This document shows positions 1 through 64,000 of a stretch of DNA of 64,000 bases, one piece after another. The notes beneath the pieces were generated by a model that searched no databases, was not told the DNA's origin, and worked only from the letters and a program-made list of their open reading frames with translations. A program made the position numbers and the translations under genes. Location of the stretch: assembly GCF_034009455.1 (NCBI RefSeq), contig NZ_CP125380.1, positions 1,343,001 through 1,407,000 of the forward strand, written 5' to 3'. The DNA comes from Pseudomonas sp. P5_109 (GTDB taxonomy: Bacteria > Pseudomonadota > Gammaproteobacteria > Pseudomonadales > Pseudomonadaceae). Every line of letters starts with the position of its first letter. Position 1 is the stretch's first letter.

Positions 1-28
1 TCTTCGCGAGCAGGCCCGCCCCCACAGG
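1..28. repeat. Partial REP element (one arm)
   Basis: This is one arm of the common REP family in this window (arm ending GCAAGCCCGCTCCCACA, here with two changes: GCAGGCCCGCCCCCACA). Its partner arm would lie left of the window edge, so the element is cut. Confidence 0.6.
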
Positions 29-124
29 ATGAAAACAGTGTTTCAGGGTGCGACATAGGTGCAAGGGTCACCGGCAGTCTAAGCGGCTAATATGGCACTT
101 CAATGCGTCCGGGAATCCTGCTCA

Positions 125-1756
125 ATGCAAACCGCTTACACCGTCCTGATCCTGTTGATGCTGGTCGGCGTTTCGCGCCTGATCGGACGGGTGATTCCGT
201 TGCCGTTGCCGCTGGTGCAAATCGCCGCAGGGGCCTTGCTCGCCTGGCCGACGCTGGGTTTGCATGTGGCCCTGGATCCCGAGTTGTTCCTGTTTCTGTT
301 CCTGCCGCCGCTGTTGTTCTCCGACGGCTGGCGCATGCCCAAGCGCGAATTCTGGCACCTGCGCGGCCCGATCCTGACCCTGGCGGTGGGCCTGGTGCTG
401 TTTACCGTGGTCGGCGCCGGGTATTTCATTCATTGGCTACTGCCCGGCGTGCCGTTGCCGGTAGCGTTTGCCCTGGCGGCCGTGCTGTCGCCGACGGATG
501 CGGTGGCGGTGTCGGCCATCTCCCGCAATAGGCTGCCCACACCTTTGATGCACATCTTGCAGGGCGAGGCGCTGATGAACGATGCCTCGGGCCTGGTGAC
601 GTTCAAGTTTGCGCTGGTGGCGGCGGTGACCGGTGTGTTCTCGCTGGCCAATGCCAGCCTGACGTTTGTGCTGGTGGCGGTGGGCGGCCTGGCCGTGGGG
701 GTGGCCTTGAGCTGGCTGGTTGGCCGTCTGCGCGCATGGATGATTGCCCGTGGTTGGGATGATCCGGCGACGCACGTGGTGTTCATGTTGCTGCTGCCGT
801 TTGCCGCCTACGTGCTGGCCGAACGCATGGAAGTGTCGGGCATCCTCTCGGCGGTGGCGGCGGGGATGATGCAGAGCTGGCTCGATCTGTTGCCGCGCCA
901 GACCAATACGCGTTTGCTCAACCGAAGTGTCTGGTCACTGCTGGAGTTCGCCTTCAACGGCTTGATCTTCCTGCTGTTGGGCCTGCAGTTGCCGGACATC
1001 ATCAAGGCCGTGGCCAGTCACGAAACCTCGCTATGGCCAACGTTGCTGTATCGCGGGCTGGACGTGGTGGCGATTTTCCTGGTGCTGCTGGCCTTGCGCT
1101 TCGTCTGGGTGCAGAGCATCTGGCGTTTGTCGGTGCTGCTGCGGCGTTTGCGCGGCAAGGGCGAAGTGACCCAGGTGCCGACAGCGCGATCCTGTTGGTT
1201 GCTGACCGTGGGCGGCGTGCGCGGGGCCGTGACGCTGGCGGGTGTGATGTCGGTGCCGTTGTTGATGGGCGGGGAAGTGTTTCCTGAGCGCGACCTGCTG
1301 ATCTTCATCGCTGCCGGGGTGATTCTTTTGTCGCTGATCGCTGCGTGCATCGCGTTGCCGATGTTGCTGCGGGGCATCGAAGCAAGCCCCGATGACAAGC
1401 GGCGTAATGAGGTGCGCGACGCCTGGCGCAAAACCGCCGAAGCGGCCATTCATGCCCTTGAGGCAGAAGAGGTCAACCCGCAGGACGCCGCTCAGTCCGC
1501 GCTGGCCGCTGAGCTAAAGGCACGGATAATGTCTGAATATCGGCACCAGTTGGAGGTGTTCAACGATTCCGCTGAAGCCCAGGCCCTGGCCTTTCAGATG
1601 GACTTGCTGGAGCGCCGTCTGCGTTTGAAGGCGTTGCGGGCGCAACGCCTGGAGTTGTACAGCCTCAGCCGTCATCACCAGATCGGCGATGACGTGTTGC
1701 GTGAGGTGTTGGGGGAACTGGATCTGAGTGAGGCGAAACTTGGCCAGGTGAAATAA
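125..1756 (+). CDS. Na+/H+ antiporter, CPA1 (NhaP/NhaO-like) family
   Basis: Inner-membrane cation/proton antiporter of 543 residues, probably exporting Na+ or K+ in exchange for protons. About a dozen hydrophobic segments fill residues 1-415. They include the family signatures PTDA (about 123-126) and the ND pair (about 152-153) that carries the ion-binding aspartate. A charged cytoplasmic tail of about 120 residues follows. The ATG at 125 is preferred over the upstream in-frame ATG at 92 because it places the first membrane segment at the N-terminus as in relatives. The gene converges on dapC, with a small REP between them. PAO1 has an antiporter gene at the same place beside dapC. The exact ion cannot be read from the sequence. 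Confidence 0.85.
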   Translation: MQTAYTVLILLMLVGVSRLIGRVIPLPLPLVQIAAGALLAWPTLGLHVALDPELFLFLFLPPLLFSDGWRMPKREFWHLRGPILTLAVGLVLFTVVGAGYFIHWLLPGVPLPVAFALAAVLSPTDAVAVSAISRNRLPTPLMHILQGEALMNDASGLVTFKFALVAAVTGVFSLANASLTFVLVAVGGLAVGVALSWLVGRLRAWMIARGWDDPATHVVFMLLLPFAAYVLAERMEVSGILSAVAAGMMQSWLDLLPRQTNTRLLNRSVWSLLEFAFNGLIFLLLGLQLPDIIKAVASHETSLWPTLLYRGLDVVAIFLVLLALRFVWVQSIWRLSVLLRRLRGKGEVTQVPTARSCWLLTVGGVRGAVTLAGVMSVPLLMGGEVFPERDLLIFIAAGVILLSLIAACIALPMLLRGIEASPDDKRRNEVRDAWRKTAEAAIHALEAEEVNPQDAAQSALAAELKARIMSEYRHQLEVFNDSAEAQALAFQMDLLERRLRLKALRAQRLELYSLSRHHQIGDDVLREVLGELDLSEAKLGQVK

Positions 1757-1765
1757 CTGCTGCTC

Positions 1766-1836
1766 TTGCAGGAGCCCGGCTTGCCGGCGATGGCGTCCTG
1801 CAAATGGCCATTGCCGGCAAGCCGGACTCCTACAGG
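1766..1836. repeat. REP pair (GGAGCCSGCTTGC family)
   Basis: Two inverted arms (GGAGCCCGGCTTGCCGGCGA and its near complement ending CCGGACTCCTACAGG) lie between the convergent antiporter and dapC genes. The transcript could fold into one long hairpin. It has no T-run on either side, so it is a REP element rather than a typical terminator. Confidence 0.7.
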
Positions 1837-1843
1837 TCTGCGG

Positions 1844-3043
1844 TTATTTGCGACGTTGAATGAAGTCGCGAATGCGCTCTGCAGCTTCGACACACTCGGC
1901 AAGCGGCGCAACCAGCGCCATGCGCACGCGCCCGGCACCCGGGTTGACGCCATCCACATCCCGCGACAGGTAAGAACCCGGCACCACGGTCACGTGTTCC
2001 TGTTCGAACAGGTCGCGGCAGAATGCAGCATCGTCCCCCGCCACATTCGGCCACAGGTAGAAACTGCCATCCGGCCGCTGTACGTCCATGACCGGGCTGA
2101 GGATTTCCAGCACCGCATCGAACTTCTCGCGATACAGCGCACGGTTGGCGCGCACGTGCACTTCGTCATTCCAGGCGGCAACGCTGGCCAGTTGCGTTTG
2201 AACCGGCATGGCGCAGCCGTGGTAGGTGCGGTAGAGCAGGAAACCCTTGAGGATGTCGGCGTCACCGGCGACAAAGCCCGAACGCAGGCCTGGCAGGTTC
2301 GAACGCTTGGACAGGCTGTGGAACACCACGCAGCGCTTGAAGTCCTTGCGGCCCAGTTCCGCGCAAGCGCTGAGCAGGCCTGGTGGCGGGGTTTGTTCGT
2401 CGAAGTACAGCTCGCTGTAGCACTCGTCCGCGGCGATCACGAAGTCGTGTTCATCGGCCAGGGCGATCAGCTTTTTCAGGGTTTCCACCGGAATCAATGC
2501 ACCGGTCGGATTGCCTGGCGAGCACAGGAACAGGATCTGGCAGCGTTTCCAGATGTCCGGCGAGACGGCGTCGAAATCCGGATTGAAACCGTTTTCGTCC
2601 AGGCACGGCAGGTAATGCGGCTTGGCCCCGGCGAGGAACGCCGCGCCTTCGTAGATCTGGTAGAACGGGTTCGGGCTGACCACCAGCGCGTCGTCGCCAC
2701 GGTTGACCACGGTCTGGGTGAAGGCGAACAGCGCTTCGCGGGTGCCGTTGACCGGCAGCACGTTGCGCGCCGGATCGATCCAGCCGTTCGGCACGCCGAA
2801 ACGACGCTCGCACCAGGCGGCAATGGCTTCACGCAGCTCCGGGATACCGAGGGTGGTCGGGTACACCGCCATTTTTTCCAGATTGCTGGCCAGGGCCTCG
2901 GCGACAAAGCTTGGCGAACGGTGTTTCGGCTCGCCGATGGACAGCGCGATCGGACGCTTATCCGGGTTGGGCGTGACGCTGCCGAGCAGGGCGCGGAGCT
3001 TTTCGAAGGGGTAAGGCTGGAGCTGGGACAGAGCGTTGTTCAT
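1844..3043 (-). CDS. dapC: Succinyldiaminopimelate transaminase DapC
   Basis: PLP-dependent class I aminotransferase of 399 residues. It converts N-succinyl-2-amino-6-ketopimelate to N-succinyl-LL-diaminopimelate in the lysine and meso-diaminopimelate pathway, so it feeds peptidoglycan synthesis. The fold-type I landmarks are visible: NPT at about 178-180, D207 and Y209 near the cofactor, and the PLP lysine K246 in SLSKRSN, followed by GLRSG. It is the last gene of the leftward map-glnD-dapC group. It is separated from glnD by about 200 bp that hold a REP pair. The same order occurs in P. aeruginosa, which supports dapC over other class I aminotransferases. Confidence 0.9.
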   Translation of the reverse strand: MNNALSQLQPYPFEKLRALLGSVTPNPDKRPIALSIGEPKHRSPSFVAEALASNLEKMAVYPTTLGIPELREAIAAWCERRFGVPNGWIDPARNVLPVNGTREALFAFTQTVVNRGDDALVVSPNPFYQIYEGAAFLAGAKPHYLPCLDENGFNPDFDAVSPDIWKRCQILFLCSPGNPTGALIPVETLKKLIALADEHDFVIAADECYSELYFDEQTPPPGLLSACAELGRKDFKRCVVFHSLSKRSNLPGLRSGFVAGDADILKGFLLYRTYHGCAMPVQTQLASVAAWNDEVHVRANRALYREKFDAVLEILSPVMDVQRPDGSFYLWPNVAGDDAAFCRDLFEQEHVTVVPGSYLSRDVDGVNPGAGRVRMALVAPLAECVEAAERIRDFIQRRK

Positions 3044-3075
3044 CGGGGGCCTCTTTCAATGTGGGAGCAGTCTTG

Positions 3076-3208
3076 TGTGGCGAGGGGGCTTGCCCCCGTT
3101 CGGCTGCGTAGCAGTCGTAAAACCATGGTGTGCGGTGTACCTGATACACCGCGTGTGCAGGTTTTGGGGCCGCTTCGCGACCCAACGGGGGCAAGCCCCC
3201 TCGCCACA
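3076..3208. repeat. REP pair (GGCGAGGGGGCTTGCCCCC family)
   Basis: Perfect inverted arms (TGTGGCGAGGGGGCTTGCCC at 3076 and its complement ending at 3208) flank about 80 bp of spacer between dapC and glnD. It is the only copy of this G-rich REP family in the window. A partly matching inner repeat (GGTGT...ACACC) extends the pairing. Confidence 0.8.
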
Positions 3209-3242
3209 GGAAGTCCATTGCCACAGGGGGGAATGTGTTGGT

Positions 3243-5945
3243 TCAGATGCTGATGCGCGACAGTTTGATATCAGGTTCCTGGTTGACGCTCAGTTGTTCG
3301 ACGATCGCATCCTGCAGGCGGCTGCACAGCAGGGGATCGGACAGCGGCTGATTGTTGGCGTCGGTAATGAAGAACACGTCCTCCACGCGCTCGCCGAGGG
3401 TGGCGATCTTGGCGTTTTGCAGCGACAGGTCGAACTCCAGGAAAATCGTGCCAATCCGCGCCAGCAAGCCCGGGCGGTCGGGGGCCGTGAGCTCCAGCAC
3501 CGTCACCGGACGCTGGGCGTCGTTGTGGATCGTCACCTGCGGCGCAAAGGCGAAATGCTTGAGCTGGCGCGGCACCCGGCGCTGGATGATGGTCGGGTAG
3601 TCGTCCGGGTTGCGCAGGGCTTCGGTCAGGCCGTCGCGGATCTGTTTGACCCGCGCCGGGTTATCGCCAATCGAGTCGCCGTCGGTGTCGAGCACGATGT
3701 AGGTGTCGAGGGTGAACTGGCTGCTGGAGGTGATGACCCGGGCGTCATGGATGTTCAGGTTGAGCTGGTCCATCGCCGCCACGGTCACGGCAAAGAAATC
3801 GTGCTGGTCGGGGGCATAGATGAAGATCTGCGTGCCGCCCTCAAACTCGCGCTGGGTGGTTTCCTTGATCAGTACCAGCGGTCCGCCGTCGGCCGGTTGC
3901 TGGAGGATCGCATCGCTGTGCCAGGCCACGTCGCCGGCGGTGTGACGCAGGAAATAGTCATCACCCAGCTGCGCCCAGAGTTGCTCGACATCGTCCGGGT
4001 CGGTGCCGCCGCGCACCAGGATATCCAGGGCAGCGCTCTGGGTCTGGCGGATCTGCTCTTCGCGGTCCACCGGATTCTCCAGGCCTCGACGCAGGGCGCG
4101 CTTGGTCTCGGTGTAGAGCTGGCGCAACAGGCTGGCGCGCCAGGAGTTCCACAGCGTCGGGTTGGTGGCGTTGATGTCGGCGACGGTCAGTACATATAGA
4201 TAGTCGAGGCGGGTTTCGTCGCCGACGATCTGGGCGAAATCGTGGATCACCTGCGGGTCGGACAAGTCCTTGCGCTGGGCGGTGGTCGACATCACCAGGT
4301 GGTTTTGCACCAGCCACACGATCAGGCGGCTGTCCCACACTGGCAGCTGATGGCGCTGGCAAAACGCCTCGGCGTCGACCGCGCCGATGTCCGAGTGGTC
4401 GCCATGCCGGCCTTTGCCGATGTCGTGGTACAGGCCGGCCATGTAGATCAGCTCGGGTTTGGGCAGCTTGCCCATGAGCTTGCTGGCCAGCGGGAATTTT
4501 TCCGACACCTGGGTGTACTGCAACTTACGCAGGTGTTTGATCAGGTTCAGGGTGTGCGCGTCGACGGTATAGATGTGGAACAGGTCATGCTGCATCTGCC
4601 CGACGATAAAGCCGAACTCGGGCAGATAACGCCCCAGGATGCCGTAACGGTTCATCCGCCGCAGGTTGCGGTGGATACCGATCTTGCATTTGAACAGTTC
4701 GATAAACAGGCTGGTGTTGCGAATATCGTTGCGGAAGTCGTCGTCGATCAGGTGGCGGTTTTCCCGCAGCAGACGAATGGTGTCGGCGCGCACGCCCTTG
4801 ATTTCCGGCTGTTGGGCCATCAATACGAAGATTTCCAGCATGGCGAACGGCGTGCGGCGGAACACGTTATCGTTGCGTGCTTCGATGTAGCCGTCATGCA
4901 ACTGGAAGCGCGAGTTGATCGGCTGCGCGGGCGCTTCGTCCTCCGGTGCGAGGATGACCTCTTCAAAGTGCTGGATGATCAGGTCGCTGAGCTGGGCGAT
5001 GCTCATCACTACCCGATAATACTGTTGCATGAAGTTTTCGATGGCTTGCTTGGCGTCGTCGCCTTTGAAGCCCAGCAGCCCGGCAATGGTGCGCTGGTGA
5101 TCGAACAGCAGGCGGTCTTCGGAGCGGCCGGCAAGCATGTGCAGGGCATAACGCACCTTCCACAGGAACTCCTGGGAAGAGGCGAGCAGGGCGTTTTCGC
5201 TCTCGACCAGGAATCCTTCGCCAGCCAGTGCCCGCAGGTTCAGGGTGCCGTACTGGCGACGGGCTACCCACAGGATCGTCTGGATATCCCGCAGGCCGCC
5301 GGGCGAGCCCTTGACGTTGGGTTCCAGGTTGTATTCGGTGTCGTTGTATTTGTGGTGGCGGGCCTTTTGTTCGGCACGCTTGGCCAGGAAGAAGTCCTTG
5401 CTCGGCCACATGTGTGCGGTGCTGGTGACATCCAGCATGCGCTGGCGCAAATGTTCGGGGCCAGCGATGGTGCGGCTTTCCATCAGGTTGGTGACAACCG
5501 TCAGGTCGGCGCGAGCCTCGACGGCGCACTCGTCGACCGAGCGAACGCTCTGACCGACCTCCAGGCCAATGTCCCACAACAGCGTCAGGAAACGCTCGAT
5601 GGAATCGCGGAAAACTTCGTGGTCGGCGCTGTCCAGCAGGATCAGCAGATCGATATCGGAGTAAGGATGCAATTCACCACGGCCGTAGCCGCCGACCGCG
5701 ACCAGGGCGATGTCGGCGTCCTCGCTCCAGTCGAACTGGTTCCAGGCCTTTTGCAGGATGTTGTCGACGAACCAGGCGCGATCCTCAATCAGCCGGCGAA
5801 TGTCGCGGCCGCCGCGAAAGCGCGTGTCGAGCACTTCGCGGGCCTGGCGGATCGCCTTCTTGAAGGCCGCGATCGGGCTTGCCTTCAGGGCCAGTTCAGC
5901 CTGGAACTGGCCGCGGTCGAAGAGTTCGGGATCCACCTGCGGCAT
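3243..5945 (-). CDS. glnD: Bifunctional uridylyltransferase/uridylyl-removing enzyme GlnD
   Basis: The main nitrogen sensor. It uridylylates PII proteins when glutamine is low and removes the UMP when glutamine is high, and so controls glutamine synthetase and NtrBC. It is 900 residues, the normal length. The order is: nucleotidyltransferase domain with [15 protein letters not shown] (metal aspartates D97 and D99), a GlnD-specific helical region, an HD domain ([13 protein letters not shown]) that holds the UR activity, and two C-terminal ACT domains ([19 protein letters not shown] and [20 protein letters not shown]) that bind glutamine. It lies downstream of map with 41 bp between them, probably in one transcript. 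Confidence 0.97.
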
Positions 5946-5986
5946 CGATTGGCTTTCCTTTCTATAGGCGATGTACTGTAACGGGA

Positions 5987-6769
5987 TCAGGCCGAAACGC
6001 GAGGGATGGTGTCATCGGCGCGCAGGGTGAAGATCTCGTAGCCGGTTTCGGTCACCAGCAGGGTGTGTTCCCACTGGGCCGAGAGCTTGCGGTCCTTGGT
6101 GATCGCGGTCCAGCCGTCGCCCAGTACCTTGGTGTCGGCACGGCCCTGGTTGATCATCGGCTCGATGGTGAAGGTCATGCCAGCCTTGAGTTCCATGCCG
6201 GTGCCAGCGCGGCCGTAGTGCAGGATCTGCGGCTCTTCGTGGAACACCTTGCCGATGCCGTGGCCGCAGAATTCGCGAACCACCGAGAAGCCGTTCTTTT
6301 CAGCGTGCTTCTGGATGATTTCGCCGATGTCGCCCAGGCGGCAGCCGGGCTTGACGATTTCGATCGCCTTGTACATGCATTCCTGGGTCACCTGGGACAG
6401 GCGCTCGGCCCAGACCGGCACGCTGCCGACGTGGAACATGCGGCTGGTGTCACCGTGGTAACCGTCCTTGATGACGGTGACGTCGATGTTCAGGGTGTCG
6501 CCATCCTTGAGCGGCTTGTCGTTCGGGATGCCGTGGCAGACCACATGGTTGATCGACGTGCAGATCGACTTCGGATAGCCCTTGTAGTTGAGCGGGGCAG
6601 GGATGGCTTTCTGCTCATTGACGATGTAGTCGTGGCAGATCTGGTTCAGTTGATCGGTGGTAACGCCCGGCTTGACATGTTCGGCAATCATTTCCAGCAC
6701 ATCGGCGGCCAGTTTGCCGGCGATACGCATCTTGGCGATATCCTCGGGAGTTTTGAGGGTGACGGTCAT
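5987..6769 (-). CDS. map: Methionine aminopeptidase, type I
   Basis: Removes the initiator methionine from nascent proteins in the cytoplasm. At 260 residues it has the length of bacterial type Ia enzymes. The dinuclear metal ligands can be seen: the first aspartate in NIDVTV, the second in GDTSRMF, histidine in GHGIG, glutamate in TIEPM, and a second glutamate in WEHTLLVTE. The substrate-site histidine is in HVVCHGIPN. It is transcribed leftward, divergently from rpsB, as in many Proteobacteria. Confidence 0.96.
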
Positions 6770-6972
6770 ACAGGCTCTCTCTGCGCCAGGCGGCGCTTTC
6801 TAAACGGAAAGGGCATTGCGCGATCGATCTTCGCGGCCCTGAAAAAAGCGATTCTACCAGACGATCAGCGCAAATCTGCGCCTGAGTGCATCGCTTCTCT
6901 CTATAGAATGGTGCATTCTTGGCGGATTCCAAGGGGTGGAGCAAAGCACTCGCCAGGATTTCAGAATCCGGG

Positions 6973-7138
6973 TTCCGTTTTGCCCTGCCTTATGGTATAA
7001 AATGCGCCGCTTTCCGGGGATGTCCCGAAAAGCCTAAATCCACACACGTGTCGACACGATGACCTGGGTGCCGGAAGCTTGATGCTGCTGGTTGGTCATT
7101 GGGATACGTGGAGGCCAAACCCGACTTATTAAGGAACT
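6973..7138 (+). promoter_or_regulatory. rpsB promoter region and structured leader
   Basis: The 372-bp gap between map and rpsB (6770-7141) has no gene. A TATAAA box lies at 6996-7001, with a weak -35 (TTCCGT, 6973-6978) 17 bp before it. The expected leader then contains nested complementary stretches: TCCAC (7039-7043) with GTGGA (7108-7112), and GATGACC (7058-7064) with GGTCATT (7094-7100). The rpsB Shine-Dalgarno AAGGA follows at about 7131. Ribosomal protein S2 controls its own operon through a leader in enterobacteria. That this leader does the same is inference. Confidence 0.5.
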
Positions 7139-7141
7139 ATC

Positions 7142-7879
7142 ATGTCCCAAGTCAACATGCGCGATATGCTGAAGGCCGGTGTGCACTTCGGTCACCAGAC
7201 CCGTTACTGGAACCCGAAAATGGGTAAGTACATTTTCGGCGCGCGTAACAAGATCCACATCATCAACCTTGAAAAAACCCTGCCAATGTTCAACGAAGCT
7301 CTGACTTTCGTAGAGCGTCTGGCCCAGGGCAAAAACAAGATTCTGTTCGTCGGCACCAAGCGTTCCGCTGGCAAGATCGTTGCTGAAGAAGCAGCACGTT
7401 GCGGTTCGCCGTACGTCGATCACCGCTGGTTGGGCGGCATGCTGACCAACTTCAAAACCATCCGTGCTTCCATCAAGCGTCTGCGTGACCTTGAAGTGCA
7501 AGCCGAAGACGGTACTTTCGCCAAGCTGACCAAGAAAGAAGCGCTGATGCGCTCCCGTGACCTGGAAAAGCTGGATCGTTCCCTGGGTGGTATCAAGGAC
7601 ATGGGCGGTCTGCCAGACGCTCTGTTCGTTATCGACGTTGATCACGAGCGCATCGCGATCACCGAAGCCAACAAGCTGGGCATCCCGGTTATCGGCGTGG
7701 TCGATACCAACAGCAGCCCGGAAGGCGTTGACTACATCATCCCAGGCAACGATGACGCAATCCGCGCTATCCAGCTGTACATGGGTTCGATGGCTGACGC
7801 TGTAATCCGTGGTCGCAACAATGTTGCCGGCGGCACCGTTGAATTCGTAGCTGAAGAAACTCAGGCTGCAGCTGAGTAA
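7142..7879 (+). CDS. rpsB: 30S ribosomal protein S2
   Basis: Structural protein of the small ribosomal subunit that binds 16S rRNA and is needed for S1 to bind. The 245 residues start [20 protein letters not shown] and contain the S2 signature blocks ([40 protein letters not shown]). A good Shine-Dalgarno (AAGGA) precedes the ATG. Codon use is strongly biased, as expected of a highly expressed gene. A terminator follows at 7908-7932, and tsf comes next. As in most bacteria the two probably share transcription through a leaky terminator, or tsf has its own promoter. Confidence 0.99.
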
Positions 7880-7907
7880 TTGACGCCCTGGCGTTGACTC
7901 AGTAAGC

Positions 7908-7932
7908 AAAAAGGGGGCTTGGCCCCCTTTTT
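7908..7932 (+). terminator. Intrinsic terminator/attenuator after rpsB
   Basis: Near-perfect symmetric hairpin AAAAAGGGGG-CTTGG-CCCCCTTTTT between rpsB and tsf. It has an A-run before and a T-run after, so it can work in both directions. In E. coli a similar element between the two genes lowers tsf relative to rpsB. Confidence 0.9.
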
Positions 7933-8069
7933 GCCACCTCGAAAACCATTTGTCGGCGCCCACTGCTCTATCTGTAACGTGCGGCAGCTAACAAGGGTGG
8001 TTCGGGAAGAATTGATCGCCCGTTCGATCGGGTGGAATGGTTGAAAACCTATCCAAGAGGAATTTTAAA

Positions 8070-8933
8070 ATGGCAGCAATTACTGCAGCGTTGGTCAAAG
8101 AACTGCGCGAGCGTACCGGCGAAGGCATGATGGATTGCAAGAAAGCCCTGGAAAAGGCTGGCGGCGACATCGAAAAAGCCATTGATGACATGCGCGCTTC
8201 GGGCGCCATCAAGGCTGCCAAGAAAGCCGGCAACGTTGCCGCTGAAGGCGCTATCGCCATCAAGGCAGACGACAAGGTAGCCGTGCTGCTGGAAGTTAAC
8301 TCGCAGACCGACTTCCTGGCCCTGCAAGACGACTTCAAGAACTTCGTTGCTGCCAGCGTAGAAAAAGCCTTCGACGAAAAACTGACCGACGCAGCTCCGC
8401 TGATCGCCGCTCAGGAATCGGCTCGTGAAGCCCTGGTGGCCAAAGTTGGCGAAAACGTCAACATCCGTCGCCTGGTACGCGTAGAGGGTGACGTTGTCGG
8501 CACCTACCTGCACGGTAACAAGATCGGTGTTGCTGTTGTTCTCAAGGGCGGCGATGTTCAGCTGGCCAAAGAGATCGCCATGCACGTGGCGGCAAGCAAC
8601 CCTGAGTTCCTGCTGCCATCGCAGGTTTCGCCAGAAGCCATCGAGCGCGAGAAGGGCGTCTTCCTGACCCTGAACGAAGACAAGATGAAAGGCAAGCCAG
8701 CTGAAATCGTCGAGAAGATGATCGCTGGTCGTATCACCAAGTTCCTGGCTGAAGCCAGCCTGGTAGAGCAAGCTTTCGTCATGAACCCGGAAATCACCGT
8801 GGGTGCCCTGGCCAAGAAAGCCGGCGCTGAAATCGTTTCCTTCACTTACTTCAAAGTAGGCGAAGGCATCGAGAAGCCAGTGGACAACTTCGCCGAAGAA
8901 GTTGCTGCCCAGCTGGCTGCCGCCAAGCAATAA
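8070..8933 (+). CDS. tsf: Elongation factor Ts
   Basis: Guanine-nucleotide exchange factor that recycles EF-Tu-GDP to EF-Tu-GTP. The 287 residues begin MAAITAALVKELRERTGEGM, with the N-terminal UBA-like domain and the conserved TDF (NSQTDFLAL) that contacts EF-Tu. The ATG at 8070 has an AGAGG Shine-Dalgarno ten bases upstream. The longer reading from 8037 has no support. It lies between rpsB and pyrH and is followed by a strong terminator at 8957-8990. Confidence 0.99.
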   Translation: MAAITAALVKELRERTGEGMMDCKKALEKAGGDIEKAIDDMRASGAIKAAKKAGNVAAEGAIAIKADDKVAVLLEVNSQTDFLALQDDFKNFVAASVEKAFDEKLTDAAPLIAAQESAREALVAKVGENVNIRRLVRVEGDVVGTYLHGNKIGVAVVLKGGDVQLAKEIAMHVAASNPEFLLPSQVSPEAIEREKGVFLTLNEDKMKGKPAEIVEKMIAGRITKFLAEASLVEQAFVMNPEITVGALAKKAGAEIVSFTYFKVGEGIEKPVDNFAEEVAAQLAAAKQ

Positions 8934-8956
8934 GACGGTTTTTAACTGTCGCCCAG

Positions 8957-8990
8957 AAGAGGCTGCCCGCTCACGCGCGCAGCCTCTTTT
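8957..8990 (+). terminator. Intrinsic terminator after tsf
   Basis: Perfect ten-base-pair stem, AAGAGGCTGC with GCAGCCTCTT, around a 12-nt loop and followed by T residues. It ends the rpsB-tsf unit. Confidence 0.85.
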
Positions 8991-9030
8991 CAGATGGGGC
9001 ATCAATTTTTAATTGGTTTCCCTTTGGAAC

Positions 9031-9102
9031 TGGCTTACAAAGCCATGTTCCGATGGCGCTGAAGCAGCGCCACGCTAGAGTGAACGCCAGCTGTAAACAG
9101 CT
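9031..9102 (+). promoter_or_regulatory. Three consecutive small hairpins upstream of pyrH
   Basis: Three perfect stems follow each other in the pyrH leader region: TGGCTT-ACA-AAGCCA (9031-9045), TGGCGCTG-AAG-CAGCGCCA (9054-9072) and AGCTG-TAAA-CAGCT (9089-9102). None has a T-run, so they do not look like terminators. They may be part of a structured leader. Function unknown. Confidence 0.45.
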
Positions 9103-9142
9103 CGCAAAGAATTTTTAAAATACGCCGCAGGAGAGATTCGCA

Positions 9143-9886
9143 ATGGCTCAGCAGGGCAGTGGTTATCAGGCTCGCTATAAACGCATTCTACTCAAGCTTA
9201 GCGGCGAGGCCCTGATGGGCTCGGAAGAGTTCGGGATCGACCCGAAAGTTCTGGATCGCATGGCATTGGAAGTTGGCCAACTGGTCGGCATCGGTGTTCA
9301 GGTTGGTCTGGTTATCGGTGGTGGCAACCTGTTCCGCGGTGAAGCGCTGAGCAAGGCTGGCATGGACCGGGTCACCGGCGACCACATGGGCATGCTGGCC
9401 ACTGTGATGAACGCCCTGGCCATGCGCGACGCCCTTGAGCGCGCCAACATCTCGGCCATCGTGATGTCCGCTATTTCCATGGTTGGCGTGACCGATCACT
9501 ACGATCGTCGCAAGGCCATGCGCCACTTGAACTCCAAGGACGTGGTGATTTTCGCGGCCGGTACCGGCAACCCGTTCTTTACGACGGATTCGGCAGCCTG
9601 CCTGCGTGCAATCGAAATCGATGCCGATGTCGTGCTCAAGGCGACCAAGGTCGATGGCGTCTATACCGCTGACCCGTTCAAAGACCCGCATGCCGAGAAG
9701 TTCGATCATCTGACCTACGATGAAGTGCTGGATCGCAAGCTGGGTGTGATGGATCTGACGGCCATTTGCCTGTGCCGCGACCACAAGATGCCGCTACGCG
9801 TATTTAACATGAACAAGCCCGGCGCCCTGCTGAACATCGTACATGGCGGCGCTGAAGGAACCCTGATCGAGGAAGGCCAACAATGA
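9143..9886 (+). CDS. pyrH: UMP kinase
   Basis: Phosphorylates UMP to UDP, an essential step of pyrimidine nucleotide synthesis. It belongs to the amino-acid kinase fold and not to the eukaryotic NMP kinases. The 247 residues carry [10 protein letters not shown] at the phosphate-binding N-terminus, GGGNLFRG, and the UMP-binding segment [13 protein letters not shown]. Shine-Dalgarno AGGAG lies upstream. It overlaps frr by four bases (ATGA), so the two are probably translationally coupled. The chain tsf-pyrH-frr is conserved across bacteria. Confidence 0.99.
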
Positions 9887-10440
9887 TCAACGAAATCAAG
9901 AAAGACGCTCAAGAGCGCATGCAGAAGTCGGTGGAATCGCTGGCGCACAACTTCGGCCGCATCCGTACCGGCCAGGCGCACCCAAGCATCCTGGAAGGCG
10001 TGATGGTTCCTTATTACGGTTCCGACACCCCGATCAAGCAAGTGGCCAATATCACCGTTAAAGACGCCCGTACCCTGCAAGTTGTCGCGTTCGAGCGCAA
10101 CATGCTGGGTGCCGTCGACAAGGCGATCGGCAGTGCAGGTCTGAACCTGAACCCGACCAACCTCGGTGAGCTGCTGTTGATCTCCATGCCTGCCCTGACC
10201 GAAGAAACCCGTAAGGGCTTCACCAAGCAGGCGCGTGACGTGGCTGAAGACGCCCGTGTTGCCGTGCGCAACATCCGTCGTGATGCCAACAGCTCGCTGA
10301 AGGATCTGGTCAAGGAAAAAGAAATCAGCGAAGACGAAGAGCGTCGCGCCACGGGTGAAATCGACGATCTGACCAAGAAGTTCGTGGCTCAAATCGACGC
10401 GAATCTGGCGCAGAAAGAAAAAGACCTGATGGCCGTATAA
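9883..10440 (+). CDS. frr: Ribosome recycling factor
   Basis: Splits post-termination ribosomes together with EF-G. It has the standard 185 residues. Conserved segments include the three-helix-bundle sequence [14 protein letters not shown] and [12 protein letters not shown]. The start codon overlaps the stop of pyrH (ATGA), with GAGGAAGG upstream as ribosome-binding site inside pyrH. It is followed after 14 bp by uppS. Confidence 0.99.
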
Positions 10441-10454
10441 GGGTCGAGCTTTAA

Positions 10455-11210
10455 ATGGAAAAGACCAAGCAGACTGCACCGTCCGCGGTGCCGCGCCATG
10501 TCGCGATCATCATGGATGGTAACAATCGCTGGGCGAAAAAACGCTTTATGCCAGGTGTCGCCGGGCATAAAGCGGGCGTGGATGCGGTACGTGCGGTCAT
10601 TGAAGTCTGTGCCGAGGCCAAGGTCGAGGTGCTGACCCTGTTCGCCTTTTCCAGCGAGAACTGGCAACGCCCGGCCGATGAGGTCAGCGCCTTGATGGAT
10701 CTGTTCTTCAAGGCGCTGCGTCGTGAGGCCAAGCGCCTCAACGACAACAACATCTGCCTGCGCATCATTGGTGACCGCTCGCGGTTTCATCCCGAGCTGC
10801 AGGCCGCCATGCGCGAAGCCGAGACCATGACCGCTGGCGCCAATCGTTTTGTCCTGCAGATCGCCGCCAATTACGGTGGTCAGTGGGATATCGCGCAAGC
10901 TGCGCAACGACTGGCGCGAGAGGTTCAGGCCGGGCATTTGCGACCGGAAGACATCACGCCTGATCTGCTACAGACCTGCCTGGCCACGGGCGATCTGCCG
11001 TTGCCGGACCTGTGTATCCGTACCGGTGGCGAGCACCGCATCAGCAACTTCCTGCTCTGGCAACTGGCCTATGCCGAGTTGTACTTCTCCGACCTGTTCT
11101 GGCCGGACTTCAAACACGATGCCATGCGCAATGCGCTGGCAGATTTCGCTTCCCGCCAGCGCCGCTTCGGTAAAACGAGCGAGCAGGTCGAGGCTGGAGC
11201 CCGGGTTTAA
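10455..11210 (+). CDS. uppS: Undecaprenyl diphosphate synthase (cis-prenyltransferase)
   Basis: Condenses eight isopentenyl diphosphates with farnesyl diphosphate to make C55-PP, the lipid carrier for peptidoglycan and O-antigen. The 251 residues contain the Mg2+ aspartate in HVAIIMDGNNRWAKKR, the SSENW segment and the C-terminal RTGGEHRISNFLLWQ block, all diagnostic. The stop codon shares one base with the ATG of cdsA (TAATG). Confidence 0.97.
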   Translation: MEKTKQTAPSAVPRHVAIIMDGNNRWAKKRFMPGVAGHKAGVDAVRAVIEVCAEAKVEVLTLFAFSSENWQRPADEVSALMDLFFKALRREAKRLNDNNICLRIIGDRSRFHPELQAAMREAETMTAGANRFVLQIAANYGGQWDIAQAAQRLAREVQAGHLRPEDITPDLLQTCLATGDLPLPDLCIRTGGEHRISNFLLWQLAYAELYFSDLFWPDFKHDAMRNALADFASRQRRFGKTSEQVEAGARV

Positions 11211-12016
11211 TGCTTAAACAACGAATCATCACCGCGTTGATCCTGCTGCCGATTGCCCTGTGCGGGTTTTTCCTGCTCGAGGGCTCCGGTTTTGCGCTGT
11301 TCATCGGGCTGGTCGTAACCCTGGGTGCCTGGGAATGGGCGCGCCTGGCGGGTTTCGCTGCCCAGTCCATGCGGGTTGCCTATGCCGCGGTCGTCGCGTT
11401 GATGCTGTTTGTCATGCACATACTTCCGGGCCTGGCGCCTTGGGTCCTGGGCGCGTCGGTGCTCTGGTGGGGTGTTGCGACCTATCTGGTGTTGACGTAC
11501 CCGCGTTCGAGCGAGCATTGGTCCAATGCGGCGACCAAGTTGGTGATCGGCTTGCTGATTCTCCTGCCGGCCTGGCAAGGTCTGGTGCAGATCAAGCAAT
11601 ACCCGCTGGGTAACTTGCTGATCCTGGCTGTGATGGTGCTGGTCTGGGGTGCCGATATTGGTGCCTACTTCTCCGGCCGGGCCTTCGGCAAGCGCAAGCT
11701 TGCACCGCAGGTCAGTCCGGGTAAAAGCTGGGAAGGCGTGTACGGTGGCCTGGCGCTGAGTCTGGTCATTACCACGCTCGTTGCCCTGGTGCGCGACTGG
11801 ACAGTGGCCGAGCTGTTCAAGGGGCTGATCTGTGCCGCTCTGATCGTGTTTATCTCGGTGGTGGGCGACCTCACTGAAAGCATGTTCAAGCGCCAGTCCG
11901 GCATCAAGGACAGCAGCAATCTGCTTCCGGGACACGGTGGCGTGCTGGATCGTATCGACAGCCTGACGGCAGCGATTCCGGTGTTTGCCGTGCTGTTGTG
12001 GATGACGGCCCCATGA
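11210..12016 (+). CDS. cdsA: Phosphatidate cytidylyltransferase
   Basis: Makes CDP-diacylglycerol from CTP and phosphatidic acid, the branch point of phospholipid synthesis. It is an integral inner-membrane protein of 268 residues with about seven or eight hydrophobic segments. The CDS signature is near the C-terminus ([19 protein letters not shown], then [13 protein letters not shown]), and [17 protein letters not shown] precedes it. It overlaps uppS by one base and dxr by four bases, so it sits in a tightly coupled operon. Confidence 0.97.
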
Positions 12017-13203
12017 GCCGCCCGCAACAGATTACCGTCCTGGGGGCGACCGGCTCTATTGGCCTGAGTACGCTCGACGTCATCGCCCGCCATCCGGATC
12101 GTTATCAGGTCTTTGCCCTGAGTGGCTTCACTCGCTTGAGTGAATTGCTGGCGCTCTGCGTGCGCCATGTTCCGCGATTTGCCGTGGTGCCTGAGCTCGC
12201 TGCTGCCCGCACCTTGCAGGATGATCTGCGCGCGGCGGGTCTTGCGACCCGTGTCCTGGTGGGCGAGGAAGGTTTGTGTCAGGTCGCTTCCGATCCGGAA
12301 GTCGATACGGTCATGGCGGCCATCGTCGGTGCAGCGGGATTGCGCCCGACACTGGCGGCGGTCGAAGCTGGCAAGAAGATCCTCCTGGCCAACAAGGAAG
12401 CGCTGGTGATGTCCGGCGCGCTGTTCATGCAGGCGGTGCGCAAGAGCGGTTCGGTGTTGCTGCCGATCGATAGCGAGCACAACGCGATTTTTCAGTGCAT
12501 GCCGCACGATTATGCCCGTGGCCTTGAGGCTGTTGGCGTACGGCGGATTTTGCTGACGGCTTCCGGCGGTCCGTTCCGCCAGACGCCAATGGCTGAACTG
12601 GCGAGTGTTTCGCCGGACCAGGCCTGTGCGCATCCGAACTGGTCCATGGGGCGAAAAATCTCCGTTGATTCGGCCAGCATGATGAACAAGGGGCTTGAGT
12701 TGATCGAGGCCTGCTGGCTGTTCGATGCCAAGCCGTCCCAGGTCGAAGTGGTGATTCACCCGCAAAGTGTGATCCATTCGCTGGTCGACTACGTCGATGG
12801 TTCTGTCCTGGCGCAGCTGGGTAATCCAGACATGCGCACACCCATCGCCAATGCCCTGGCCTGGCCCGAGCGGATTGACTCGGGTGTGGCGCCGCTGGAT
12901 CTGTTTGCCATTGCCCGCCTGGATTTCCAGGCGCCCGATGAAGAGCGTTTCCCTTGTCTGCGTCTGGCTCGTCAGGCGGCCGAGGCGGGTAACAGCGCGC
13001 CGGCGATGCTCAATGCGGCGAACGAAGTGGCGGTGGCGGCATTTCTCGACGAACGGGTTCGTTACCTGGAAATCGCGAGTATCATCGAGGAAGTACTGAG
13101 TCTGGAGCCCGTTGTGGCCGTGGATGATCTCGAGGCAGTGTTCACGGCAGACGCGAAGGCGCGATTGCTGGCCGAACAATGGTTGAGCCGCCACGGGCGG
13201 TAA
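12013..13203 (+). CDS. dxr: 1-deoxy-D-xylulose 5-phosphate reductoisomerase
   Basis: Second enzyme of the MEP isoprenoid pathway. It converts DXP to 2-C-methyl-D-erythritol 4-phosphate with NADPH. The 396 residues begin with the NADPH-binding motif [15 protein letters not shown]. The metal and substrate residues are seen in [12 protein letters not shown] and SGGPFR, with [21 protein letters not shown] downstream. The start at 12013 overlaps the cdsA stop (ATGA). Other genes of the same pathway in this window are ispD and ispF. Confidence 0.98.
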
Positions 13204-13256
13204 ATGCTGCGGATAGTTGACCCAGGCAGCAGCAGATAGGAATGCGGAGAAAGTAG

Positions 13257-14609
13257 ATGAGCGCGCTCTATATGATTGTCGGCACCCTGGTCGCTCTGGG
13301 TGTGCTGGTTACCTTCCACGAGTTCGGCCATTTTTGGGTCGCGCGTCGCTGTGGGGTCAAAGTGCTGCGCTTCTCCGTAGGCTTCGGCATGCCTTTGCTG
13401 CGCTGGCACGACAAACAAGGTACCGAATTTGTCGTTGCCGCCATCCCGTTGGGCGGCTACGTGAAAATGCTCGACGAGCGCGAAGGTGAAGTACCGCTCG
13501 ATCAGGTTGATCAATCCTTCAATCGCAAATCCGTTCGTCAGCGCATTGCCATCGTGGCAGCGGGGCCGATCGCCAATTTCCTGCTGGCAATGGTGTTCTT
13601 CTGGGCATTGGCGATGCTCGGCAGCGAGCAGGTGCGCCCGGTCATCGGCGCTGTCGAGTCCGGCAGTCTGGCGGCCAAGGCGGGTTTGAGCCCAGGCCAG
13701 GAAATCGTGGCCATCGATGGCGAGGCGACTTCCGGCTGGGCGGCAGTGAATTTGCAACTGGTTCGTCGCCTGGGCGAAAGCGGTGCGTTGCAGATAATGG
13801 TTCGCGAGCAAGGCTCCACCGCTGATTCTCCCCGTGAACTTGCGCTGGACAAATGGCTCAAAGGGGCTGATGAGCCCGACCCGATTCATTCGTTGGGGAT
13901 TCGTCCGTGGCGTCCGGCATTGCCGCCGGTCCTGGCTGAACTCGATCCAAAGGGGCCGGCCCAGGCTGCTGGCCTGAAGACCGGTGACCGGTTGCTGGCG
14001 CTCGATGGGCGTGCGCTGGATGACTGGCAGCAGGTTGTCGATACCGTGCGTATGCATCCCGATACCAAAATCATGCTGCGGGTTGAGCGTGACGGTGCTC
14101 AGATCGATGTTCCGGTTACGCTTGCCGCTCGCGGCGAGAGCAAGTCACCCAGCGGCTATTTGGGGGCAGGGGTGAAGGCTGTCGATTGGCCACCGGAGAT
14201 GATCCGCGAGGTCAGTTACGGGCCATTGGCAGCGATTGGCGAGGGGGCTCGACGCACCTGGACCATGAGCGTGCTGACCCTCGATTCACTGAAGAAAATG
14301 TTGTTCGGCGAGCTCTCGGTAAAAAACTTGAGTGGACCGATAACCATTGCTAAAGTGGCGGGCGCTTCGGCCCAGTCGGGTGTTGCTGATTTCCTGAATT
14401 TCCTTGCTTATCTGAGTATTAGCCTGGGGGTTCTGAATTTGCTGCCCATTCCTGTGCTGGATGGGGGGCATTTGTTGTTTTATCTGATTGAGTGGGCGCG
14501 TGGTCGCCCCTTGTCGGATCGGGTGCAAGGTTGGGGGATACAGATTGGTATCAGTTTGGTGATCGGAGTGATGTTGCTTGCTCTGGTCAATGATCTGGGT
14601 CGTCTGTAA
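13257..14609 (+). CDS. rseP: Site-2 intramembrane zinc protease RseP
   Basis: Cleaves the anti-sigma factor MucA/RseA within the inner membrane after the first-site protease, releasing the envelope-stress sigma factor AlgU/RpoE. The 450 residues have the zinc motif H21-E-F-G-H25 in the first membrane helix, two periplasmic PDZ domains in the middle (about 120-300), and the second metal motif PVLDGGHLL in the C-terminal membrane region. Its place between dxr and bamA is conserved and fits a role in sensing outer-membrane protein assembly. Shine-Dalgarno GGAGA precedes the ATG. Confidence 0.97.
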   Translation: MSALYMIVGTLVALGVLVTFHEFGHFWVARRCGVKVLRFSVGFGMPLLRWHDKQGTEFVVAAIPLGGYVKMLDEREGEVPLDQVDQSFNRKSVRQRIAIVAAGPIANFLLAMVFFWALAMLGSEQVRPVIGAVESGSLAAKAGLSPGQEIVAIDGEATSGWAAVNLQLVRRLGESGALQIMVREQGSTADSPRELALDKWLKGADEPDPIHSLGIRPWRPALPPVLAELDPKGPAQAAGLKTGDRLLALDGRALDDWQQVVDTVRMHPDTKIMLRVERDGAQIDVPVTLAARGESKSPSGYLGAGVKAVDWPPEMIREVSYGPLAAIGEGARRTWTMSVLTLDSLKKMLFGELSVKNLSGPITIAKVAGASAQSGVADFLNFLAYLSISLGVLNLLPIPVLDGGHLLFYLIEWARGRPLSDRVQGWGIQIGISLVIGVMLLALVNDLGRL

Positions 14610-14627
14610 CGTCGCTGAATTGCGAAT

Positions 14628-14650
14628 CTGCCGCATTTTGCGGCAGTTTG
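14628..14650 (+). terminator. Small hairpin between rseP and bamA
   Basis: Seven-base-pair stem CTGCCGC/GCGGCAG with an ATTTT loop, followed by TTTGTTT. It looks like a weak terminator or attenuator that may uncouple bamA expression from upstream genes. Confidence 0.5.
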
Positions 14651-14681
14651 TTTATTGCCAGTTGGAATAAGAAAGGACTTC

Positions 14682-17057
14682 ATGAAACGTCTGCTGCTAA
14701 CTGCGGTTCTCACCGTATTGATGATCGCCGAAGTTCACGCCGAGTCCTTCACTATCTCTGATATTCGCGTCAATGGCCTCCAGCGGGTCTCCGCGGGTAG
14801 CGTCTTTGGTGCTTTGCCGTTGAACGTCGGTGAACAGGCGGATGATCGTCGCCTGGTGGAATCCACTCGTGCGTTGTTCAAAACCGGTTTCTTTCAAGAT
14901 ATCCAGCTGGGCCGCGATGGCAACGTCCTGGTCATCACGGTAGTCGAGCGCCCGTCTGTTGCCAGTATCGAGATCGAAGGTAACAAGGCGATCTCTACCG
15001 AAGACCTGATGAAAGGCCTCAAGCAATCCGGTCTGGCCGAAGGCGAGATCTTCCAGCGTGCCACCCTTGAAGGTGTGCGTAACGAACTGCAGCGCCAGTA
15101 CGTCGCCCAGGGTCGCTACTCGGCTACCGTCGACACCGAAGTGGTGCCGCAGCCGCGTAACCGCGTTGGCCTGAAGGTCAACATCAACGAAGGTACCGTT
15201 GCCGCTATCCAGCACATCAACGTGGTGGGCAACACGGTCTTCCCCGATGAAGACCTGATCGACCTTTTCGAACTCAAGACCACCAACTGGTTGTCGTTCT
15301 TCAAGAACGATGACAAGTACGCCCGTGAAAAACTGTCCGGTGACCTGGAGCGCCTGCGTTCCTACTACCTGGATCGTGGCTATATCAACATGGATATCGC
15401 TTCGACCCAGGTTTCCATTACCCCGGACAAGAAGCACGTCTACATCACCGTCAACGTCAACGAAGGCGAGAAATACACCGTTCGTGACGTCAAGCTCAGC
15501 GGCGACCTGAAAGTCCCTGAAGACCAGGTCAAGTCCCTGCTGCTGGTGCAAAAAGGCCAGGTGTTCTCGCGCAAGCTGATGACCACCACCTCCGAACTGA
15601 TCACCCGTCGCCTGGGTAACGAAGGTTATACCTTCGCCAACGTCAACGGCGTGCCTCAACCGCACGATGAAGATCACACCGTAGACATCCTGTTTGCGGT
15701 CGATCCGGGCAAACGTGCCTACGTGAACCGCATCAACTTCCGTGGCAACACCAAGTCCGAAGACGAAGTGCTGCGTCGTGAAATGCGTCAGATGGAAGGC
15801 GGCTGGGCTTCGACCTACCTGATCGACCAATCCAAGACCCGTCTGGAACGCCTGGGCTTCTTCAAGGAAGTCAACGTCGAGACTCCGGCCGTGCCGGGTG
15901 TCGATGACCAGGTGGACGTCAACTACAGCGTTGAAGAGCAAGCCTCCGGTTCGATTACCGCCAGCGTCGGTTTCGCCCAGAGTGCCGGTCTGATCCTCGG
16001 TGGTTCGATCACCCAGAACAACTTCCTGGGTACCGGTAACAAGGTCAGCGTCGGTTTGACCAAAAGTGAATACCAGAGTCGTTACAACTTCGGTTATGTC
16101 GACCCCTACTGGACTGCTGATGGCGTGAGCCTGGGTTATAACGCCTTCTATCGCACTACCGACTACAAAGACCTCGACGTCGATGTAGCGAGCTATGCCG
16201 TGGACAGCCTGGGTGCAGGCGTGAGCGTCGGCTACCCGATCAGCGAGACTTCGCGACTGACCTTCGGCCTGACTGCACAGCAGGACAAGATCAAGACCGG
16301 CGTTTACACCGTTGACGAGATTTTCGACTTCGTTAACAAGGAAGGCGACCAGTACCTGAACTTCAAGGCTTCGGCCGGCTGGTCCGAGTCCACCCTGAAC
16401 AAGGGCGTGCTCGCCACCCGTGGTCATTCCCAGAGCCTGGTGCTGGAATCCACGATTCCAGGCAGCGACCTGTCGTTCTTCAAGCTCGATTACCGTGGCC
16501 AGTTGTTCCAGCCGTTGTCCGAGAACTACACCATGCGCCTGCACACCGAGCTGGGTTATGGCGATGGTTACGGTTCGACCGACGGTTTGCCTTTCTATGA
16601 AAACTACTATGCTGGTGGTTTCAACTCGGTCCGTGGTTTCAAGGACAGCACCCTGGGTCCTCGCAGTACGCCAAGTACCGGCAAGAACCCTGGTACAGCG
16701 ACAGACCCGGACCAGGACCCGCTGCCGTTCGGTGGTAACGTCCTGATCCAGGGCGGTGTGGAGGTTCTCTTCCCTCTGCCGTTCGTCAAGGATCAACGCT
16801 CCCTGCGTACCTCGGTATTCTGGGATGTGGGTAACGTGTTCGATTCCTCGTGCTCGGATACCACAAACGCTGATGGCACGAAGTCCAACACCAAGTGCAA
16901 CGACATTAGCCTGAGCAACATGGCCAGTTCTGTTGGTGTGGGTGTGACCTGGGTCACCGCACTGGGTCCTTTGAGTTTCGCATTGGCCATGCCGGTCAAG
17001 AAACCGGATAACGCCGAGACTCAAGTGTTCCAATTTTCCCTCGGCCAGACGTTCTAA
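14682..17057 (+). CDS. bamA: Outer-membrane protein assembly factor BamA
   Basis: Omp85-family core of the BAM complex that inserts beta-barrel proteins into the outer membrane. The 791 residues have a cleavable signal peptide (MKRLLLTAVLTVLMIAEVHA), five POTRA domains to about residue 420, and a 16-stranded barrel that ends in QTF with the typical C-terminal phenylalanine. The conserved loop-6 VRGF motif is present (NSVRGFKDS). The ATG at 14682 gives the proper signal peptide. Reading from 14655 would bury it. It is followed by its partner chaperone gene skp. Confidence 0.98.
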   Translation: MKRLLLTAVLTVLMIAEVHAESFTISDIRVNGLQRVSAGSVFGALPLNVGEQADDRRLVESTRALFKTGFFQDIQLGRDGNVLVITVVERPSVASIEIEGNKAISTEDLMKGLKQSGLAEGEIFQRATLEGVRNELQRQYVAQGRYSATVDTEVVPQPRNRVGLKVNINEGTVAAIQHINVVGNTVFPDEDLIDLFELKTTNWLSFFKNDDKYAREKLSGDLERLRSYYLDRGYINMDIASTQVSITPDKKHVYITVNVNEGEKYTVRDVKLSGDLKVPEDQVKSLLLVQKGQVFSRKLMTTTSELITRRLGNEGYTFANVNGVPQPHDEDHTVDILFAVDPGKRAYVNRINFRGNTKSEDEVLRREMRQMEGGWASTYLIDQSKTRLERLGFFKEVNVETPAVPGVDDQVDVNYSVEEQASGSITASVGFAQSAGLILGGSITQNNFLGTGNKVSVGLTKSEYQSRYNFGYVDPYWTADGVSLGYNAFYRTTDYKDLDVDVASYAVDSLGAGVSVGYPISETSRLTFGLTAQQDKIKTGVYTVDEIFDFVNKEGDQYLNFKASAGWSESTLNKGVLATRGHSQSLVLESTIPGSDLSFFKLDYRGQLFQPLSENYTMRLHTELGYGDGYGSTDGLPFYENYYAGGFNSVRGFKDSTLGPRSTPSTGKNPGTATDPDQDPLPFGGNVLIQGGVEVLFPLPFVKDQRSLRTSVFWDVGNVFDSSCSDTTNADGTKSNTKCNDISLSNMASSVGVGVTWVTALGPLSFALAMPVKKPDNAETQVFQFSLGQTF

Positions 17058-17102
17058 GCGTCTGACCCAAGATAACGACAATGAATTTTGTAGGAGTGCA
17101 TC

Positions 17103-17606
17103 GTGCGTAAGTTGACTCAATTGGTTCTCCTGGCCAGCGTACTGGTCGCTGGTCCGGCATTTGCCGACATGAAAATTGCAGTTCTGAACTATCAGATGGC
17201 TTTGCTGGAGTCCGACGCGGCCAAGAAATACGCCGTGGATGCCGAGAAGAAATTCGGTCCTCAGCTGACCAAGCTCAAGACGCTGGAAAGCAGCGCCAAG
17301 GGTATTCAGGACCGTCTGATGGCTGGTGGCGACAAAATGCAGCAAGGCGAGCGCGAGCGTCTGGAGCTTGAATTCAAGCAAAAGGCCCGTGACTTCCAGT
17401 TCCAGTCCAAGGAGCTGAATGAAGCCAAAGCCGTTGCCGACCGTGAAATGCTGAAGCAGCTCAAGCCGAAACTGGACAGCGCTGTGGAAGAAGTCATCAA
17501 GAAAGGTGCTTTTGACCTGGTCTTCGAGCGTGGCGCAGTGATTGATGTCAAGCCTCAGTACGACATCACTCGCCAGGTTATCGAGCGCATGAATCAGCTG
17601 AAGTAA
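17103..17606 (+). CDS. skp: Periplasmic chaperone Skp/OmpH
   Basis: Holds unfolded outer-membrane proteins in the periplasm on their way to BamA. The 167 residues include a signal peptide ending VAGPAFA, then long charged helices that form the tentacles of the trimer. The start codon is GTG, preceded by TAGGAG. It sits between bamA and lpxD, only three bases before lpxD, the usual order in gamma-proteobacteria. Confidence 0.95.
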   Translation: MRKLTQLVLLASVLVAGPAFADMKIAVLNYQMALLESDAAKKYAVDAEKKFGPQLTKLKTLESSAKGIQDRLMAGGDKMQQGERERLELEFKQKARDFQFQSKELNEAKAVADREMLKQLKPKLDSAVEEVIKKGAFDLVFERGAVIDVKPQYDITRQVIERMNQLK

Positions 17607-17609
17607 TCC

Positions 17610-18665
17610 ATGACAGTGACCATTAAGCTCGGCCAGCTGGCCGAGTTCCTCGGCGCCACGCTACGTGGCGACCCCGAGAAAGCAATTACTGGGCTAGCCA
17701 CCTTGCAGGAGGCTGGCCCAGCTCAGTTGAGCTTTCTCGCAAATCCCCAATACCGCAAGTACCTGGCAGGCAGTCAGGCTGCAGCCCTGTTGCTCAAGGC
17801 CGCTGATGCCGAAGGTCATAACGGGGATGTGCTGGTGGTGCCGGATCCGTACGCGGCCTACGCGCGCGTTTCTCACCTGTTCGATCCCAAGCCCAAGGCC
17901 GCGGCCGGCATACATCCGACGGCGGTCATCGCGGCGGATGCGGTAGTCGATCCAACGGCAAGTATCGGTGCTTTTGTGGTGATCGAAAGCGCAGCGCAGG
18001 TTGGCGCCGGTACGACTGTCGGCGCGCATTGCTTCATCGGCGCTCGCAGCGTGGTGGGTGAGGGTGGCTGGCTCGCGCCGCGCGTGACCTTGTATCACGA
18101 TGTCCGCGTCGGCAAACGGGTTGTCATTCAGTCCGGCGCGGTGCTCGGCGGCGAAGGTTTTGGCTTTGCCAATGAAAAGGGTATCTGGCAGAAAATCGCC
18201 CAGGTCGGTGGTGTGCTGATCGGCGATGATGTGGAAATTGGCGTGAATACCGCTATTGACCGCGGTGCTTTGGCCGATACCATCATCGGCAACGGTGTGA
18301 AGCTCGATAACCAGATCCAGATTGCCCATAACGTTCAGGTGGGTGATCACACCGCCATGGCGGCCTGTGTCGGGATCTCCGGCAGCACCAAGATCGGCAA
18401 GCATTGCATGCTCGCCGGTGGCGTAGGCCTGGTGGGGCATATCGAAATTTGCGACAACGTTTTCCTCACCGGGATGACCATGGTGACCCACTCGATTACC
18501 GAGCCAGGTGCCTATTCTTCCGGTACGGCTATGCAGCCGGCAGCCGAGTGGCGCAAAAGCGCGGCACGCATTCGTCAGCTCGATGACATCGCGCGGCGTC
18601 TGCGCCAGCTGGAAAAGCAAGTAGGGGAAGTGACCCCTGACGGTAATGCTTCATCAGATGGCTGA
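17610..18665 (+). CDS. lpxD: UDP-3-O-(3-hydroxyacyl)glucosamine N-acyltransferase
   Basis: Third step of lipid A synthesis. It adds a second 3-hydroxyacyl chain from acyl-ACP to the amino group of UDP-3-O-acylglucosamine. The 351 residues have an N-terminal uridine-binding domain (to about 100), then a left-handed beta helix of hexapeptide repeats (for example [20 protein letters not shown]) with the catalytic histidine in that stretch, and a C-terminal helix. It begins four bases after skp. Confidence 0.97.
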
Positions 18666-18773
18666 TACCATTTCCATATCAAGTGTGCACAGCCGCTAGA
18701 CTGCCTCCTTGATTTGCTAGCGGAACGTGCGTCAGTCGCGCGCTCCCAATCTTTACATAGGCTTCCCCCCGAA

Positions 18774-19214
18774 ATGATGGACATCAACGAGATTCGCGAA
18801 TACCTGCCTCACCGTTACCCGTTCCTGCTGGTGGACCGGGTAGTGGAGCTGGATGTTGAAGGCAAGCGCATTCGCGCCTACAAGAATGTCAGCATCAACG
18901 AGCCGTTCTTCAATGGTCACTTCCCTGCGCATCCAATCATGCCGGGCGTATTGATCATCGAAGCAATGGCTCAGGCTGCCGGGATCCTTGGTTTCAAAAT
19001 GCTCGACGTGAAACCGGCCGACGGCACGCTTTATTACTTCGTCGGTTCCGACAAGCTGCGCTTCCGCCAGCCCGTTCTGCCAGGCGATCAGTTGATCCTT
19101 GAAGCCAAGTTCATCAGCTGCAAGCGTCAGATCTGGAAATTCGAATGCCAGGCTTCGGTCGATGGCAAACCGGTCTGCTCCGCTGAAATCATCTGTGCGG
19201 AACGCAAGCTATGA
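18774..19214 (+). CDS. fabZ: 3-hydroxyacyl-[ACP] dehydratase FabZ
   Basis: Dehydrates 3-hydroxyacyl-ACP in fatty acid synthesis. It competes with LpxA and LpxD for 3-hydroxyacyl-ACP, so its location here is meaningful. The 146 residues carry the hot-dog fold active site: histidine in [15 protein letters not shown] and glutamate in EAMAQAAGI. The start is ATG at 18774 ([11 protein letters not shown]), identical in form to P. aeruginosa FabZ. The next codon is also ATG. It overlaps lpxA by four bases. Confidence 0.97.
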
Positions 19215-19987
19215 GTTTGATTGACCCTCGTGCAATCATCGATCCGACAGCCGTTCTGGCTGACGGCGTCGAGGTCGGCCCGTGGTCGATCGTCGGCGCA
19301 GGTGTGGAAATCGGCGAGGGGACAGTCATCGGGCCGCACGTGATCCTCAAGGGCCCGACCCGAATTGGTAAGCACAATCGCATCTACCAGTTTTCCTCGG
19401 TGGGTGAAGACACGCCTGACCTGAAGTACAAGGGCGAGGAAACCCGCCTTGTGATCGGTGATCACAACGTCATCCGTGAAGGCGTGACGATTCACCGTGG
19501 CACCATCCAGGACCGTTCGGAAACGACCCTGGGCGATCACAACCTGATCATGGCGTATGCCCATATTGGCCATGACAGCGTTATCGGCAACCACTGCATC
19601 CTGGTGAACAACACCGCCTTGGCGGGCCATGTGCACGTGGAAGACTGGGCAATCCTCTCCGGCTTTACCCTGGTTCACCAGTATTGCCACATCGGTGCCC
19701 ACAGCTTTTCAGGCATGGGTACGGCAATCGGCAAGGATGTTCCTGCGTATGTCACGGTGTTCGGCAACCCGGCTGAAGCCCGGAGCATGAACTTCGAGGG
19801 CATGCGCCGTCGCGGTTTCAGCGAAGAGGCGATCCACGCGCTGCGTCGTGCCTACAAGGTGGTTTACCGCCAGGGCCTGACCGTGGAGCAGGCACTCGCC
19901 GAGCTGGCCGAGTCGTCGGCCCAGTATCCGGAAGTGGCGGTGTTCCGTGACTCCATCCAGTCTTCGACTCGCGGCATCACTCGCTAA
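19211..19987 (+). CDS. lpxA: UDP-N-acetylglucosamine O-acyltransferase LpxA
   Basis: First step of lipid A synthesis, transferring a 3-hydroxyacyl chain from ACP to UDP-GlcNAc. The 258 residues form a hexapeptide beta helix. The catalytic histidine lies in [17 protein letters not shown], and the nucleotide-contacting C-terminal helices follow. It is coupled to fabZ by an ATGA overlap and followed after two bases by lpxB. Confidence 0.98.
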
Positions 19988-19989
19988 CC

Positions 19990-21120
19990 ATGGCCAATCT
20001 GCGTATTGCGCTGGTAGCGGGTGAGGCTTCCGGTGACATTCTGGGTGCGGGTCTCATGCGCGCGCTCAAGGCACGTCATCCGGCCGTCGAGTTCATTGGT
20101 GTTGGCGGTCCGCTGATGCAGGCCGAGGGCATGATCCCGTACTTCCCGATGGAGCGTCTGTCGGTGATGGGGCTGGTGGAAGTCCTGGGCCGCCTGCGTG
20201 AGTTGCTGGCACGGCGCAAGAAACTGGTCGCCGACCTGATCGCCGCGAAGCCCGATGTGTTCATCGGTATCGATGCGCCGGACTTCAACCTCAATATCGA
20301 ACTCAAACTGCGCCAGGCCGGGATCAAGACCGTGCATTACGTCAGCCCGTCGGTCTGGGCCTGGCGGCAGAAACGCGTGCTGAAGATTCGCGAAGGCTGC
20401 GACCTGATGCTCACGCTGTTCCCGTTCGAAGCCAAGTTCTATGAAGAGAAAGGCGTGCCGGTGCGGTTCGTCGGCCATACGCTGGCCGATGCCATTCCAC
20501 TGCAAGCCGATCGCGCTGCTGCACGAGCCGAACTCGGTTTACCCGACGGGCCGCTGGTGGCGTTGATGCCTGGCAGCCGTGGCGGTGAAGTTGGCCGGCT
20601 CGGTGCGTTGTTTCTCGATACCGCGCAACGCTTGCGGGCGTTGCGCCCGGGTGTGCGGTTTGTTGTTCCGTGTGCCAACCCGCAACGTCGCGCGCAGCTT
20701 GAAGAGCTGTTGGCCGGTCGCGATCTGCCGCTGACCCTGCTCGACGGCCAGTCCCATCTGGCCTTGGCGGCTTGCGATGCTGTGCTGATCGCCTCCGGCA
20801 CCGCGACGCTTGAAGCGTTGCTGTACAAGCGGCCGATGGTGGTCGCCTACCGCCTGGCGCCACTGACGTTCTGGATACTCAAGCGCATGGTCAAGAGTCC
20901 GTACGTTTCGCTGCCGAACTTGTTGGCCCAGCGTCTGTTGGTGCCCGAGTTGTTGCAGGACGATGCCACGGTCGAAGCGCTGGCCCAGACTTTGTCGCCG
21001 CTGATCGAGGGTGGGGAAGAGCAGACTCGTGGTTTTGACGAAATTCACCGAACCCTGCGTCTGGATGCCTCCAACCAGGCTGCGGACGCAGTGCTGAACC
21101 TGATCGGCCAAGTTAAATGA
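19990..21120 (+). CDS. lpxB: Lipid-A-disaccharide synthase LpxB
   Basis: GT19 glycosyltransferase that joins UDP-2,3-diacylglucosamine and lipid X to form the lipid A disaccharide at the inner membrane. The 376 residues begin with [15 protein letters not shown] and include [14 protein letters not shown], the catalytic-aspartate region [20 protein letters not shown], and [10 protein letters not shown] near the nucleotide site. It overlaps rnhB by four bases. Confidence 0.98.
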
Positions 21121-21758
21121 GTAAAACAAGCATGCAGATGGGGCTGGATTTCACTTTGGTGGCTGAAGTCGAGGAGTTGGTTGCCGGCGTCGATGAAGTC
21201 GGTCGCGGCCCGCTCTGTGGCGCGGTGGTGACGGCGGCGGTGATTCTTGACCCGAACCGCCCGATCCTCGGGCTGAACGACTCGAAGAAACTCACCGAGG
21301 CCCGTCGCGAGAAGCTCTACGACGAAATCTGCGAAAAAGCCCTGAGCTGGTGCATCGCTCGCGCCGAAGTCGAAGAAATCGATGAACTGAATATCCTCCA
21401 CGCCACCATGTTGGCCATGCAGCGTGCGGTCGCGGGGCTGCATGTCCAGCCGAAGCTGGCGATGATCGACGGCAACCGCTGCCCGAAGCTGCCGATGCGC
21501 TCCGAGGCCGTGGTCAAGGGCGATAGCAAGGTCCCCGCCATCGCCGCCGCATCGATTCTGGCCAAGGTCAGCCGTGATCGTGAAATGGCCGCGTTCGAAT
21601 TGATCTACCCGGGTTACGGCATCGGCGGCCATAAAGGTTACCCGACGCCCGTTCATCTGGAAGCACTGGCACGGCTTGGGCCGACCCCGATTCATCGGCG
21701 TTCGTTTGCCCCTGTGCGGCTGGCATATGAGGCTCGCGAAGGATTGATCGAGAGTTAG
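21117..21758 (+). CDS. rnhB: Ribonuclease HII
   Basis: Removes RNA from RNA-DNA hybrids, including single misincorporated ribonucleotides. The 213 residues carry the [10 protein letters not shown] motif, with the first two acidic catalytic residues, and the later conserved aspartate and glutamate blocks ([21 protein letters not shown]). An alternative ATG at 21132 would give the N-terminus MQMGLDF, closer to P. aeruginosa RnhB. The first ATG is kept because it is coupled to lpxB by ATGA. Confidence 0.95.
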
Positions 21759-21780
21759 TCGCAAGGCTGATGTTTTACTC

Positions 21781-21812
21781 AAGGCCCGGTACAATCCGGG
21801 CCTTGTTGTTTT
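21781..21812 (+). terminator. Intrinsic terminator between rnhB and dnaE
   Basis: Perfect nine-base-pair stem AAGGCCCGG/CCGGGCCTT with a TACAAT loop, followed by GTTGTTTT. It ends the long envelope-biogenesis operon and isolates dnaE. Confidence 0.9.
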
Positions 21813-21834
21813 CACGTTCACAGACAGGATCACT

Positions 21835-24800
21835 ATGCCGGCTTCATTCGTTCACCTACGCCTGCACACTGAATACTCCCTGGTCGACGGTCTGGTGCGG
21901 ATCAAGCCGCTGGTCAAGACCCTGGTCGGCATGAACATGCCTGCCGTAGCGGTCACCGACCAGAACAACATGTGTTCTCTGGTCAAATTCTATAAAAACG
22001 CCATGGGTGCCGGAATCAAGCCGATCTGCGGCGCCGACCTGTGGCTGTCGAACAAGGATCCGGACAACCCGCTGAGCCGGATCAGCCTGCTGGTGATGAA
22101 TGCTGAAGGCTATCGCAACCTTACCGAGCTGATTTCCCGCGGCTTTATCGATGGTCAGCGCAATGGCGCGGTCATCATCGAGCGCGAATGGGTGGCTGAA
22201 GCCAATGCTGGCTTGATCATGCTGTCGGCGGCAAAAGAGGGCGAGATCGGCCAGGCCATGCTCAGCGGCAACCCCGCCGAGGCCGAAACCCTGGCCCGCG
22301 AATGGATGGACGTGTTTCCGGATCGTTTCTACCTGGAAATCCAGCGCACCAGCCGCCCCAACGATGAAGAACAACTGCACGGCGCCGTGGCGCTGGCCGA
22401 GAAGCTCGGTGCACCGCTGGTGGCGACCAACGACGTGCGCTTCATCAAGCAGGAAGACTTCGCCGCCCACGAAACCCGCGTCTGCATCGGCGAAGGCCGT
22501 GCCCTCGACGATCCGCGGCGTTCGAAGAACTACAGCGACCAGCAGTACCTCAAAAGCGCCGATGAAATGGCCGAGCTGTTCAGCGACATTCCCGAAGCGC
22601 TGGAAAACACCGTCGAGATCGCCAAGCGCTGCAACATCGAAGTGAAGCTGGGCACGCACTTCCTGCCCAACTTCCCGATCCCCGATGGCATGACCATCGA
22701 CGAGTACTTCCGCAAGGTCTCGTTCGACGGTCTGGAGGAACGGCTGGCAGTACTGTGGCCCAAAGACACCACCGAAGACTACGAGGCCAAGCGTCAGGTC
22801 TATGTCGACCGGCTGAATTTCGAGCTGGATATCATCATCCAGATGGGCTTCCCCGGTTACTTCCTGATCGTGATGGACTTTATCCAGTGGGCCAAGAACA
22901 ACGGCGTGCCGGTAGGTCCTGGCCGTGGATCGGGTGCCGGGTCGCTGGTGGCCTATGTGCAGAAGATCACCGACCTCGACCCGCTGGAATATGACCTGCT
23001 GTTCGAACGTTTCCTCAACCCGGAACGGGTATCGATGCCCGACTTCGACGTCGACTTCTGCATGGACGGTCGTGACCGGGTGATCGACTACGTGGCCGAG
23101 AAGTATGGCCGTAACGCGGTAAGCCAGATCATCACCTTCGGTTCCATGGCGGCGAAGGCTGTGGTCCGCGACGTGGCGCGGGTGCAGGGCAAGTCCTATG
23201 GCCTGGCGGACCGTCTGTCGAAGATGATTCCGTTCGAAGTCGGCATGACCCTGGAAAAGGCCTACGAACAGGAAGAGATCCTGCGCGACTTCATCAAGGT
23301 CGATGAAGAAGCCGCGGAAATCTGGGAAATGGCGCGCAAGCTCGAAGGCGTTGTGCGTAACGTCGGCAAGCACGCCGGTGGTGTGGTGATCGCGCCGACC
23401 AAGCTGACCGACTTCTCGCCGATCTATTGCGACGAGGCCGGCGACGGCCTGGTAACCCAGTTCGACAAGGATGACGTTGAGGCTGCCGGCCTGGTGAAGT
23501 TCGACTTCCTCGGCCTGCGAACCCTGACGATCATCGACTGGGCGCTGAAAACCATCAACCGCGACCGCGCCAAGGTCAACGAACCGCCGCTGGATATCGC
23601 GTTCATCCCGCTGGACGACAAGCCGACCTATACACTGTTGCAGAAAGCCGAAACCACGGCGGTGTTCCAGCTTGAATCCCGGGGCATGAAGGAGCTGATC
23701 AAAAAGCTCAAGCCCGACTGCCTGGAAGACTTGATCGCACTGGTAGCACTGTTCCGTCCGGGCCCGCTGCAATCGGGCATGGTGGACGACTTCATCAACC
23801 GTAAGCACGGTCGCGCCGAGCTCGCGTACCCGCACTCGGACTACCAGTACGAAGGCCTCAAGCCAGTACTGGCACCGACTTACGGCATCATCCTGTATCA
23901 GGAACAGGTGATGCAGATTGCCCAGGTCATGGCCGGTTACACCCTCGGTGGTGCGGACATGCTGCGTCGAGCCATGGGTAAGAAAAAACCCGAGGAAATG
24001 GCCAAGCAGCGCGGTGGCTTCATTGAAGGTTGCGCGACCAACAATATCGACGCCGACCTCGCCGGTAACATTTTCGACCTGGTGGAAAAATTCGCCGGTT
24101 ACGGCTTCAACAAATCCCACTCTGCCGCCTATGGCCTGGTGTCGTACCAGACCGCGTGGCTGAAGACGCACTACCCGGCGCCGTTCATGGCCGCGGTACT
24201 TTCGGCGGATATGCACAACACCGACAAGGTCGTGACCTTGATCGAAGAAGTGCGGACCATGAAGCTGCGTCTCGACGCGCCCGACGTGAACACGTCCGAA
24301 TTCAAGTTCACGGTGAACGACGAAGGCCGGATCATCTACGGCCTGGGCGCGATCAAGGGCGTGGGCGAGGGGCCGGTCGAGGCCATCACCGAGGCGCGTC
24401 TGGCCGGTCCGTTCAAGGATCTGTTCGATTTCTGCGCACGAGTCGATCTCAAGCGCATCAACAAGCGCACCCTCGACGGTTTGATCCGCAGCGGTGCGCT
24501 GGATCGCCTCGGGCCGTATTTCCACGATGAGCAGAAGGCCTACCAGGCCAACATCGACCGCAATCGCGCGGTGCTGCTGACGGCCATGGAAGAAGCGATC
24601 AAGGCGGCCGAACAGACTGCGCGCACCCAGGACAGCGGTCACTCCGACCTGTTTGGCGGTCTGTTCGTCGAAGCAGACGCCGACGTCTACGCCAACCACC
24701 GCAAGGCCAAGGAACTGACCCTCAAGGAACGCCTGAAAGGGGAGAAAGATACCCTCGGCCTGTACCTGACCGGTCACCCGATCGACGAATACGAAGGTGA

Positions 24801-25356
24801 AATCCGTCGTTTTGCCCGTCAGCGCATCATCGATCTGAAACCGGCGCGCGATACCCAGACTGTCGCCGGGATGATCATCGCCTTGCGGGTGATGAAGAAC
24901 AAAAAGGGCGACAAGATGGGGTTCATCACCCTTGACGACCGCTCTGGACGGATCGAGGCCTCGCTGTTTTCCGAGTCGTTCCATGCTGCGCAGTCGCTGT
25001 TGCAGACCGACGCCATGGTGGTGGTCGAAGGCGAGGTCAGCAATGACGACTTCTCCGGTGGCCTGAAGTTGCGGGTCAAGCGGGTGATGAGCATGGAGGA
25101 TGCGCGCACCAACCTGGCCGAAAGCCTGCGCCTGAAGTTGCATGCCAAGGACCTCAAGGGCGATCAGCTACGCTGGCTGGGTGAGCTGTTGAAGCGTCAC
25201 CGCGGTGCGTGCCCGGTCACCATGGACTACACCAGCCCCGATGCGAAGGCCATGTTGCAGTTCGGCGAAGGCTGGCGAATCGATCCGGCGGATGCGTTGA
25301 TTCAAGCCCTGCGTGACCAGTTCGGGCGAGACAACGTCTTCCTCCAATACCGTTGA
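21835..25356 (+). CDS. dnaE: DNA polymerase III alpha subunit
   Basis: Catalytic subunit of the replicative polymerase, C-family, 1173 residues. The N-terminal PHP domain starts [13 protein letters not shown]. The polymerase palm has [14 protein letters not shown] and the catalytic aspartates in [12 protein letters not shown]. The fingers follow, then a beta-clamp-binding region and an OB-fold domain ([20 protein letters not shown]). Length and motifs are those of DnaE1, the essential form, not the mutagenic DnaE2. Its position before accA is conserved. Confidence 0.99.
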
Positions 25357-25495
25357 GCGGCAGGTGATATCAGAACGCCTGCCCGCAACCTGAATTTTTA
25401 ATCTCGACCTCAACGCGCCTGTCCCTTAAGGTAGGGCGCGAATAGACAACCGGCCGGCCCAAGAACCCTTGGGACTCGACCCAAGACGGACGCCT

Positions 25496-26443
25496 ATGAA
25501 CCCGAATTTTCTAGATTTCGAACAGCCGATCGCCGACCTGCAAGCCAAGATCGAAGAGTTGCGCTTGGTCGGTAATGACAATTCGCTGAATATCGGCGAT
25601 GAGATCTCCCGCCTGCAGGACAAGAGCAAAACGCTGACCGAAGACATCTTCGGCAAGCTGACCAGCTGGCAGATCGCACGTCTGGCGCGTCACCCGAAAC
25701 GTCCTTATACCCTGGACTACATCGAACACATCTTCACCGAGTTCGACGAATTGCACGGTGATCGTCACTTCTCCGACGACGCGGCTATCGTGGGCGGTAT
25801 TGCCCGCCTGGACGACCAGCCGGTGATGATCATCGGTCACCAGAAAGGCCGTGAAGTGCGCGAGAAGGTTCGCCGCAACTTCGGCATGCCGCGTCCGGAA
25901 GGCTACCGCAAGGCTTGCCGCCTGATGGAAATGGCCGAGCGTTTCAAGATGCCGATCCTGACCTTCATCGACACCCCGGGCGCTTATCCTGGCATCGACG
26001 CTGAAGAGCGTAACCAGAGCGAGGCGATTGCCTGGAACCTGCGTGTCATGGCCCGCCTGAAAACCCCAATCATCGCCACCGTGATCGGTGAGGGTGGTTC
26101 CGGTGGTGCACTGGCGATTGGTGTCTGCGACCAGTTGAACATGCTGCAATACTCGACCTACGCGGTGATTTCGCCGGAAGGTTGCGCGTCGATTCTGTGG
26201 AAAACCGCCGAAAAAGCGCCGGATGCCGCTGAAGCGATGGGCATCACCGCCGAGCGCCTCAAAGGCTTGGGCATCGTCGACAAGGTGATTGGCGAGCCAT
26301 TGGGTGGCGCGCACCGTGACCCGGCCGCCGCCGCTGCATCGATCCGCGCCGAGCTGAGCTCGCAACTGGCGATGCTGAAGAAGTTCGATAACGATGCGTT
26401 GTTGAAGCGCCGTTATGATCGACTGATGAGCTACGGTCTCTAA
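25496..26443 (+). CDS. accA: Acetyl-CoA carboxylase carboxyltransferase subunit alpha
   Basis: Moves the carboxyl group from biotin to acetyl-CoA to make malonyl-CoA, together with AccD. The 315 residues begin [22 protein letters not shown] and include the crotonase-fold core [20 protein letters not shown] and [12 protein letters not shown]. The ATG at 25496 matches the family start. A perfect hairpin (CTTGGG-ACTCGA-CCCAAG, 25468-25485) lies just before a weak ribosome-binding site (GACGGA) and could affect initiation. Confidence 0.98.
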
Positions 26444-26462
26444 GTCGAACACGCAGTGCCCA

Positions 26463-26552
26463 TGTGGGAGCGGGCTTGCTCGCGAAAGCGGTATGACAGT
26501 CAACTGATGTGTTGAATGTTCGGCCGCCTTCGTGAGCAAGCCCGCTCCCACA
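26463..26552. repeat. REPIN (GTGGGAGCGGGCTTGCTCGCGAA family)
   Basis: Two inverted REP arms, TGTGGGAGCGGGCTTGCTCG at 26463 and the complement ending at 26552, with a 40-bp spacer. It lies between accA and tilS, just before the tilS ribosome-binding site. Confidence 0.85.
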
Positions 26553-26576
26553 TTTGATTTGTGCAAAGGGAAAGAT

Positions 26577-27905
26577 ATGGATCGGCCCGCGATTGATCTG
26601 CCTTCCAGGCTTTTGCTGAATCTGAAACCGTGGCGCAACGCTCCGGCCTGGCGCATTGCCTTCTCCGGCGGCCTCGACTCCACTGTCCTGCTGCACCTGC
26701 TTGCACACCTCGCAAAAACCCAATCCCTGCCGGCGCTGAGCGCCATCCACGTGCATCACGGCCTGCAAGCCGTGGCTGATGCGTGGCCGGAACATTGTCG
26801 TTCTGTATGCGCTGCGCTGGGCGTGCCGCTGCAAGTGGTTCACGTGCAGGTGCAACCGGGTGCGAGCCTTGAACGTGCAGCTCGGGATGCGCGATATCAC
26901 GCCTTCACTGAAACCGTTCAGCCCGGTGAAGTGCTGCTGACGGCCCAGCACCGCGACGATCAGGCGGAAACCCTGCTGTTCCGATTGCTGCGTGGGGCCG
27001 GTGTGCGCGGACTATCGGGTATGCCGCGTCAACGCCCATTGGGTGTGGGGCATTTGCTGCGGCCATTGCTCGACGTCACGCGGGCTGAGCTGGAGGCCTA
27101 TGCCATTGAGCAAGGCTTGAGCTGGATCGAAGATCCTTCGAACGAGGATCGGCAGTACTCGCGCAACTACCTGCGGCATCAGGTGTTTCCTGGGTTGACC
27201 TCGCGCTGGCCGCAAGCGGTGGCGACCATGGCTCGCAGCGCTGCGCACTTGAGTGAGGCGCAGGCATTGCTCGATGATCTGGCGGACATCGATTTGAGCC
27301 TGGCGAGTACGGTCAGTGATTTCGAGTGGCTGGGCTTGCCGTCTCTGGAGCTGGCAGCACTGGAAAAACTCTCGGTCGCACGCCAGCGAAATGCACTCAG
27401 TCGCTGGTTGGAACCACGCACGCGACTGCCGGACAGTGACCACTGGTCGGGTTGGGAGGATTTGCGTGATGCCACCGGTGATGCCCGACCGATCTGGCGC
27501 TTGGCGCAGGGCGAGTTGCATCGGGCCGGCGGGCGTGTCTGGTGGTTGTCCGGTGCCTGGCTGAATTCGTTGCCCGTTGCAGGAACATGGCTGGACCCCG
27601 CTCTGCCGCTGGTGTTGCCAGGCAACGGCGCTCTCACGCTCAGAGGCAAAATCCCCGATGGCCCTGTGCAGATCCGCTATCGTGAAGGCGGTGAGGTAAT
27701 GGATTTGCCGAACCGCGGGCATCGGGACCTGAAACGTTTGCTCAATGAAAGCGGTGTGCCGTCCTTCGTGCGCGGCAGATTGCCGCTGCTCTACAAAGAC
27801 GGCCAATTGCTGGCGGTAGCGAACCTCAAGGGGCTCGATGGTGGTGCGCTCGGCGACTGGCATTTGCATTGGCAGCCACTGAACGAAGATCAAGGTTTGA
27901 GCTGA
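26577..27905 (+). CDS. tilS: tRNA(Ile)-lysidine synthetase TilS
   Basis: Modifies C34 of the CAU-anticodon tRNA(Ile) to lysidine so that it reads AUA and is charged with isoleucine. The 442 residues have the PP-loop SGGLDST near residue 26, the HHGL and RDDQAETLLFRLLRGAG motifs of the N-type ATPase domain, and two C-terminal substrate-binding domains. The ATG at 26577 (MDRPAIDLPSRLLLNL) has AAAGGG upstream. The longer frame begins inside the REPIN and is rejected. Confidence 0.95.
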   Translation: MDRPAIDLPSRLLLNLKPWRNAPAWRIAFSGGLDSTVLLHLLAHLAKTQSLPALSAIHVHHGLQAVADAWPEHCRSVCAALGVPLQVVHVQVQPGASLERAARDARYHAFTETVQPGEVLLTAQHRDDQAETLLFRLLRGAGVRGLSGMPRQRPLGVGHLLRPLLDVTRAELEAYAIEQGLSWIEDPSNEDRQYSRNYLRHQVFPGLTSRWPQAVATMARSAAHLSEAQALLDDLADIDLSLASTVSDFEWLGLPSLELAALEKLSVARQRNALSRWLEPRTRLPDSDHWSGWEDLRDATGDARPIWRLAQGELHRAGGRVWWLSGAWLNSLPVAGTWLDPALPLVLPGNGALTLRGKIPDGPVQIRYREGGEVMDLPNRGHRDLKRLLNESGVPSFVRGRLPLLYKDGQLLAVANLKGLDGGALGDWHLHWQPLNEDQGLS

Positions 27906-27925
27906 AAGGGGCTTTCCGGTAGACT
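27897..27925 (+). promoter_or_regulatory. Putative sigma-70 promoter for pyrG
   Basis: TTGAGC (27897-27902), a 17-bp spacer and TAGACT (27920-27925), overlapping the tilS stop codon. It would give a pyrG leader of about 245 nt. That leader has no convincing gene. Confidence 0.45.
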
Positions 27926-28158
27926 ACGCTCCCTTCTTGATACAACTTCTGTGGATTCGCCTGAATTGCAGGAGTTGCCGATTACCAAGCAGTCTTTGCT
28001 GGGCGATTCCAAAAAATGTGTAGCGAGCAACGAACCGGTGATTCATTTCCCGGTCTGTCCCAACGCGGCGGTTTTTTTGAAAGGTGCACTGTGATTAATG
28101 CAGGTGATCGGGGGCTTCGGCCTTCCTTCGCTTTCCCCGGCGGCTCGGACCGCTTTAA

Positions 28159-30663
<2,505 letters not shown>

Positions 30664-30676
30664 CATCAGAATCCGG

Positions 30677-30743
30677 TTGTAGGAGCCGGCTTGCTGGCGA
30701 TAGCGTCCTCACGGGCGCCATCGCCAGCAAGCCGGCTCGTACA
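30677..30743. repeat. REP pair (TGTAGGAGCCGGCTTGCTGGCGAT family)
   Basis: Inverted arms TTGTAGGAGCCGGCTTGCTG and CAGCAAGCCGGCTCGTACAG with a short spacer, between kdsA and eno. The right arm has one change (CTCGTACA for CTCCTACA). Confidence 0.85.
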
Positions 30744-30750
30744 GATGTGA

Positions 30751-32097
<1,347 letters not shown>

Positions 32098-32132
32098 GCG
32101 ATTGCTGGTAAAAAGTCAGCGGATTGTGTCGG

Positions 32133-32156
32133 AAAAATCGCTACAGCGACGTTTTT
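32133..32156 (+). terminator. Terminator-like hairpin after eno
   Basis: AAAAATCGCT with AGCGA-C-GTTTTT, a short stem with A- and T-runs about 35 bp after the enolase stop. Confidence 0.6.
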
Positions 32157-32178
32157 GCCACTAATCTGATGCCTTATA

Positions 32179-32210
32179 AGCACAAGCCTGGTTCTTCCAG
32201 GCTTCGTGCT
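32179..32210 (+). promoter_or_regulatory. Stable hairpin upstream of ftsB
   Basis: AGCAC-AAGCCTGG-TTCTT-CCAGGCTT-C-GTGCT forms a 13-base-pair stem with one bulged C and a five-base loop. No T-run follows, so it is more likely a leader structure than a terminator. Function unknown. Confidence 0.45.
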
Positions 32211-32266
32211 ATCAGAAGCTTCACGTTTGGCATGGCTGTCTTTTTTCACTGGATACCTGATATTCG

Positions 32267-32545
32267 ATGCGCAGTCCCAATTGGTTGTTCCTCATCCTGC
32301 TTTTGTTGCTGGCTGGCCTGCAGTACCGCCTGTGGGTGGGAAATGGCAGCCTGGCGCAAGTGGCCGAGTTGAATCAGCAGATTGCGGACCAGCAAGCTGA
32401 GAACCAGGTGTTGCTTGAGCGCAATCGGGTGATGGACGCCGAAGTCAGTGAGTTGAAAAAAGGCATGGAGACCGTTGAAGAGCGGGCTCGCCATGAGTTG
32501 GGCATGGTCAAGGACGGTGAAACCCTTTACCAGTTGGCCCAATGA
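32267..32545 (+). CDS. ftsB: Cell division protein FtsB
   Basis: Small divisome protein that links FtsL and FtsQ and helps signal for septal peptidoglycan synthesis. The 92 residues have a short cytoplasmic N-terminus, one membrane helix (LFLILLLLLAGLQYRLWVG), and a periplasmic coiled coil (LAQVAELNQQIADQQAENQVLLERN). Its place between eno and ispD is the conserved one. It overlaps ispD by four bases (ATGA). Confidence 0.93.
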   Translation: MRSPNWLFLILLLLLAGLQYRLWVGNGSLAQVAELNQQIADQQAENQVLLERNRVMDAEVSELKKGMETVEERARHELGMVKDGETLYQLAQ

Positions 32546-33249
32546 TTAATTCGTTACCGGCCTTCTGGGCCGTGATTCCTGCCGCGGGCGTCGGTGCCCG
32601 TATGGCTGCGGACCGTCCCAAGCAATACTTGCAACTGGGCGGGCGCACTATTCTCGAACACAGCCTCGGCTGTTTCCTCGATCATCCAGGCCTGAAAGGT
32701 TTGGTAGTCAGTGTTGCTGTTGACGATCCTTATTGGCCGAACCTGGCGTGTGCCAGTGACCCGCGTATTGCCCGGGTCGAGGGCGGTTCCGAGCGTTCCG
32801 GGTCGGTGCTCAACGCCTTGCTGCATTTGCATGCGCAGGGCGCCGATGATGAGGATTGGGTACTGGTTCACGATGCCGCACGGCCGAATCTGGCCCGTGA
32901 TGATCTCGATAAATTGTTGGGCGAACTGGCGGATGATCCGGTCGGTGGTTTGTTGGCGGTTCCGGCGCGGGATACGCTCAAGCGGGTCGACAAGCACGGT
33001 CGTGTGGTCGAAACCGTGGATCGCAGCGTGATCTGGCAGGCTTATACGCCGCAGATGTTTCGCCTCGGGGCGTTGCATCGGGCTTTGGCGGACAGTCTGG
33101 TGGCGGATGCGGTGGTCACCGATGAAGCCTCGGCCATGGAGTGGGCCGGTTCCGCACCGCGGCTGATCGAAGGGCGATCCGACAACCTCAAGGTGACGCG
33201 TCCTGAGGATTTGGAGTGGTTGCGTCAGCGTTGGGCCAATCGTCGCTGA
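32542..33249 (+). CDS. ispD: 2-C-methyl-D-erythritol 4-phosphate cytidylyltransferase
   Basis: Third MEP-pathway step, making CDP-methylerythritol. The 235 residues begin with the nucleotidyltransferase motif IPAAGVGARMAADRPKQYLQLGG and contain VLVHDAARPN. It is coupled to ftsB by ATGA. The ispF gene of the same pathway is separate in this window, 3.3 kb downstream beyond the formaldehyde genes, whereas in E. coli ispD and ispF are adjacent. Confidence 0.97.
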   Translation: MINSLPAFWAVIPAAGVGARMAADRPKQYLQLGGRTILEHSLGCFLDHPGLKGLVVSVAVDDPYWPNLACASDPRIARVEGGSERSGSVLNALLHLHAQGADDEDWVLVHDAARPNLARDDLDKLLGELADDPVGGLLAVPARDTLKRVDKHGRVVETVDRSVIWQAYTPQMFRLGALHRALADSLVADAVVTDEASAMEWAGSAPRLIEGRSDNLKVTRPEDLEWLRQRWANRR

Positions 33250-33271
33250 TTGCTGTGGCGTCTGTCGTATA

Positions 33272-33372
33272 GCTTTCGCGAGCAAGCCCGCTCCCACATT
33301 TGATCGGTGTTGGCGCAATGTTTGTGGGCAACACTGTACCCCCTGTGGGAGCGGGCTTGCTCGCGAAAGCGG
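33272..33372. repeat. REPIN (GTGGGAGCGGGCTTGC family, arms reversed)
   Basis: Arms CTTTCGCGAGCAAGCCCGCT at 33272 and the complement ending CTTGCTCGCGAAAG at 33372. Relative to the other copies of this family the arms point the opposite way. It lies between the convergent ispD and gfnR-like genes. Confidence 0.85.
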
Positions 33373-33413
33373 TGTCTAATTCAACCAATCCTGCACTGAA
33401 TCACACTCGGGTT

Positions 33414-34310
33414 CTAACCCCGATACTCTGGCCTTTCCGCCAACCCCTCCTTCAAATAATCCACCAGCTTTCTCACCTTCGGCGACAAATGCCGTTGCTG
33501 TGGATACAACGCCCAAACCGCGGTGTTCGGCGGCTGATGCGCCTCCAGCAACGAAATCAACGCACCGCTTTTCAAGTGCTCCAGCACGTAATAATCCGGC
33601 AACTGACACAACCCCACGCCCTGTAGCGCGGCATCCAGTACCGCTTGCCCACTGTTGCAACGCCAGTTTCCCTGCACCCGTTGCGAAAATTCCCGCCCGT
33701 TCTGCTCCAGTTGCCATAAGTCCGAGCTGCCAATGAGGCAGTTGTGGCGGCTGAGCTCCGACAGGCTGTGCGGCCGGCCATAGTGTTCAAGGTAAGAAGG
33801 GGATGCGCAGAGAAACATGCGCCGTGGCGCGAGGCGGGCGGCGACCAGCCGTGAATCCTGCAGGCGTCCGAGGCGGATCGCCAGATCAAGGCCGTCATGG
33901 ACCAGGTCGAGTTGGCGGTTGGTCAATTCAATGTCGACTCGCAGTTGCGGATACAGCCCCATGAAACGCGTCACCAGCGGCACGATGAAGCGTTCACCGT
34001 AAGCCACGGCACACGTCATGCGCAGCATGCCTTTGGGTTCGCTGGTCAAGTCACCCACTGCTCGCAGCGCTTCTTCGCGACCGTCCTGCAAGCGTTGGCA
34101 ATGTTGCAGGAAGGTTTGCCCAGCCTCGGTCAGCGTGACACGGCGGGTACTGCGGTAGAGCAAGCGGGTTTGCAGGCGCTCTTCGAGGCGTACGATTTGT
34201 CGACTGATATGGGAGGAAGAAACCCCCAGGCGTTCCGCAGCCGCGGTGAACTGGCTGCACTCGGCAACGGCGACAAACTCGTCGATCCCTTCCCAGCGAT
34301 ATTCGGACAT
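33414..34310 (-). CDS. gfnR: LysR-family regulator, GfnR-like, divergent from frmA
   Basis: 298-residue LysR-type transcription factor. It has an N-terminal winged helix (FVAVAECSQFTAAAERLGVSSSHISRQIVRLEERL) and a periplasmic-binding-protein-like effector domain from about residue 90. It is divergent from the glutathione-dependent formaldehyde dehydrogenase gene with 107 bp between. The same place in PAO1 is taken by a LysR gene (PA3630) that I recall as gfnR, an activator of glutathione-dependent formaldehyde neutralisation. The effector and direct control of frmA are inferred from position. The long leftward reading from 35668 is a shadow of frmA. Confidence 0.8.
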   Translation of the reverse strand: MSEYRWEGIDEFVAVAECSQFTAAAERLGVSSSHISRQIVRLEERLQTRLLYRSTRRVTLTEAGQTFLQHCQRLQDGREEALRAVGDLTSEPKGMLRMTCAVAYGERFIVPLVTRFMGLYPQLRVDIELTNRQLDLVHDGLDLAIRLGRLQDSRLVAARLAPRRMFLCASPSYLEHYGRPHSLSELSRHNCLIGSSDLWQLEQNGREFSQRVQGNWRCNSGQAVLDAALQGVGLCQLPDYYVLEHLKSGALISLLEAHQPPNTAVWALYPQQRHLSPKVRKLVDYLKEGLAERPEYRG

Positions 34311-34329
34311 GAATGATTATCCCTGTACG

Positions 34330-35530
<1,201 letters not shown>

Positions 35531-35618
35531 GAAGCAGCTGCAAGCTACAAGCTTCAAGCGGCAAGCAGATCGTATCGGCCTGGCGCTTGAGGGTTTGGTT
35601 TTCAGTGAGGAGTTTGCA

Positions 35619-36464
35619 ATGAGTTTGGAAAACATCTCCTGCCAGAAAAGTTTTGGCGGCTGGCACAAGCGCTATCGCCATCGCTCGGAAGTGCTTGGTT
35701 GCGACATGGTGTTCGCCGTCTACCTGCCGCCGCAGGCGGAGCAGGGCGGCAAGCTGCCGGTGTTGTACTGGTTGTCCGGCCTGACCTGCACCGACGAGAA
35801 CTTCATGCAAAAGGCTGGAGCCATGCGCATGGCCGCCGAGTTGGGGTTGATCATCGTCGCACCGGACACCAGCCCTCGCGGTCCTGATGTGCCGAGCGAT
35901 CCGGACGGCGCCTGGGACTTCGGCCTCGGTGCCGGGTTTTATCTGAATGCCACCCAGGAACCTTGGTCGCGTCACTATCGGATGCACGACTATGTCGTGC
36001 AGGAATTGCCGACATTGGTCGAAGCCCATTTCCCTGCGTCGGACAAACGCGGCATCAGCGGTCACTCCATGGGCGGCCACGGTGCGCTGGTCTGCGCCTT
36101 GCGCAATCCGGGGCGCTATCTGTCGGTGTCGGCGTTCTCGCCCATCAACAATCCGATGGATTGCCCGTGGGGACACAAAGCCTTCTCCCGCTATCTGGGC
36201 GAGGACCGTTCGAAGTGGCGCGAATGGGATGCCTGTGTATTGATTGCCGAGGCCGAAGAAAAGCTGCCGTTGTTGGTCGACCAGGGTGATCGCGACGATT
36301 TCCTTGCCAACCAACTCAAACCGGACGCCTTGCAGCAGGCGGCCAAACTGGCCGGTCACCCGCTGACGTTGCGCCTGCAACCGGGCTATGACCACAGCTA
36401 TTTCTTCATCGCCAGTTTCATTGACGACCACTTGCGGCATCACGCGCATGCTCTGGTTGGCTAA
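35619..36464 (+). CDS. fghA: S-formylglutathione hydrolase
   Basis: Hydrolyses S-formylglutathione to formate and glutathione, the step after frmA. It is a 281-residue alpha/beta hydrolase of the esterase D family with the nucleophile serine in [11 protein letters not shown], the acid in [10 protein letters not shown], and the histidine in GYDHSYFF. Start at 35619 ([12 protein letters not shown]), preceded by GTGAGGAG. It lies 88 bp after frmA and is probably co-transcribed. Confidence 0.95.
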
Positions 36465-36478
36465 TGCAGGTAGAATCA

Positions 36479-36507
36479 CGCCCTGACAAAAATCGGGGCG
36501 TTTTTTT
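36479..36507 (+). terminator. Intrinsic terminator ending exactly at the ispF start codon
   Basis: Eight-base-pair stem CGCCCTGA/TCGGGGCG with a CAAAAA loop and seven T residues (36501-36507). The ispF ATG follows immediately. It would end the frmA-fghA transcript, but it also occupies the ispF ribosome-binding region. Confidence 0.75.
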
Positions 36508-36981
36508 ATGCGTATTGGCCACGGCTATGATGTGCACCGTTTCGCTGAAGGCGATTTCATCACTCTGGGCGGCGTGCGCATTGCACACAGCTTCGGGCTG
36601 CTCGCTCACTCTGACGGTGACGTCCTCTTGCACGCCTTGAGCGATGCCTTGCTCGGCGCCGCTGCGCTGGGTGACATCGGCAAGCACTTCCCGGATACCG
36701 ACCCACAATTCAAGGGCGCCGACAGCCGTGTGCTGTTGCGTCACGTCGTCGCGCTGGTCCAGGCCAAAGGCTGGAAAGTCGGCAACGTCGATAACACCAT
36801 CGTCGCCCAGGCGCCGAAAATGGCCCCGCATATCGAATCGATGCGCGCGCTGATTGCCGCGGATCTTCAAGTAGAGTTGGATCAAGTGAACGTGAAAGCT
36901 ACCACCACCGAAAAGCTCGGCTTTGTCGGTCGCGAAGAAGGCATTGCCGTGCACTCCGTTGCCTTGTTGCTGCGCGCATGA
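36508..36981 (+). CDS. ispF: 2-C-methyl-D-erythritol 2,4-cyclodiphosphate synthase
   Basis: Fifth MEP-pathway enzyme, closing the cyclodiphosphate ring. The 157 residues begin [12 protein letters not shown] with the zinc-binding D-x-H, and contain [26 protein letters not shown] and [13 protein letters not shown]. The start is not in doubt, but only GGGG, nine bases upstream and inside the terminator stem, could act as Shine-Dalgarno. It overlaps truD by four bases. Confidence 0.97.
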
Positions 36982-38023
36982 ACGAACTGCAATTGCTCGG
37001 CCCGCGGGCTTATGGTGAAGCCCTGGGTACTGCGGTACTCAAAGCCATCGCGGAAGATTTCCAGGTCGACGAAGTTCTCGACATTCCCCTGAGTGGCGAA
37101 GGCGAACACCTGTGGATCTGGGTGGAAAAGCGCGGTCTGAACACAGAGGAAGCGGCGCGGCGGATTGCCAAGGCCGCGGGTGTGCCATTGCGCACCGTCA
37201 GTTATGCCGGGCTCAAGGATCGTCAGGCGTTGACTCGCCAGTGGTTCAGCGTGCAGTTGCCGGGCAAGGCCGACCCAGATCTGTCGGCCGCGGAAAACGA
37301 TACGCTGAAGATCCTCAAGACCGCCCGCCACAAGCGCAAGCTGCAACGCGGTGCGCACTCGGCCAACGGCTTTACCTTGCGCCTGACGCAGTTCGCTGGC
37401 GACAAGGCTGCACTTGAAGAGCGTCTGCAACTGATCGCCAAACACGGCATCCCCAATTATTTCGGCGCCCAGCGGTTCGGCCATGACGGCGGCAACGTCG
37501 TCGATGCTCGCGCCTGGGCCGCGCGCAAGGCCTTGCCGGAGCAGCGCAACGTGCGCTCGCGCCTGCTTTCCACAGCGCGCAGTTTTCTGTTCAATCAAGT
37601 GCTGGCCGCACGTGTCGCCGATGGCACCTGGCAGCGTGCCCAGGTGGGCGATCTGCTGGCGTTTACCGACAGCCGCAGCTTTTTCCCGGCAGGCGAAGCC
37701 GAGTGCAGCGACCCGCGCCTGGCGATTCTCGATCTGCACCCGACCGGTCCGCAGTGGGGCGAAGGTGACTCGCCGGCCACGGGCGTTGTCCATGAACTGG
37801 AGCAGGCGATTGCTGCACGCGAAGCGGACCTTCGCGATTGGTTGATCAGCGCCGGAATGAGCCACGAACGTCGCATCCTGCGGCTGCCCATTGGTGGGTT
37901 GACGTGGCATTATCCTTCGCTGGACATTCTGCAACTGGAATTCGTCCTGCCGGCCGGATGCTTCGCCACCGTATTGGTGCGCGAGCTTGTTGATCTGGTG
38001 CCGGTGGGGCAGACGGACAGCCC

Positions 38024-38036
<13 letters not shown>
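36978..38036 (+). CDS. truD: tRNA pseudouridine(13) synthase TruD
   Basis: Converts U13 of tRNA(Glu) to pseudouridine. The 352 residues contain the TruD catalytic motif [15 protein letters not shown], with the nucleophilic aspartate, and the [15 protein letters not shown] and [10 protein letters not shown] blocks that frame the inserted TRUD domain. It is coupled to ispF by an ATGA overlap and overlaps surE by 13 bases. The order ispF-truD-surE-pcm-nlpD-rpoS is conserved in gamma-proteobacteria. Confidence 0.97.
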
Positions 38037-39450
<1,414 letters not shown>

Positions 39451-39661
39451 GCATTTGTTTCGGCACGCTGAATTCTCTTCGATTGCCTTTGTCTTACAGC
39501 GGCATCGTTGTGTTAAACGGGATTCATCGTCAGGCAGCAAACGTGTGCGCGACGCCAATTCGCCACATTAAAGGTAAAGCGTGCACGGCCCGTTATACTT
39601 GCGACAGATCATGCCGGACTCCGGCATTTCACATTTTCAGCCACCACAGAGGGAGCGGCGG

Positions 39662-40519
39662 GTGAGTCTCACAGTCATTGCGCAGCGTATGAGTAAAACG
39701 AGCTTTCAGCGCCTGGTGACTGGCCTTGTCTTGAGCACGTTGCTGGTCGGTTGTTCCAGCAACAAATCCAGCGATGTTCGTGTCGTGGATCGCAACAATG
39801 CCGCGCCTCAGCGCCCGGCCGTGACCACGGGACAATACGTCGTCCGTCCCAAGGACACCCTGTTCTCCATCGCTTTCCGTTATGGCTGGGACTACAAGGC
39901 CCTGGCGGCACGCAACAACATTCCAGCGCCTTACACCATTCACCCGGGACAGACGATTCGCTTTGATGGTCGCACCGATTCAACGTCGACGGCAGTGGTC
40001 AGTTCTTCCAGTTCAACACCTTCGTCGTCGAGTAAAACCACGGTCATCCGTCGTTCGGCAAACGGTACGACCACCAGTACAACGACGGTTGTACCGTCCG
40101 TCGCGAACAAGCCTGCACCCGCTCCATTGCCCCCTCCCGGGCCAGCCCCAACCGGCTGGGGATGGCCATCTAATGGCATTCTGATTGGAAAATTCTCTTC
40201 AAACGGTAGTTTGAATAAAGGAATTGATATCGCCGGGGATTTGGGACAGCCTGTTTTAGCTGCGTCTGATGGGACGGTGGTATACGCCGGGAGTGGCTTA
40301 AGGGGCTACGGCGAATTAGTGATCATCAAACACAGTGAAACCTACGTCAGTGCCTACGGACATAACCGCAGGCTGTTGGTTCGGGAGGGGCAGCAGGTCA
40401 AAGTCGGACAGACAATTGCCGAAATGGGGTCAACGGGTACAGACCGGGTGAAACTGCATTTTGAGATTCGCCGCCAAGGTAAACCTGTAGATCCGCTGCA
40501 ATTCCTGCCACGTCGTTGA
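39662..40519 (+). CDS. nlpD: Lipoprotein NlpD, LysM and degenerate LytM domains
   Basis: Outer-membrane lipoprotein that in E. coli activates a septal amidase during daughter-cell separation. The 285-residue reading starts at GTG 39662 (SLTVIAQRMSK), with AGGGAG upstream. An ATG at 39689 is a possible alternative. The lipobox is LLVGC. LysM (YVVRPKDTLFSIAFRYGW) follows a short linker, then a Ser/Thr/Pro-rich stretch, then the M23 fold. The metal ligands are incomplete: NKGID where a histidine is expected, and KLHFEI instead of HLHFEI. So it is probably an activator without its own hydrolase activity. The rpoS promoter lies in or near its 3' half in related species. Confidence 0.92.
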   Translation: MSLTVIAQRMSKTSFQRLVTGLVLSTLLVGCSSNKSSDVRVVDRNNAAPQRPAVTTGQYVVRPKDTLFSIAFRYGWDYKALAARNNIPAPYTIHPGQTIRFDGRTDSTSTAVVSSSSSTPSSSSKTTVIRRSANGTTTSTTTVVPSVANKPAPAPLPPPGPAPTGWGWPSNGILIGKFSSNGSLNKGIDIAGDLGQPVLAASDGTVVYAGSGLRGYGELVIIKHSETYVSAYGHNRRLLVREGQQVKVGQTIAEMGSTGTDRVKLHFEIRRQGKPVDPLQFLPRR

Positions 40520-40623
40520 TTGCTTACCAGCCTGTTCCTCGCGTAGAGGGGACAGGCTCCAGCGTTGCCAGGGAGAAAGGCGCCGCTTGAGCTTGAGGTC
40601 GAACTCACCAAAGGACTATAACA

Positions 40624-41631
<1,008 letters not shown>

Positions 41632-41652
41632 AGCGCTCACGGCGATGGCAAG

Positions 41653-41680
41653 AAAAACCCCGACTGGTTCGGGGTTTTTT
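41653..41680 (+). terminator. Intrinsic terminator after rpoS
   Basis: AAAAACCCCGA-CTGGT-TCGGGGTTTTTT, 22 bp after the rpoS stop codon. A typical strong terminator. Confidence 0.93.
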
Positions 41681-41719
41681 ATTGCCTGGCATTGGTGTGC
41701 AACCAGGCACAGATCCAAA

Positions 41720-41809
41720 TGTGGGAGCGGGCTTGCTCGCGAAGAGGCCAGCAGCTTCAACAATACAGTTGCCTGATACACCGCCTTCGCGAGCAAGCCC
41801 GCTCCCACG
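41720..41809. repeat. REPIN (GTGGGAGCGGGCTTGCTCGCGAA family)
   Basis: Inverted arms GTGGGAGCGGGCTTGCTCGC and the complement ending CCCGCTCCCAC, about 40 bp apart, just upstream of the rsmZ activation site. Confidence 0.85.
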
Positions 41810-41867
41810 GGGTGGTGATTTGTCTGGCAGGTCCATTTCGCGTTATCTCGGGATTTTGGTTTTGTGT

Positions 41868-41895
41868 TGTAAGCCCAGGCTTACTCTTGCGTAAG
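41868..41895 (+). promoter_or_regulatory. GacA-type upstream activating sequence of rsmZ
   Basis: TGTAAG-N6-CTTACT (41868-41885) matches the GacA box consensus TGTAAGN6CTTACA with one change. A third half-site GTAAG (41891-41895) follows after another six bases, so the pattern is GTAAG-N6-CTTAC-N6-GTAAG with the centre shared. The box lies about 180 bp before the predicted rsmZ start, the distance known for P. protegens CHA0. The stretch in between (about 41900-41990) is AT-rich, as for IHF or MvaT binding. Confidence 0.8.
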
Positions 41896-42057
41896 TGTTC
41901 GTTATTTTTACACCCTGCTATTCGTCTATTCAGAACGTCTATCAGGTCTATCTTTTTGATTTATATGACTATTTTCTATTATTTATGATGTGTGACAGTT
42001 GGATTTCGCACCAAAGGGCGATTGATCGCCAGGGGAAAAGCTCTAGTATTCAGCTGG

Positions 42058-42186
42058 TGTCGACGGATAGACGCGCCCTTCAAGGATGAGGGGAATGGAC
42101 ATCGCAGGACGCGATTCATCAGGACGATGAAAAGGAACACAGGGAATAGGGAAAAAATGTGGGCGGGTCAAACCGCCCCTTTTTTT
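42058..42186 (+). ncRNA. rsmZ: Small regulatory RNA RsmZ
   Basis: Gac-controlled RNA that sequesters RsmA/RsmE and so relieves translational repression of secondary metabolism and biofilm genes. It lies between rpoS and fdxA, the conserved site. The predicted start TGTCGACGGATAGAC is eight bases after a -10 box TAGTAT (42044-42049). I count nine GGA trinucleotides, several in AGGA or AGGGA contexts. It ends in a strong terminator GGGCGG-GTCAAA-CCGCCC with seven T residues (42161-42186). The distal GacA box upstream supports the call. Confidence 0.92.
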
Positions 42187-42200
42187 GCCCGCAGAAAAGC

Positions 42201-42225
42201 AAAAAGGCCCTTGTGGGGCCTTTTT
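42201..42225 (-). terminator. Bidirectional terminator between rsmZ and fdxA
   Basis: AAAAAGGCCC-TTGTG-GGGCCTTTTT, perfect and symmetric. On the minus strand it ends fdxA 17 bp after its stop. On the plus strand it backs up the rsmZ terminator. Confidence 0.88.
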
Positions 42226-42242
42226 CGTGAACGCGGGGGTAA

Positions 42243-42566
42243 TCAGCGTTCGAGGTCAGCGATCTTTCCTGGCTTGCCATCCCACTCTTCAGCGTTGGGC
42301 ATCGAATCTTTCTTCTCGGTGATGTTCGGCCAGATATCGGCCAACTCAGCGTTCAGCTCGATGAAGTTTTCCATGCCGGCCGGAACCTCATCTTCGGAGA
42401 AGATAGCCACGGCAGGGCATTCAGGTTCGCACAGCGCGCAATCGATGCACTCATCCGGGTGAATCACCAGGAAATTCGGGCCTTCGTAAAAGCAGTCCAC
42501 CGGACAGACTTCTACGCAGTCGGTGTACTTGCACTTGATGCAGTTGTCGGTGACGACGAAGGTCAT
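42243..42566 (-). CDS. fdxA: 7Fe ferredoxin FdxA
   Basis: Small cytoplasmic electron carrier of 107 residues. The N-terminal half has the cysteine pattern of a [3Fe-4S]/[4Fe-4S] Azotobacter-type ferredoxin ([21 protein letters not shown] and [12 protein letters not shown]). A non-cysteine C-terminal extension follows. Its position between rsmZ and mutS, transcribed leftward, is conserved in Pseudomonas. The partner reductase could be the Fpr encoded at 54.7 kb, but that is inference. Confidence 0.95.
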
Positions 42567-42708
42567 TTCTAATTTTCTCCTCAGGCGCGGCTTGCTGCGC
42601 CCCTTCTCGTAGGGGTCGCCAGGTTCGGGAGCGATAGTCTGCTGGCCAGGCTATTAGCCAGCAGCATCCCAAACCGCGCGAGATTCTAACAGCTTGCAAG
42701 CCTATGCG

Positions 42709-45288
42709 TTAGATCCGTGTCTTTAGTGTATAGAGCATTTCGAGAGCACGACGTGGCGTCATGTCGTCCAGATCGAGCTTGGCCAGGTCATCCAGCACCG
42801 GGTGCGGCAGGCTGGCAAACATGTCGCTTTGCTGTGGAGCAGCCGGTTTGCCTTTGGCAGGTGCTGGCGACTCATGGGGCAGGGCGGTGTCTTCCAGGCG
42901 GCTCAAATGCTCACGGGCACGGGTGATCACCTCGGTCGGTACGCCTGCCAGTTGCGCAACGGCCAGGCCGTAACTCTGGCTGGCCGGGCCGGGCAGCACG
43001 TGGTGCAGGAACACGATGCGCTCGTTGTGCTCGGTGGCGTTGAGGTGCACGTTGGCTACCAGCGGCTGGGCCTCCGGCAGGACGGTCAGTTCAAAGTAGT
43101 GGGTAGCGAACAGCGTGTAGGCACGCAGATGCGCCAGGCGTTCGGCCGCCGCCCAAGCCAGCGACAGACCATCGAAGGTGCTGGTGCCGCGTCCGACTTC
43201 GTCCATCAGTACCAGGCTGCGCTCGGTGGCGTTGTGCAGAATGTTCGCGGTTTCGCTCATTTCCACCATGAAGGTCGAGCGCCCGCCGGCCAGGTCATCG
43301 CTGGAACCGATCCGGGTGAAGATGCGGTCGACCAGCGACAGCTCGCAACTGGCTGCCGGCACGAAGCTGCCGATGTGCGCCAGGAGCACGATCAATGCGG
43401 TCTGACGCATGTAAGTGGATTTACCGCCCATGTTCGGACCGGTAATCACCAGCATGCGTGTATTGTCGTCCAGGCTCAGGTCGTTAGCCACGAATGGCGT
43501 GGTCAGCACTTGCTCGACCACCGGGTGACGACCCTGGCTGATGCGCATGCAAGGCTCGCTGACGAAGCGCGGGCAGTTCAGGTCGAGGTTCAGCGCACGC
43601 TCGGCCAGGTTGCTCAAGACGTCCAGTTCGGCCAGGGCACCGGCGGTGTCCTGCAGGGGTGGCAACTGGCTGATCAGGTCTTCGAGCAGCGCTTCGTAAA
43701 GCATCTTCTCGCGGGCCAGAGCGCGGCTCTTGGCTGACAATGCCTTGTCTTCGAACGCCTTGAGTTCTGGCGTAATGAAGCGCTCGGCGCCTTTGAGCGT
43801 CTGGCGGCGAACATAGTCGGTCGGTGCCGATTCCGCCTGCTTGCTTGGCAGCTCGATAAAGTAACCGTGGATGCGGTTGTAACCGACCTTCAGGTGCGAC
43901 AGGCCGGTGCGAGCCTTTTCCCGTGCTTCGAGGTCGATCAGGAATTGCCCGGCGTTTTCGCTCAGCGACTGCAGTTCGTCGAGTTCGCTGTCGTAGCCGG
44001 TTTTCAGCACGCCGCCGTCACGAATGACTGCCGGCGGGTTGTCGATGATGGCCTTTTCCAGGAGTGCCGCCAGTTCCGGGTAGGTACTGGTGATGTTGGC
44101 GAGTTGCTGGAGATGCGGGGCTTCGAGTTCCGTCATTGCCACTTGCAGCTCGGGCAGTGCACCGAGGGCGTCACGCAAGCGTGCGAGGTCGCGCGGGCGG
44201 GCGTTGCGCAAACCGATCCGCGCAAGGATCCGCTCGATGTCGCCGATTTCCTTGAGCTGCGGTTGCAGCCTTTCAAAGCGGTAACCGTCGAGCAGGCACG
44301 TGATCGAAGTCTGACGCGCCAACAGCACGGTCAAATCCCGTAGCGGGCGATTCAGCCAGCGGGTCAGCAGGCGACTGCCCATGGCGGTCTGGCAGCGGTC
44401 CACCACCGATTGCAGGGTGTTGTCGCGGCCACCGGCCAGGTTGGTGTCGAGTTCCAGGTTGCGACGGCTGGCGCCATCGAGCACCACGGTGTCGTCCAGG
44501 CGCTCATGACGCAGGCTGCGCAAATGGGGCAGGGCGGTCCGTTGGGTTTCCTTGGCGTAGGCCAGCAGGCAACCGGCGGCGCCGATCGCCAGGGTCAGGT
44601 TTTCGCAACCAAAGCCCTTGAGGTCCTGGGTCGAGAATTGCTGGCACAGGCTTTTGAGCGCCGAATCGCGCTCGAAATCCCACGGCGCACGGCGACGCAC
44701 ACCACGGCGTTTTTCCGCCGGCAGATCCTTGGGCCAGTCATCCGGGATCAGCAGCTCCACCGGGTTGACCCGCTCCAGTTCCGCCAGCAGGTTTTCCCAG
44801 CCCTTGATTTCCAGCACGCTGAAGTTGCCGCTGGTGATGTCCAGCACCGCCAGGCCGAAAAGACGCTCATCTCCCAGCACGGCAGCAATCAGGTTGTCGC
44901 GACGTTCATCCAGCAGCGCCTCGTCACTCACCGTCCCTGGCGTGATGATCCGCACAACCTGCCGTTCCACCGGCCCTTTGCTGGTGGCCGGGTCGCCGAC
45001 CTGCTCGCAGATCACCACCGATTCGCCAAGCTTCACCAGTTTTGCCAGGTAACCCTCGGCGGCATGGTAAGGAATCCCGCACATCGGTATCGCCTGCCCG
45101 GCCGACTGCCCGCGAGCGGTCAGGGTGATGTCCAGCAACTTGGCGGCCTTCTTCGCGTCTTCATAGAAGATCTCGTAGAAGTCGCCCATGCGGTAGAACA
45201 TCAGCTGGTCCGGATGCTGGTTTTTCAGGCGCCAGTACTGCTGCATCATGGGGGTGTGGGAGGACAGGTCGGAGACGGCTTTATTCAT
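42709..45288 (-). CDS. mutS: DNA mismatch repair protein MutS
   Basis: Recognises mismatches and small loops and recruits MutL. The 859-residue protein starts [18 protein letters not shown]. The mismatch-reading phenylalanine and glutamate are in [12 protein letters not shown]. The ATPase has Walker [14 protein letters not shown], the signature [16 protein letters not shown], and Walker [16 protein letters not shown]. The start at 45288 fits fluorescent pseudomonad relatives. The 16 extra codons upstream are rejected. It forms the left edge of the tailocin insertion site mutS-cinA. Confidence 0.98.
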
Positions 45289-45447
45289 CGGATTGTCAGG
45301 AAGCTCGTTGAAAGAGGTGGGGCAAAAGCGGGGCAACGGCCGGGCTTTTCCGCGATGGGCGCAAGGTTACCATGGGCGCTCTTCTCGACGCAGGCACCAC
45401 GGTCGGATGGCATCCTTTACGATGCAAAAAACATGTTATGCGTCGAC

Positions 45448-45463
45448 TATGCAATTCTGCATT
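45448..45463. promoter_or_regulatory. TATGCA inverted repeat upstream of the repressor gene
   Basis: ATGCA-ATTC-TGCAT (core 45449-45462) lies 27 bp before the prtR-like start codon. It shares its half-site with the better palindrome before the holin gene. Further ATGC-rich copies (GATGCAAAA at 45421, GTTATGCGT at 45435) lie close by. It is a candidate operator for autoregulation. Confidence 0.45.
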
Positions 45464-45489
45464 TGTTTTCTTCGATAAGAACAAGCACT

Positions 45490-46233
45490 ATGCGTGTTAT
45501 GCAAAAACGCAACGTTTCAACTGTCTTAAGAGCATTGCTCGATCAGCACGGGATCTCCCCCACGGAGCTTCACCGTCGTACCGGCGTGCCTCAATCCACG
45601 CTCTCGCGCATTCTCAGCGAGAAGATCGTCGACCCTTCGGATAAACATATTTCGAAGATCGCCGAGTATTTCTCCGTGAGCACCGACCAGTTGCGTGGCC
45701 GCGCGGACGTAGCTTCTGCTGCTAATGCCGGGCGCGCTCCCGTGCATTCGGAACTCAAGGATATAAGTCTGTGGGACGACGATACCCCTGTCGATGACGA
45801 CGAGGTATCGGTCCCCTTTCTTCGTGAGGTTGAATTGGCTGCTGGATCCGGAAGATTCGTCATCGAAGAAAGCGAGCGCTCTAGCCTGCGCTTTGGCAAG
45901 CGAAGCCTGCGCCATAACGGCGTGCAGTTCGACCAGGCCAAGTGCGTGACAGTGCGAGGCAACAGCATGTTGCCGGTACTGCGCGATGGCGCCACGGTCG
46001 GGGTCAATGCCGGCAAGTGCGGCATTGGCGATATCGTTGACGGCGACCTTTATGCAATCAATCACAATGGTCAATTGCGGGTGAAGCAGCTGTATCGGCT
46101 GCCGACCGGGATTCGTCTGCGCAGTTTCAATCGCGACGAGCATCCGGATGAAGATTACACCTTTCAGCAAATCCAGGAGGAGCCGATTGTTATCCTCGGG
46201 CATGTCTTCTGGTGGGGTATGTACGCCCGTTAA
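45490..46233 (+). CDS. prtR: PrtR-like tailocin/phage repressor, HTH plus S24 peptidase
   Basis: LexA/CI-like repressor of 247 residues of the kind that controls R-type tailocins. The N-terminal helix-turn-helix is GISPTELHRRTGVPQSTLSRIL (21-42). The C-terminal S24 domain has the cleavage pair Ala118-Gly119 (ELAAGSG), the nucleophile S159 in VRGNSMLP and the general-base K199 in RVKQL. So RecA-stimulated self-cleavage should be possible. The longer reading from 44410 is only antisense mutS. The start is ATG at 45490 or 45499. The gene is followed by its own terminator and a holin gene, but no tailocin structural genes remain. Confidence 0.9.
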   Translation: MRVMQKRNVSTVLRALLDQHGISPTELHRRTGVPQSTLSRILSEKIVDPSDKHISKIAEYFSVSTDQLRGRADVASAANAGRAPVHSELKDISLWDDDTPVDDDEVSVPFLREVELAAGSGRFVIEESERSSLRFGKRSLRHNGVQFDQAKCVTVRGNSMLPVLRDGATVGVNAGKCGIGDIVDGDLYAINHNGQLRVKQLYRLPTGIRLRSFNRDEHPDEDYTFQQIQEEPIVILGHVFWWGMYAR

Positions 46234-46250
46234 TTCCCTTGCGTTCAGAT

Positions 46251-46278
46251 AAAACCCGCTTATCGAGCGGGTTTTTTT
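46251..46278 (+). terminator. Intrinsic terminator after prtR
   Basis: AAAACCCGCT-TATCG-AGCGGGTTTTTTT, 18 bp after the repressor stop. It makes prtR a single-gene unit and means the holin needs its own promoter. Confidence 0.92.
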
Positions 46279-46323
46279 CGTGTGCTGAAAGCATTGGACT
46301 GTCTTTTTTGATGCGTTTGTGCA

Positions 46324-46352
46324 TTGACTAAATATGCATTGATGCATAGTCT
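46324..46352 (+). promoter_or_regulatory. Putative holin promoter with embedded palindromic operator
   Basis: TTGACT (46324-46329) could be a -35 element, with TAGTCT (46347-46352) as a weak -10 at 17-bp spacing. Between and overlapping them is the palindrome TATGCAT-TG-ATGCATA (46333-46348, seven-base arms). A repressor bound there would block the promoter. The same TATGCA half-site occurs before prtR. Confidence 0.5.
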
Positions 46353-46406
46353 TGCTGCCTGCCCACTCAAGAATGCGGTGTGGCCGTTCACTCAAGGAGG
46401 CATGAA

Positions 46407-46748
46407 ATGACCGCTGAGCAATATGCGTTGCTGGACATGCCTCTTTGGCTACTCATTATCTTGCCAATTCTCGGTGGTGTTGCCGGTGAAATGTGGCGTG
46501 CCGACAAAGAGGGCGTTCATGGCTGGCCCCTTGTCCGGCGCCTGAGCCTGCGGTCTGGCTCCAGCATGATCTGCGGCGCTTCGGTCATCATGCTGCTGCA
46601 TGCCGCCAATGTTTCCATTTGGGCTGCTTGTGCGGGTGGCTGTTTAACGGCGATGGTCGGGACAGACGTAGTTTTAGGGTTGTATGAGCGTTGGGCAGCC
46701 AAGCGCCTGGGGATCGGTCATGTCCCGTCCGGTGACGTCGAGGATTGA
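46407..46748 (+). CDS. Tailocin-type holin (small membrane protein)
   Basis: 113-residue protein with hydrophobic segments at about 12-28, 52-67 and 70-92 and a charged C-terminus (YERWAAKRLGIG). It resembles the holin found directly after prtR in R-type tailocin clusters of P. fluorescens. Such holins make inner-membrane lesions that let endolysin reach the cell wall. The start at 46407 has a perfect AAGGAGG six bases upstream. Another ATG at 46402 is followed by a stop after two codons. No endolysin, spanin, tail or fibre gene follows: the next gene is pncC. Recognition is from memory of the family. Confidence 0.75.
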   Translation: MTAEQYALLDMPLWLLIILPILGGVAGEMWRADKEGVHGWPLVRRLSLRSGSSMICGASVIMLLHAANVSIWAACAGGCLTAMVGTDVVLGLYERWAAKRLGIGHVPSGDVED

Positions 46749-46866
46749 TTCCCCGACAGGCCTTTTCCAGAGCCTCTGGTTCTTTACATTTTGATCGATC
46801 CAGTCGCTTGCAAGTGCGGTCTGCTCGTGTACGGTTAACCTCATCCCGCCCGATCAGGAGATGACC

Positions 46867-47367
46867 GTGAACGAAATCACCCAACTCGCCGCCGAACTCG
46901 GCAGACGCCTGCAGGTTCTCAATGCCCACGTCACCACGGCGGAGTCCTGCACCGGCGGAGGCATCGCCGAGGCAATCACCCGTATCCCCGGGAGTTCGGC
47001 CTGGTTCGAGGCCGGTTATGTCACTTACTCCAACCGGCAGAAAACCCTGCAACTGGATGTCCCGGTTGAGTTGTTCACTACCGTGGGCGCGGTCAGCCGC
47101 GAGGTGGTCGAGGCCATGGTCCGGGGGGCGCAGAAGAAAAACAGCGCGTATTTCTCCGTGGCTGTCAGTGGCATCGCCGGTCCGGATGGTGGAACGGCGA
47201 ACAAACCGGTGGGCACGGTATGGCTGGCCTGGGGCGTCGGAGACCAGGTGTTCTGTGAGCGGCAGCAGTTCCCGGGTAATCGCGATGACGTCCGCCGACA
47301 AACGGTGAAGGCCGCGCTAGAGGGGCTGCTGCGGTATGCCGCGGCAGAAATCTCAAATCAGGGGTAG
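46867..47367 (+). CDS. pncC: Nicotinamide-nucleotide amidohydrolase (CinA C-terminal domain)
   Basis: Hydrolyses NMN to nicotinate mononucleotide in the pyridine nucleotide cycle. The 166-residue protein is the stand-alone C-terminal CinA domain, with [17 protein letters not shown] and [23 protein letters not shown]. It lacks the N-terminal MocF-like domain, as in other gamma-proteobacteria. GTG at 46867 is preferred because AGGAG ends six bases before it. The ATG at 46861 directly abuts that sequence. It sits upstream of recA as usual and marks the right edge of the tailocin site. Confidence 0.9.
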
Positions 47368-47394
47368 GCGATCCGGAATCGCTGTGGAATAATA

Positions 47395-47410
47395 CTGGCT
47401 ACTTATACAG
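47395..47410 (+). promoter_or_regulatory. LexA (SOS) box of recA
   Basis: CTGGCTACTTATACAG fits CTG-N10-CAG with an AT-rich right half (TATACAG), 40 bp before the recA ATG. It marks recA as SOS-induced. Confidence 0.85.
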
Positions 47411-47450
47411 GTGTTGGCCGTCAGGCCTTATTGATTACGTGAGGACTTTA

Positions 47451-48509
47451 ATGGACGACAACAAGAAGAAAGCCTTGGCTGCGGCCCTGGGTCAGATCGA
47501 ACGTCAATTCGGCAAGGGTGCCGTAATGCGTATGGGCGATCAGGACCGTCAGGCGATCCCGGCTATTTCCACTGGCTCTCTGGGTCTGGACATCGCTCTC
47601 GGCATCGGCGGTCTGCCAAAAGGCCGTATTGTTGAAATCTACGGTCCTGAATCTTCCGGTAAAACCACGCTGACCTTGTCCGTGATCGCCCAGGCTCAAA
47701 AAGCCGGCGCGACCTGCGCATTCGTCGACGCCGAACACGCCCTCGACCCTGAATACGCCGGCAAGCTGGGCGTCAACGTCGACGACCTGCTGGTTTCCCA
47801 GCCGGACACCGGCGAGCAGGCCCTGGAAATCACCGACATGCTGGTGCGTTCCAACGCGGTTGACGTGATCATCGTCGACTCCGTGGCCGCCCTGGTGCCA
47901 AAGGCTGAAATCGAAGGCGAAATGGGTGACATGCACGTGGGCCTGCAAGCCCGTCTGATGTCCCAGGCGCTGCGTAAAATCACCGGTAACATCAAGAACG
48001 CCAACTGCCTGGTGATCTTCATCAACCAGATCCGCATGAAAATCGGCGTGATGTTCGGCAGCCCGGAAACCACCACCGGTGGTAACGCACTGAAGTTCTA
48101 CGCATCGGTTCGCTTGGACATCCGTCGTACTGGCGCGGTGAAAGAAGGTGATGAAGTCGTCGGTAGCGAAACCCGCGTCAAGGTTGTGAAGAACAAGGTG
48201 GCTTCGCCGTTCCGTCAGGCCGAGTTCCAGATTCTTTACGGCAAGGGCATCTACCTCAACGGTGAGATGATCGACCTGGGTGTTCTGCACGGTTTCGTAG
48301 AGAAGTCCGGCGCCTGGTATGCCTATGAAGGCACCAAGATCGGTCAAGGCAAGGCCAACTCGGCCAAGTTCCTGGCAGACAACCCGGAAGTCGCGGCAAA
48401 GCTGGAGAAACAACTGCGTGACAAGCTGCTGTCGCCTTCGTCGGTGGCAGACGCCAAAGCTTCTGCGGTCAAAGAGACCGAAGACGACCTAGCCGACGCT
48501 GATATCTGA
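47451..48509 (+). CDS. recA: Recombinase RecA
   Basis: Strand-exchange ATPase and SOS co-protease. The 352 residues begin [23 protein letters not shown] and have Walker [10 protein letters not shown], Walker [11 protein letters not shown], and the DNA-binding loops around [15 protein letters not shown]. The acidic C-terminus ([10 protein letters not shown]) is typical. The start is ATG 47451 with GAGGA upstream. It is followed by its regulator recX after eight bases, and preceded by a LexA box. Confidence 0.99.
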
Positions 48510-48517
48510 TCGAAGCG

Positions 48518-48985
48518 ATGACCGCCGTACTTGATACACTCGTCGCGGTGCGGCGAACCGCAATGGACCTGCTCGCTCGACGCGAGCACGGTCGTGTCGA
48601 GCTGACGCGTAAACTGCGTCAGCGCGGCGCCCTCCCTGAAATGATCGAAACAGCACTCGACCGGTTGACGGAAGAGGGGTTGTTGTCCGAAGCCCGTTAT
48701 CTCGAAAGTTTCGTTTCCTACCGTGCCCGTTCCGGTTACGGCCCTTTACGCATTCGTGAAGAGCTGGGCCAGCGTGGCTTGCAGCGTAGCGATATTGAAC
48801 TCGCCCTGCGTGAGAGCGGTATCGACTGGCAGGAGCAACTGTCCGATACCTGGCGACGCAAGTTCTCCGGGCAATTGCCGGCGGATGTCCGGGAGCGAGC
48901 CAAGCAGGGCAGGTTCCTGGCGTATCGGGGATACTCCATGGAAATGATCAACCGCCTGTTCAGCGGGCGAGGGATGGACGATTGA
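48518..48985 (+). CDS. recX: Regulatory protein RecX
   Basis: Limits RecA filament growth. The 155 residues form three-helix repeats ([40 protein letters not shown], and a third C-terminal repeat). It begins eight bases after recA and is co-transcribed, so SOS induction raises both. The terminator follows at once. Confidence 0.95.
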
Positions 48986-48990
48986 ACTGA

Positions 48991-49026
48991 AACGGCCCGC
49001 TATTTCGATAGCGGGCCGTTTTTTTT
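48991..49026 (+). terminator. Strong intrinsic terminator after recX
   Basis: Perfect 13-base-pair stem AACGGCCCGCTAT with a TTCG tetraloop, followed by six T residues. It ends the recA-recX unit. Confidence 0.95.
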
Positions 49027-49048
49027 GCTTTCACTGAATTGGAGATCA

Positions 49049-49152
49049 CCTGTAGGAGCCGGCTTGCTGGCGATGGTCGTTAACAAAAGCGCGTCTGAAC
49101 TGGATAAACGTGGCGCGCTTGGGTCCATCGCCGGCAAGCCGGCTCCTACAGG
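49049..49152. repeat. REP pair (TGTAGGAGCCGGCTTGCTGGCGAT family)
   Basis: Inverted arms CCTGTAGGAGCCGGCTTGCT and the complement ending GGCTCCTACAGG, about 55 bp apart. It lies between recX and the convergent LOG-family gene. Confidence 0.85.
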
Positions 49153-49205
49153 TACCGCGTTACCGGGGTGCTTCCCGGGATTGCGTGAAGAACCTTTTTT
49201 ATCCC

Positions 49206-50324
49206 TCACGTAACCTTTGACGGCTCCCGCGTGCGCTGTTGCACCTGGGGTTTTGATTGTGCCCAGTTTTCCGGCAGGTTGATGTAGTCCACAAGCTCGC
49301 GCAGGCGGCCGTGATTGCGGGCATTGAAGTTGAAGACCAGTCGCGCCAGATGGCTGAACTCGGCTTCATCGTGTTCTTCACCGTTGTAGGTGTGCTGATG
49401 GAAGTGATCGCTCAGGCGCAGGTCGGCGAAAGCTTCCTGCATATGTTCCAGTGCGTGATCGCTGAGTGTGTGATTCATGCGAATCAGGAACTGGTGCTTG
49501 AGCCAGCGACTGGAGTGGAAGTTGCTGTAGAACTGGTTGATGTGCTCTACCGCTTCCTCGACGTTGTAGACCAGTTTCACCAGCTTCATGTCAGTGGGCA
49601 GGATGTAGTGGTTTTCCTCCAGTTGCTGATGAATGAAGTCCAGTGCGCCTTGCCAGAATTTGCCACCCGGCGCGTCCAATAGCACCACTGGCACCAATGG
49701 GCTCTTGCCAGTCTGGATCAATGTCAGCACTTCCAGCGCTTCATCCAGGGTGCCGAAGCCACCCGGGCACAGCACCAGGGCGTCGGCTTCCTTGACGAAG
49801 AACAGCTTGCGGGTGAAGAAGAAGTGGAAGGGCAGCAGGTTGGTCGTGCCATCGACAGTGGGGTTGGCATGCTGCTCGAAAGGCAGGGTGATGTTGAACC
49901 CCAGGCTGTGTGTCAGGCCTGCTCCTTCGTGTGCGGCGGCCATGATGCCGCCGCCGGCGCCGGTAATGACCATCATGTCCGAGCGCGCCAGCGCAGCACC
50001 GAGCTCCCGGGCCATGCTGTAGAGCGGATGTTCCATGGGGGTGCGGGCCGAGCCAAAAACAGTGACCTTGCGTCGCCCCTTGAATTGTTCGAGCACGCGG
50101 AAAGCCTGTTCCAGTTCGCGCAGGGCTTGCAGGGTGATTTTGGCATTCCAGCGGTTGTGGTCTTCCTGGGCCATGCGCAGCACGGTCAGGATCATGTCGC
50201 GGTAGATCGGGATGTTCGGGCTGTTGGGTGAAATCAGCTTGAGTTGTTCTTCGACCTTGCTGATGAGGTCGTGGCCGCTTTCTTCAAAATGACGGCTCAA
50301 GAGGTCATTCGGTTGGTAAGGCAT
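49206..50324 (-). CDS. LOG-family (Lonely Guy-like) nucleotide phosphoribohydrolase, long form
   Basis: 372-residue protein with the Rossmann-like LOG fold in its middle: VFGSART (about 89-95), ITGAGGGIMAAAHEGAG (about 120-136) and the signature PGGFGTLDE (187-195). These residues bind the nucleotide monophosphate and catalyse removal of ribose 5-phosphate in LOG and PpnN proteins. It has about 80 extra residues at the N-terminus and about 130 at the C-terminus compared with short LOG proteins, and is closer in plan to PpnN. The true substrate is unknown. AAGGAG precedes the start. A leader with two perfect hairpins lies upstream. Confidence 0.75.
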   Translation of the reverse strand: MPYQPNDLLSRHFEESGHDLISKVEEQLKLISPNSPNIPIYRDMILTVLRMAQEDHNRWNAKITLQALRELEQAFRVLEQFKGRRKVTVFGSARTPMEHPLYSMARELGAALARSDMMVITGAGGGIMAAAHEGAGLTHSLGFNITLPFEQHANPTVDGTTNLLPFHFFFTRKLFFVKEADALVLCPGGFGTLDEALEVLTLIQTGKSPLVPVVLLDAPGGKFWQGALDFIHQQLEENHYILPTDMKLVKLVYNVEEAVEHINQFYSNFHSSRWLKHQFLIRMNHTLSDHALEHMQEAFADLRLSDHFHQHTYNGEEHDEAEFSHLARLVFNFNARNHGRLRELVDYINLPENWAQSKPQVQQRTREPSKVT

Positions 50325-50376
50325 TCAACTTCTCCTTCTGCACAGAACCCTTGGCCCGACAACGTACGTCGATGCC

Positions 50377-50420
50377 GCGACACTCCATGTGTCGCTGTCT
50401 GCCCAGGCCCATGCCTGGGC
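50377..50420 (-). promoter_or_regulatory. Two perfect hairpins in the LOG gene leader, one with a GGA loop
   Basis: The 483-bp gap 50325-50807 has no gene that I can support. On the minus strand it holds GCGACAC-ATGGA-GTGTCGC (50377-50395) and GCCCAGGC-ATGG-GCCTGGGC (50401-50420), about 55-95 bases before the LOG start. The first presents ATGGA in its loop between CAC and GTG, close to the RsmA/CsrA consensus hairpin. The rest of the gap (about 50421-50790) shows nothing clear. Confidence 0.45.
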
Positions 50421-50807
50421 GATCTACTTGACCCGAAAGGCATCGGATCATCCAAACAGGCTCTGTTTTTCCTTGAATGAAAGAAACGTTCGCGTAACAC
50501 GACAAGCGACGGCCAGCCCCTTTCCAGCCCTGAAAAAGTGTACGTGGTTACCTTGAAATCTAGACCTTCACAGTGATTTTCGCTGCCTTGATCATTGCGC
50601 CACAAAGTCTTTCCTGGCAACCGCTTATTGACGATTTGCAAGGTGCTTTCACCACTCGTCCGAACGTCCGTCGCCCGTGCTGCACTCTGATTTACTAAGT
50701 TACAGGTGTCACACGACAACTTTGCGTCTACGGCAGGGCGCGCACGGTACATGCGTTTTAAGGATTTATCGCTCAAACATGAGTGAAGTGCAGGGAGGCG
50801 GGAAACC

Positions 50808-51002
50808 ATGGCCAGAGTCATTCTGGAGATCGATACGCAACTGTATCGATTGCTGAAGTCATCAGCCGAGACCCATCATTTGAGTCTCGAAGAGGAGTGC
50901 TGCCGGCGATTGCGTGGCGGCGAACGCCGTTCACATTACTTGCAGGCGCTGCTGGCGGAATTGCGCGCCGAAGATGAACAGCGGCGCGCCAATTCCAGGT
51001 GA
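50808..51002 (+). CDS. Small ribbon-helix-helix-like protein, orphan
   Basis: 64-residue protein MARVILEIDTQLYRLLKSSA... The beta strand followed by two helices (ILEIDTQLYRLLKSSAETHH, then LSLEEECCRRL) resembles FitA/VapB-type antitoxin DNA-binding domains. A charged helix (LLAELRAEDEQRRA) follows, where antitoxins carry their toxin-binding tail. GGGAGGCGGG precedes the ATG. No PIN or other toxin gene lies beside it. The stop codon directly abuts the stop of the convergent PA3611-like gene. Function unknown. Confidence 0.6.
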   Translation: MARVILEIDTQLYRLLKSSAETHHLSLEEECCRRLRGGERRSHYLQALLAELRAEDEQRRANSR

Positions 51003-51425
51003 TTACTTTTTCTTCTTCGCCGGTTGCAGGCAATCCGATTCCTGGAAGCTTGCGGAGCCGACCGGGCGGTTGGTCTTCACCTCGGTGAAGTCGTAACGCA
51101 TGATTGCGCCCTTGGCCATCAGCTTGCGAAACCCTTCGTTCCTGCAGACGGAAGCTCCCAGCTGGAAGTACACGGCTTTCGGGTCTGCACGCATCTTGTC
51201 GGCATGGCTGCTCTGCACGCTCAGATGGTTGATCAGCTGTTTGCCTTCAACGGTGTAGCCTTGATCGAGTATGTCTTCGTTGATCGCTCGTGGAGTGCCG
51301 ACGCTGCTCTGGGTGGCGACGTTTTGCAGCATTTTGTTCAGTTCCGTGTCTTTCAAGGACGCAGCCTGAGCGTTGAGGGACGACGCCAGCAAAATGGCCG
51401 CGGTAGGAACGATAAGGCGCAGCAT
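51003..51425 (-). CDS. Secreted PA3611-like protein (quorum-sensing-regulated virulence factor family)
   Basis: 140 residues with a signal peptide (LIVPTAAILLASSLNAQAA), so probably periplasmic. It has two cysteines in the mature chain (in GASVCRNEG and QESDCLQP), likely joined by a disulphide, and a lysine-rich C-terminus. It resembles P. aeruginosa PA3611, which has been called a quorum-sensing-regulated virulence factor, and its position near recX and the potential DTW gene is similar. The biochemical role is not known. Its stop abuts the stop of the upstream convergent gene with no gap. Confidence 0.7.
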   Translation of the reverse strand: MLRLIVPTAAILLASSLNAQAASLKDTELNKMLQNVATQSSVGTPRAINEDILDQGYTVEGKQLINHLSVQSSHADKMRADPKAVYFQLGASVCRNEGFRKLMAKGAIMRYDFTEVKTNRPVGSASFQESDCLQPAKKKK

Positions 51426-51613
51426 GAAACTCTCCTGGTTCAGTGATGGGGGTTTGACCCGTCACGTGACTGTGCGTTCAGTGGCGGCGAATTATAGGGG
51501 AGGCGGGCTGGACGGTACAGGCTTGCACCGGGTGGTCTGTTAAACTGCTGGCACTTTTTACCCTGTCGAGTGTTTTTCGTGTCGAGTTCCCTTCTCTGTG
51601 GGCGTTGCCCGCT

Positions 51614-52372
51614 ATGAGCCCTACCCCCGCGCGCTTTGCCTTGAATGCCGTAGCCCGCTTGCGCGACCAGCGCGAGGAGGAGGGCATCAAGCCGATTCAG
51701 GCCCGCGGCTGGCGTGCGCCGCGTTGCCGTGACTGCCGGGTGATCGAGAGCCATTGCCTGTGCGCATGGCGTCCGCAGGTCGCGACTCGCTCCGGCGTGT
51801 GCCTGATCATGACCAACAAGGAGGTGTTCAAGCCGAGCAACACCGGTTGGCTGATCGCCGATGTGGTGCCAGACAACCATGCCTTCATCTGGTCCCGTAC
51901 CGAGGTCGATCCGAAGTTGCTGGCGCTGTTGTCCGACCCGCAATGGCAGCCCTACCTGGTGTTTCCGGGTGAGTACGTCGAGCCTGAGCGTGTGACCAAC
52001 AGCGTGCATGTCGACGGCACGAAGCGCCCGTTGTTCATTCTATTGGACGCGACCTGGACCGAAGCGCGGAAGATCTTTCGCAAGAGCCCCTATTTCGACC
52101 GATTGCCGATCCTCAGCCTGTTGCCGGAGAAACTCTCTCGTTACCGCTTGCGCCGCTCGACCCGCAGCGAGCATTTGTGCACGGCGGAAGTGGCGGCGCT
52201 ATGTCTCGATCTTGCAGGCGATGAGGCCGCAGCCTCGGCGCTGGATGCCTACTTCGATGTGTTCAGCCAGCATTACCTCGATGCCAAGCATCAGTTGGAC
52301 ATGAACGTTTCGACCCCGGCGCACGCCGAGTTGATGCCCTATGTCCAGTCGGTCACCCCATTGGTGGACTGA
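51614..52372 (+). CDS. DTW-domain tRNA-uridine aminocarboxypropyltransferase
   Basis: 252 residues of the DTW/TapT family, which make 3-(3-amino-3-carboxypropyl)uridine (acp3U) in tRNA with SAM. The N-terminal zinc-knuckle cysteines are CRDCRVIESHCLC, and the family motif is LDATWTEARKIF. The ATG at 51614 is used because the extra codons upstream start with TTG and have no ribosome-binding site. It is a single gene, divergent from the PA3611-like gene. The target position in tRNA cannot be read from the sequence. Confidence 0.85.
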   Translation: MSPTPARFALNAVARLRDQREEEGIKPIQARGWRAPRCRDCRVIESHCLCAWRPQVATRSGVCLIMTNKEVFKPSNTGWLIADVVPDNHAFIWSRTEVDPKLLALLSDPQWQPYLVFPGEYVEPERVTNSVHVDGTKRPLFILLDATWTEARKIFRKSPYFDRLPILSLLPEKLSRYRLRRSTRSEHLCTAEVAALCLDLAGDEAAASALDAYFDVFSQHYLDAKHQLDMNVSTPAHAELMPYVQSVTPLVD

Positions 52373-52590
52373 TTGTCGCGCATACTGCAATAAAGTGTCC
52401 CAGCCATGCTGCTTGACCACCCCGGTTTGGCTGGGCATGCTTGGCGCCGATTAGGGTGCGGCCAGAATTTACAACGCCGTTTTTTGCGTTGAGCGTACCT
52501 TTTCAGCGCAGCTCGGTGGCTGTGCCTTGAGTCGCTTTGGCGAGGTCCGAATGCATCGGGCGTCCCATGAAAAACAGGATCATTTGAACG

Positions 52591-53241
52591 ATGGCCACAT
52601 ACGAAATCCTGATTGCCGATGACCACCCACTTTTTCGCAGTGCCTTGCATCAAGCGCTGACCCTGGGCCTCGGCCCGGATGTCCGCCTGGTGGAAGTGGC
52701 GAGCATCGCCGAACTGGAAGTTCGCCTGACGGAAAAATCCGATTGGGATCTGGTCCTGCTGGATCTGAACATGCCAGGGGCCTACGGGTTTTCCGGGCTG
52801 GTCCTGCTGCGCGGTCAGTATCCGCAGATCCCGGTGGTCATGGTCTCGGCCCAGGAAGAGGCGACCATCATGGTCAAGTCTCGTGAGTTCGGCGCCAGTG
52901 GCTTCATTCCCAAATCCAGCGATTTGAGTGTGATCCAGAAAGCCGTGCGTGCGGTCCTTGATGGCGACGTGTTCTGGCCACCGCAGGCGTTCGAAGCGGT
53001 CAGCGTTTCGCAAGAGGCCAAGGCGGCCAGCGAAGGCCTTGCCAGCCTGACTCCGCAGCAGTTCCGGGTGCTGACCATGGTTTGCGAAGGTCTGCTGAAC
53101 AAGCAGATCGCCTACGAGCTGAGTGTTTCCGAGGCGACGATCAAGGCGCACGTGACCGCGATTTTCCGTAAACTGAATGTGCGGACCCGGACCCAGGCTG
53201 CGCTGCTCTTGCAACAACTTGAGTCAATTTCCAGCCATTAA
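52591..53241 (+). CDS. erdR: LuxR-type response regulator ErdR
   Basis: 216 residues: a receiver domain with D10/D11, phosphoacceptor D58 (LVLLDLNMPG) and the later lysine (FIPKSSD), then a LuxR-type helix-turn-helix (LTPQQFRVLTMVCEGLLNKQIAYELSVSEATIKAHVTAIFRKL). It resembles ErdR, which in Pseudomonas controls ethanol oxidation and acetate (acs) metabolism. No sensor kinase is next to it, as is usual for erdR. The 218-bp leader contains CCCAGCCA/TGGCTGGG (52399-52435) and CAACGC/GCGTTG (52472-52491) inverted repeats of unknown use. Confidence 0.85.
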   Translation: MATYEILIADDHPLFRSALHQALTLGLGPDVRLVEVASIAELEVRLTEKSDWDLVLLDLNMPGAYGFSGLVLLRGQYPQIPVVMVSAQEEATIMVKSREFGASGFIPKSSDLSVIQKAVRAVLDGDVFWPPQAFEAVSVSQEAKAASEGLASLTPQQFRVLTMVCEGLLNKQIAYELSVSEATIKAHVTAIFRKLNVRTRTQAALLLQQLESISSH

Positions 53242-53316
53242 AGGCTGGCAACTTCACGCTTTTTTGACTTTGGTTGAACTAGCTTTCCCACTTCTTTTTT
53301 GTCAGTTGCCCACTCT

Positions 53317-53679
53317 ATGTCACCTTTCAAAGGCCAGACCGGCCTGAAACGTATTCTCAATGCCTCCGGTTATTCGCTGGACGGCCTGCGCGCAGCCTTC
53401 ACCGGTGAAGCTGCCTTTCGGCAACTGGTATTGCTCAACGTCATCCTGATTCCCTTGTCGTTCTTCCTGGATGTCAGCCGGGTCGAACAGGCGCTGTTGA
53501 TCGCGGTATGCATGCTGGCGTTGATCGTCGAGTTGCTCAACTCGGCAGTGGAAGCGGCCATCGATCGCATTTCCCTTGAGCGGCACCCGCTGTCCAAGAA
53601 TGCCAAGGACATGGGCAGTGCCGCCCAGTTCGTGGCATTGAGCATGATTGCCCTGGTATGGGCGGTGATTCTGCTCTAG
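53317..53679 (+). CDS. dgkA: Diacylglycerol kinase DgkA
   Basis: Small trimeric inner-membrane kinase that returns diacylglycerol to phosphatidate. The 120 residues have an amphipathic N-terminus, GEAAFRQ with the metal-site glutamate, three membrane helices, and the signature ELLNSAVEAAIDR. ATG 53317 matches the family start. It converges on finR: both stop codons are read from the same CTAG at 53676-53679. Confidence 0.95.
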   Translation: MSPFKGQTGLKRILNASGYSLDGLRAAFTGEAAFRQLVLLNVILIPLSFFLDVSRVEQALLIAVCMLALIVELLNSAVEAAIDRISLERHPLSKNAKDMGSAAQFVALSMIALVWAVILL

Positions 53680-54602
53680 GCGATCGTCGGCAGCACGATC
53701 TCGTCGCTGCGCTGAACCCCGGCGGTGAACGCGCGGCACAGATCGAGGAACTCGCGCATCGCCGAGGTCTGATATTTCTGTTTATGCCAGATAAAGTAAA
53801 ACTGTCGCGCCAGATCCAGGTCCGGTGTCTCGACAGGCACCAGGCTGCCGCGGCGGAATGCGTCGCGTAACGCCAGTCGGGAAATGCAGCCAATCCCCAA
53901 ACCTGATTCCACCGCGCGCTTGATCGCTTCGGTGTGCTCAAGCTCCAGGCGGATATTTAAAGAAGAACGGTGATGGCGCATGGCTTGATCGAAGGTCAAC
54001 CGCGTGCCGGAACCCTGTTCGCGCAAGATCCAGGCTTCGTGACTCAGCTCGTCCATGGTCGCCGTGCCGCGCTTGGCCAGCGGATGCTGAGGGGCGCAAA
54101 ACACCACCAGTTCGTCCTCGACCCAGCTTTGCACTTCGATGTCCGGGTGGCTGCAGTCGCCTTCGATTAGACCCAGATCAATTTCATAGTGAGCGACTTG
54201 TTGCACGATATTGGCAGTGTTCTGTACGTGCAGTTTTACCTGGCTTTCCGGATGGCGCTGCATGAAGCTGCCGATCAGCAGGGTGGCCAGGTAATTGCCG
54301 ATGGTCAGGGTCGCGCCCACGGCCAGCGAGCCGAACCCTGACTTGCCATTGAGCAGGTCTTCGATCTCCTTGGCCTGGTCCAGCAAGGCCACCGCCTGGG
54401 GCAGCAGCTGTTTACCGAGCGCGTTGAGGCTCAGGCGTTTGCCGGCACGGTCGAACAGCTGGCAGCTGCACTGGCGCTCCAGTTCGGTGATCGAGGTGCT
54501 CGCCGCCGATTGCGAGAGGTTGAGCAGGCCCGCGGCACGGGATACGCTTTCCTGCTGGGCGACGGCGACGAATACTTGAAGTTGACGGAGAGTAAATCGC
54601 AT
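53676..54602 (-). CDS. finR: LysR-family regulator FinR, divergent from fpr
   Basis: 308 residues with an N-terminal winged helix (FVAVAQQESVSRAAGLLNLSQSAASTSITELERQ) and a LysR effector domain. It is transcribed away from fpr, the arrangement known in P. putida and P. aeruginosa, where FinR induces fpr under superoxide or other oxidative stress. The start is at 54602 (MRFTLRQLQVFVA). The 42 extra codons upstream run into the promoter region and are rejected. It overlaps the convergent dgkA by four bases. Confidence 0.9.
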   Translation of the reverse strand: MRFTLRQLQVFVAVAQQESVSRAAGLLNLSQSAASTSITELERQCSCQLFDRAGKRLSLNALGKQLLPQAVALLDQAKEIEDLLNGKSGFGSLAVGATLTIGNYLATLLIGSFMQRHPESQVKLHVQNTANIVQQVAHYEIDLGLIEGDCSHPDIEVQSWVEDELVVFCAPQHPLAKRGTATMDELSHEAWILREQGSGTRLTFDQAMRHHRSSLNIRLELEHTEAIKRAVESGLGIGCISRLALRDAFRRGSLVPVETPDLDLARQFYFIWHKQKYQTSAMREFLDLCRAFTAGVQRSDEIVLPTIA

Positions 54603-54627
54603 ATCGATATAACCGATAACCCTTATC
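54601..54627. promoter_or_regulatory. Candidate FinR operator between finR and fpr
   Basis: Two palindromes lie next to each other: ATATCGATAT (54601-54610, touching the finR start codon) and GATAA-CCC-TTATC (54615-54627). Placement fits autorepression of finR and activation of fpr. The sequence alone does not prove binding. Confidence 0.4.
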
Positions 54628-54748
54628 TTAATAATCCATTTAACAGATATTGTCTCTGCCTTTAGAATGCGATGCAATTGCGCAGAGCTGGCTTTCTTTA
54701 CAGAGCACGCCGAACACGCGCAGACCAATCTCCAGGAGTCCCACGTAC

Positions 54749-55528
54749 ATGAGCAACATGAACCACGAGCGTGTCCTCAGTGTTCACCACTGGAACGACA
54801 CTCTGTTCAGCTTCAAGTGCACCCGTGATCCGGGCCTGCGCTTCGAGAACGGTCAGTTCGTGATGATCGGCCTGCAACAGCCCAACGGCCGCCCGCTTAT
54901 GCGCGCTTACTCGATTGCCAGCCCGAACTGGGAAGAGCATCTCGAGTTCTTCAGCATCAAGGTGCCTGATGGTCCGCTGACTTCACAGTTGCAGCATCTG
55001 AAGGAAGGCGACGAGATCATCATCAGCAAGAAGCCTACCGGCACGCTGGTACTGGATGACTTGAAGCCTGGCAAACATTTGTACCTGCTCAGCACCGGTA
55101 CCGGTCTGGCGCCGTTCATGAGCGTCATCCAGGACCCGGAAACCTACGAGCGTTTCGAAAAAGTGATCCTGTGCCACGGCGTGCGTTACGTCAACGAAGT
55201 CGCTTACCGCGAGTTCATCACCGAGCACTTGCCGCAGAACGAATTCTTCGGCGATGCGCTGCGTGACAAGTTGATCTACTACCCGACCGTGACCCGCGAG
55301 CCGTTCGAGAACGAAGGTCGCCTGACCGACCTGATGCGCAGCGGCAAGCTGTTCAGCGACATCGGTCTGCCACCGATCAACCCGCAGGACGACCGCGCCA
55401 TGCTGTGCGGCAGCCCGAGCATGCTCGACGAAACCAGCGAAGTGTTGAACAGCTTCGGCCTGAAGGTTTCGCCACGTATGCGCGAGCCGGGTGATTACCT
55501 GATCGAGCGAGCGTTCGTCGAGAAATAA
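54749..55528 (+). CDS. fpr: Ferredoxin/flavodoxin-NADP+ reductase
   Basis: FAD enzyme of 259 residues that exchanges electrons between NADPH and ferredoxin or flavodoxin, supporting iron-sulphur repair and oxidative-stress defence. The FAD motif is RPLMRAYSIASPNW, and the NADP domain has STGTGLAPFMSV and CGSPSML. The C-terminus ERAFVEK matches the bacterial subclass I type of Pseudomonas. The start at 54749 has CAGGAG upstream. It is controlled by the divergent finR by analogy with P. putida. A REPIN follows. Confidence 0.95.
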   Translation: MSNMNHERVLSVHHWNDTLFSFKCTRDPGLRFENGQFVMIGLQQPNGRPLMRAYSIASPNWEEHLEFFSIKVPDGPLTSQLQHLKEGDEIIISKKPTGTLVLDDLKPGKHLYLLSTGTGLAPFMSVIQDPETYERFEKVILCHGVRYVNEVAYREFITEHLPQNEFFGDALRDKLIYYPTVTREPFENEGRLTDLMRSGKLFSDIGLPPINPQDDRAMLCGSPSMLDETSEVLNSFGLKVSPRMREPGDYLIERAFVEK

Positions 55529-55555
55529 GCAAACGCTCAACGGCTCTGCTTTCCC

Positions 55556-55646
55556 TGTGGGAGCGGGCTTGCTCGCGAAGGCGGTGTATCAGTCAGCTTT
55601 AATGTCGACTGACACACCGCTTTCGCGAGCAAGCCCGCTCCCACAG
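55556..55646. repeat. REPIN (GTGGGAGCGGGCTTGCTCGCGAA family)
   Basis: Inverted arms TGTGGGAGCGGGCTTGCTCG and the complement ending CCCGCTCCCACA. Inner repeats (GCGGTGT...ACACCGC and CAGTCAG...CTGAC) extend the pairing. It lies between the convergent fpr and trmO. Confidence 0.88.
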
Positions 55647-55650
55647 TCGT

Positions 55651-56358
55651 TTATGGTGTTGAGATGTTTGCGGGAATGACTTCCAGCACGCGGATCAGCT
55701 CCGGTGTCGGGTAATGCCAACGCACATCCAGATCCCAGAACTGCGCGCCGTATTCGCGCTCCGGTGCGGGCGTTTGATAGGCCGGGCGTGGATCCTGCGC
55801 CAGGCATTGCTCGATCAGCTCAACCAAAGGCTCTGCAAGGCGCTGGGCATGTCCGTGAGCCTGTTGCAGCGCTGCATCCGTCCACTGCACGGGAATCAGC
55901 TGCGGCGCGGCGCTGGCGATGCTGTTGGAGGCTGTGTCGATGATATCGGCATAGGGCACGTAGGGTTTGATATCGAGAATCGGTGTGCCATCCAGCAGAT
56001 CGATACCAGAGATCCACAAGCGATTGGCTTCGACCTTGTCCAGCTTCACCACTGACTGCCCGATGCCATTGGGGCGGTGGGTTGCGCGGGTGGCAAACAC
56101 GCCCATGGATTTATTGCCGCCCAGGCGCGGCGGGCGGACCTTCAAGCGAGGTTTTTCTTCCAGGGCCTGGTGGAACAGGAACAGCAGCCACACGTGGCTG
56201 ACCTGCTCCAGGCCCTGCACCGCGTCCCCTTGATCGAACGGTGCCACCAGTTCCAGTACGCCACGGGCGGCCGGGGCCAGTTGCGGCTGGCGCGGAATGG
56301 CGAATTTCTCCTTGAAGCAGGAGCGCACGAAGCCGATGGGGGAAACGCTGTAGGTCAT
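55651..56358 (-). CDS. trmO: tRNA (N6-threonylcarbamoyladenosine(37)-N6)-methyltransferase TrmO
   Basis: Methylates t6A37 to m6t6A37 in tRNA(Thr) of the GGU anticodon, with SAM. The 235 residues have the TsaA/VirR beta-barrel domain (YSVSPIGFVRSCFKEKFAIPRQP, VWLLFLFHQ, GVFATRATHRPNGIGQS, LLDGTPILDIKPYVPYAD) and the C-terminal domain typical of gamma-proteobacterial TrmO. The start at 56358 (MTYSVSPIG) is chosen. The eleven upstream codons lack a ribosome-binding site. Confidence 0.92.
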   Translation of the reverse strand: MTYSVSPIGFVRSCFKEKFAIPRQPQLAPAARGVLELVAPFDQGDAVQGLEQVSHVWLLFLFHQALEEKPRLKVRPPRLGGNKSMGVFATRATHRPNGIGQSVVKLDKVEANRLWISGIDLLDGTPILDIKPYVPYADIIDTASNSIASAAPQLIPVQWTDAALQQAHGHAQRLAEPLVELIEQCLAQDPRPAYQTPAPEREYGAQFWDLDVRWHYPTPELIRVLEVIPANISTP

Positions 56359-56434
56359 GGTTTGCGGTCGAGGCGGGATAGAGGCGGGCATGATACCCCG
56401 ATCGGTCTGGATTCAGTTGTGCCTGTACTGGCCT

Positions 56435-56509
56435 CTTCGCGAGCAAGCCGCTCCCACAGGTTTTGTGTGCGCTCGAGAACCCAGTGGGAGCGTGGCTTGC
56501 CCGCGATGG
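56435..56509. repeat. Degenerate REPIN
   Basis: Left arm TTCGCGAGCAAGCCGCTCCC has lost one C. The right arm reads GTGGGAGCGTGGCTTGCCCG, with a G-to-T-type change and CCC for CTC. This is a decaying copy of the GTGGGAGCGGGCTTGC family, between the rhlG-like gene and trmO. Confidence 0.75.
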
Positions 56510-56523
56510 CCTCACCGCCGATT

Positions 56524-57294
56524 TCAGAGACTGAATCCGCCATCCAGCGGAATGATGTTCCCGGTCATATACGCTCCAGCAGTGCTCGCCAGACTGATCG
56601 CCAGCGCCGCCATCTCTTCCTCGCGGCCCCAACGCTTCATCGGGATCAACGCCGTATCCTCGGCCAGTGCCTGTTCATCATTACCAATGTGCTGGGTCAT
56701 CTTGCTTGGAAAGCGTCCCGGGGCGATCACATTGACGTTGATGTGCTGGCTCACCAGTTCGCGCGCCAGGATCCTCGACAGTTGATGCAATGCCGCCTTG
56801 CTCGGCCCGTAGGCATACGCCTGTTCGCCGAAGGATGAAATCCCTGCCACCGAGCCGATGTTGATGATCCGCGCCGGGTTGGCTGCCGAGCCCGCCTTGC
56901 GCAGCAGGGGCAGGAATTGCTGGATGCAGTTGAACACTGACGTCACGTTGAGCTGCATGACCTTTTCCCAGCCCTTGATCGGGTAGCTCTCCAGCGGTGC
57001 GCCCCAGGTGGTACCGGCGTTGTTCACCAGGATGTCGAGATGGGTGATCTGCTCGCCCAGCCGCGTGGCCAATTGTTGCACGCCTTCTTCGGTGGCCAGG
57101 TTGGCCGCCAGGGCATGGCAGCGTCCAAGGGCGCGGAGTTCATCAGCCGTTTGCTGGCAGGCCTCGGCATCGCGGGCACAGACGTACACGGTGGCGCCCG
57201 CCTCGACATAGGCCTTGGCGATCATTTTGCCGATACCACGGGTGCCGCCGGTCACCAGTGCGGTGCGGCCTTGCAGGGAAAAGTAGGGATGCAT
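56524..57294 (-). CDS. rhlG: RhlG-like short-chain dehydrogenase/reductase
   Basis: 256-residue NADP(H)-dependent SDR. The cofactor motif is VTGGTRGIGKMIA, NNAG is in DILVNNAGTTWGAPLESYP, and the catalytic YxxxK is YGPSK with serine in INIGSVAG. The sequence closely follows P. aeruginosa RhlG, including the N-terminus MHPYFSL and C-terminus NIIPLDGGF. RhlG was first proposed as a rhamnolipid beta-ketoacyl reductase, but that role is disputed. No rhlAB genes are in this window, so the substrate here is unknown. Single gene. Confidence 0.82.
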   Translation of the reverse strand: MHPYFSLQGRTALVTGGTRGIGKMIAKAYVEAGATVYVCARDAEACQQTADELRALGRCHALAANLATEEGVQQLATRLGEQITHLDILVNNAGTTWGAPLESYPIKGWEKVMQLNVTSVFNCIQQFLPLLRKAGSAANPARIINIGSVAGISSFGEQAYAYGPSKAALHQLSRILARELVSQHINVNVIAPGRFPSKMTQHIGNDEQALAEDTALIPMKRWGREEEMAALAISLASTAGAYMTGNIIPLDGGFSL

Positions 57295-57388
57295 GGCGAA
57301 TCCTGAAAGCTGAGGTCTTTACACCCTAGTCGTCAGGCGCGGTCAGCGGAGCCACTATTTTTGCGCGGAATGGGGATTCATACAGACA

Positions 57389-57462
57389 CCTTTGTAGGAG
57401 CCGGCTTGCTGGCGATGGGTTTTGAGGATCGCCATCGCCAGCAAGCCGGCTCCTACAAAGGG
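57389..57462. repeat. REP pair (TGTAGGAGCCGGCTTGCTGGCGAT family)
   Basis: The best preserved copy in the window: CCTTTGTAGGAGCCGGCTTG at one end and its exact complement at the other, 74 bp in total. It lies just downstream of the yehS-like gene, which it could protect or terminate. Confidence 0.88.
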
Positions 57463-57468
57463 GGGCGT

Positions 57469-57939
57469 TTACTGCGGGCGAACGCGCAGGGTCAGGCCCT
57501 TGAGGAAGTTGCGCAGCAACTGGTCGCCGCACGGGCGATAGTTGGTGTGACCGAACTTGCGGAACAGCGCGCTCAGCTCAGGCTTGGACACCGGGAACTC
57601 GGCAGCCTTGAGGATCGCGTGCATGTCGTCTTCTTTCAGCTCGAACGCCACCCGCAGCTTTTTCAGGATGATGTTGTTGGTCACCGGCACTTCGATCGGC
57701 TGCGGCGGACGGCTTTCGTCCTTGCCGCGCTTGAAGATCACTAGGCCGTCGAGGAAGTGCGCCATGACTTCGTCCGGGCAGCGTACGAAACCTTCCTCGT
57801 CTTCCTCTTTTTTGTCGAGGTAGGTCAGCAGGTCCGGCAGGGTCACGTCCATGCCGCCGAGCTTGATGATCTCGATGACTTTCTTGTCGCTGATGTCGAG
57901 CATGTAGCGCACGCTGCGCAGTACGTCGTTATGAATCAT
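57469..57939 (-). CDS. YehS-like DUF1456 protein
   Basis: 156-residue cytoplasmic protein with two copies of the DUF1456 unit: MIHNDVLRSVRYMLDISDKKVIEIIKLGG and NNIILKKLRVAFELKEDDMHAILKAAE. Each is followed by a segment with a PDL/PELSALFRKFGH motif. The helical repeats resemble YehS of E. coli, whose role is not established. It lies 75 bp downstream of the leftward pseudouridine synthase gene and could be co-transcribed with it. Confidence 0.8.
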   Translation of the reverse strand: MIHNDVLRSVRYMLDISDKKVIEIIKLGGMDVTLPDLLTYLDKKEEDEEGFVRCPDEVMAHFLDGLVIFKRGKDESRPPQPIEVPVTNNIILKKLRVAFELKEDDMHAILKAAEFPVSKPELSALFRKFGHTNYRPCGDQLLRNFLKGLTLRVRPQ

Positions 57940-58014
57940 GTGTGCAGTCCTGATAATCAGCTGTGGGCGTCGCGGCCAGGCGCGGCGCCGAAATGTGTGG
58001 CGGCGAGAAAAGCC

Positions 58015-58725
58015 TTAGAACTTCTCTTTGCCGGACAGGTAGCGCCATTGCCCCACTGGCACTTTGCCGATGGACACGCCGCCGATGCGGATGCGACGGA
58101 TGGCGACGACCTTCAGGCCGACCGCCTGGCAAAGCAGGGCGATGATGCCCGGCTGCGGGTTCTTCATGGCAAAGCGCAGACGGTTTTCGTTCTGCCAGCT
58201 GGCCTTGACCGCCGGCAATTCCTTGCCCTTGTAGGTCAGGCCGTGGTTCAGGCGGTTCAGGCCGTGAGCCACCATCTCGCCCTCAACCTCGACTACATAC
58301 TCTTGCTCGATCTTGCTGGAGTCGGCAGTGAGTTTGCGCAGGATTTTCCAGTCCTGGGTGAACACCAGCAGGCCGCTGGCGTTGGCCTGCAGGTCGGTGC
58401 TGGCGGTCAGGCGCAGGAAGTGCCCACGCAACGGGCGCTTGCCGTAGCGGTGCTCTTCGCTCAGGGTTTCGGCGCCGAGGGTGGCCATGGCGGTGTCTGT
58501 GTCCATGCCGGCGGGGACGTTCAGCAGCAGGGTCACCGGTTCCGGCGCGGTGGCCTTGGCTTCTGGATCAAGCTCGACTTTCTGGGTGTCGACCTTGAAT
58601 TGCGGCTCGTCGATGACTTCGCCGTCGACGGTGACCCAGCCGCCCTCGATGAACAGCTCAGCCTCCCGACGGGAACAGCCGACGAGTTCGATGAGGCGTT
58701 TGGAGAGACGAATCGGGTCAGTCAT
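58015..58725 (-). CDS. RsuA/RluF-family pseudouridine synthase, divergent active site
   Basis: 236 residues with an N-terminal S4 RNA-binding domain (RLSKRLIELVGCSRREAELFIEGGWVTVDG, about 6-35) and a RsuA/RluB/E/F-type catalytic domain ending in VVAIRRIRIGGVSIGKVPVGQW. The usual GRLD-x-x-[TS]-x-G-L-L motif is here RLTASTDLQANASGLL: aspartate 111 may still be the nucleophile, but the preceding arginine is not adjacent and two residues seem inserted. So the RNA target and even the activity are uncertain. The start at 58725 matches the family N-terminus. The longer frame runs into a REP. Confidence 0.8.
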   Translation of the reverse strand: MTDPIRLSKRLIELVGCSRREAELFIEGGWVTVDGEVIDEPQFKVDTQKVELDPEAKATAPEPVTLLLNVPAGMDTDTAMATLGAETLSEEHRYGKRPLRGHFLRLTASTDLQANASGLLVFTQDWKILRKLTADSSKIEQEYVVEVEGEMVAHGLNRLNHGLTYKGKELPAVKASWQNENRLRFAMKNPQPGIIALLCQAVGLKVVAIRRIRIGGVSIGKVPVGQWRYLSGKEKF

Positions 58726-58808
58726 GTCAGGGGCCGTAACAAAAAGGGGTGGGCATTGTACCTGCCTGGCGCCGGTTAATCCCGGCTCCATTTGCGCCGC
58801 GAGGCATT

Positions 58809-58898
58809 TTGTAGGAGCTGGCTTGCCAGCGATGCAGGCAACACGGTCTGTCAGTTGCACCGAGGTGATGCTATCGCCGGCAAGCCAGCTCCTACAGG
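58809..58898. repeat. REP pair (TGTAGGAGCYGGCTTGCYRGCGAT family)
   Basis: Arms TTTGTAGGAGCTGGCTTGCC and the complement ending CCAGCTCCTACAGG. Compensating changes (CTGG and CCAG in place of CCGG) keep the arms paired, which suggests selection or gene conversion on the hairpin. Confidence 0.8.
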
Positions 58899-58909
58899 TC
58901 TTGCATGTA

Positions 58910-59383
58910 TCAGCCGTTGCGCGTCAGCTTTTGGGGTTGGCGCAAACGCATGTGCAACAGCGGATACGGCTGGCCCATGCCATCGACGTCCGAGCGACCG
59001 ATGACTTCGAAACCCTGCTTGAAGTAAAAGCCGAGGGCTTGCGGGTTCTGTTCGTTGACGTCCAGTTCATCGGCGTTCAGGTGTTCCAGGGCATAGTGCA
59101 GCAATTTCTTGCCCAGGCCCTGGCCGCGATGGTCGGGGTCGATGAACAGCATTTCGATCTTGCCGGCCGCGACGCCGGCGAACCCGGTGATGCGTTGGCT
59201 CGAATCCTTGGTGCAGATCAGCATCACCGAGTCGAGGTAGCGGGTCAGCACCAGGTTTTTCAGCAGTTCGATGTAGCTTTCCGGCAGAAAATCGTGGGTC
59301 GCGCGTACCGAGGCCTCCCAGACCCGGGTCAATTCTTCGTAGTCGCCGAGTTTCGGCGTGTGGATGACCGAATGCTGACGCAT
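58910..59383 (-). CDS. GNAT-family N-acetyltransferase
   Basis: 157 residues of the GCN5-related fold. The acetyl-CoA loop is DPDHRGQGLGKKLLHYAL, preceded by IEMLFI, and the C-terminal part LDVNEQNPQALGFYFKQGFEVIG is typical of the YjaB-like subgroup. Substrate unknown. It lies between a REP pair and the terminator shared with rimO, and is probably a single gene. Confidence 0.8.
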   Translation of the reverse strand: MRQHSVIHTPKLGDYEELTRVWEASVRATHDFLPESYIELLKNLVLTRYLDSVMLICTKDSSQRITGFAGVAAGKIEMLFIDPDHRGQGLGKKLLHYALEHLNADELDVNEQNPQALGFYFKQGFEVIGRSDVDGMGQPYPLLHMRLRQPQKLTRNG

Positions 59384-59442
59384 GCCCGTCTGCCTCTTAT
59401 GCGGTGGTTGATAGGAATCCTTCCAACTTCAAACGATAGCCG

Positions 59443-59479
59443 TAAAAAAGCCCCGCATCTCGTCAAGAGAGCGGGGCTT
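59443..59479 (-). terminator. Intrinsic terminator downstream of rimO
   Basis: AAAAAAGCCCCGC with GCGGGGCTTTGCG, around a 16-nt loop (ATCTCGTCAAGAGA), 17 bp after the rimO stop. Reading leftward, the stem is followed by six T residues. It separates rimO from the GNAT gene. Confidence 0.88.
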
Positions 59480-59495
59480 TGCGTATTTTTTGCGT

Positions 59496-60833
59496 CTAGA
59501 TCTGTTCAGCCCACAGATCGTATTCGTCGGCGTCGGTCACTTTGCACCAGACCTTGTCGCCTGGCTTGAGGTTGCTGCCGTTGTCGATGAATACGTTGCC
59601 GTCGATTTCCGGGGCATCGAAGAAGCAGCGGCCCACCGCGCCTTGCTCGTCGACTTCATCGACCAGCACTTCGATCTCGCGGCCGATGCGCATTTGCAGG
59701 CGCGCCGAGCTGATGGCCTGCTGGTGCGCCATGAAGCGCTCCCAGCGGTCCTGCTTGACGTCGTCCGGGACGACTTCCAGGTCCAGGTCATTGGCCGGTG
59801 CGCCTTCTACCGGCGAGTACTGGAAGCAGCCGACGCGGTCGAGCTGGGCTTCGGTCAGCCAGTTCAGCAGGTACTGGAAGTCTTCTTCGGTTTCACCCGG
59901 GAAGCCAACGATGAAGGTCGAACGGATGATCAGGTCCGGGCAGATTTCGCGCCAGTTCTTGATGCGGGCCAGGGTCTTGTCTTCGAAGGCCGGGCGTTTC
60001 ATCGACTTCAGCACTTTCGGGCTGGCGTGCTGGAACGGGATGTCCAGGTACGGCAGGATCTTGCCGGCGGCCATCAACGGGATCAGCTCGTCGACGTGCG
60101 GGTACGGGTAGACGTAGTGCAGGCGAACCCAGACACCGAGGGTGCTCAGGGCTTCGCAGAGTTCGGTCATGCGGGTTTTCACCGGCGCGCCGTTCCAGAA
60201 ACCGGTGCGGTATTTCACGTCGACGCCATAGGCGCTGGTGTCCTGGGAGATCACCAGAAGCTCTTTGACGCCGGACTTGACCAGGCGCTGGGCCTCGTCG
60301 AGCACGTCACCCACCGGACGGCTGACCAGTTTGCCGCGCATCGACGGGATGATGCAGAAGCTGCAGCTGTGGTTGCAGCCTTCGGAAATCTTCAGGTAGG
60401 CGTAGTGGCGCGGGGTCAGCTTGATGCCTTGCGGCGGCACCAGGTCGATCAACGGGTTGTGATCCTGGCGCGGCGGCACGACTTCGTGCACGGCGTTGAC
60501 CACTTGCTCGTACTGCTGCGGACCGGTCACGGCCAGCACGCTCGGGTGTACGTTGCGAATGTTGCCTTCTTCGACGCCCATGCAGCCGGTCACGATGACC
60601 TTGCCGTTTTCCTTGATGGCTTCGCCGATCACTTCCAGGGACTCGGCCTTGGCCGAATCGATGAAGCCGCAGGTATTGACCACTACAACGTCGGCGTCCT
60701 GGTAGGTGGACACGACGTCATAGCCTTCCATGCGCAGCTGGGTAAGGATGCGCTCGGAGTCGACCAGTGCTTTGGGGCAACCCAGGGATACGAAGCCAAC
60801 CTTTGGATTGGCCGGCGCAGGAGTGGTGGACAT
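59496..60833 (-). CDS. rimO: Ribosomal protein S12 methylthiotransferase RimO
   Basis: Radical-SAM enzyme that adds a methylthio group to the conserved aspartate of ribosomal protein S12. The 445 residues have an N-terminal MTTase domain with three cysteines for the auxiliary [4Fe-4S] cluster ([27 protein letters not shown]), the radical-SAM motif CNHSCSFC, and a C-terminal TRAM domain ([22 protein letters not shown]). These are the RimO rather than the MiaB variants. Confidence 0.97.
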
Positions 60834-61126
60834 GTCTAACCTCGGTATTTTGTGACGCCGCTTGCCGGGCAGGGCAAAACCGACGGACGGGCGCTTGAAC
60901 TGCGCCTCTGATCAAAAAGTGCGCAATTCTAGCGATGAGTCGCTCACTTGACCAGCTTTATGCAGGGAAATACGACGAGTGCTGCGCTATGCTTCGCGCC
61001 GTTACGCTTTACTGGTTTTTTACAGTCAACAAAACGTCTGTAACGAGAAGTAAAACAGCGCATGCTGCACGTCAAAGCATAGTGCTTCTTTCAAAGAAGC
61101 CCGAGTCTGGGTAGTAGGAGTGGTGG

Positions 61127-63028
61127 ATGGGTCAGGCAAGTAGTCAGGCTGCGGGTGCCGAACATTCGGCGGTGAAGCCGATCGGCATGCTGGTCGCGGC
61201 AGTCGGGGTGGTTTATGGCGATATCGGCACCAGTCCGTTGTACACCCTCAAGGAAGTGTTTTCCGGCGGCTATGGCGTGCCGGTCAACCATGACGGGGTG
61301 CTGGGGATTCTGGCGCTCATTTTCTGGTCGCTGATCTGGGTCGTGTCGATCAAGTACATGATGTTTGTACTACGCGCCGACAACCAGGGCGAAGGCGGGA
61401 TCATGGCCCTGACCGCACTGGCCCGACGGGCGGCGGCGGGGCATGCGAAGCTGCGCGGCTTTCTGGTGGTCTGCGGGTTGATCGGCGCGGCGCTGTTCTA
61501 TGGCGATAGCATGATCACCCCGGCGATTTCCGTGCTGTCGGCGATTGAGGGCCTGGGGCTGGCGTTCGACGGGATCGACCATTGGGTGGTGCCTATTTCC
61601 CTGGTGGTGCTGGTGGCGCTGTTCCTGATCCAGAGCCATGGTACGGCGCGGATCGGTATTCTGTTCGGGCCGATCATGGTGACCTGGTTCCTCGTCCTGG
61701 GTGCACTGGGCGTCTATGGCATCAGCCAGCATCCGGAAGTCCTGCAAGCGATGAACCCGGTGTGGGGCGTACGCTTCTTTATCGTGCACCCGGGGATGGG
61801 CGTGGCGATTCTCGGCGCCGTGGTGCTCGCACTGACCGGTGCCGAAGCGCTGTACGCGGACATGGGCCACTTCGGTCGCAAGCCGATCGCTCGTGCCTGG
61901 TTCATCCTCGTGCTGCCAGCGCTGGTACTGAATTACTTCGGTCAGGGTGCCTTGCTGCTGGGCGACCCGGAAGCTGCCCGTAACCCTTTCTACCTGTTGG
62001 CTCCAAGCTGGGCGTTGATCCCGCTGGTCGGCCTGTCGACCATGGCCACGGTGATTGCCTCGCAAGCGGTGATTTCCGGTGCGTTCTCCCTGACCCGTCA
62101 GGCGATCCAGCTCGGTTACATCCCGCGCATGCACATCCGACACACTTCCAGCGCCGAACAGGGCCAGATCTACATCGGGGCGGTGAACTGGGCGCTGATG
62201 GTCGGCGTGGTGCTGTTGGTGCTGGGTTTCGAATCCTCCGGTGCCCTGGCCTCGGCCTACGGCGTGGCGGTGACCGGGACCATGCTGATGACCAGTATTC
62301 TGGTGTCGGCGGTGATCCTGCTGCTGTGGAAGTGGCCGCCGGTGCTTGTGGTGCCGGTCCTGCTGGGTTTCCTGTTGGTGGACGGTGTGTACTTCGCCGC
62401 CAACGTGCCGAAAATCGTCCAGGGCGGTGCATTCCCGGTGATCGCCGGTTTCGCGCTTTTTGTACTGATGACCACCTGGAAGCGCGGCAAGCAGTTGCTG
62501 GTCGAGCGTATCGATGAGGGTGGATTGCCACTGCCGATCTTCATCAGCAGCATCGCGGTACAACCGCCGCATCGCGTTCAGGGCACCGCGGTGTTCCTGA
62601 CGGCACGGGCGGATGCCGTGCCCCACGCGCTGTTGCACAACCTGCTGCATAACCAGGTACTGCACGAGCAAGTGGTGCTGCTGACGGTGGTGTACGAAGA
62701 CATCCCGCGGGTGCCGCCAACACGGCGTTTCGAGGTCGATGCCTACGGCGAAGGTTTCTTCCGGGTGATCCTGCACTTCGGCTTTACCGACGAGCCGGAC
62801 GTACCGAAAGCCTTGAAGCTGTGTCACCTCGACGAGCTGGACTTCAGCCCGATGCGCACCACGTACTTCCTCAGCCGTGAAACGGTCATCGCTTCCAAGC
62901 TCGAAGGCATGTCGCGCTGGCGTGAGGCACTGTTTGCGTTCATGTTGCAGAACGCCAATGGTAATTTGCGCTTCTTCAATCTGCCGCTGAACCGGGTGAT
63001 TGAGCTGGGTACGCAGGTGGAGATGTAA
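61127..63028 (+). CDS. kup: Low-affinity potassium transporter Kup
   Basis: K+/H+ symporter of the KUP/HAK family, inner membrane. The 633 residues have the signature [19 protein letters not shown] at the first helix, about twelve membrane segments to residue 450, and a cytoplasmic C-terminal domain. The start at 61127 has TAGGAG seven bases upstream. The 293-bp gap before it has a possible promoter, TTGACC (60948) with TACGAC (60971), and a loose inverted repeat CGTTAC/GTAACG (61001-61047). Single gene with its own terminator. Confidence 0.96.
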
Positions 63029-63036
63029 GCTAGATC

Positions 63037-63076
63037 AAAAAGCCTCCGTTGCCCTTGCGGCAGCGGGGGCTTTTTT
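63037..63076 (+). terminator. Intrinsic terminator after kup
   Basis: AAAAAGCCTCCGTTGCC and GGCAGCGGGGGCTTTTTT form an imperfect GC-rich stem, ending in six T residues, 9 bp after the kup stop. Confidence 0.85.
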
Positions 63077-63113
63077 GTGGGCGAACACAACGTCTGCAGA
63101 CGATGAGTATCCA

Positions 63114-63200
63114 CTGTGGGGCTTGCTCGCGAAGGGGGCGTGTCAGTCGAGATAGTTGTTGTTTGACACACCGCTTTCGCGAGCAAGCCCGCTCCCACAG
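63114..63200. repeat. REPIN with a deletion in one arm
   Basis: Right arm TTCGCGAGCAAGCCCGCTCC is intact. The left arm reads TGTGGGGCTTGCTCGCGAA and lacks the AGCG after TGTGGG. It lies between the two convergent terminators of kup and the VirJ-like gene. Confidence 0.8.
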
Positions 63201-63225
63201 GGGATATGTGGTGTTTGCTGGAATG

Positions 63226-63264
63226 AAAAAGCCCCCGCTACCGTGAAGTAGCGGGGGCTTTTTT
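63226..63264 (-). terminator. Bidirectional terminator after the VirJ-like gene
   Basis: AAAAAGCCCCCGCTAC-CGTGAA-GTAGCGGGGGCTTTTTT: perfect 16-base-pair stem. On the minus strand it ends the hydrolase gene 15 bp after its stop. Confidence 0.93.
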
Positions 63265-63278
63265 GGGGTTGGCTCAGA

Positions 63279-64000
63279 TCACTCCGCAGCCGCCGCGTCC
63301 TTCGGCTGGCGCTTCTCGATCACATCCACCAGACGCTTGGCCAGCGCCGGGTAGTTCTCGTCGAAGTGGTGGCCGCCAGGCAGCTTGATGGCTTCGCCCA
63401 CCGCTGTCTTGTCGGTGCAGCCGCTTTCGTCGGTTTCTTCTTCGCCGTAGATGCACACCACTTTCGCGGCTGGCAGCTTGGCCATTTCCGGGCCGGTGGC
63501 GGCTTCCTTGCCGGCGTTGCCGAGCCAGCCTTCGACTTCGATTTCGAAGCTGCCGGTGCGGGCGAAGGCCAGCAGGATGATTGCGTCGACGCGATTCTGC
63601 TCCGACTCGGCCAGGCGGTTGTAGATCGCCGGCAGGACATCGGCACCGAACGAGTAGCCCGTCAGGATGAAGCGCTTGGTGCCCCATTTCTGCCGGTAGT
63701 GCTGCATCAGTTCAGCCAGGTCCAGGGCGCTTTGCTCCGGGCTCTTGTGCTGCCAGTAGTAGCGCAGGGTGTCGATGCCGACCACCGGGTAGCCGATCTT
63801 GGCCATCTCGCCCGCCACATCGCGGTCCAGGTCGCGCCAGCCGCCGTCGCCGGACAGGAACAGGGTCACGGTGTCCCTGGCCTGACCGGCAGGCACTTCG
63901 ACCACCGGGATCTGCAGGCCACCAGCGGCCTTGTCGCCGCCGACGAGGATCTTGCGCAGTTCGTTGTTCAGCACTTGCGGCAGGTTGATGTCGTAGTCGC
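63279..64000 (-). CDS. VirJ/AcvB-type alpha/beta hydrolase (C-terminal part, cut by window edge)
   Basis: The frame stays open to the right edge, so only the last 240 or so residues are seen. The nucleophile elbow GYSFGAD, with serine, and FLSGDGGWRDLDRDVAGEM are diagnostic of the VirJ/AcvB family. The acid and histidine lie near IYGEEETDE and LPGGHHFDENY. Agrobacterium AcvB acts in the periplasm and hydrolyses lysyl-phosphatidylglycerol. In Pseudomonas the equivalent gene is often next to a lysyl-PG synthase (mprF-like). That neighbour would be outside this window, so the link is inference. A GTG at 63974 could start translation, but upstream codons continue in frame. Confidence 0.8.
   Translation of the reverse strand, partial: DYDINLPQVLNNELRKILVGGDKAAGGLQIPVVEVPAGQARDTVTLFLSGDGGWRDLDRDVAGEMAKIGYPVVGIDTLRYYWQHKSPEQSALDLAELMQHYRQKWGTKRFILTGYSFGADVLPAIYNRLAESEQNRVDAIILLAFARTGSFEIEVEGWLGNAGKEAATGPEMAKLPAAKVVCIYGEEETDESGCTDKTAVGEAIKLPGGHHFDENYPALAKRLVDVIEKRQPKDAAAAE

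Follow-up and report, generated by a model that had tools for sequence, protein, structure and literature searches.

How can a repressor and a holin, both apparently whole, sit side by side at a tailocin site with no tailocin for the holin to release? The question is raised by the interval between mutS and cinA in the window, by which we mean the whole 64,000-nucleotide stretch of the Pseudomonas sp. P5_109 chromosome analyzed here. That interval is about 1.5 kb long and contains prtR and the gene for a PF16085 holin, and nothing else. The first-pass annotation of this DNA compared it with the tailocin site of Pseudomonas fluorescens, correctly so, judging from our interval comparison and from passages of Mavrodi 2009 (PMC2647930). 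Its observation of a prtR–holin pair without tailocin genes between mutS and cinA/recA is confirmed. Its interpretation as a whole is partly supported, and it missed the recurrence of the pair across lineages, what look like operators over the holin promoter, and the apparent removal of a tailocin leader. In this paper, we arrive at the suggestion that in the window, which comes from a soil bacterium, and in a number of related strains, a tailocin cluster (elsewhere the source of a harpoon-like protein weapon) has shrunk to a DNA-damage switch and a pore protein, perhaps as a minimal self-destruct or leak module.

Neither gene is a wreck, and the earlier reading of both as intact holds. On the forward strand, prtR (45490..46233) encodes a 247-aa CI/LexA-like repressor with an HTH and an S24 peptidase domain (PF00717, E 4e-17). 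The features of an SOS-cleavable S24 repressor, an Ala-Gly site and a Ser/Lys dyad, are found in PrtR just where they had been placed (A118-G119, S159, and K199), identical in 113 of 113 aligned proteins; locus L163 was left out of this count and of the operator counts, automatic detection having missed its PrtR start. The first ATG of prtR is missing in that same locus, which together with the alignments suggests that the true start is 45499. An intrinsic terminator follows the gene (46251..46275, forward strand), its hairpin and T-run mostly retained across 24 aligned compact loci, that is, loci with prtR and the holin only. A second PrtR-like C-terminal domain, 37% identical, lies elsewhere in the same genome (G000:C1:6204733-6205161, L009).

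The holin gene, hol (46407..46748, forward strand), encodes 113 amino acids, of which 1–112 match PF16085 (E 9.8e-45), and hydropathy gives three hydrophobic segments (8–26, 53–71, and 74–92), so that both marks of the family, a full-length profile match and hydrophobic segments, are found. Its other match, phrog_3897, carries no named function, and holins of this kind from P. protegens are 69–70% identical to it. The ribosome-binding site noted earlier is a Shine-Dalgarno AAGGAGG (46394..46400, forward strand) ending 6 nt 5′ of the holin ATG, with GGAG conserved in the 24 aligned compact loci. From the end of hol to the ATG of cinA at 46861 there are 112 bp, into which, on inspection of the ORFs, no further gene fits; tail, fibre, and endolysin genes are missing there as the first-pass annotation said. 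No ORF at the locus, an AlpA antiterminator included, lies between prtR and hol. Beyond come two flanking host genes on the forward strand: cinA/pncC (46861..47367; PF02464, E 5.8e-52), whose start had been put at 46867, where there is an in-frame GTG, and recA (47451..48509), an ORF with 97–100% matches in those relatives whose stretch reaches recA. The start of recA does lie about 700 bp beyond the holin, as had been remarked, and this closeness has no bearing on the matter because RecA acts in trans. On the other side, near mutS, the window encodes the small RNA RsmZ (RF00166, 42056–42186), which is likewise present in the four relatives scanned.

Is this arrangement an accident of one strain? 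We classified 161 rows of mutS–cinA intervals: the window itself, the best 80 of 375 relatives by holin similarity (a ranking that disfavours broken holins), and 80 further intervals picked by cinA identity or on suspicion from among the cinA and holin matches listed. The holin lies less than 400 bp from cinA in 36 rows, 25 are reduced, 55 are full or long (a number that includes L125, in fact a remnant), 13 are empty, and 32 are unresolved, with mutS, prtR, and the holin all missing from the roughly 8 kb upstream of cinA. The 36 short rows comprise 32 compact loci, with 159–301 bp between prtR and hol, and four that we call MINIr (L030, L136, L163, and L164), with a gap of more than 500 bp and all still in possession of the tailocin leader. 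Sixteen rows count as duplicates of others, which brings the 161 rows to 145 distinct intervals and the 32 compact rows to 28. In this non-random sample, then, the prtR-plus-holin state appears in 28 of 145 distinct intervals (32 of 161 rows), and a one-off deletion is rejected, the compact state recurring across relatives. The two genes keep close company, with both present in 114 of the 116 loci that have either; of the exceptions, L125 has a 58-aa prtR fragment and no holin, and in L139, the sequence stretch ends within the locus.

On a tree of mutS with 109 rows, the compact state requires six changes, and well-supported branches make five of these unavoidable; five compact rows (L012, L017, L024, L112, and L149) stand off this tree, their stretches having no long mutS match. 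Of the 22 rows in the window's clade (SH-aLRT 94, the branch unstarred), which includes P. laurylsulfatiphila, P. laurylsulfativorans, and P. azerbaijanoccidentalis, 21 are compact, and the one exception, L133, has a leader, an endolysin, and a spanin-like ORF. A deep lineage (L150, L166, and L175) is compact in three of three rows, and L106, L114, and L119 are compact loci nested among tailocin carriers. The holin tree, built on 115 columns, is poorly resolved, with 66 of 99 inner branches open; it unites 22 holins like that of the window on a fully supported long branch, to which the other compact holins do not belong, and adds P. jessenii to the window's clade and L149 to the deep lineage.

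Two observations at the borders of the interval deserve a place of their own. The cinA gene (window 46861–47367; L012-L024, L031, and L042) falls into two allele groups, 81–86% vs. 95–99% identical to the window, and the strains of both groups have recA genes 98–100% identical and, where a long match exists, mutS genes 98–100% identical, a pattern suggesting that the border of the tailocin site has recombined. Next to two compact loci, one of them that of P. jessenii DSM 17150, only the first 34–42 codons of mutS match (L012:8804-8929 and L017:8829-8930), with no masked bases, and mutS of both genomes seems to be interrupted or replaced there.

If PrtR is to govern the holin, one would look for its operators at the holin promoter. 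A promoter block of TTGACT, 17 bp, and TAGTCT (46324..46352, forward strand) is mostly unchanged across the 24 compact loci aligned, although absent from the listing of a generic sigma-70 scan. Alignment and motif scan place one operator-like site, ATGC-N6-GCAT, at 46311..46324 and another at 46334..46347, between the −35 and the −10, so that both overlap the predicted promoter, where the repressor of an Alp-type module might act directly. A further site at 45449..45462, upstream of prtR, probably serves autoregulation. (None of the three is assigned a strand.) The exact motif occurs three times in the 64-kb window, every time at the prtR–hol locus; this is not significant by number alone because shuffled windows contain 1.9 sites on average and 35 of 100 reach at least three. 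In the whole genome, the tandem pair occurs at a single place, and the composite promoter motif, at up to three mismatches, occurs once, whereby a regulon with other double-operator promoters is rejected. Across the rows compared, all 53 full rows, all 25 reduced rows, and 28 of the 32 compact rows have an operator in the 150 bp upstream of prtR. At no more than 320 bp from hol, an operator is present in every one of the 32 compact rows; the count is 4 of 25 for reduced rows and zero for the 3 MINIr and the 53 full rows. The holin promoter of the compact rows has at least one such site in 32 of 32 and two in 27, and its pattern is recognized in 32 of 32 by a looser and 26 of 32 by a stricter definition; full rows have the pattern as well (50 of 53), 372–2,837 bp upstream of hol.

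In full loci, the distance from the PrtR promoter to hol is taken up in part by a leader some 360 nt long (L066:9611-10000, for example, with equivalents in other loci), near-invariant in its core across the 22 rows aligned. BLAST matches it in all 53 full rows, 24 of the 25 reduced rows, all 4 MINIr rows, and 2 of the 32 compact rows, the latter as fragments only; a scan for its terminator-like hairpin scores 46 of 50, 21 of 24, 0 of 2, and 1 of 32 (L106, weak), respectively. Compact loci, it appears, have shed most or all of the leader yet retained the holin. Of the compact loci nested among tailocin carriers, L114 retains a proximal piece, and L119 retains a distal piece, in which the terminator hairpin is weakened (−5.2 vs. 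−23.7 kcal/mol); leader and terminator would therefore have been lost by different routes, with the holin between the losses kept. In species whose cinA is far more divergent (G102 and G193), the leader likewise lies some 150 bp before the holin, for which reason the compact form is most likely the derived one.

The leader is no peculiarity of a few strains. Of 249 Pseudomonas genomes, 145 have a match to its core, including 4 of 15 with the compact locus (G106, G137, G172, and G237; in G172, off the cinA contig), and so do 10 phage records, among which PseuP_224 has it directly 3′ of a cI gene. Rfam returned no match at its gathering score and none up to E 1, so that a known Rfam RNA is rejected as its identity. 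RNAalifold on the 22 leaders gave 76 predicted pairs, none with changes on both sides, and its secondary structure is on that account unproven. We regard it as a candidate antitermination element. In Q8r1-96, an ORF with the annotation Com begins within the leader's 3′ end.

Does the cell need what has been left behind? Both prtR and the holin are under purifying selection, and this argues for need because an unneeded gene, or a toxin that is merely repressed, could break freely. Across the 14 distinct core loci, dN/dS (NG86 with codon bootstrap) is 0.188 for the holin (0.117–0.273), 0.052 for prtR (0.030–0.077), and 0.128 for cinA (0.085–0.177), with recA at 0.026 and mutS at 0.017 (12 loci) for comparison; in a second compact lineage of four loci, the holin stands at 0.051 and prtR at 0.047. 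Within the holin, residues 51–98, which contain two of the three hydrophobic segments, are the most constrained (0.08, vs. 0.47 at residues 33–50 and 0.27 in the C-tail). Purifying selection and a lack of disruption among relatives were what the first-pass annotation had proposed to look for. The 14 core holins show no premature stops vs. about 17 nonsense changes expected without selection, an estimate from the third-position tree length, and 13 of the 14 were taken from the holin-similarity ranking, where intact genes have an advantage; among the 17 compact and MINIr rows of the cinA-leaning set, no holin is broken either. The holins of full clusters have a dN/dS of 0.094 (54 loci) or 0.085 (27 of those; 0.052–0.132), about half that of the core holin with overlapping intervals, and the constraint on the core holin may thus be partly relaxed or its role altered.

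Might the missing parts be kept elsewhere? The genome, 6.96 Mb in one contig, yields no PF04984 sheath (5 of 6 tailocin or reduced-locus control genomes match), no Baseplate_J (PF04865) over the cut-off (which only 3 of 14 control genomes exceed), and nothing that matches the tailocin GH19 endolysin (all 6 control genomes do, one being the source of the query). A search of this kind had been proposed before, and an R-type tailocin elsewhere in the genome is rejected by its outcome. That is, of the parts of a tailocin, the genome has the PrtR-type repressor and holin at mutS–cinA and lacks the sheath and baseplate genes searched for genome-wide; of a phage lysis cassette, there is the holin, with no endolysin at the locus and no tailocin-type GH19 in the genome. 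A second PF16085 holin over the cut-off, 62% identical, sits inside a lambda-type prophage (G000:C1 ~3941587-3973800; L092, L093, and L095) with a terminase, a portal, an integrase, and its own S24 repressor. PADLOC assigned no defence system, with weak HTH-type matches for PrtR and none for the holin, and a known anti-phage system is rejected on these grounds.

We consider it probable, then, that the pair is a domesticated two-gene module, distilled from a tailocin, in which RecA-stimulated cleavage of PrtR directly switches on a membrane-permeabilizing holin. In the undamaged cell, PrtR would occupy the two ATGC-N6-GCAT operators over the holin promoter and the one at its own. On DNA damage, active RecA would bring about self-cleavage of PrtR between A118 and G119, the holin would be transcribed directly, with a short 5′ leader in place of the tailocin leader and its terminator, and the inner membrane would be permeabilized, leaving the cell killed or leaking. 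The plasmid pLysS supplies T7 lysozyme. Killing by the holin alone is for that reason left unsettled by the report, in passages of PMC2647930, that its Pf-5 relative is lethal in E. coli Rosetta/pLysS without its endolysin. What the cell or its kin would gain we can only infer; candidate benefits are stress-triggered self-lysis, the release of contents or vesicles, and the early death of infected or induced cells. Of the three possibilities that the first-pass annotation entertained (a decayed remnant, an ancestral core, and a small altruistic-death or membrane-leak system), the last is the candidate function that seems to fit best.

It could be objected that we are admiring a ruin, in which the tail genes have gone and prtR and hol are passengers awaiting erosion. 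Total loss does occur at this site, as the 13 empty intervals testify; L125 is on its way there with its repressor fragment and no holin, the four MINIr loci are reduced clusters that still have the leader, and the core holin evolves under a higher dN/dS than the holins of full clusters. Against this, dN/dS is far below 1, the stops expected in the core holins are wanting (in a sample that favours intact ones), the operator-like sites are conserved, and the holin has been retained although sequence on both sides of it was lost. Pure decay is rejected by the first two of these, which contradict the earlier suggestion of a decayed remnant, and we think a decaying remnant in any form improbable. 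A more serious competitor, which we still hold to be rather unlikely, is that the damage-induced holin helps in trans, giving a way through the membrane to an endolysin or a cargo whose gene lies at another locus, such as a prophage hydrolase or an S-type bacteriocin. The lambda-type prophage does encode a PF07486 cell-wall hydrolase, unlinked to the prtR–hol locus; in P. aeruginosa, one endolysin, Lys, is served by AlpB, CidA, and Hol alike, according to PMC8131026; and since some GH19 endolysin match occurs elsewhere in 11 of 15 compact genomes (several of these matches being incomplete or containing a stop) and a sheath in 7 of 15, a partner might be found among prophage lysins. Yet four compact genomes have no match to the GH19 endolysin, the lysin family covered across these genomes, and these four, the window's included, have no sheath either; moreover, the strong PrtR promoter motif is unique to the prtR–hol locus in its own genome, so that no co-regulated partner was found.

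The history could also be told backward, with prtR–hol resident first and the tail clusters inserted later. The pair does fill one deep lineage, all three of its mutS-tree rows with L149 joining on the holin tree, and Mavrodi 2009, in passages of PMC2647930, sees prtR–hol as the conserved flank of a recombination hotspot. But the leader adjoins the holin in the divergent species too, and the different leader fragments kept by L114 and L119 make compact forms look derived; an ancestral core, the remaining suggestion of the first-pass annotation, is disfavoured and seems to us about as improbable as decay. The domesticated module has a bolder version, in which Pseudomonas repeatedly distils tailocins to an endolysin-free holin under RecA/PrtR control, removing leader and terminator each time, with the product selected for itself. 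This we put forward tentatively, as something short of an even bet, and with the same reserve its corollary that the holin would be a directly wired death or leak device, used, for example, against phage or for the release of DNA or vesicles.

Should the domesticated-module reading be true, the pair would count as one of the smallest genetically encoded units for DNA-damage-triggered self-permeabilization in bacteria. The several lineages would then amount to replicates that arose naturally and independently, sister strains with a tailocin or an empty site could serve as controls, and it would become testable whether holin-driven death pays without a weapon to release. The loss of a conserved leader and terminator would also suggest a route by which a weapon might be turned into a self-directed module.

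How does the pair compare with what is already known? The R/F-type tailocin clusters of the P. fluorescens group (PrtR, Hol, tail genes, and Lys) occupy the same mutS–cinA site and share with it the operator-like sites and promoter, a PrtR 81–97% identical (full and reduced loci compared), and a holin 57–72% identical; unlike them, the compact pair is without tail, fibre, GH19 endolysin, spanin, leader, and leader terminator and has its holin directly behind the PrtR promoter. Between the two, the reduced loci appear to form an intermediate class of orphan lysis cassette, prtR–leader–hol–GH19 endolysin at the same site, which like the compact pair have kept repressor and holin without tail genes and unlike it retain the endolysin and the leader (partial in L064). 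Examples are L064, L053, L035, L118, and L133, some with a spanin-like ORF, and one such endolysin, that of L104, is confirmed as PF00182. Among the literature matches listed, whose titles and abstract openings cover the field in part, none describes an orphan PrtR–holin pair or the tailocin leader RNA. The closest working parallel would seem to be the Alp pathway of P. aeruginosa, in which, according to passages of PMC7969949, DNA damage leads to AlpR self-cleavage, AlpA enables polymerase to read through a terminator, and alpBCDE bring about lysis; the same source says that the pathway is thought to be a repurposed part of a prophage. The compact pair lies at a different locus, has a PF16085 holin, and has neither an AlpA gene nor alpCDE beside it. 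By its working only, it would be a likeness of Alp, a self-cleaving repressor freeing a holin after damage.
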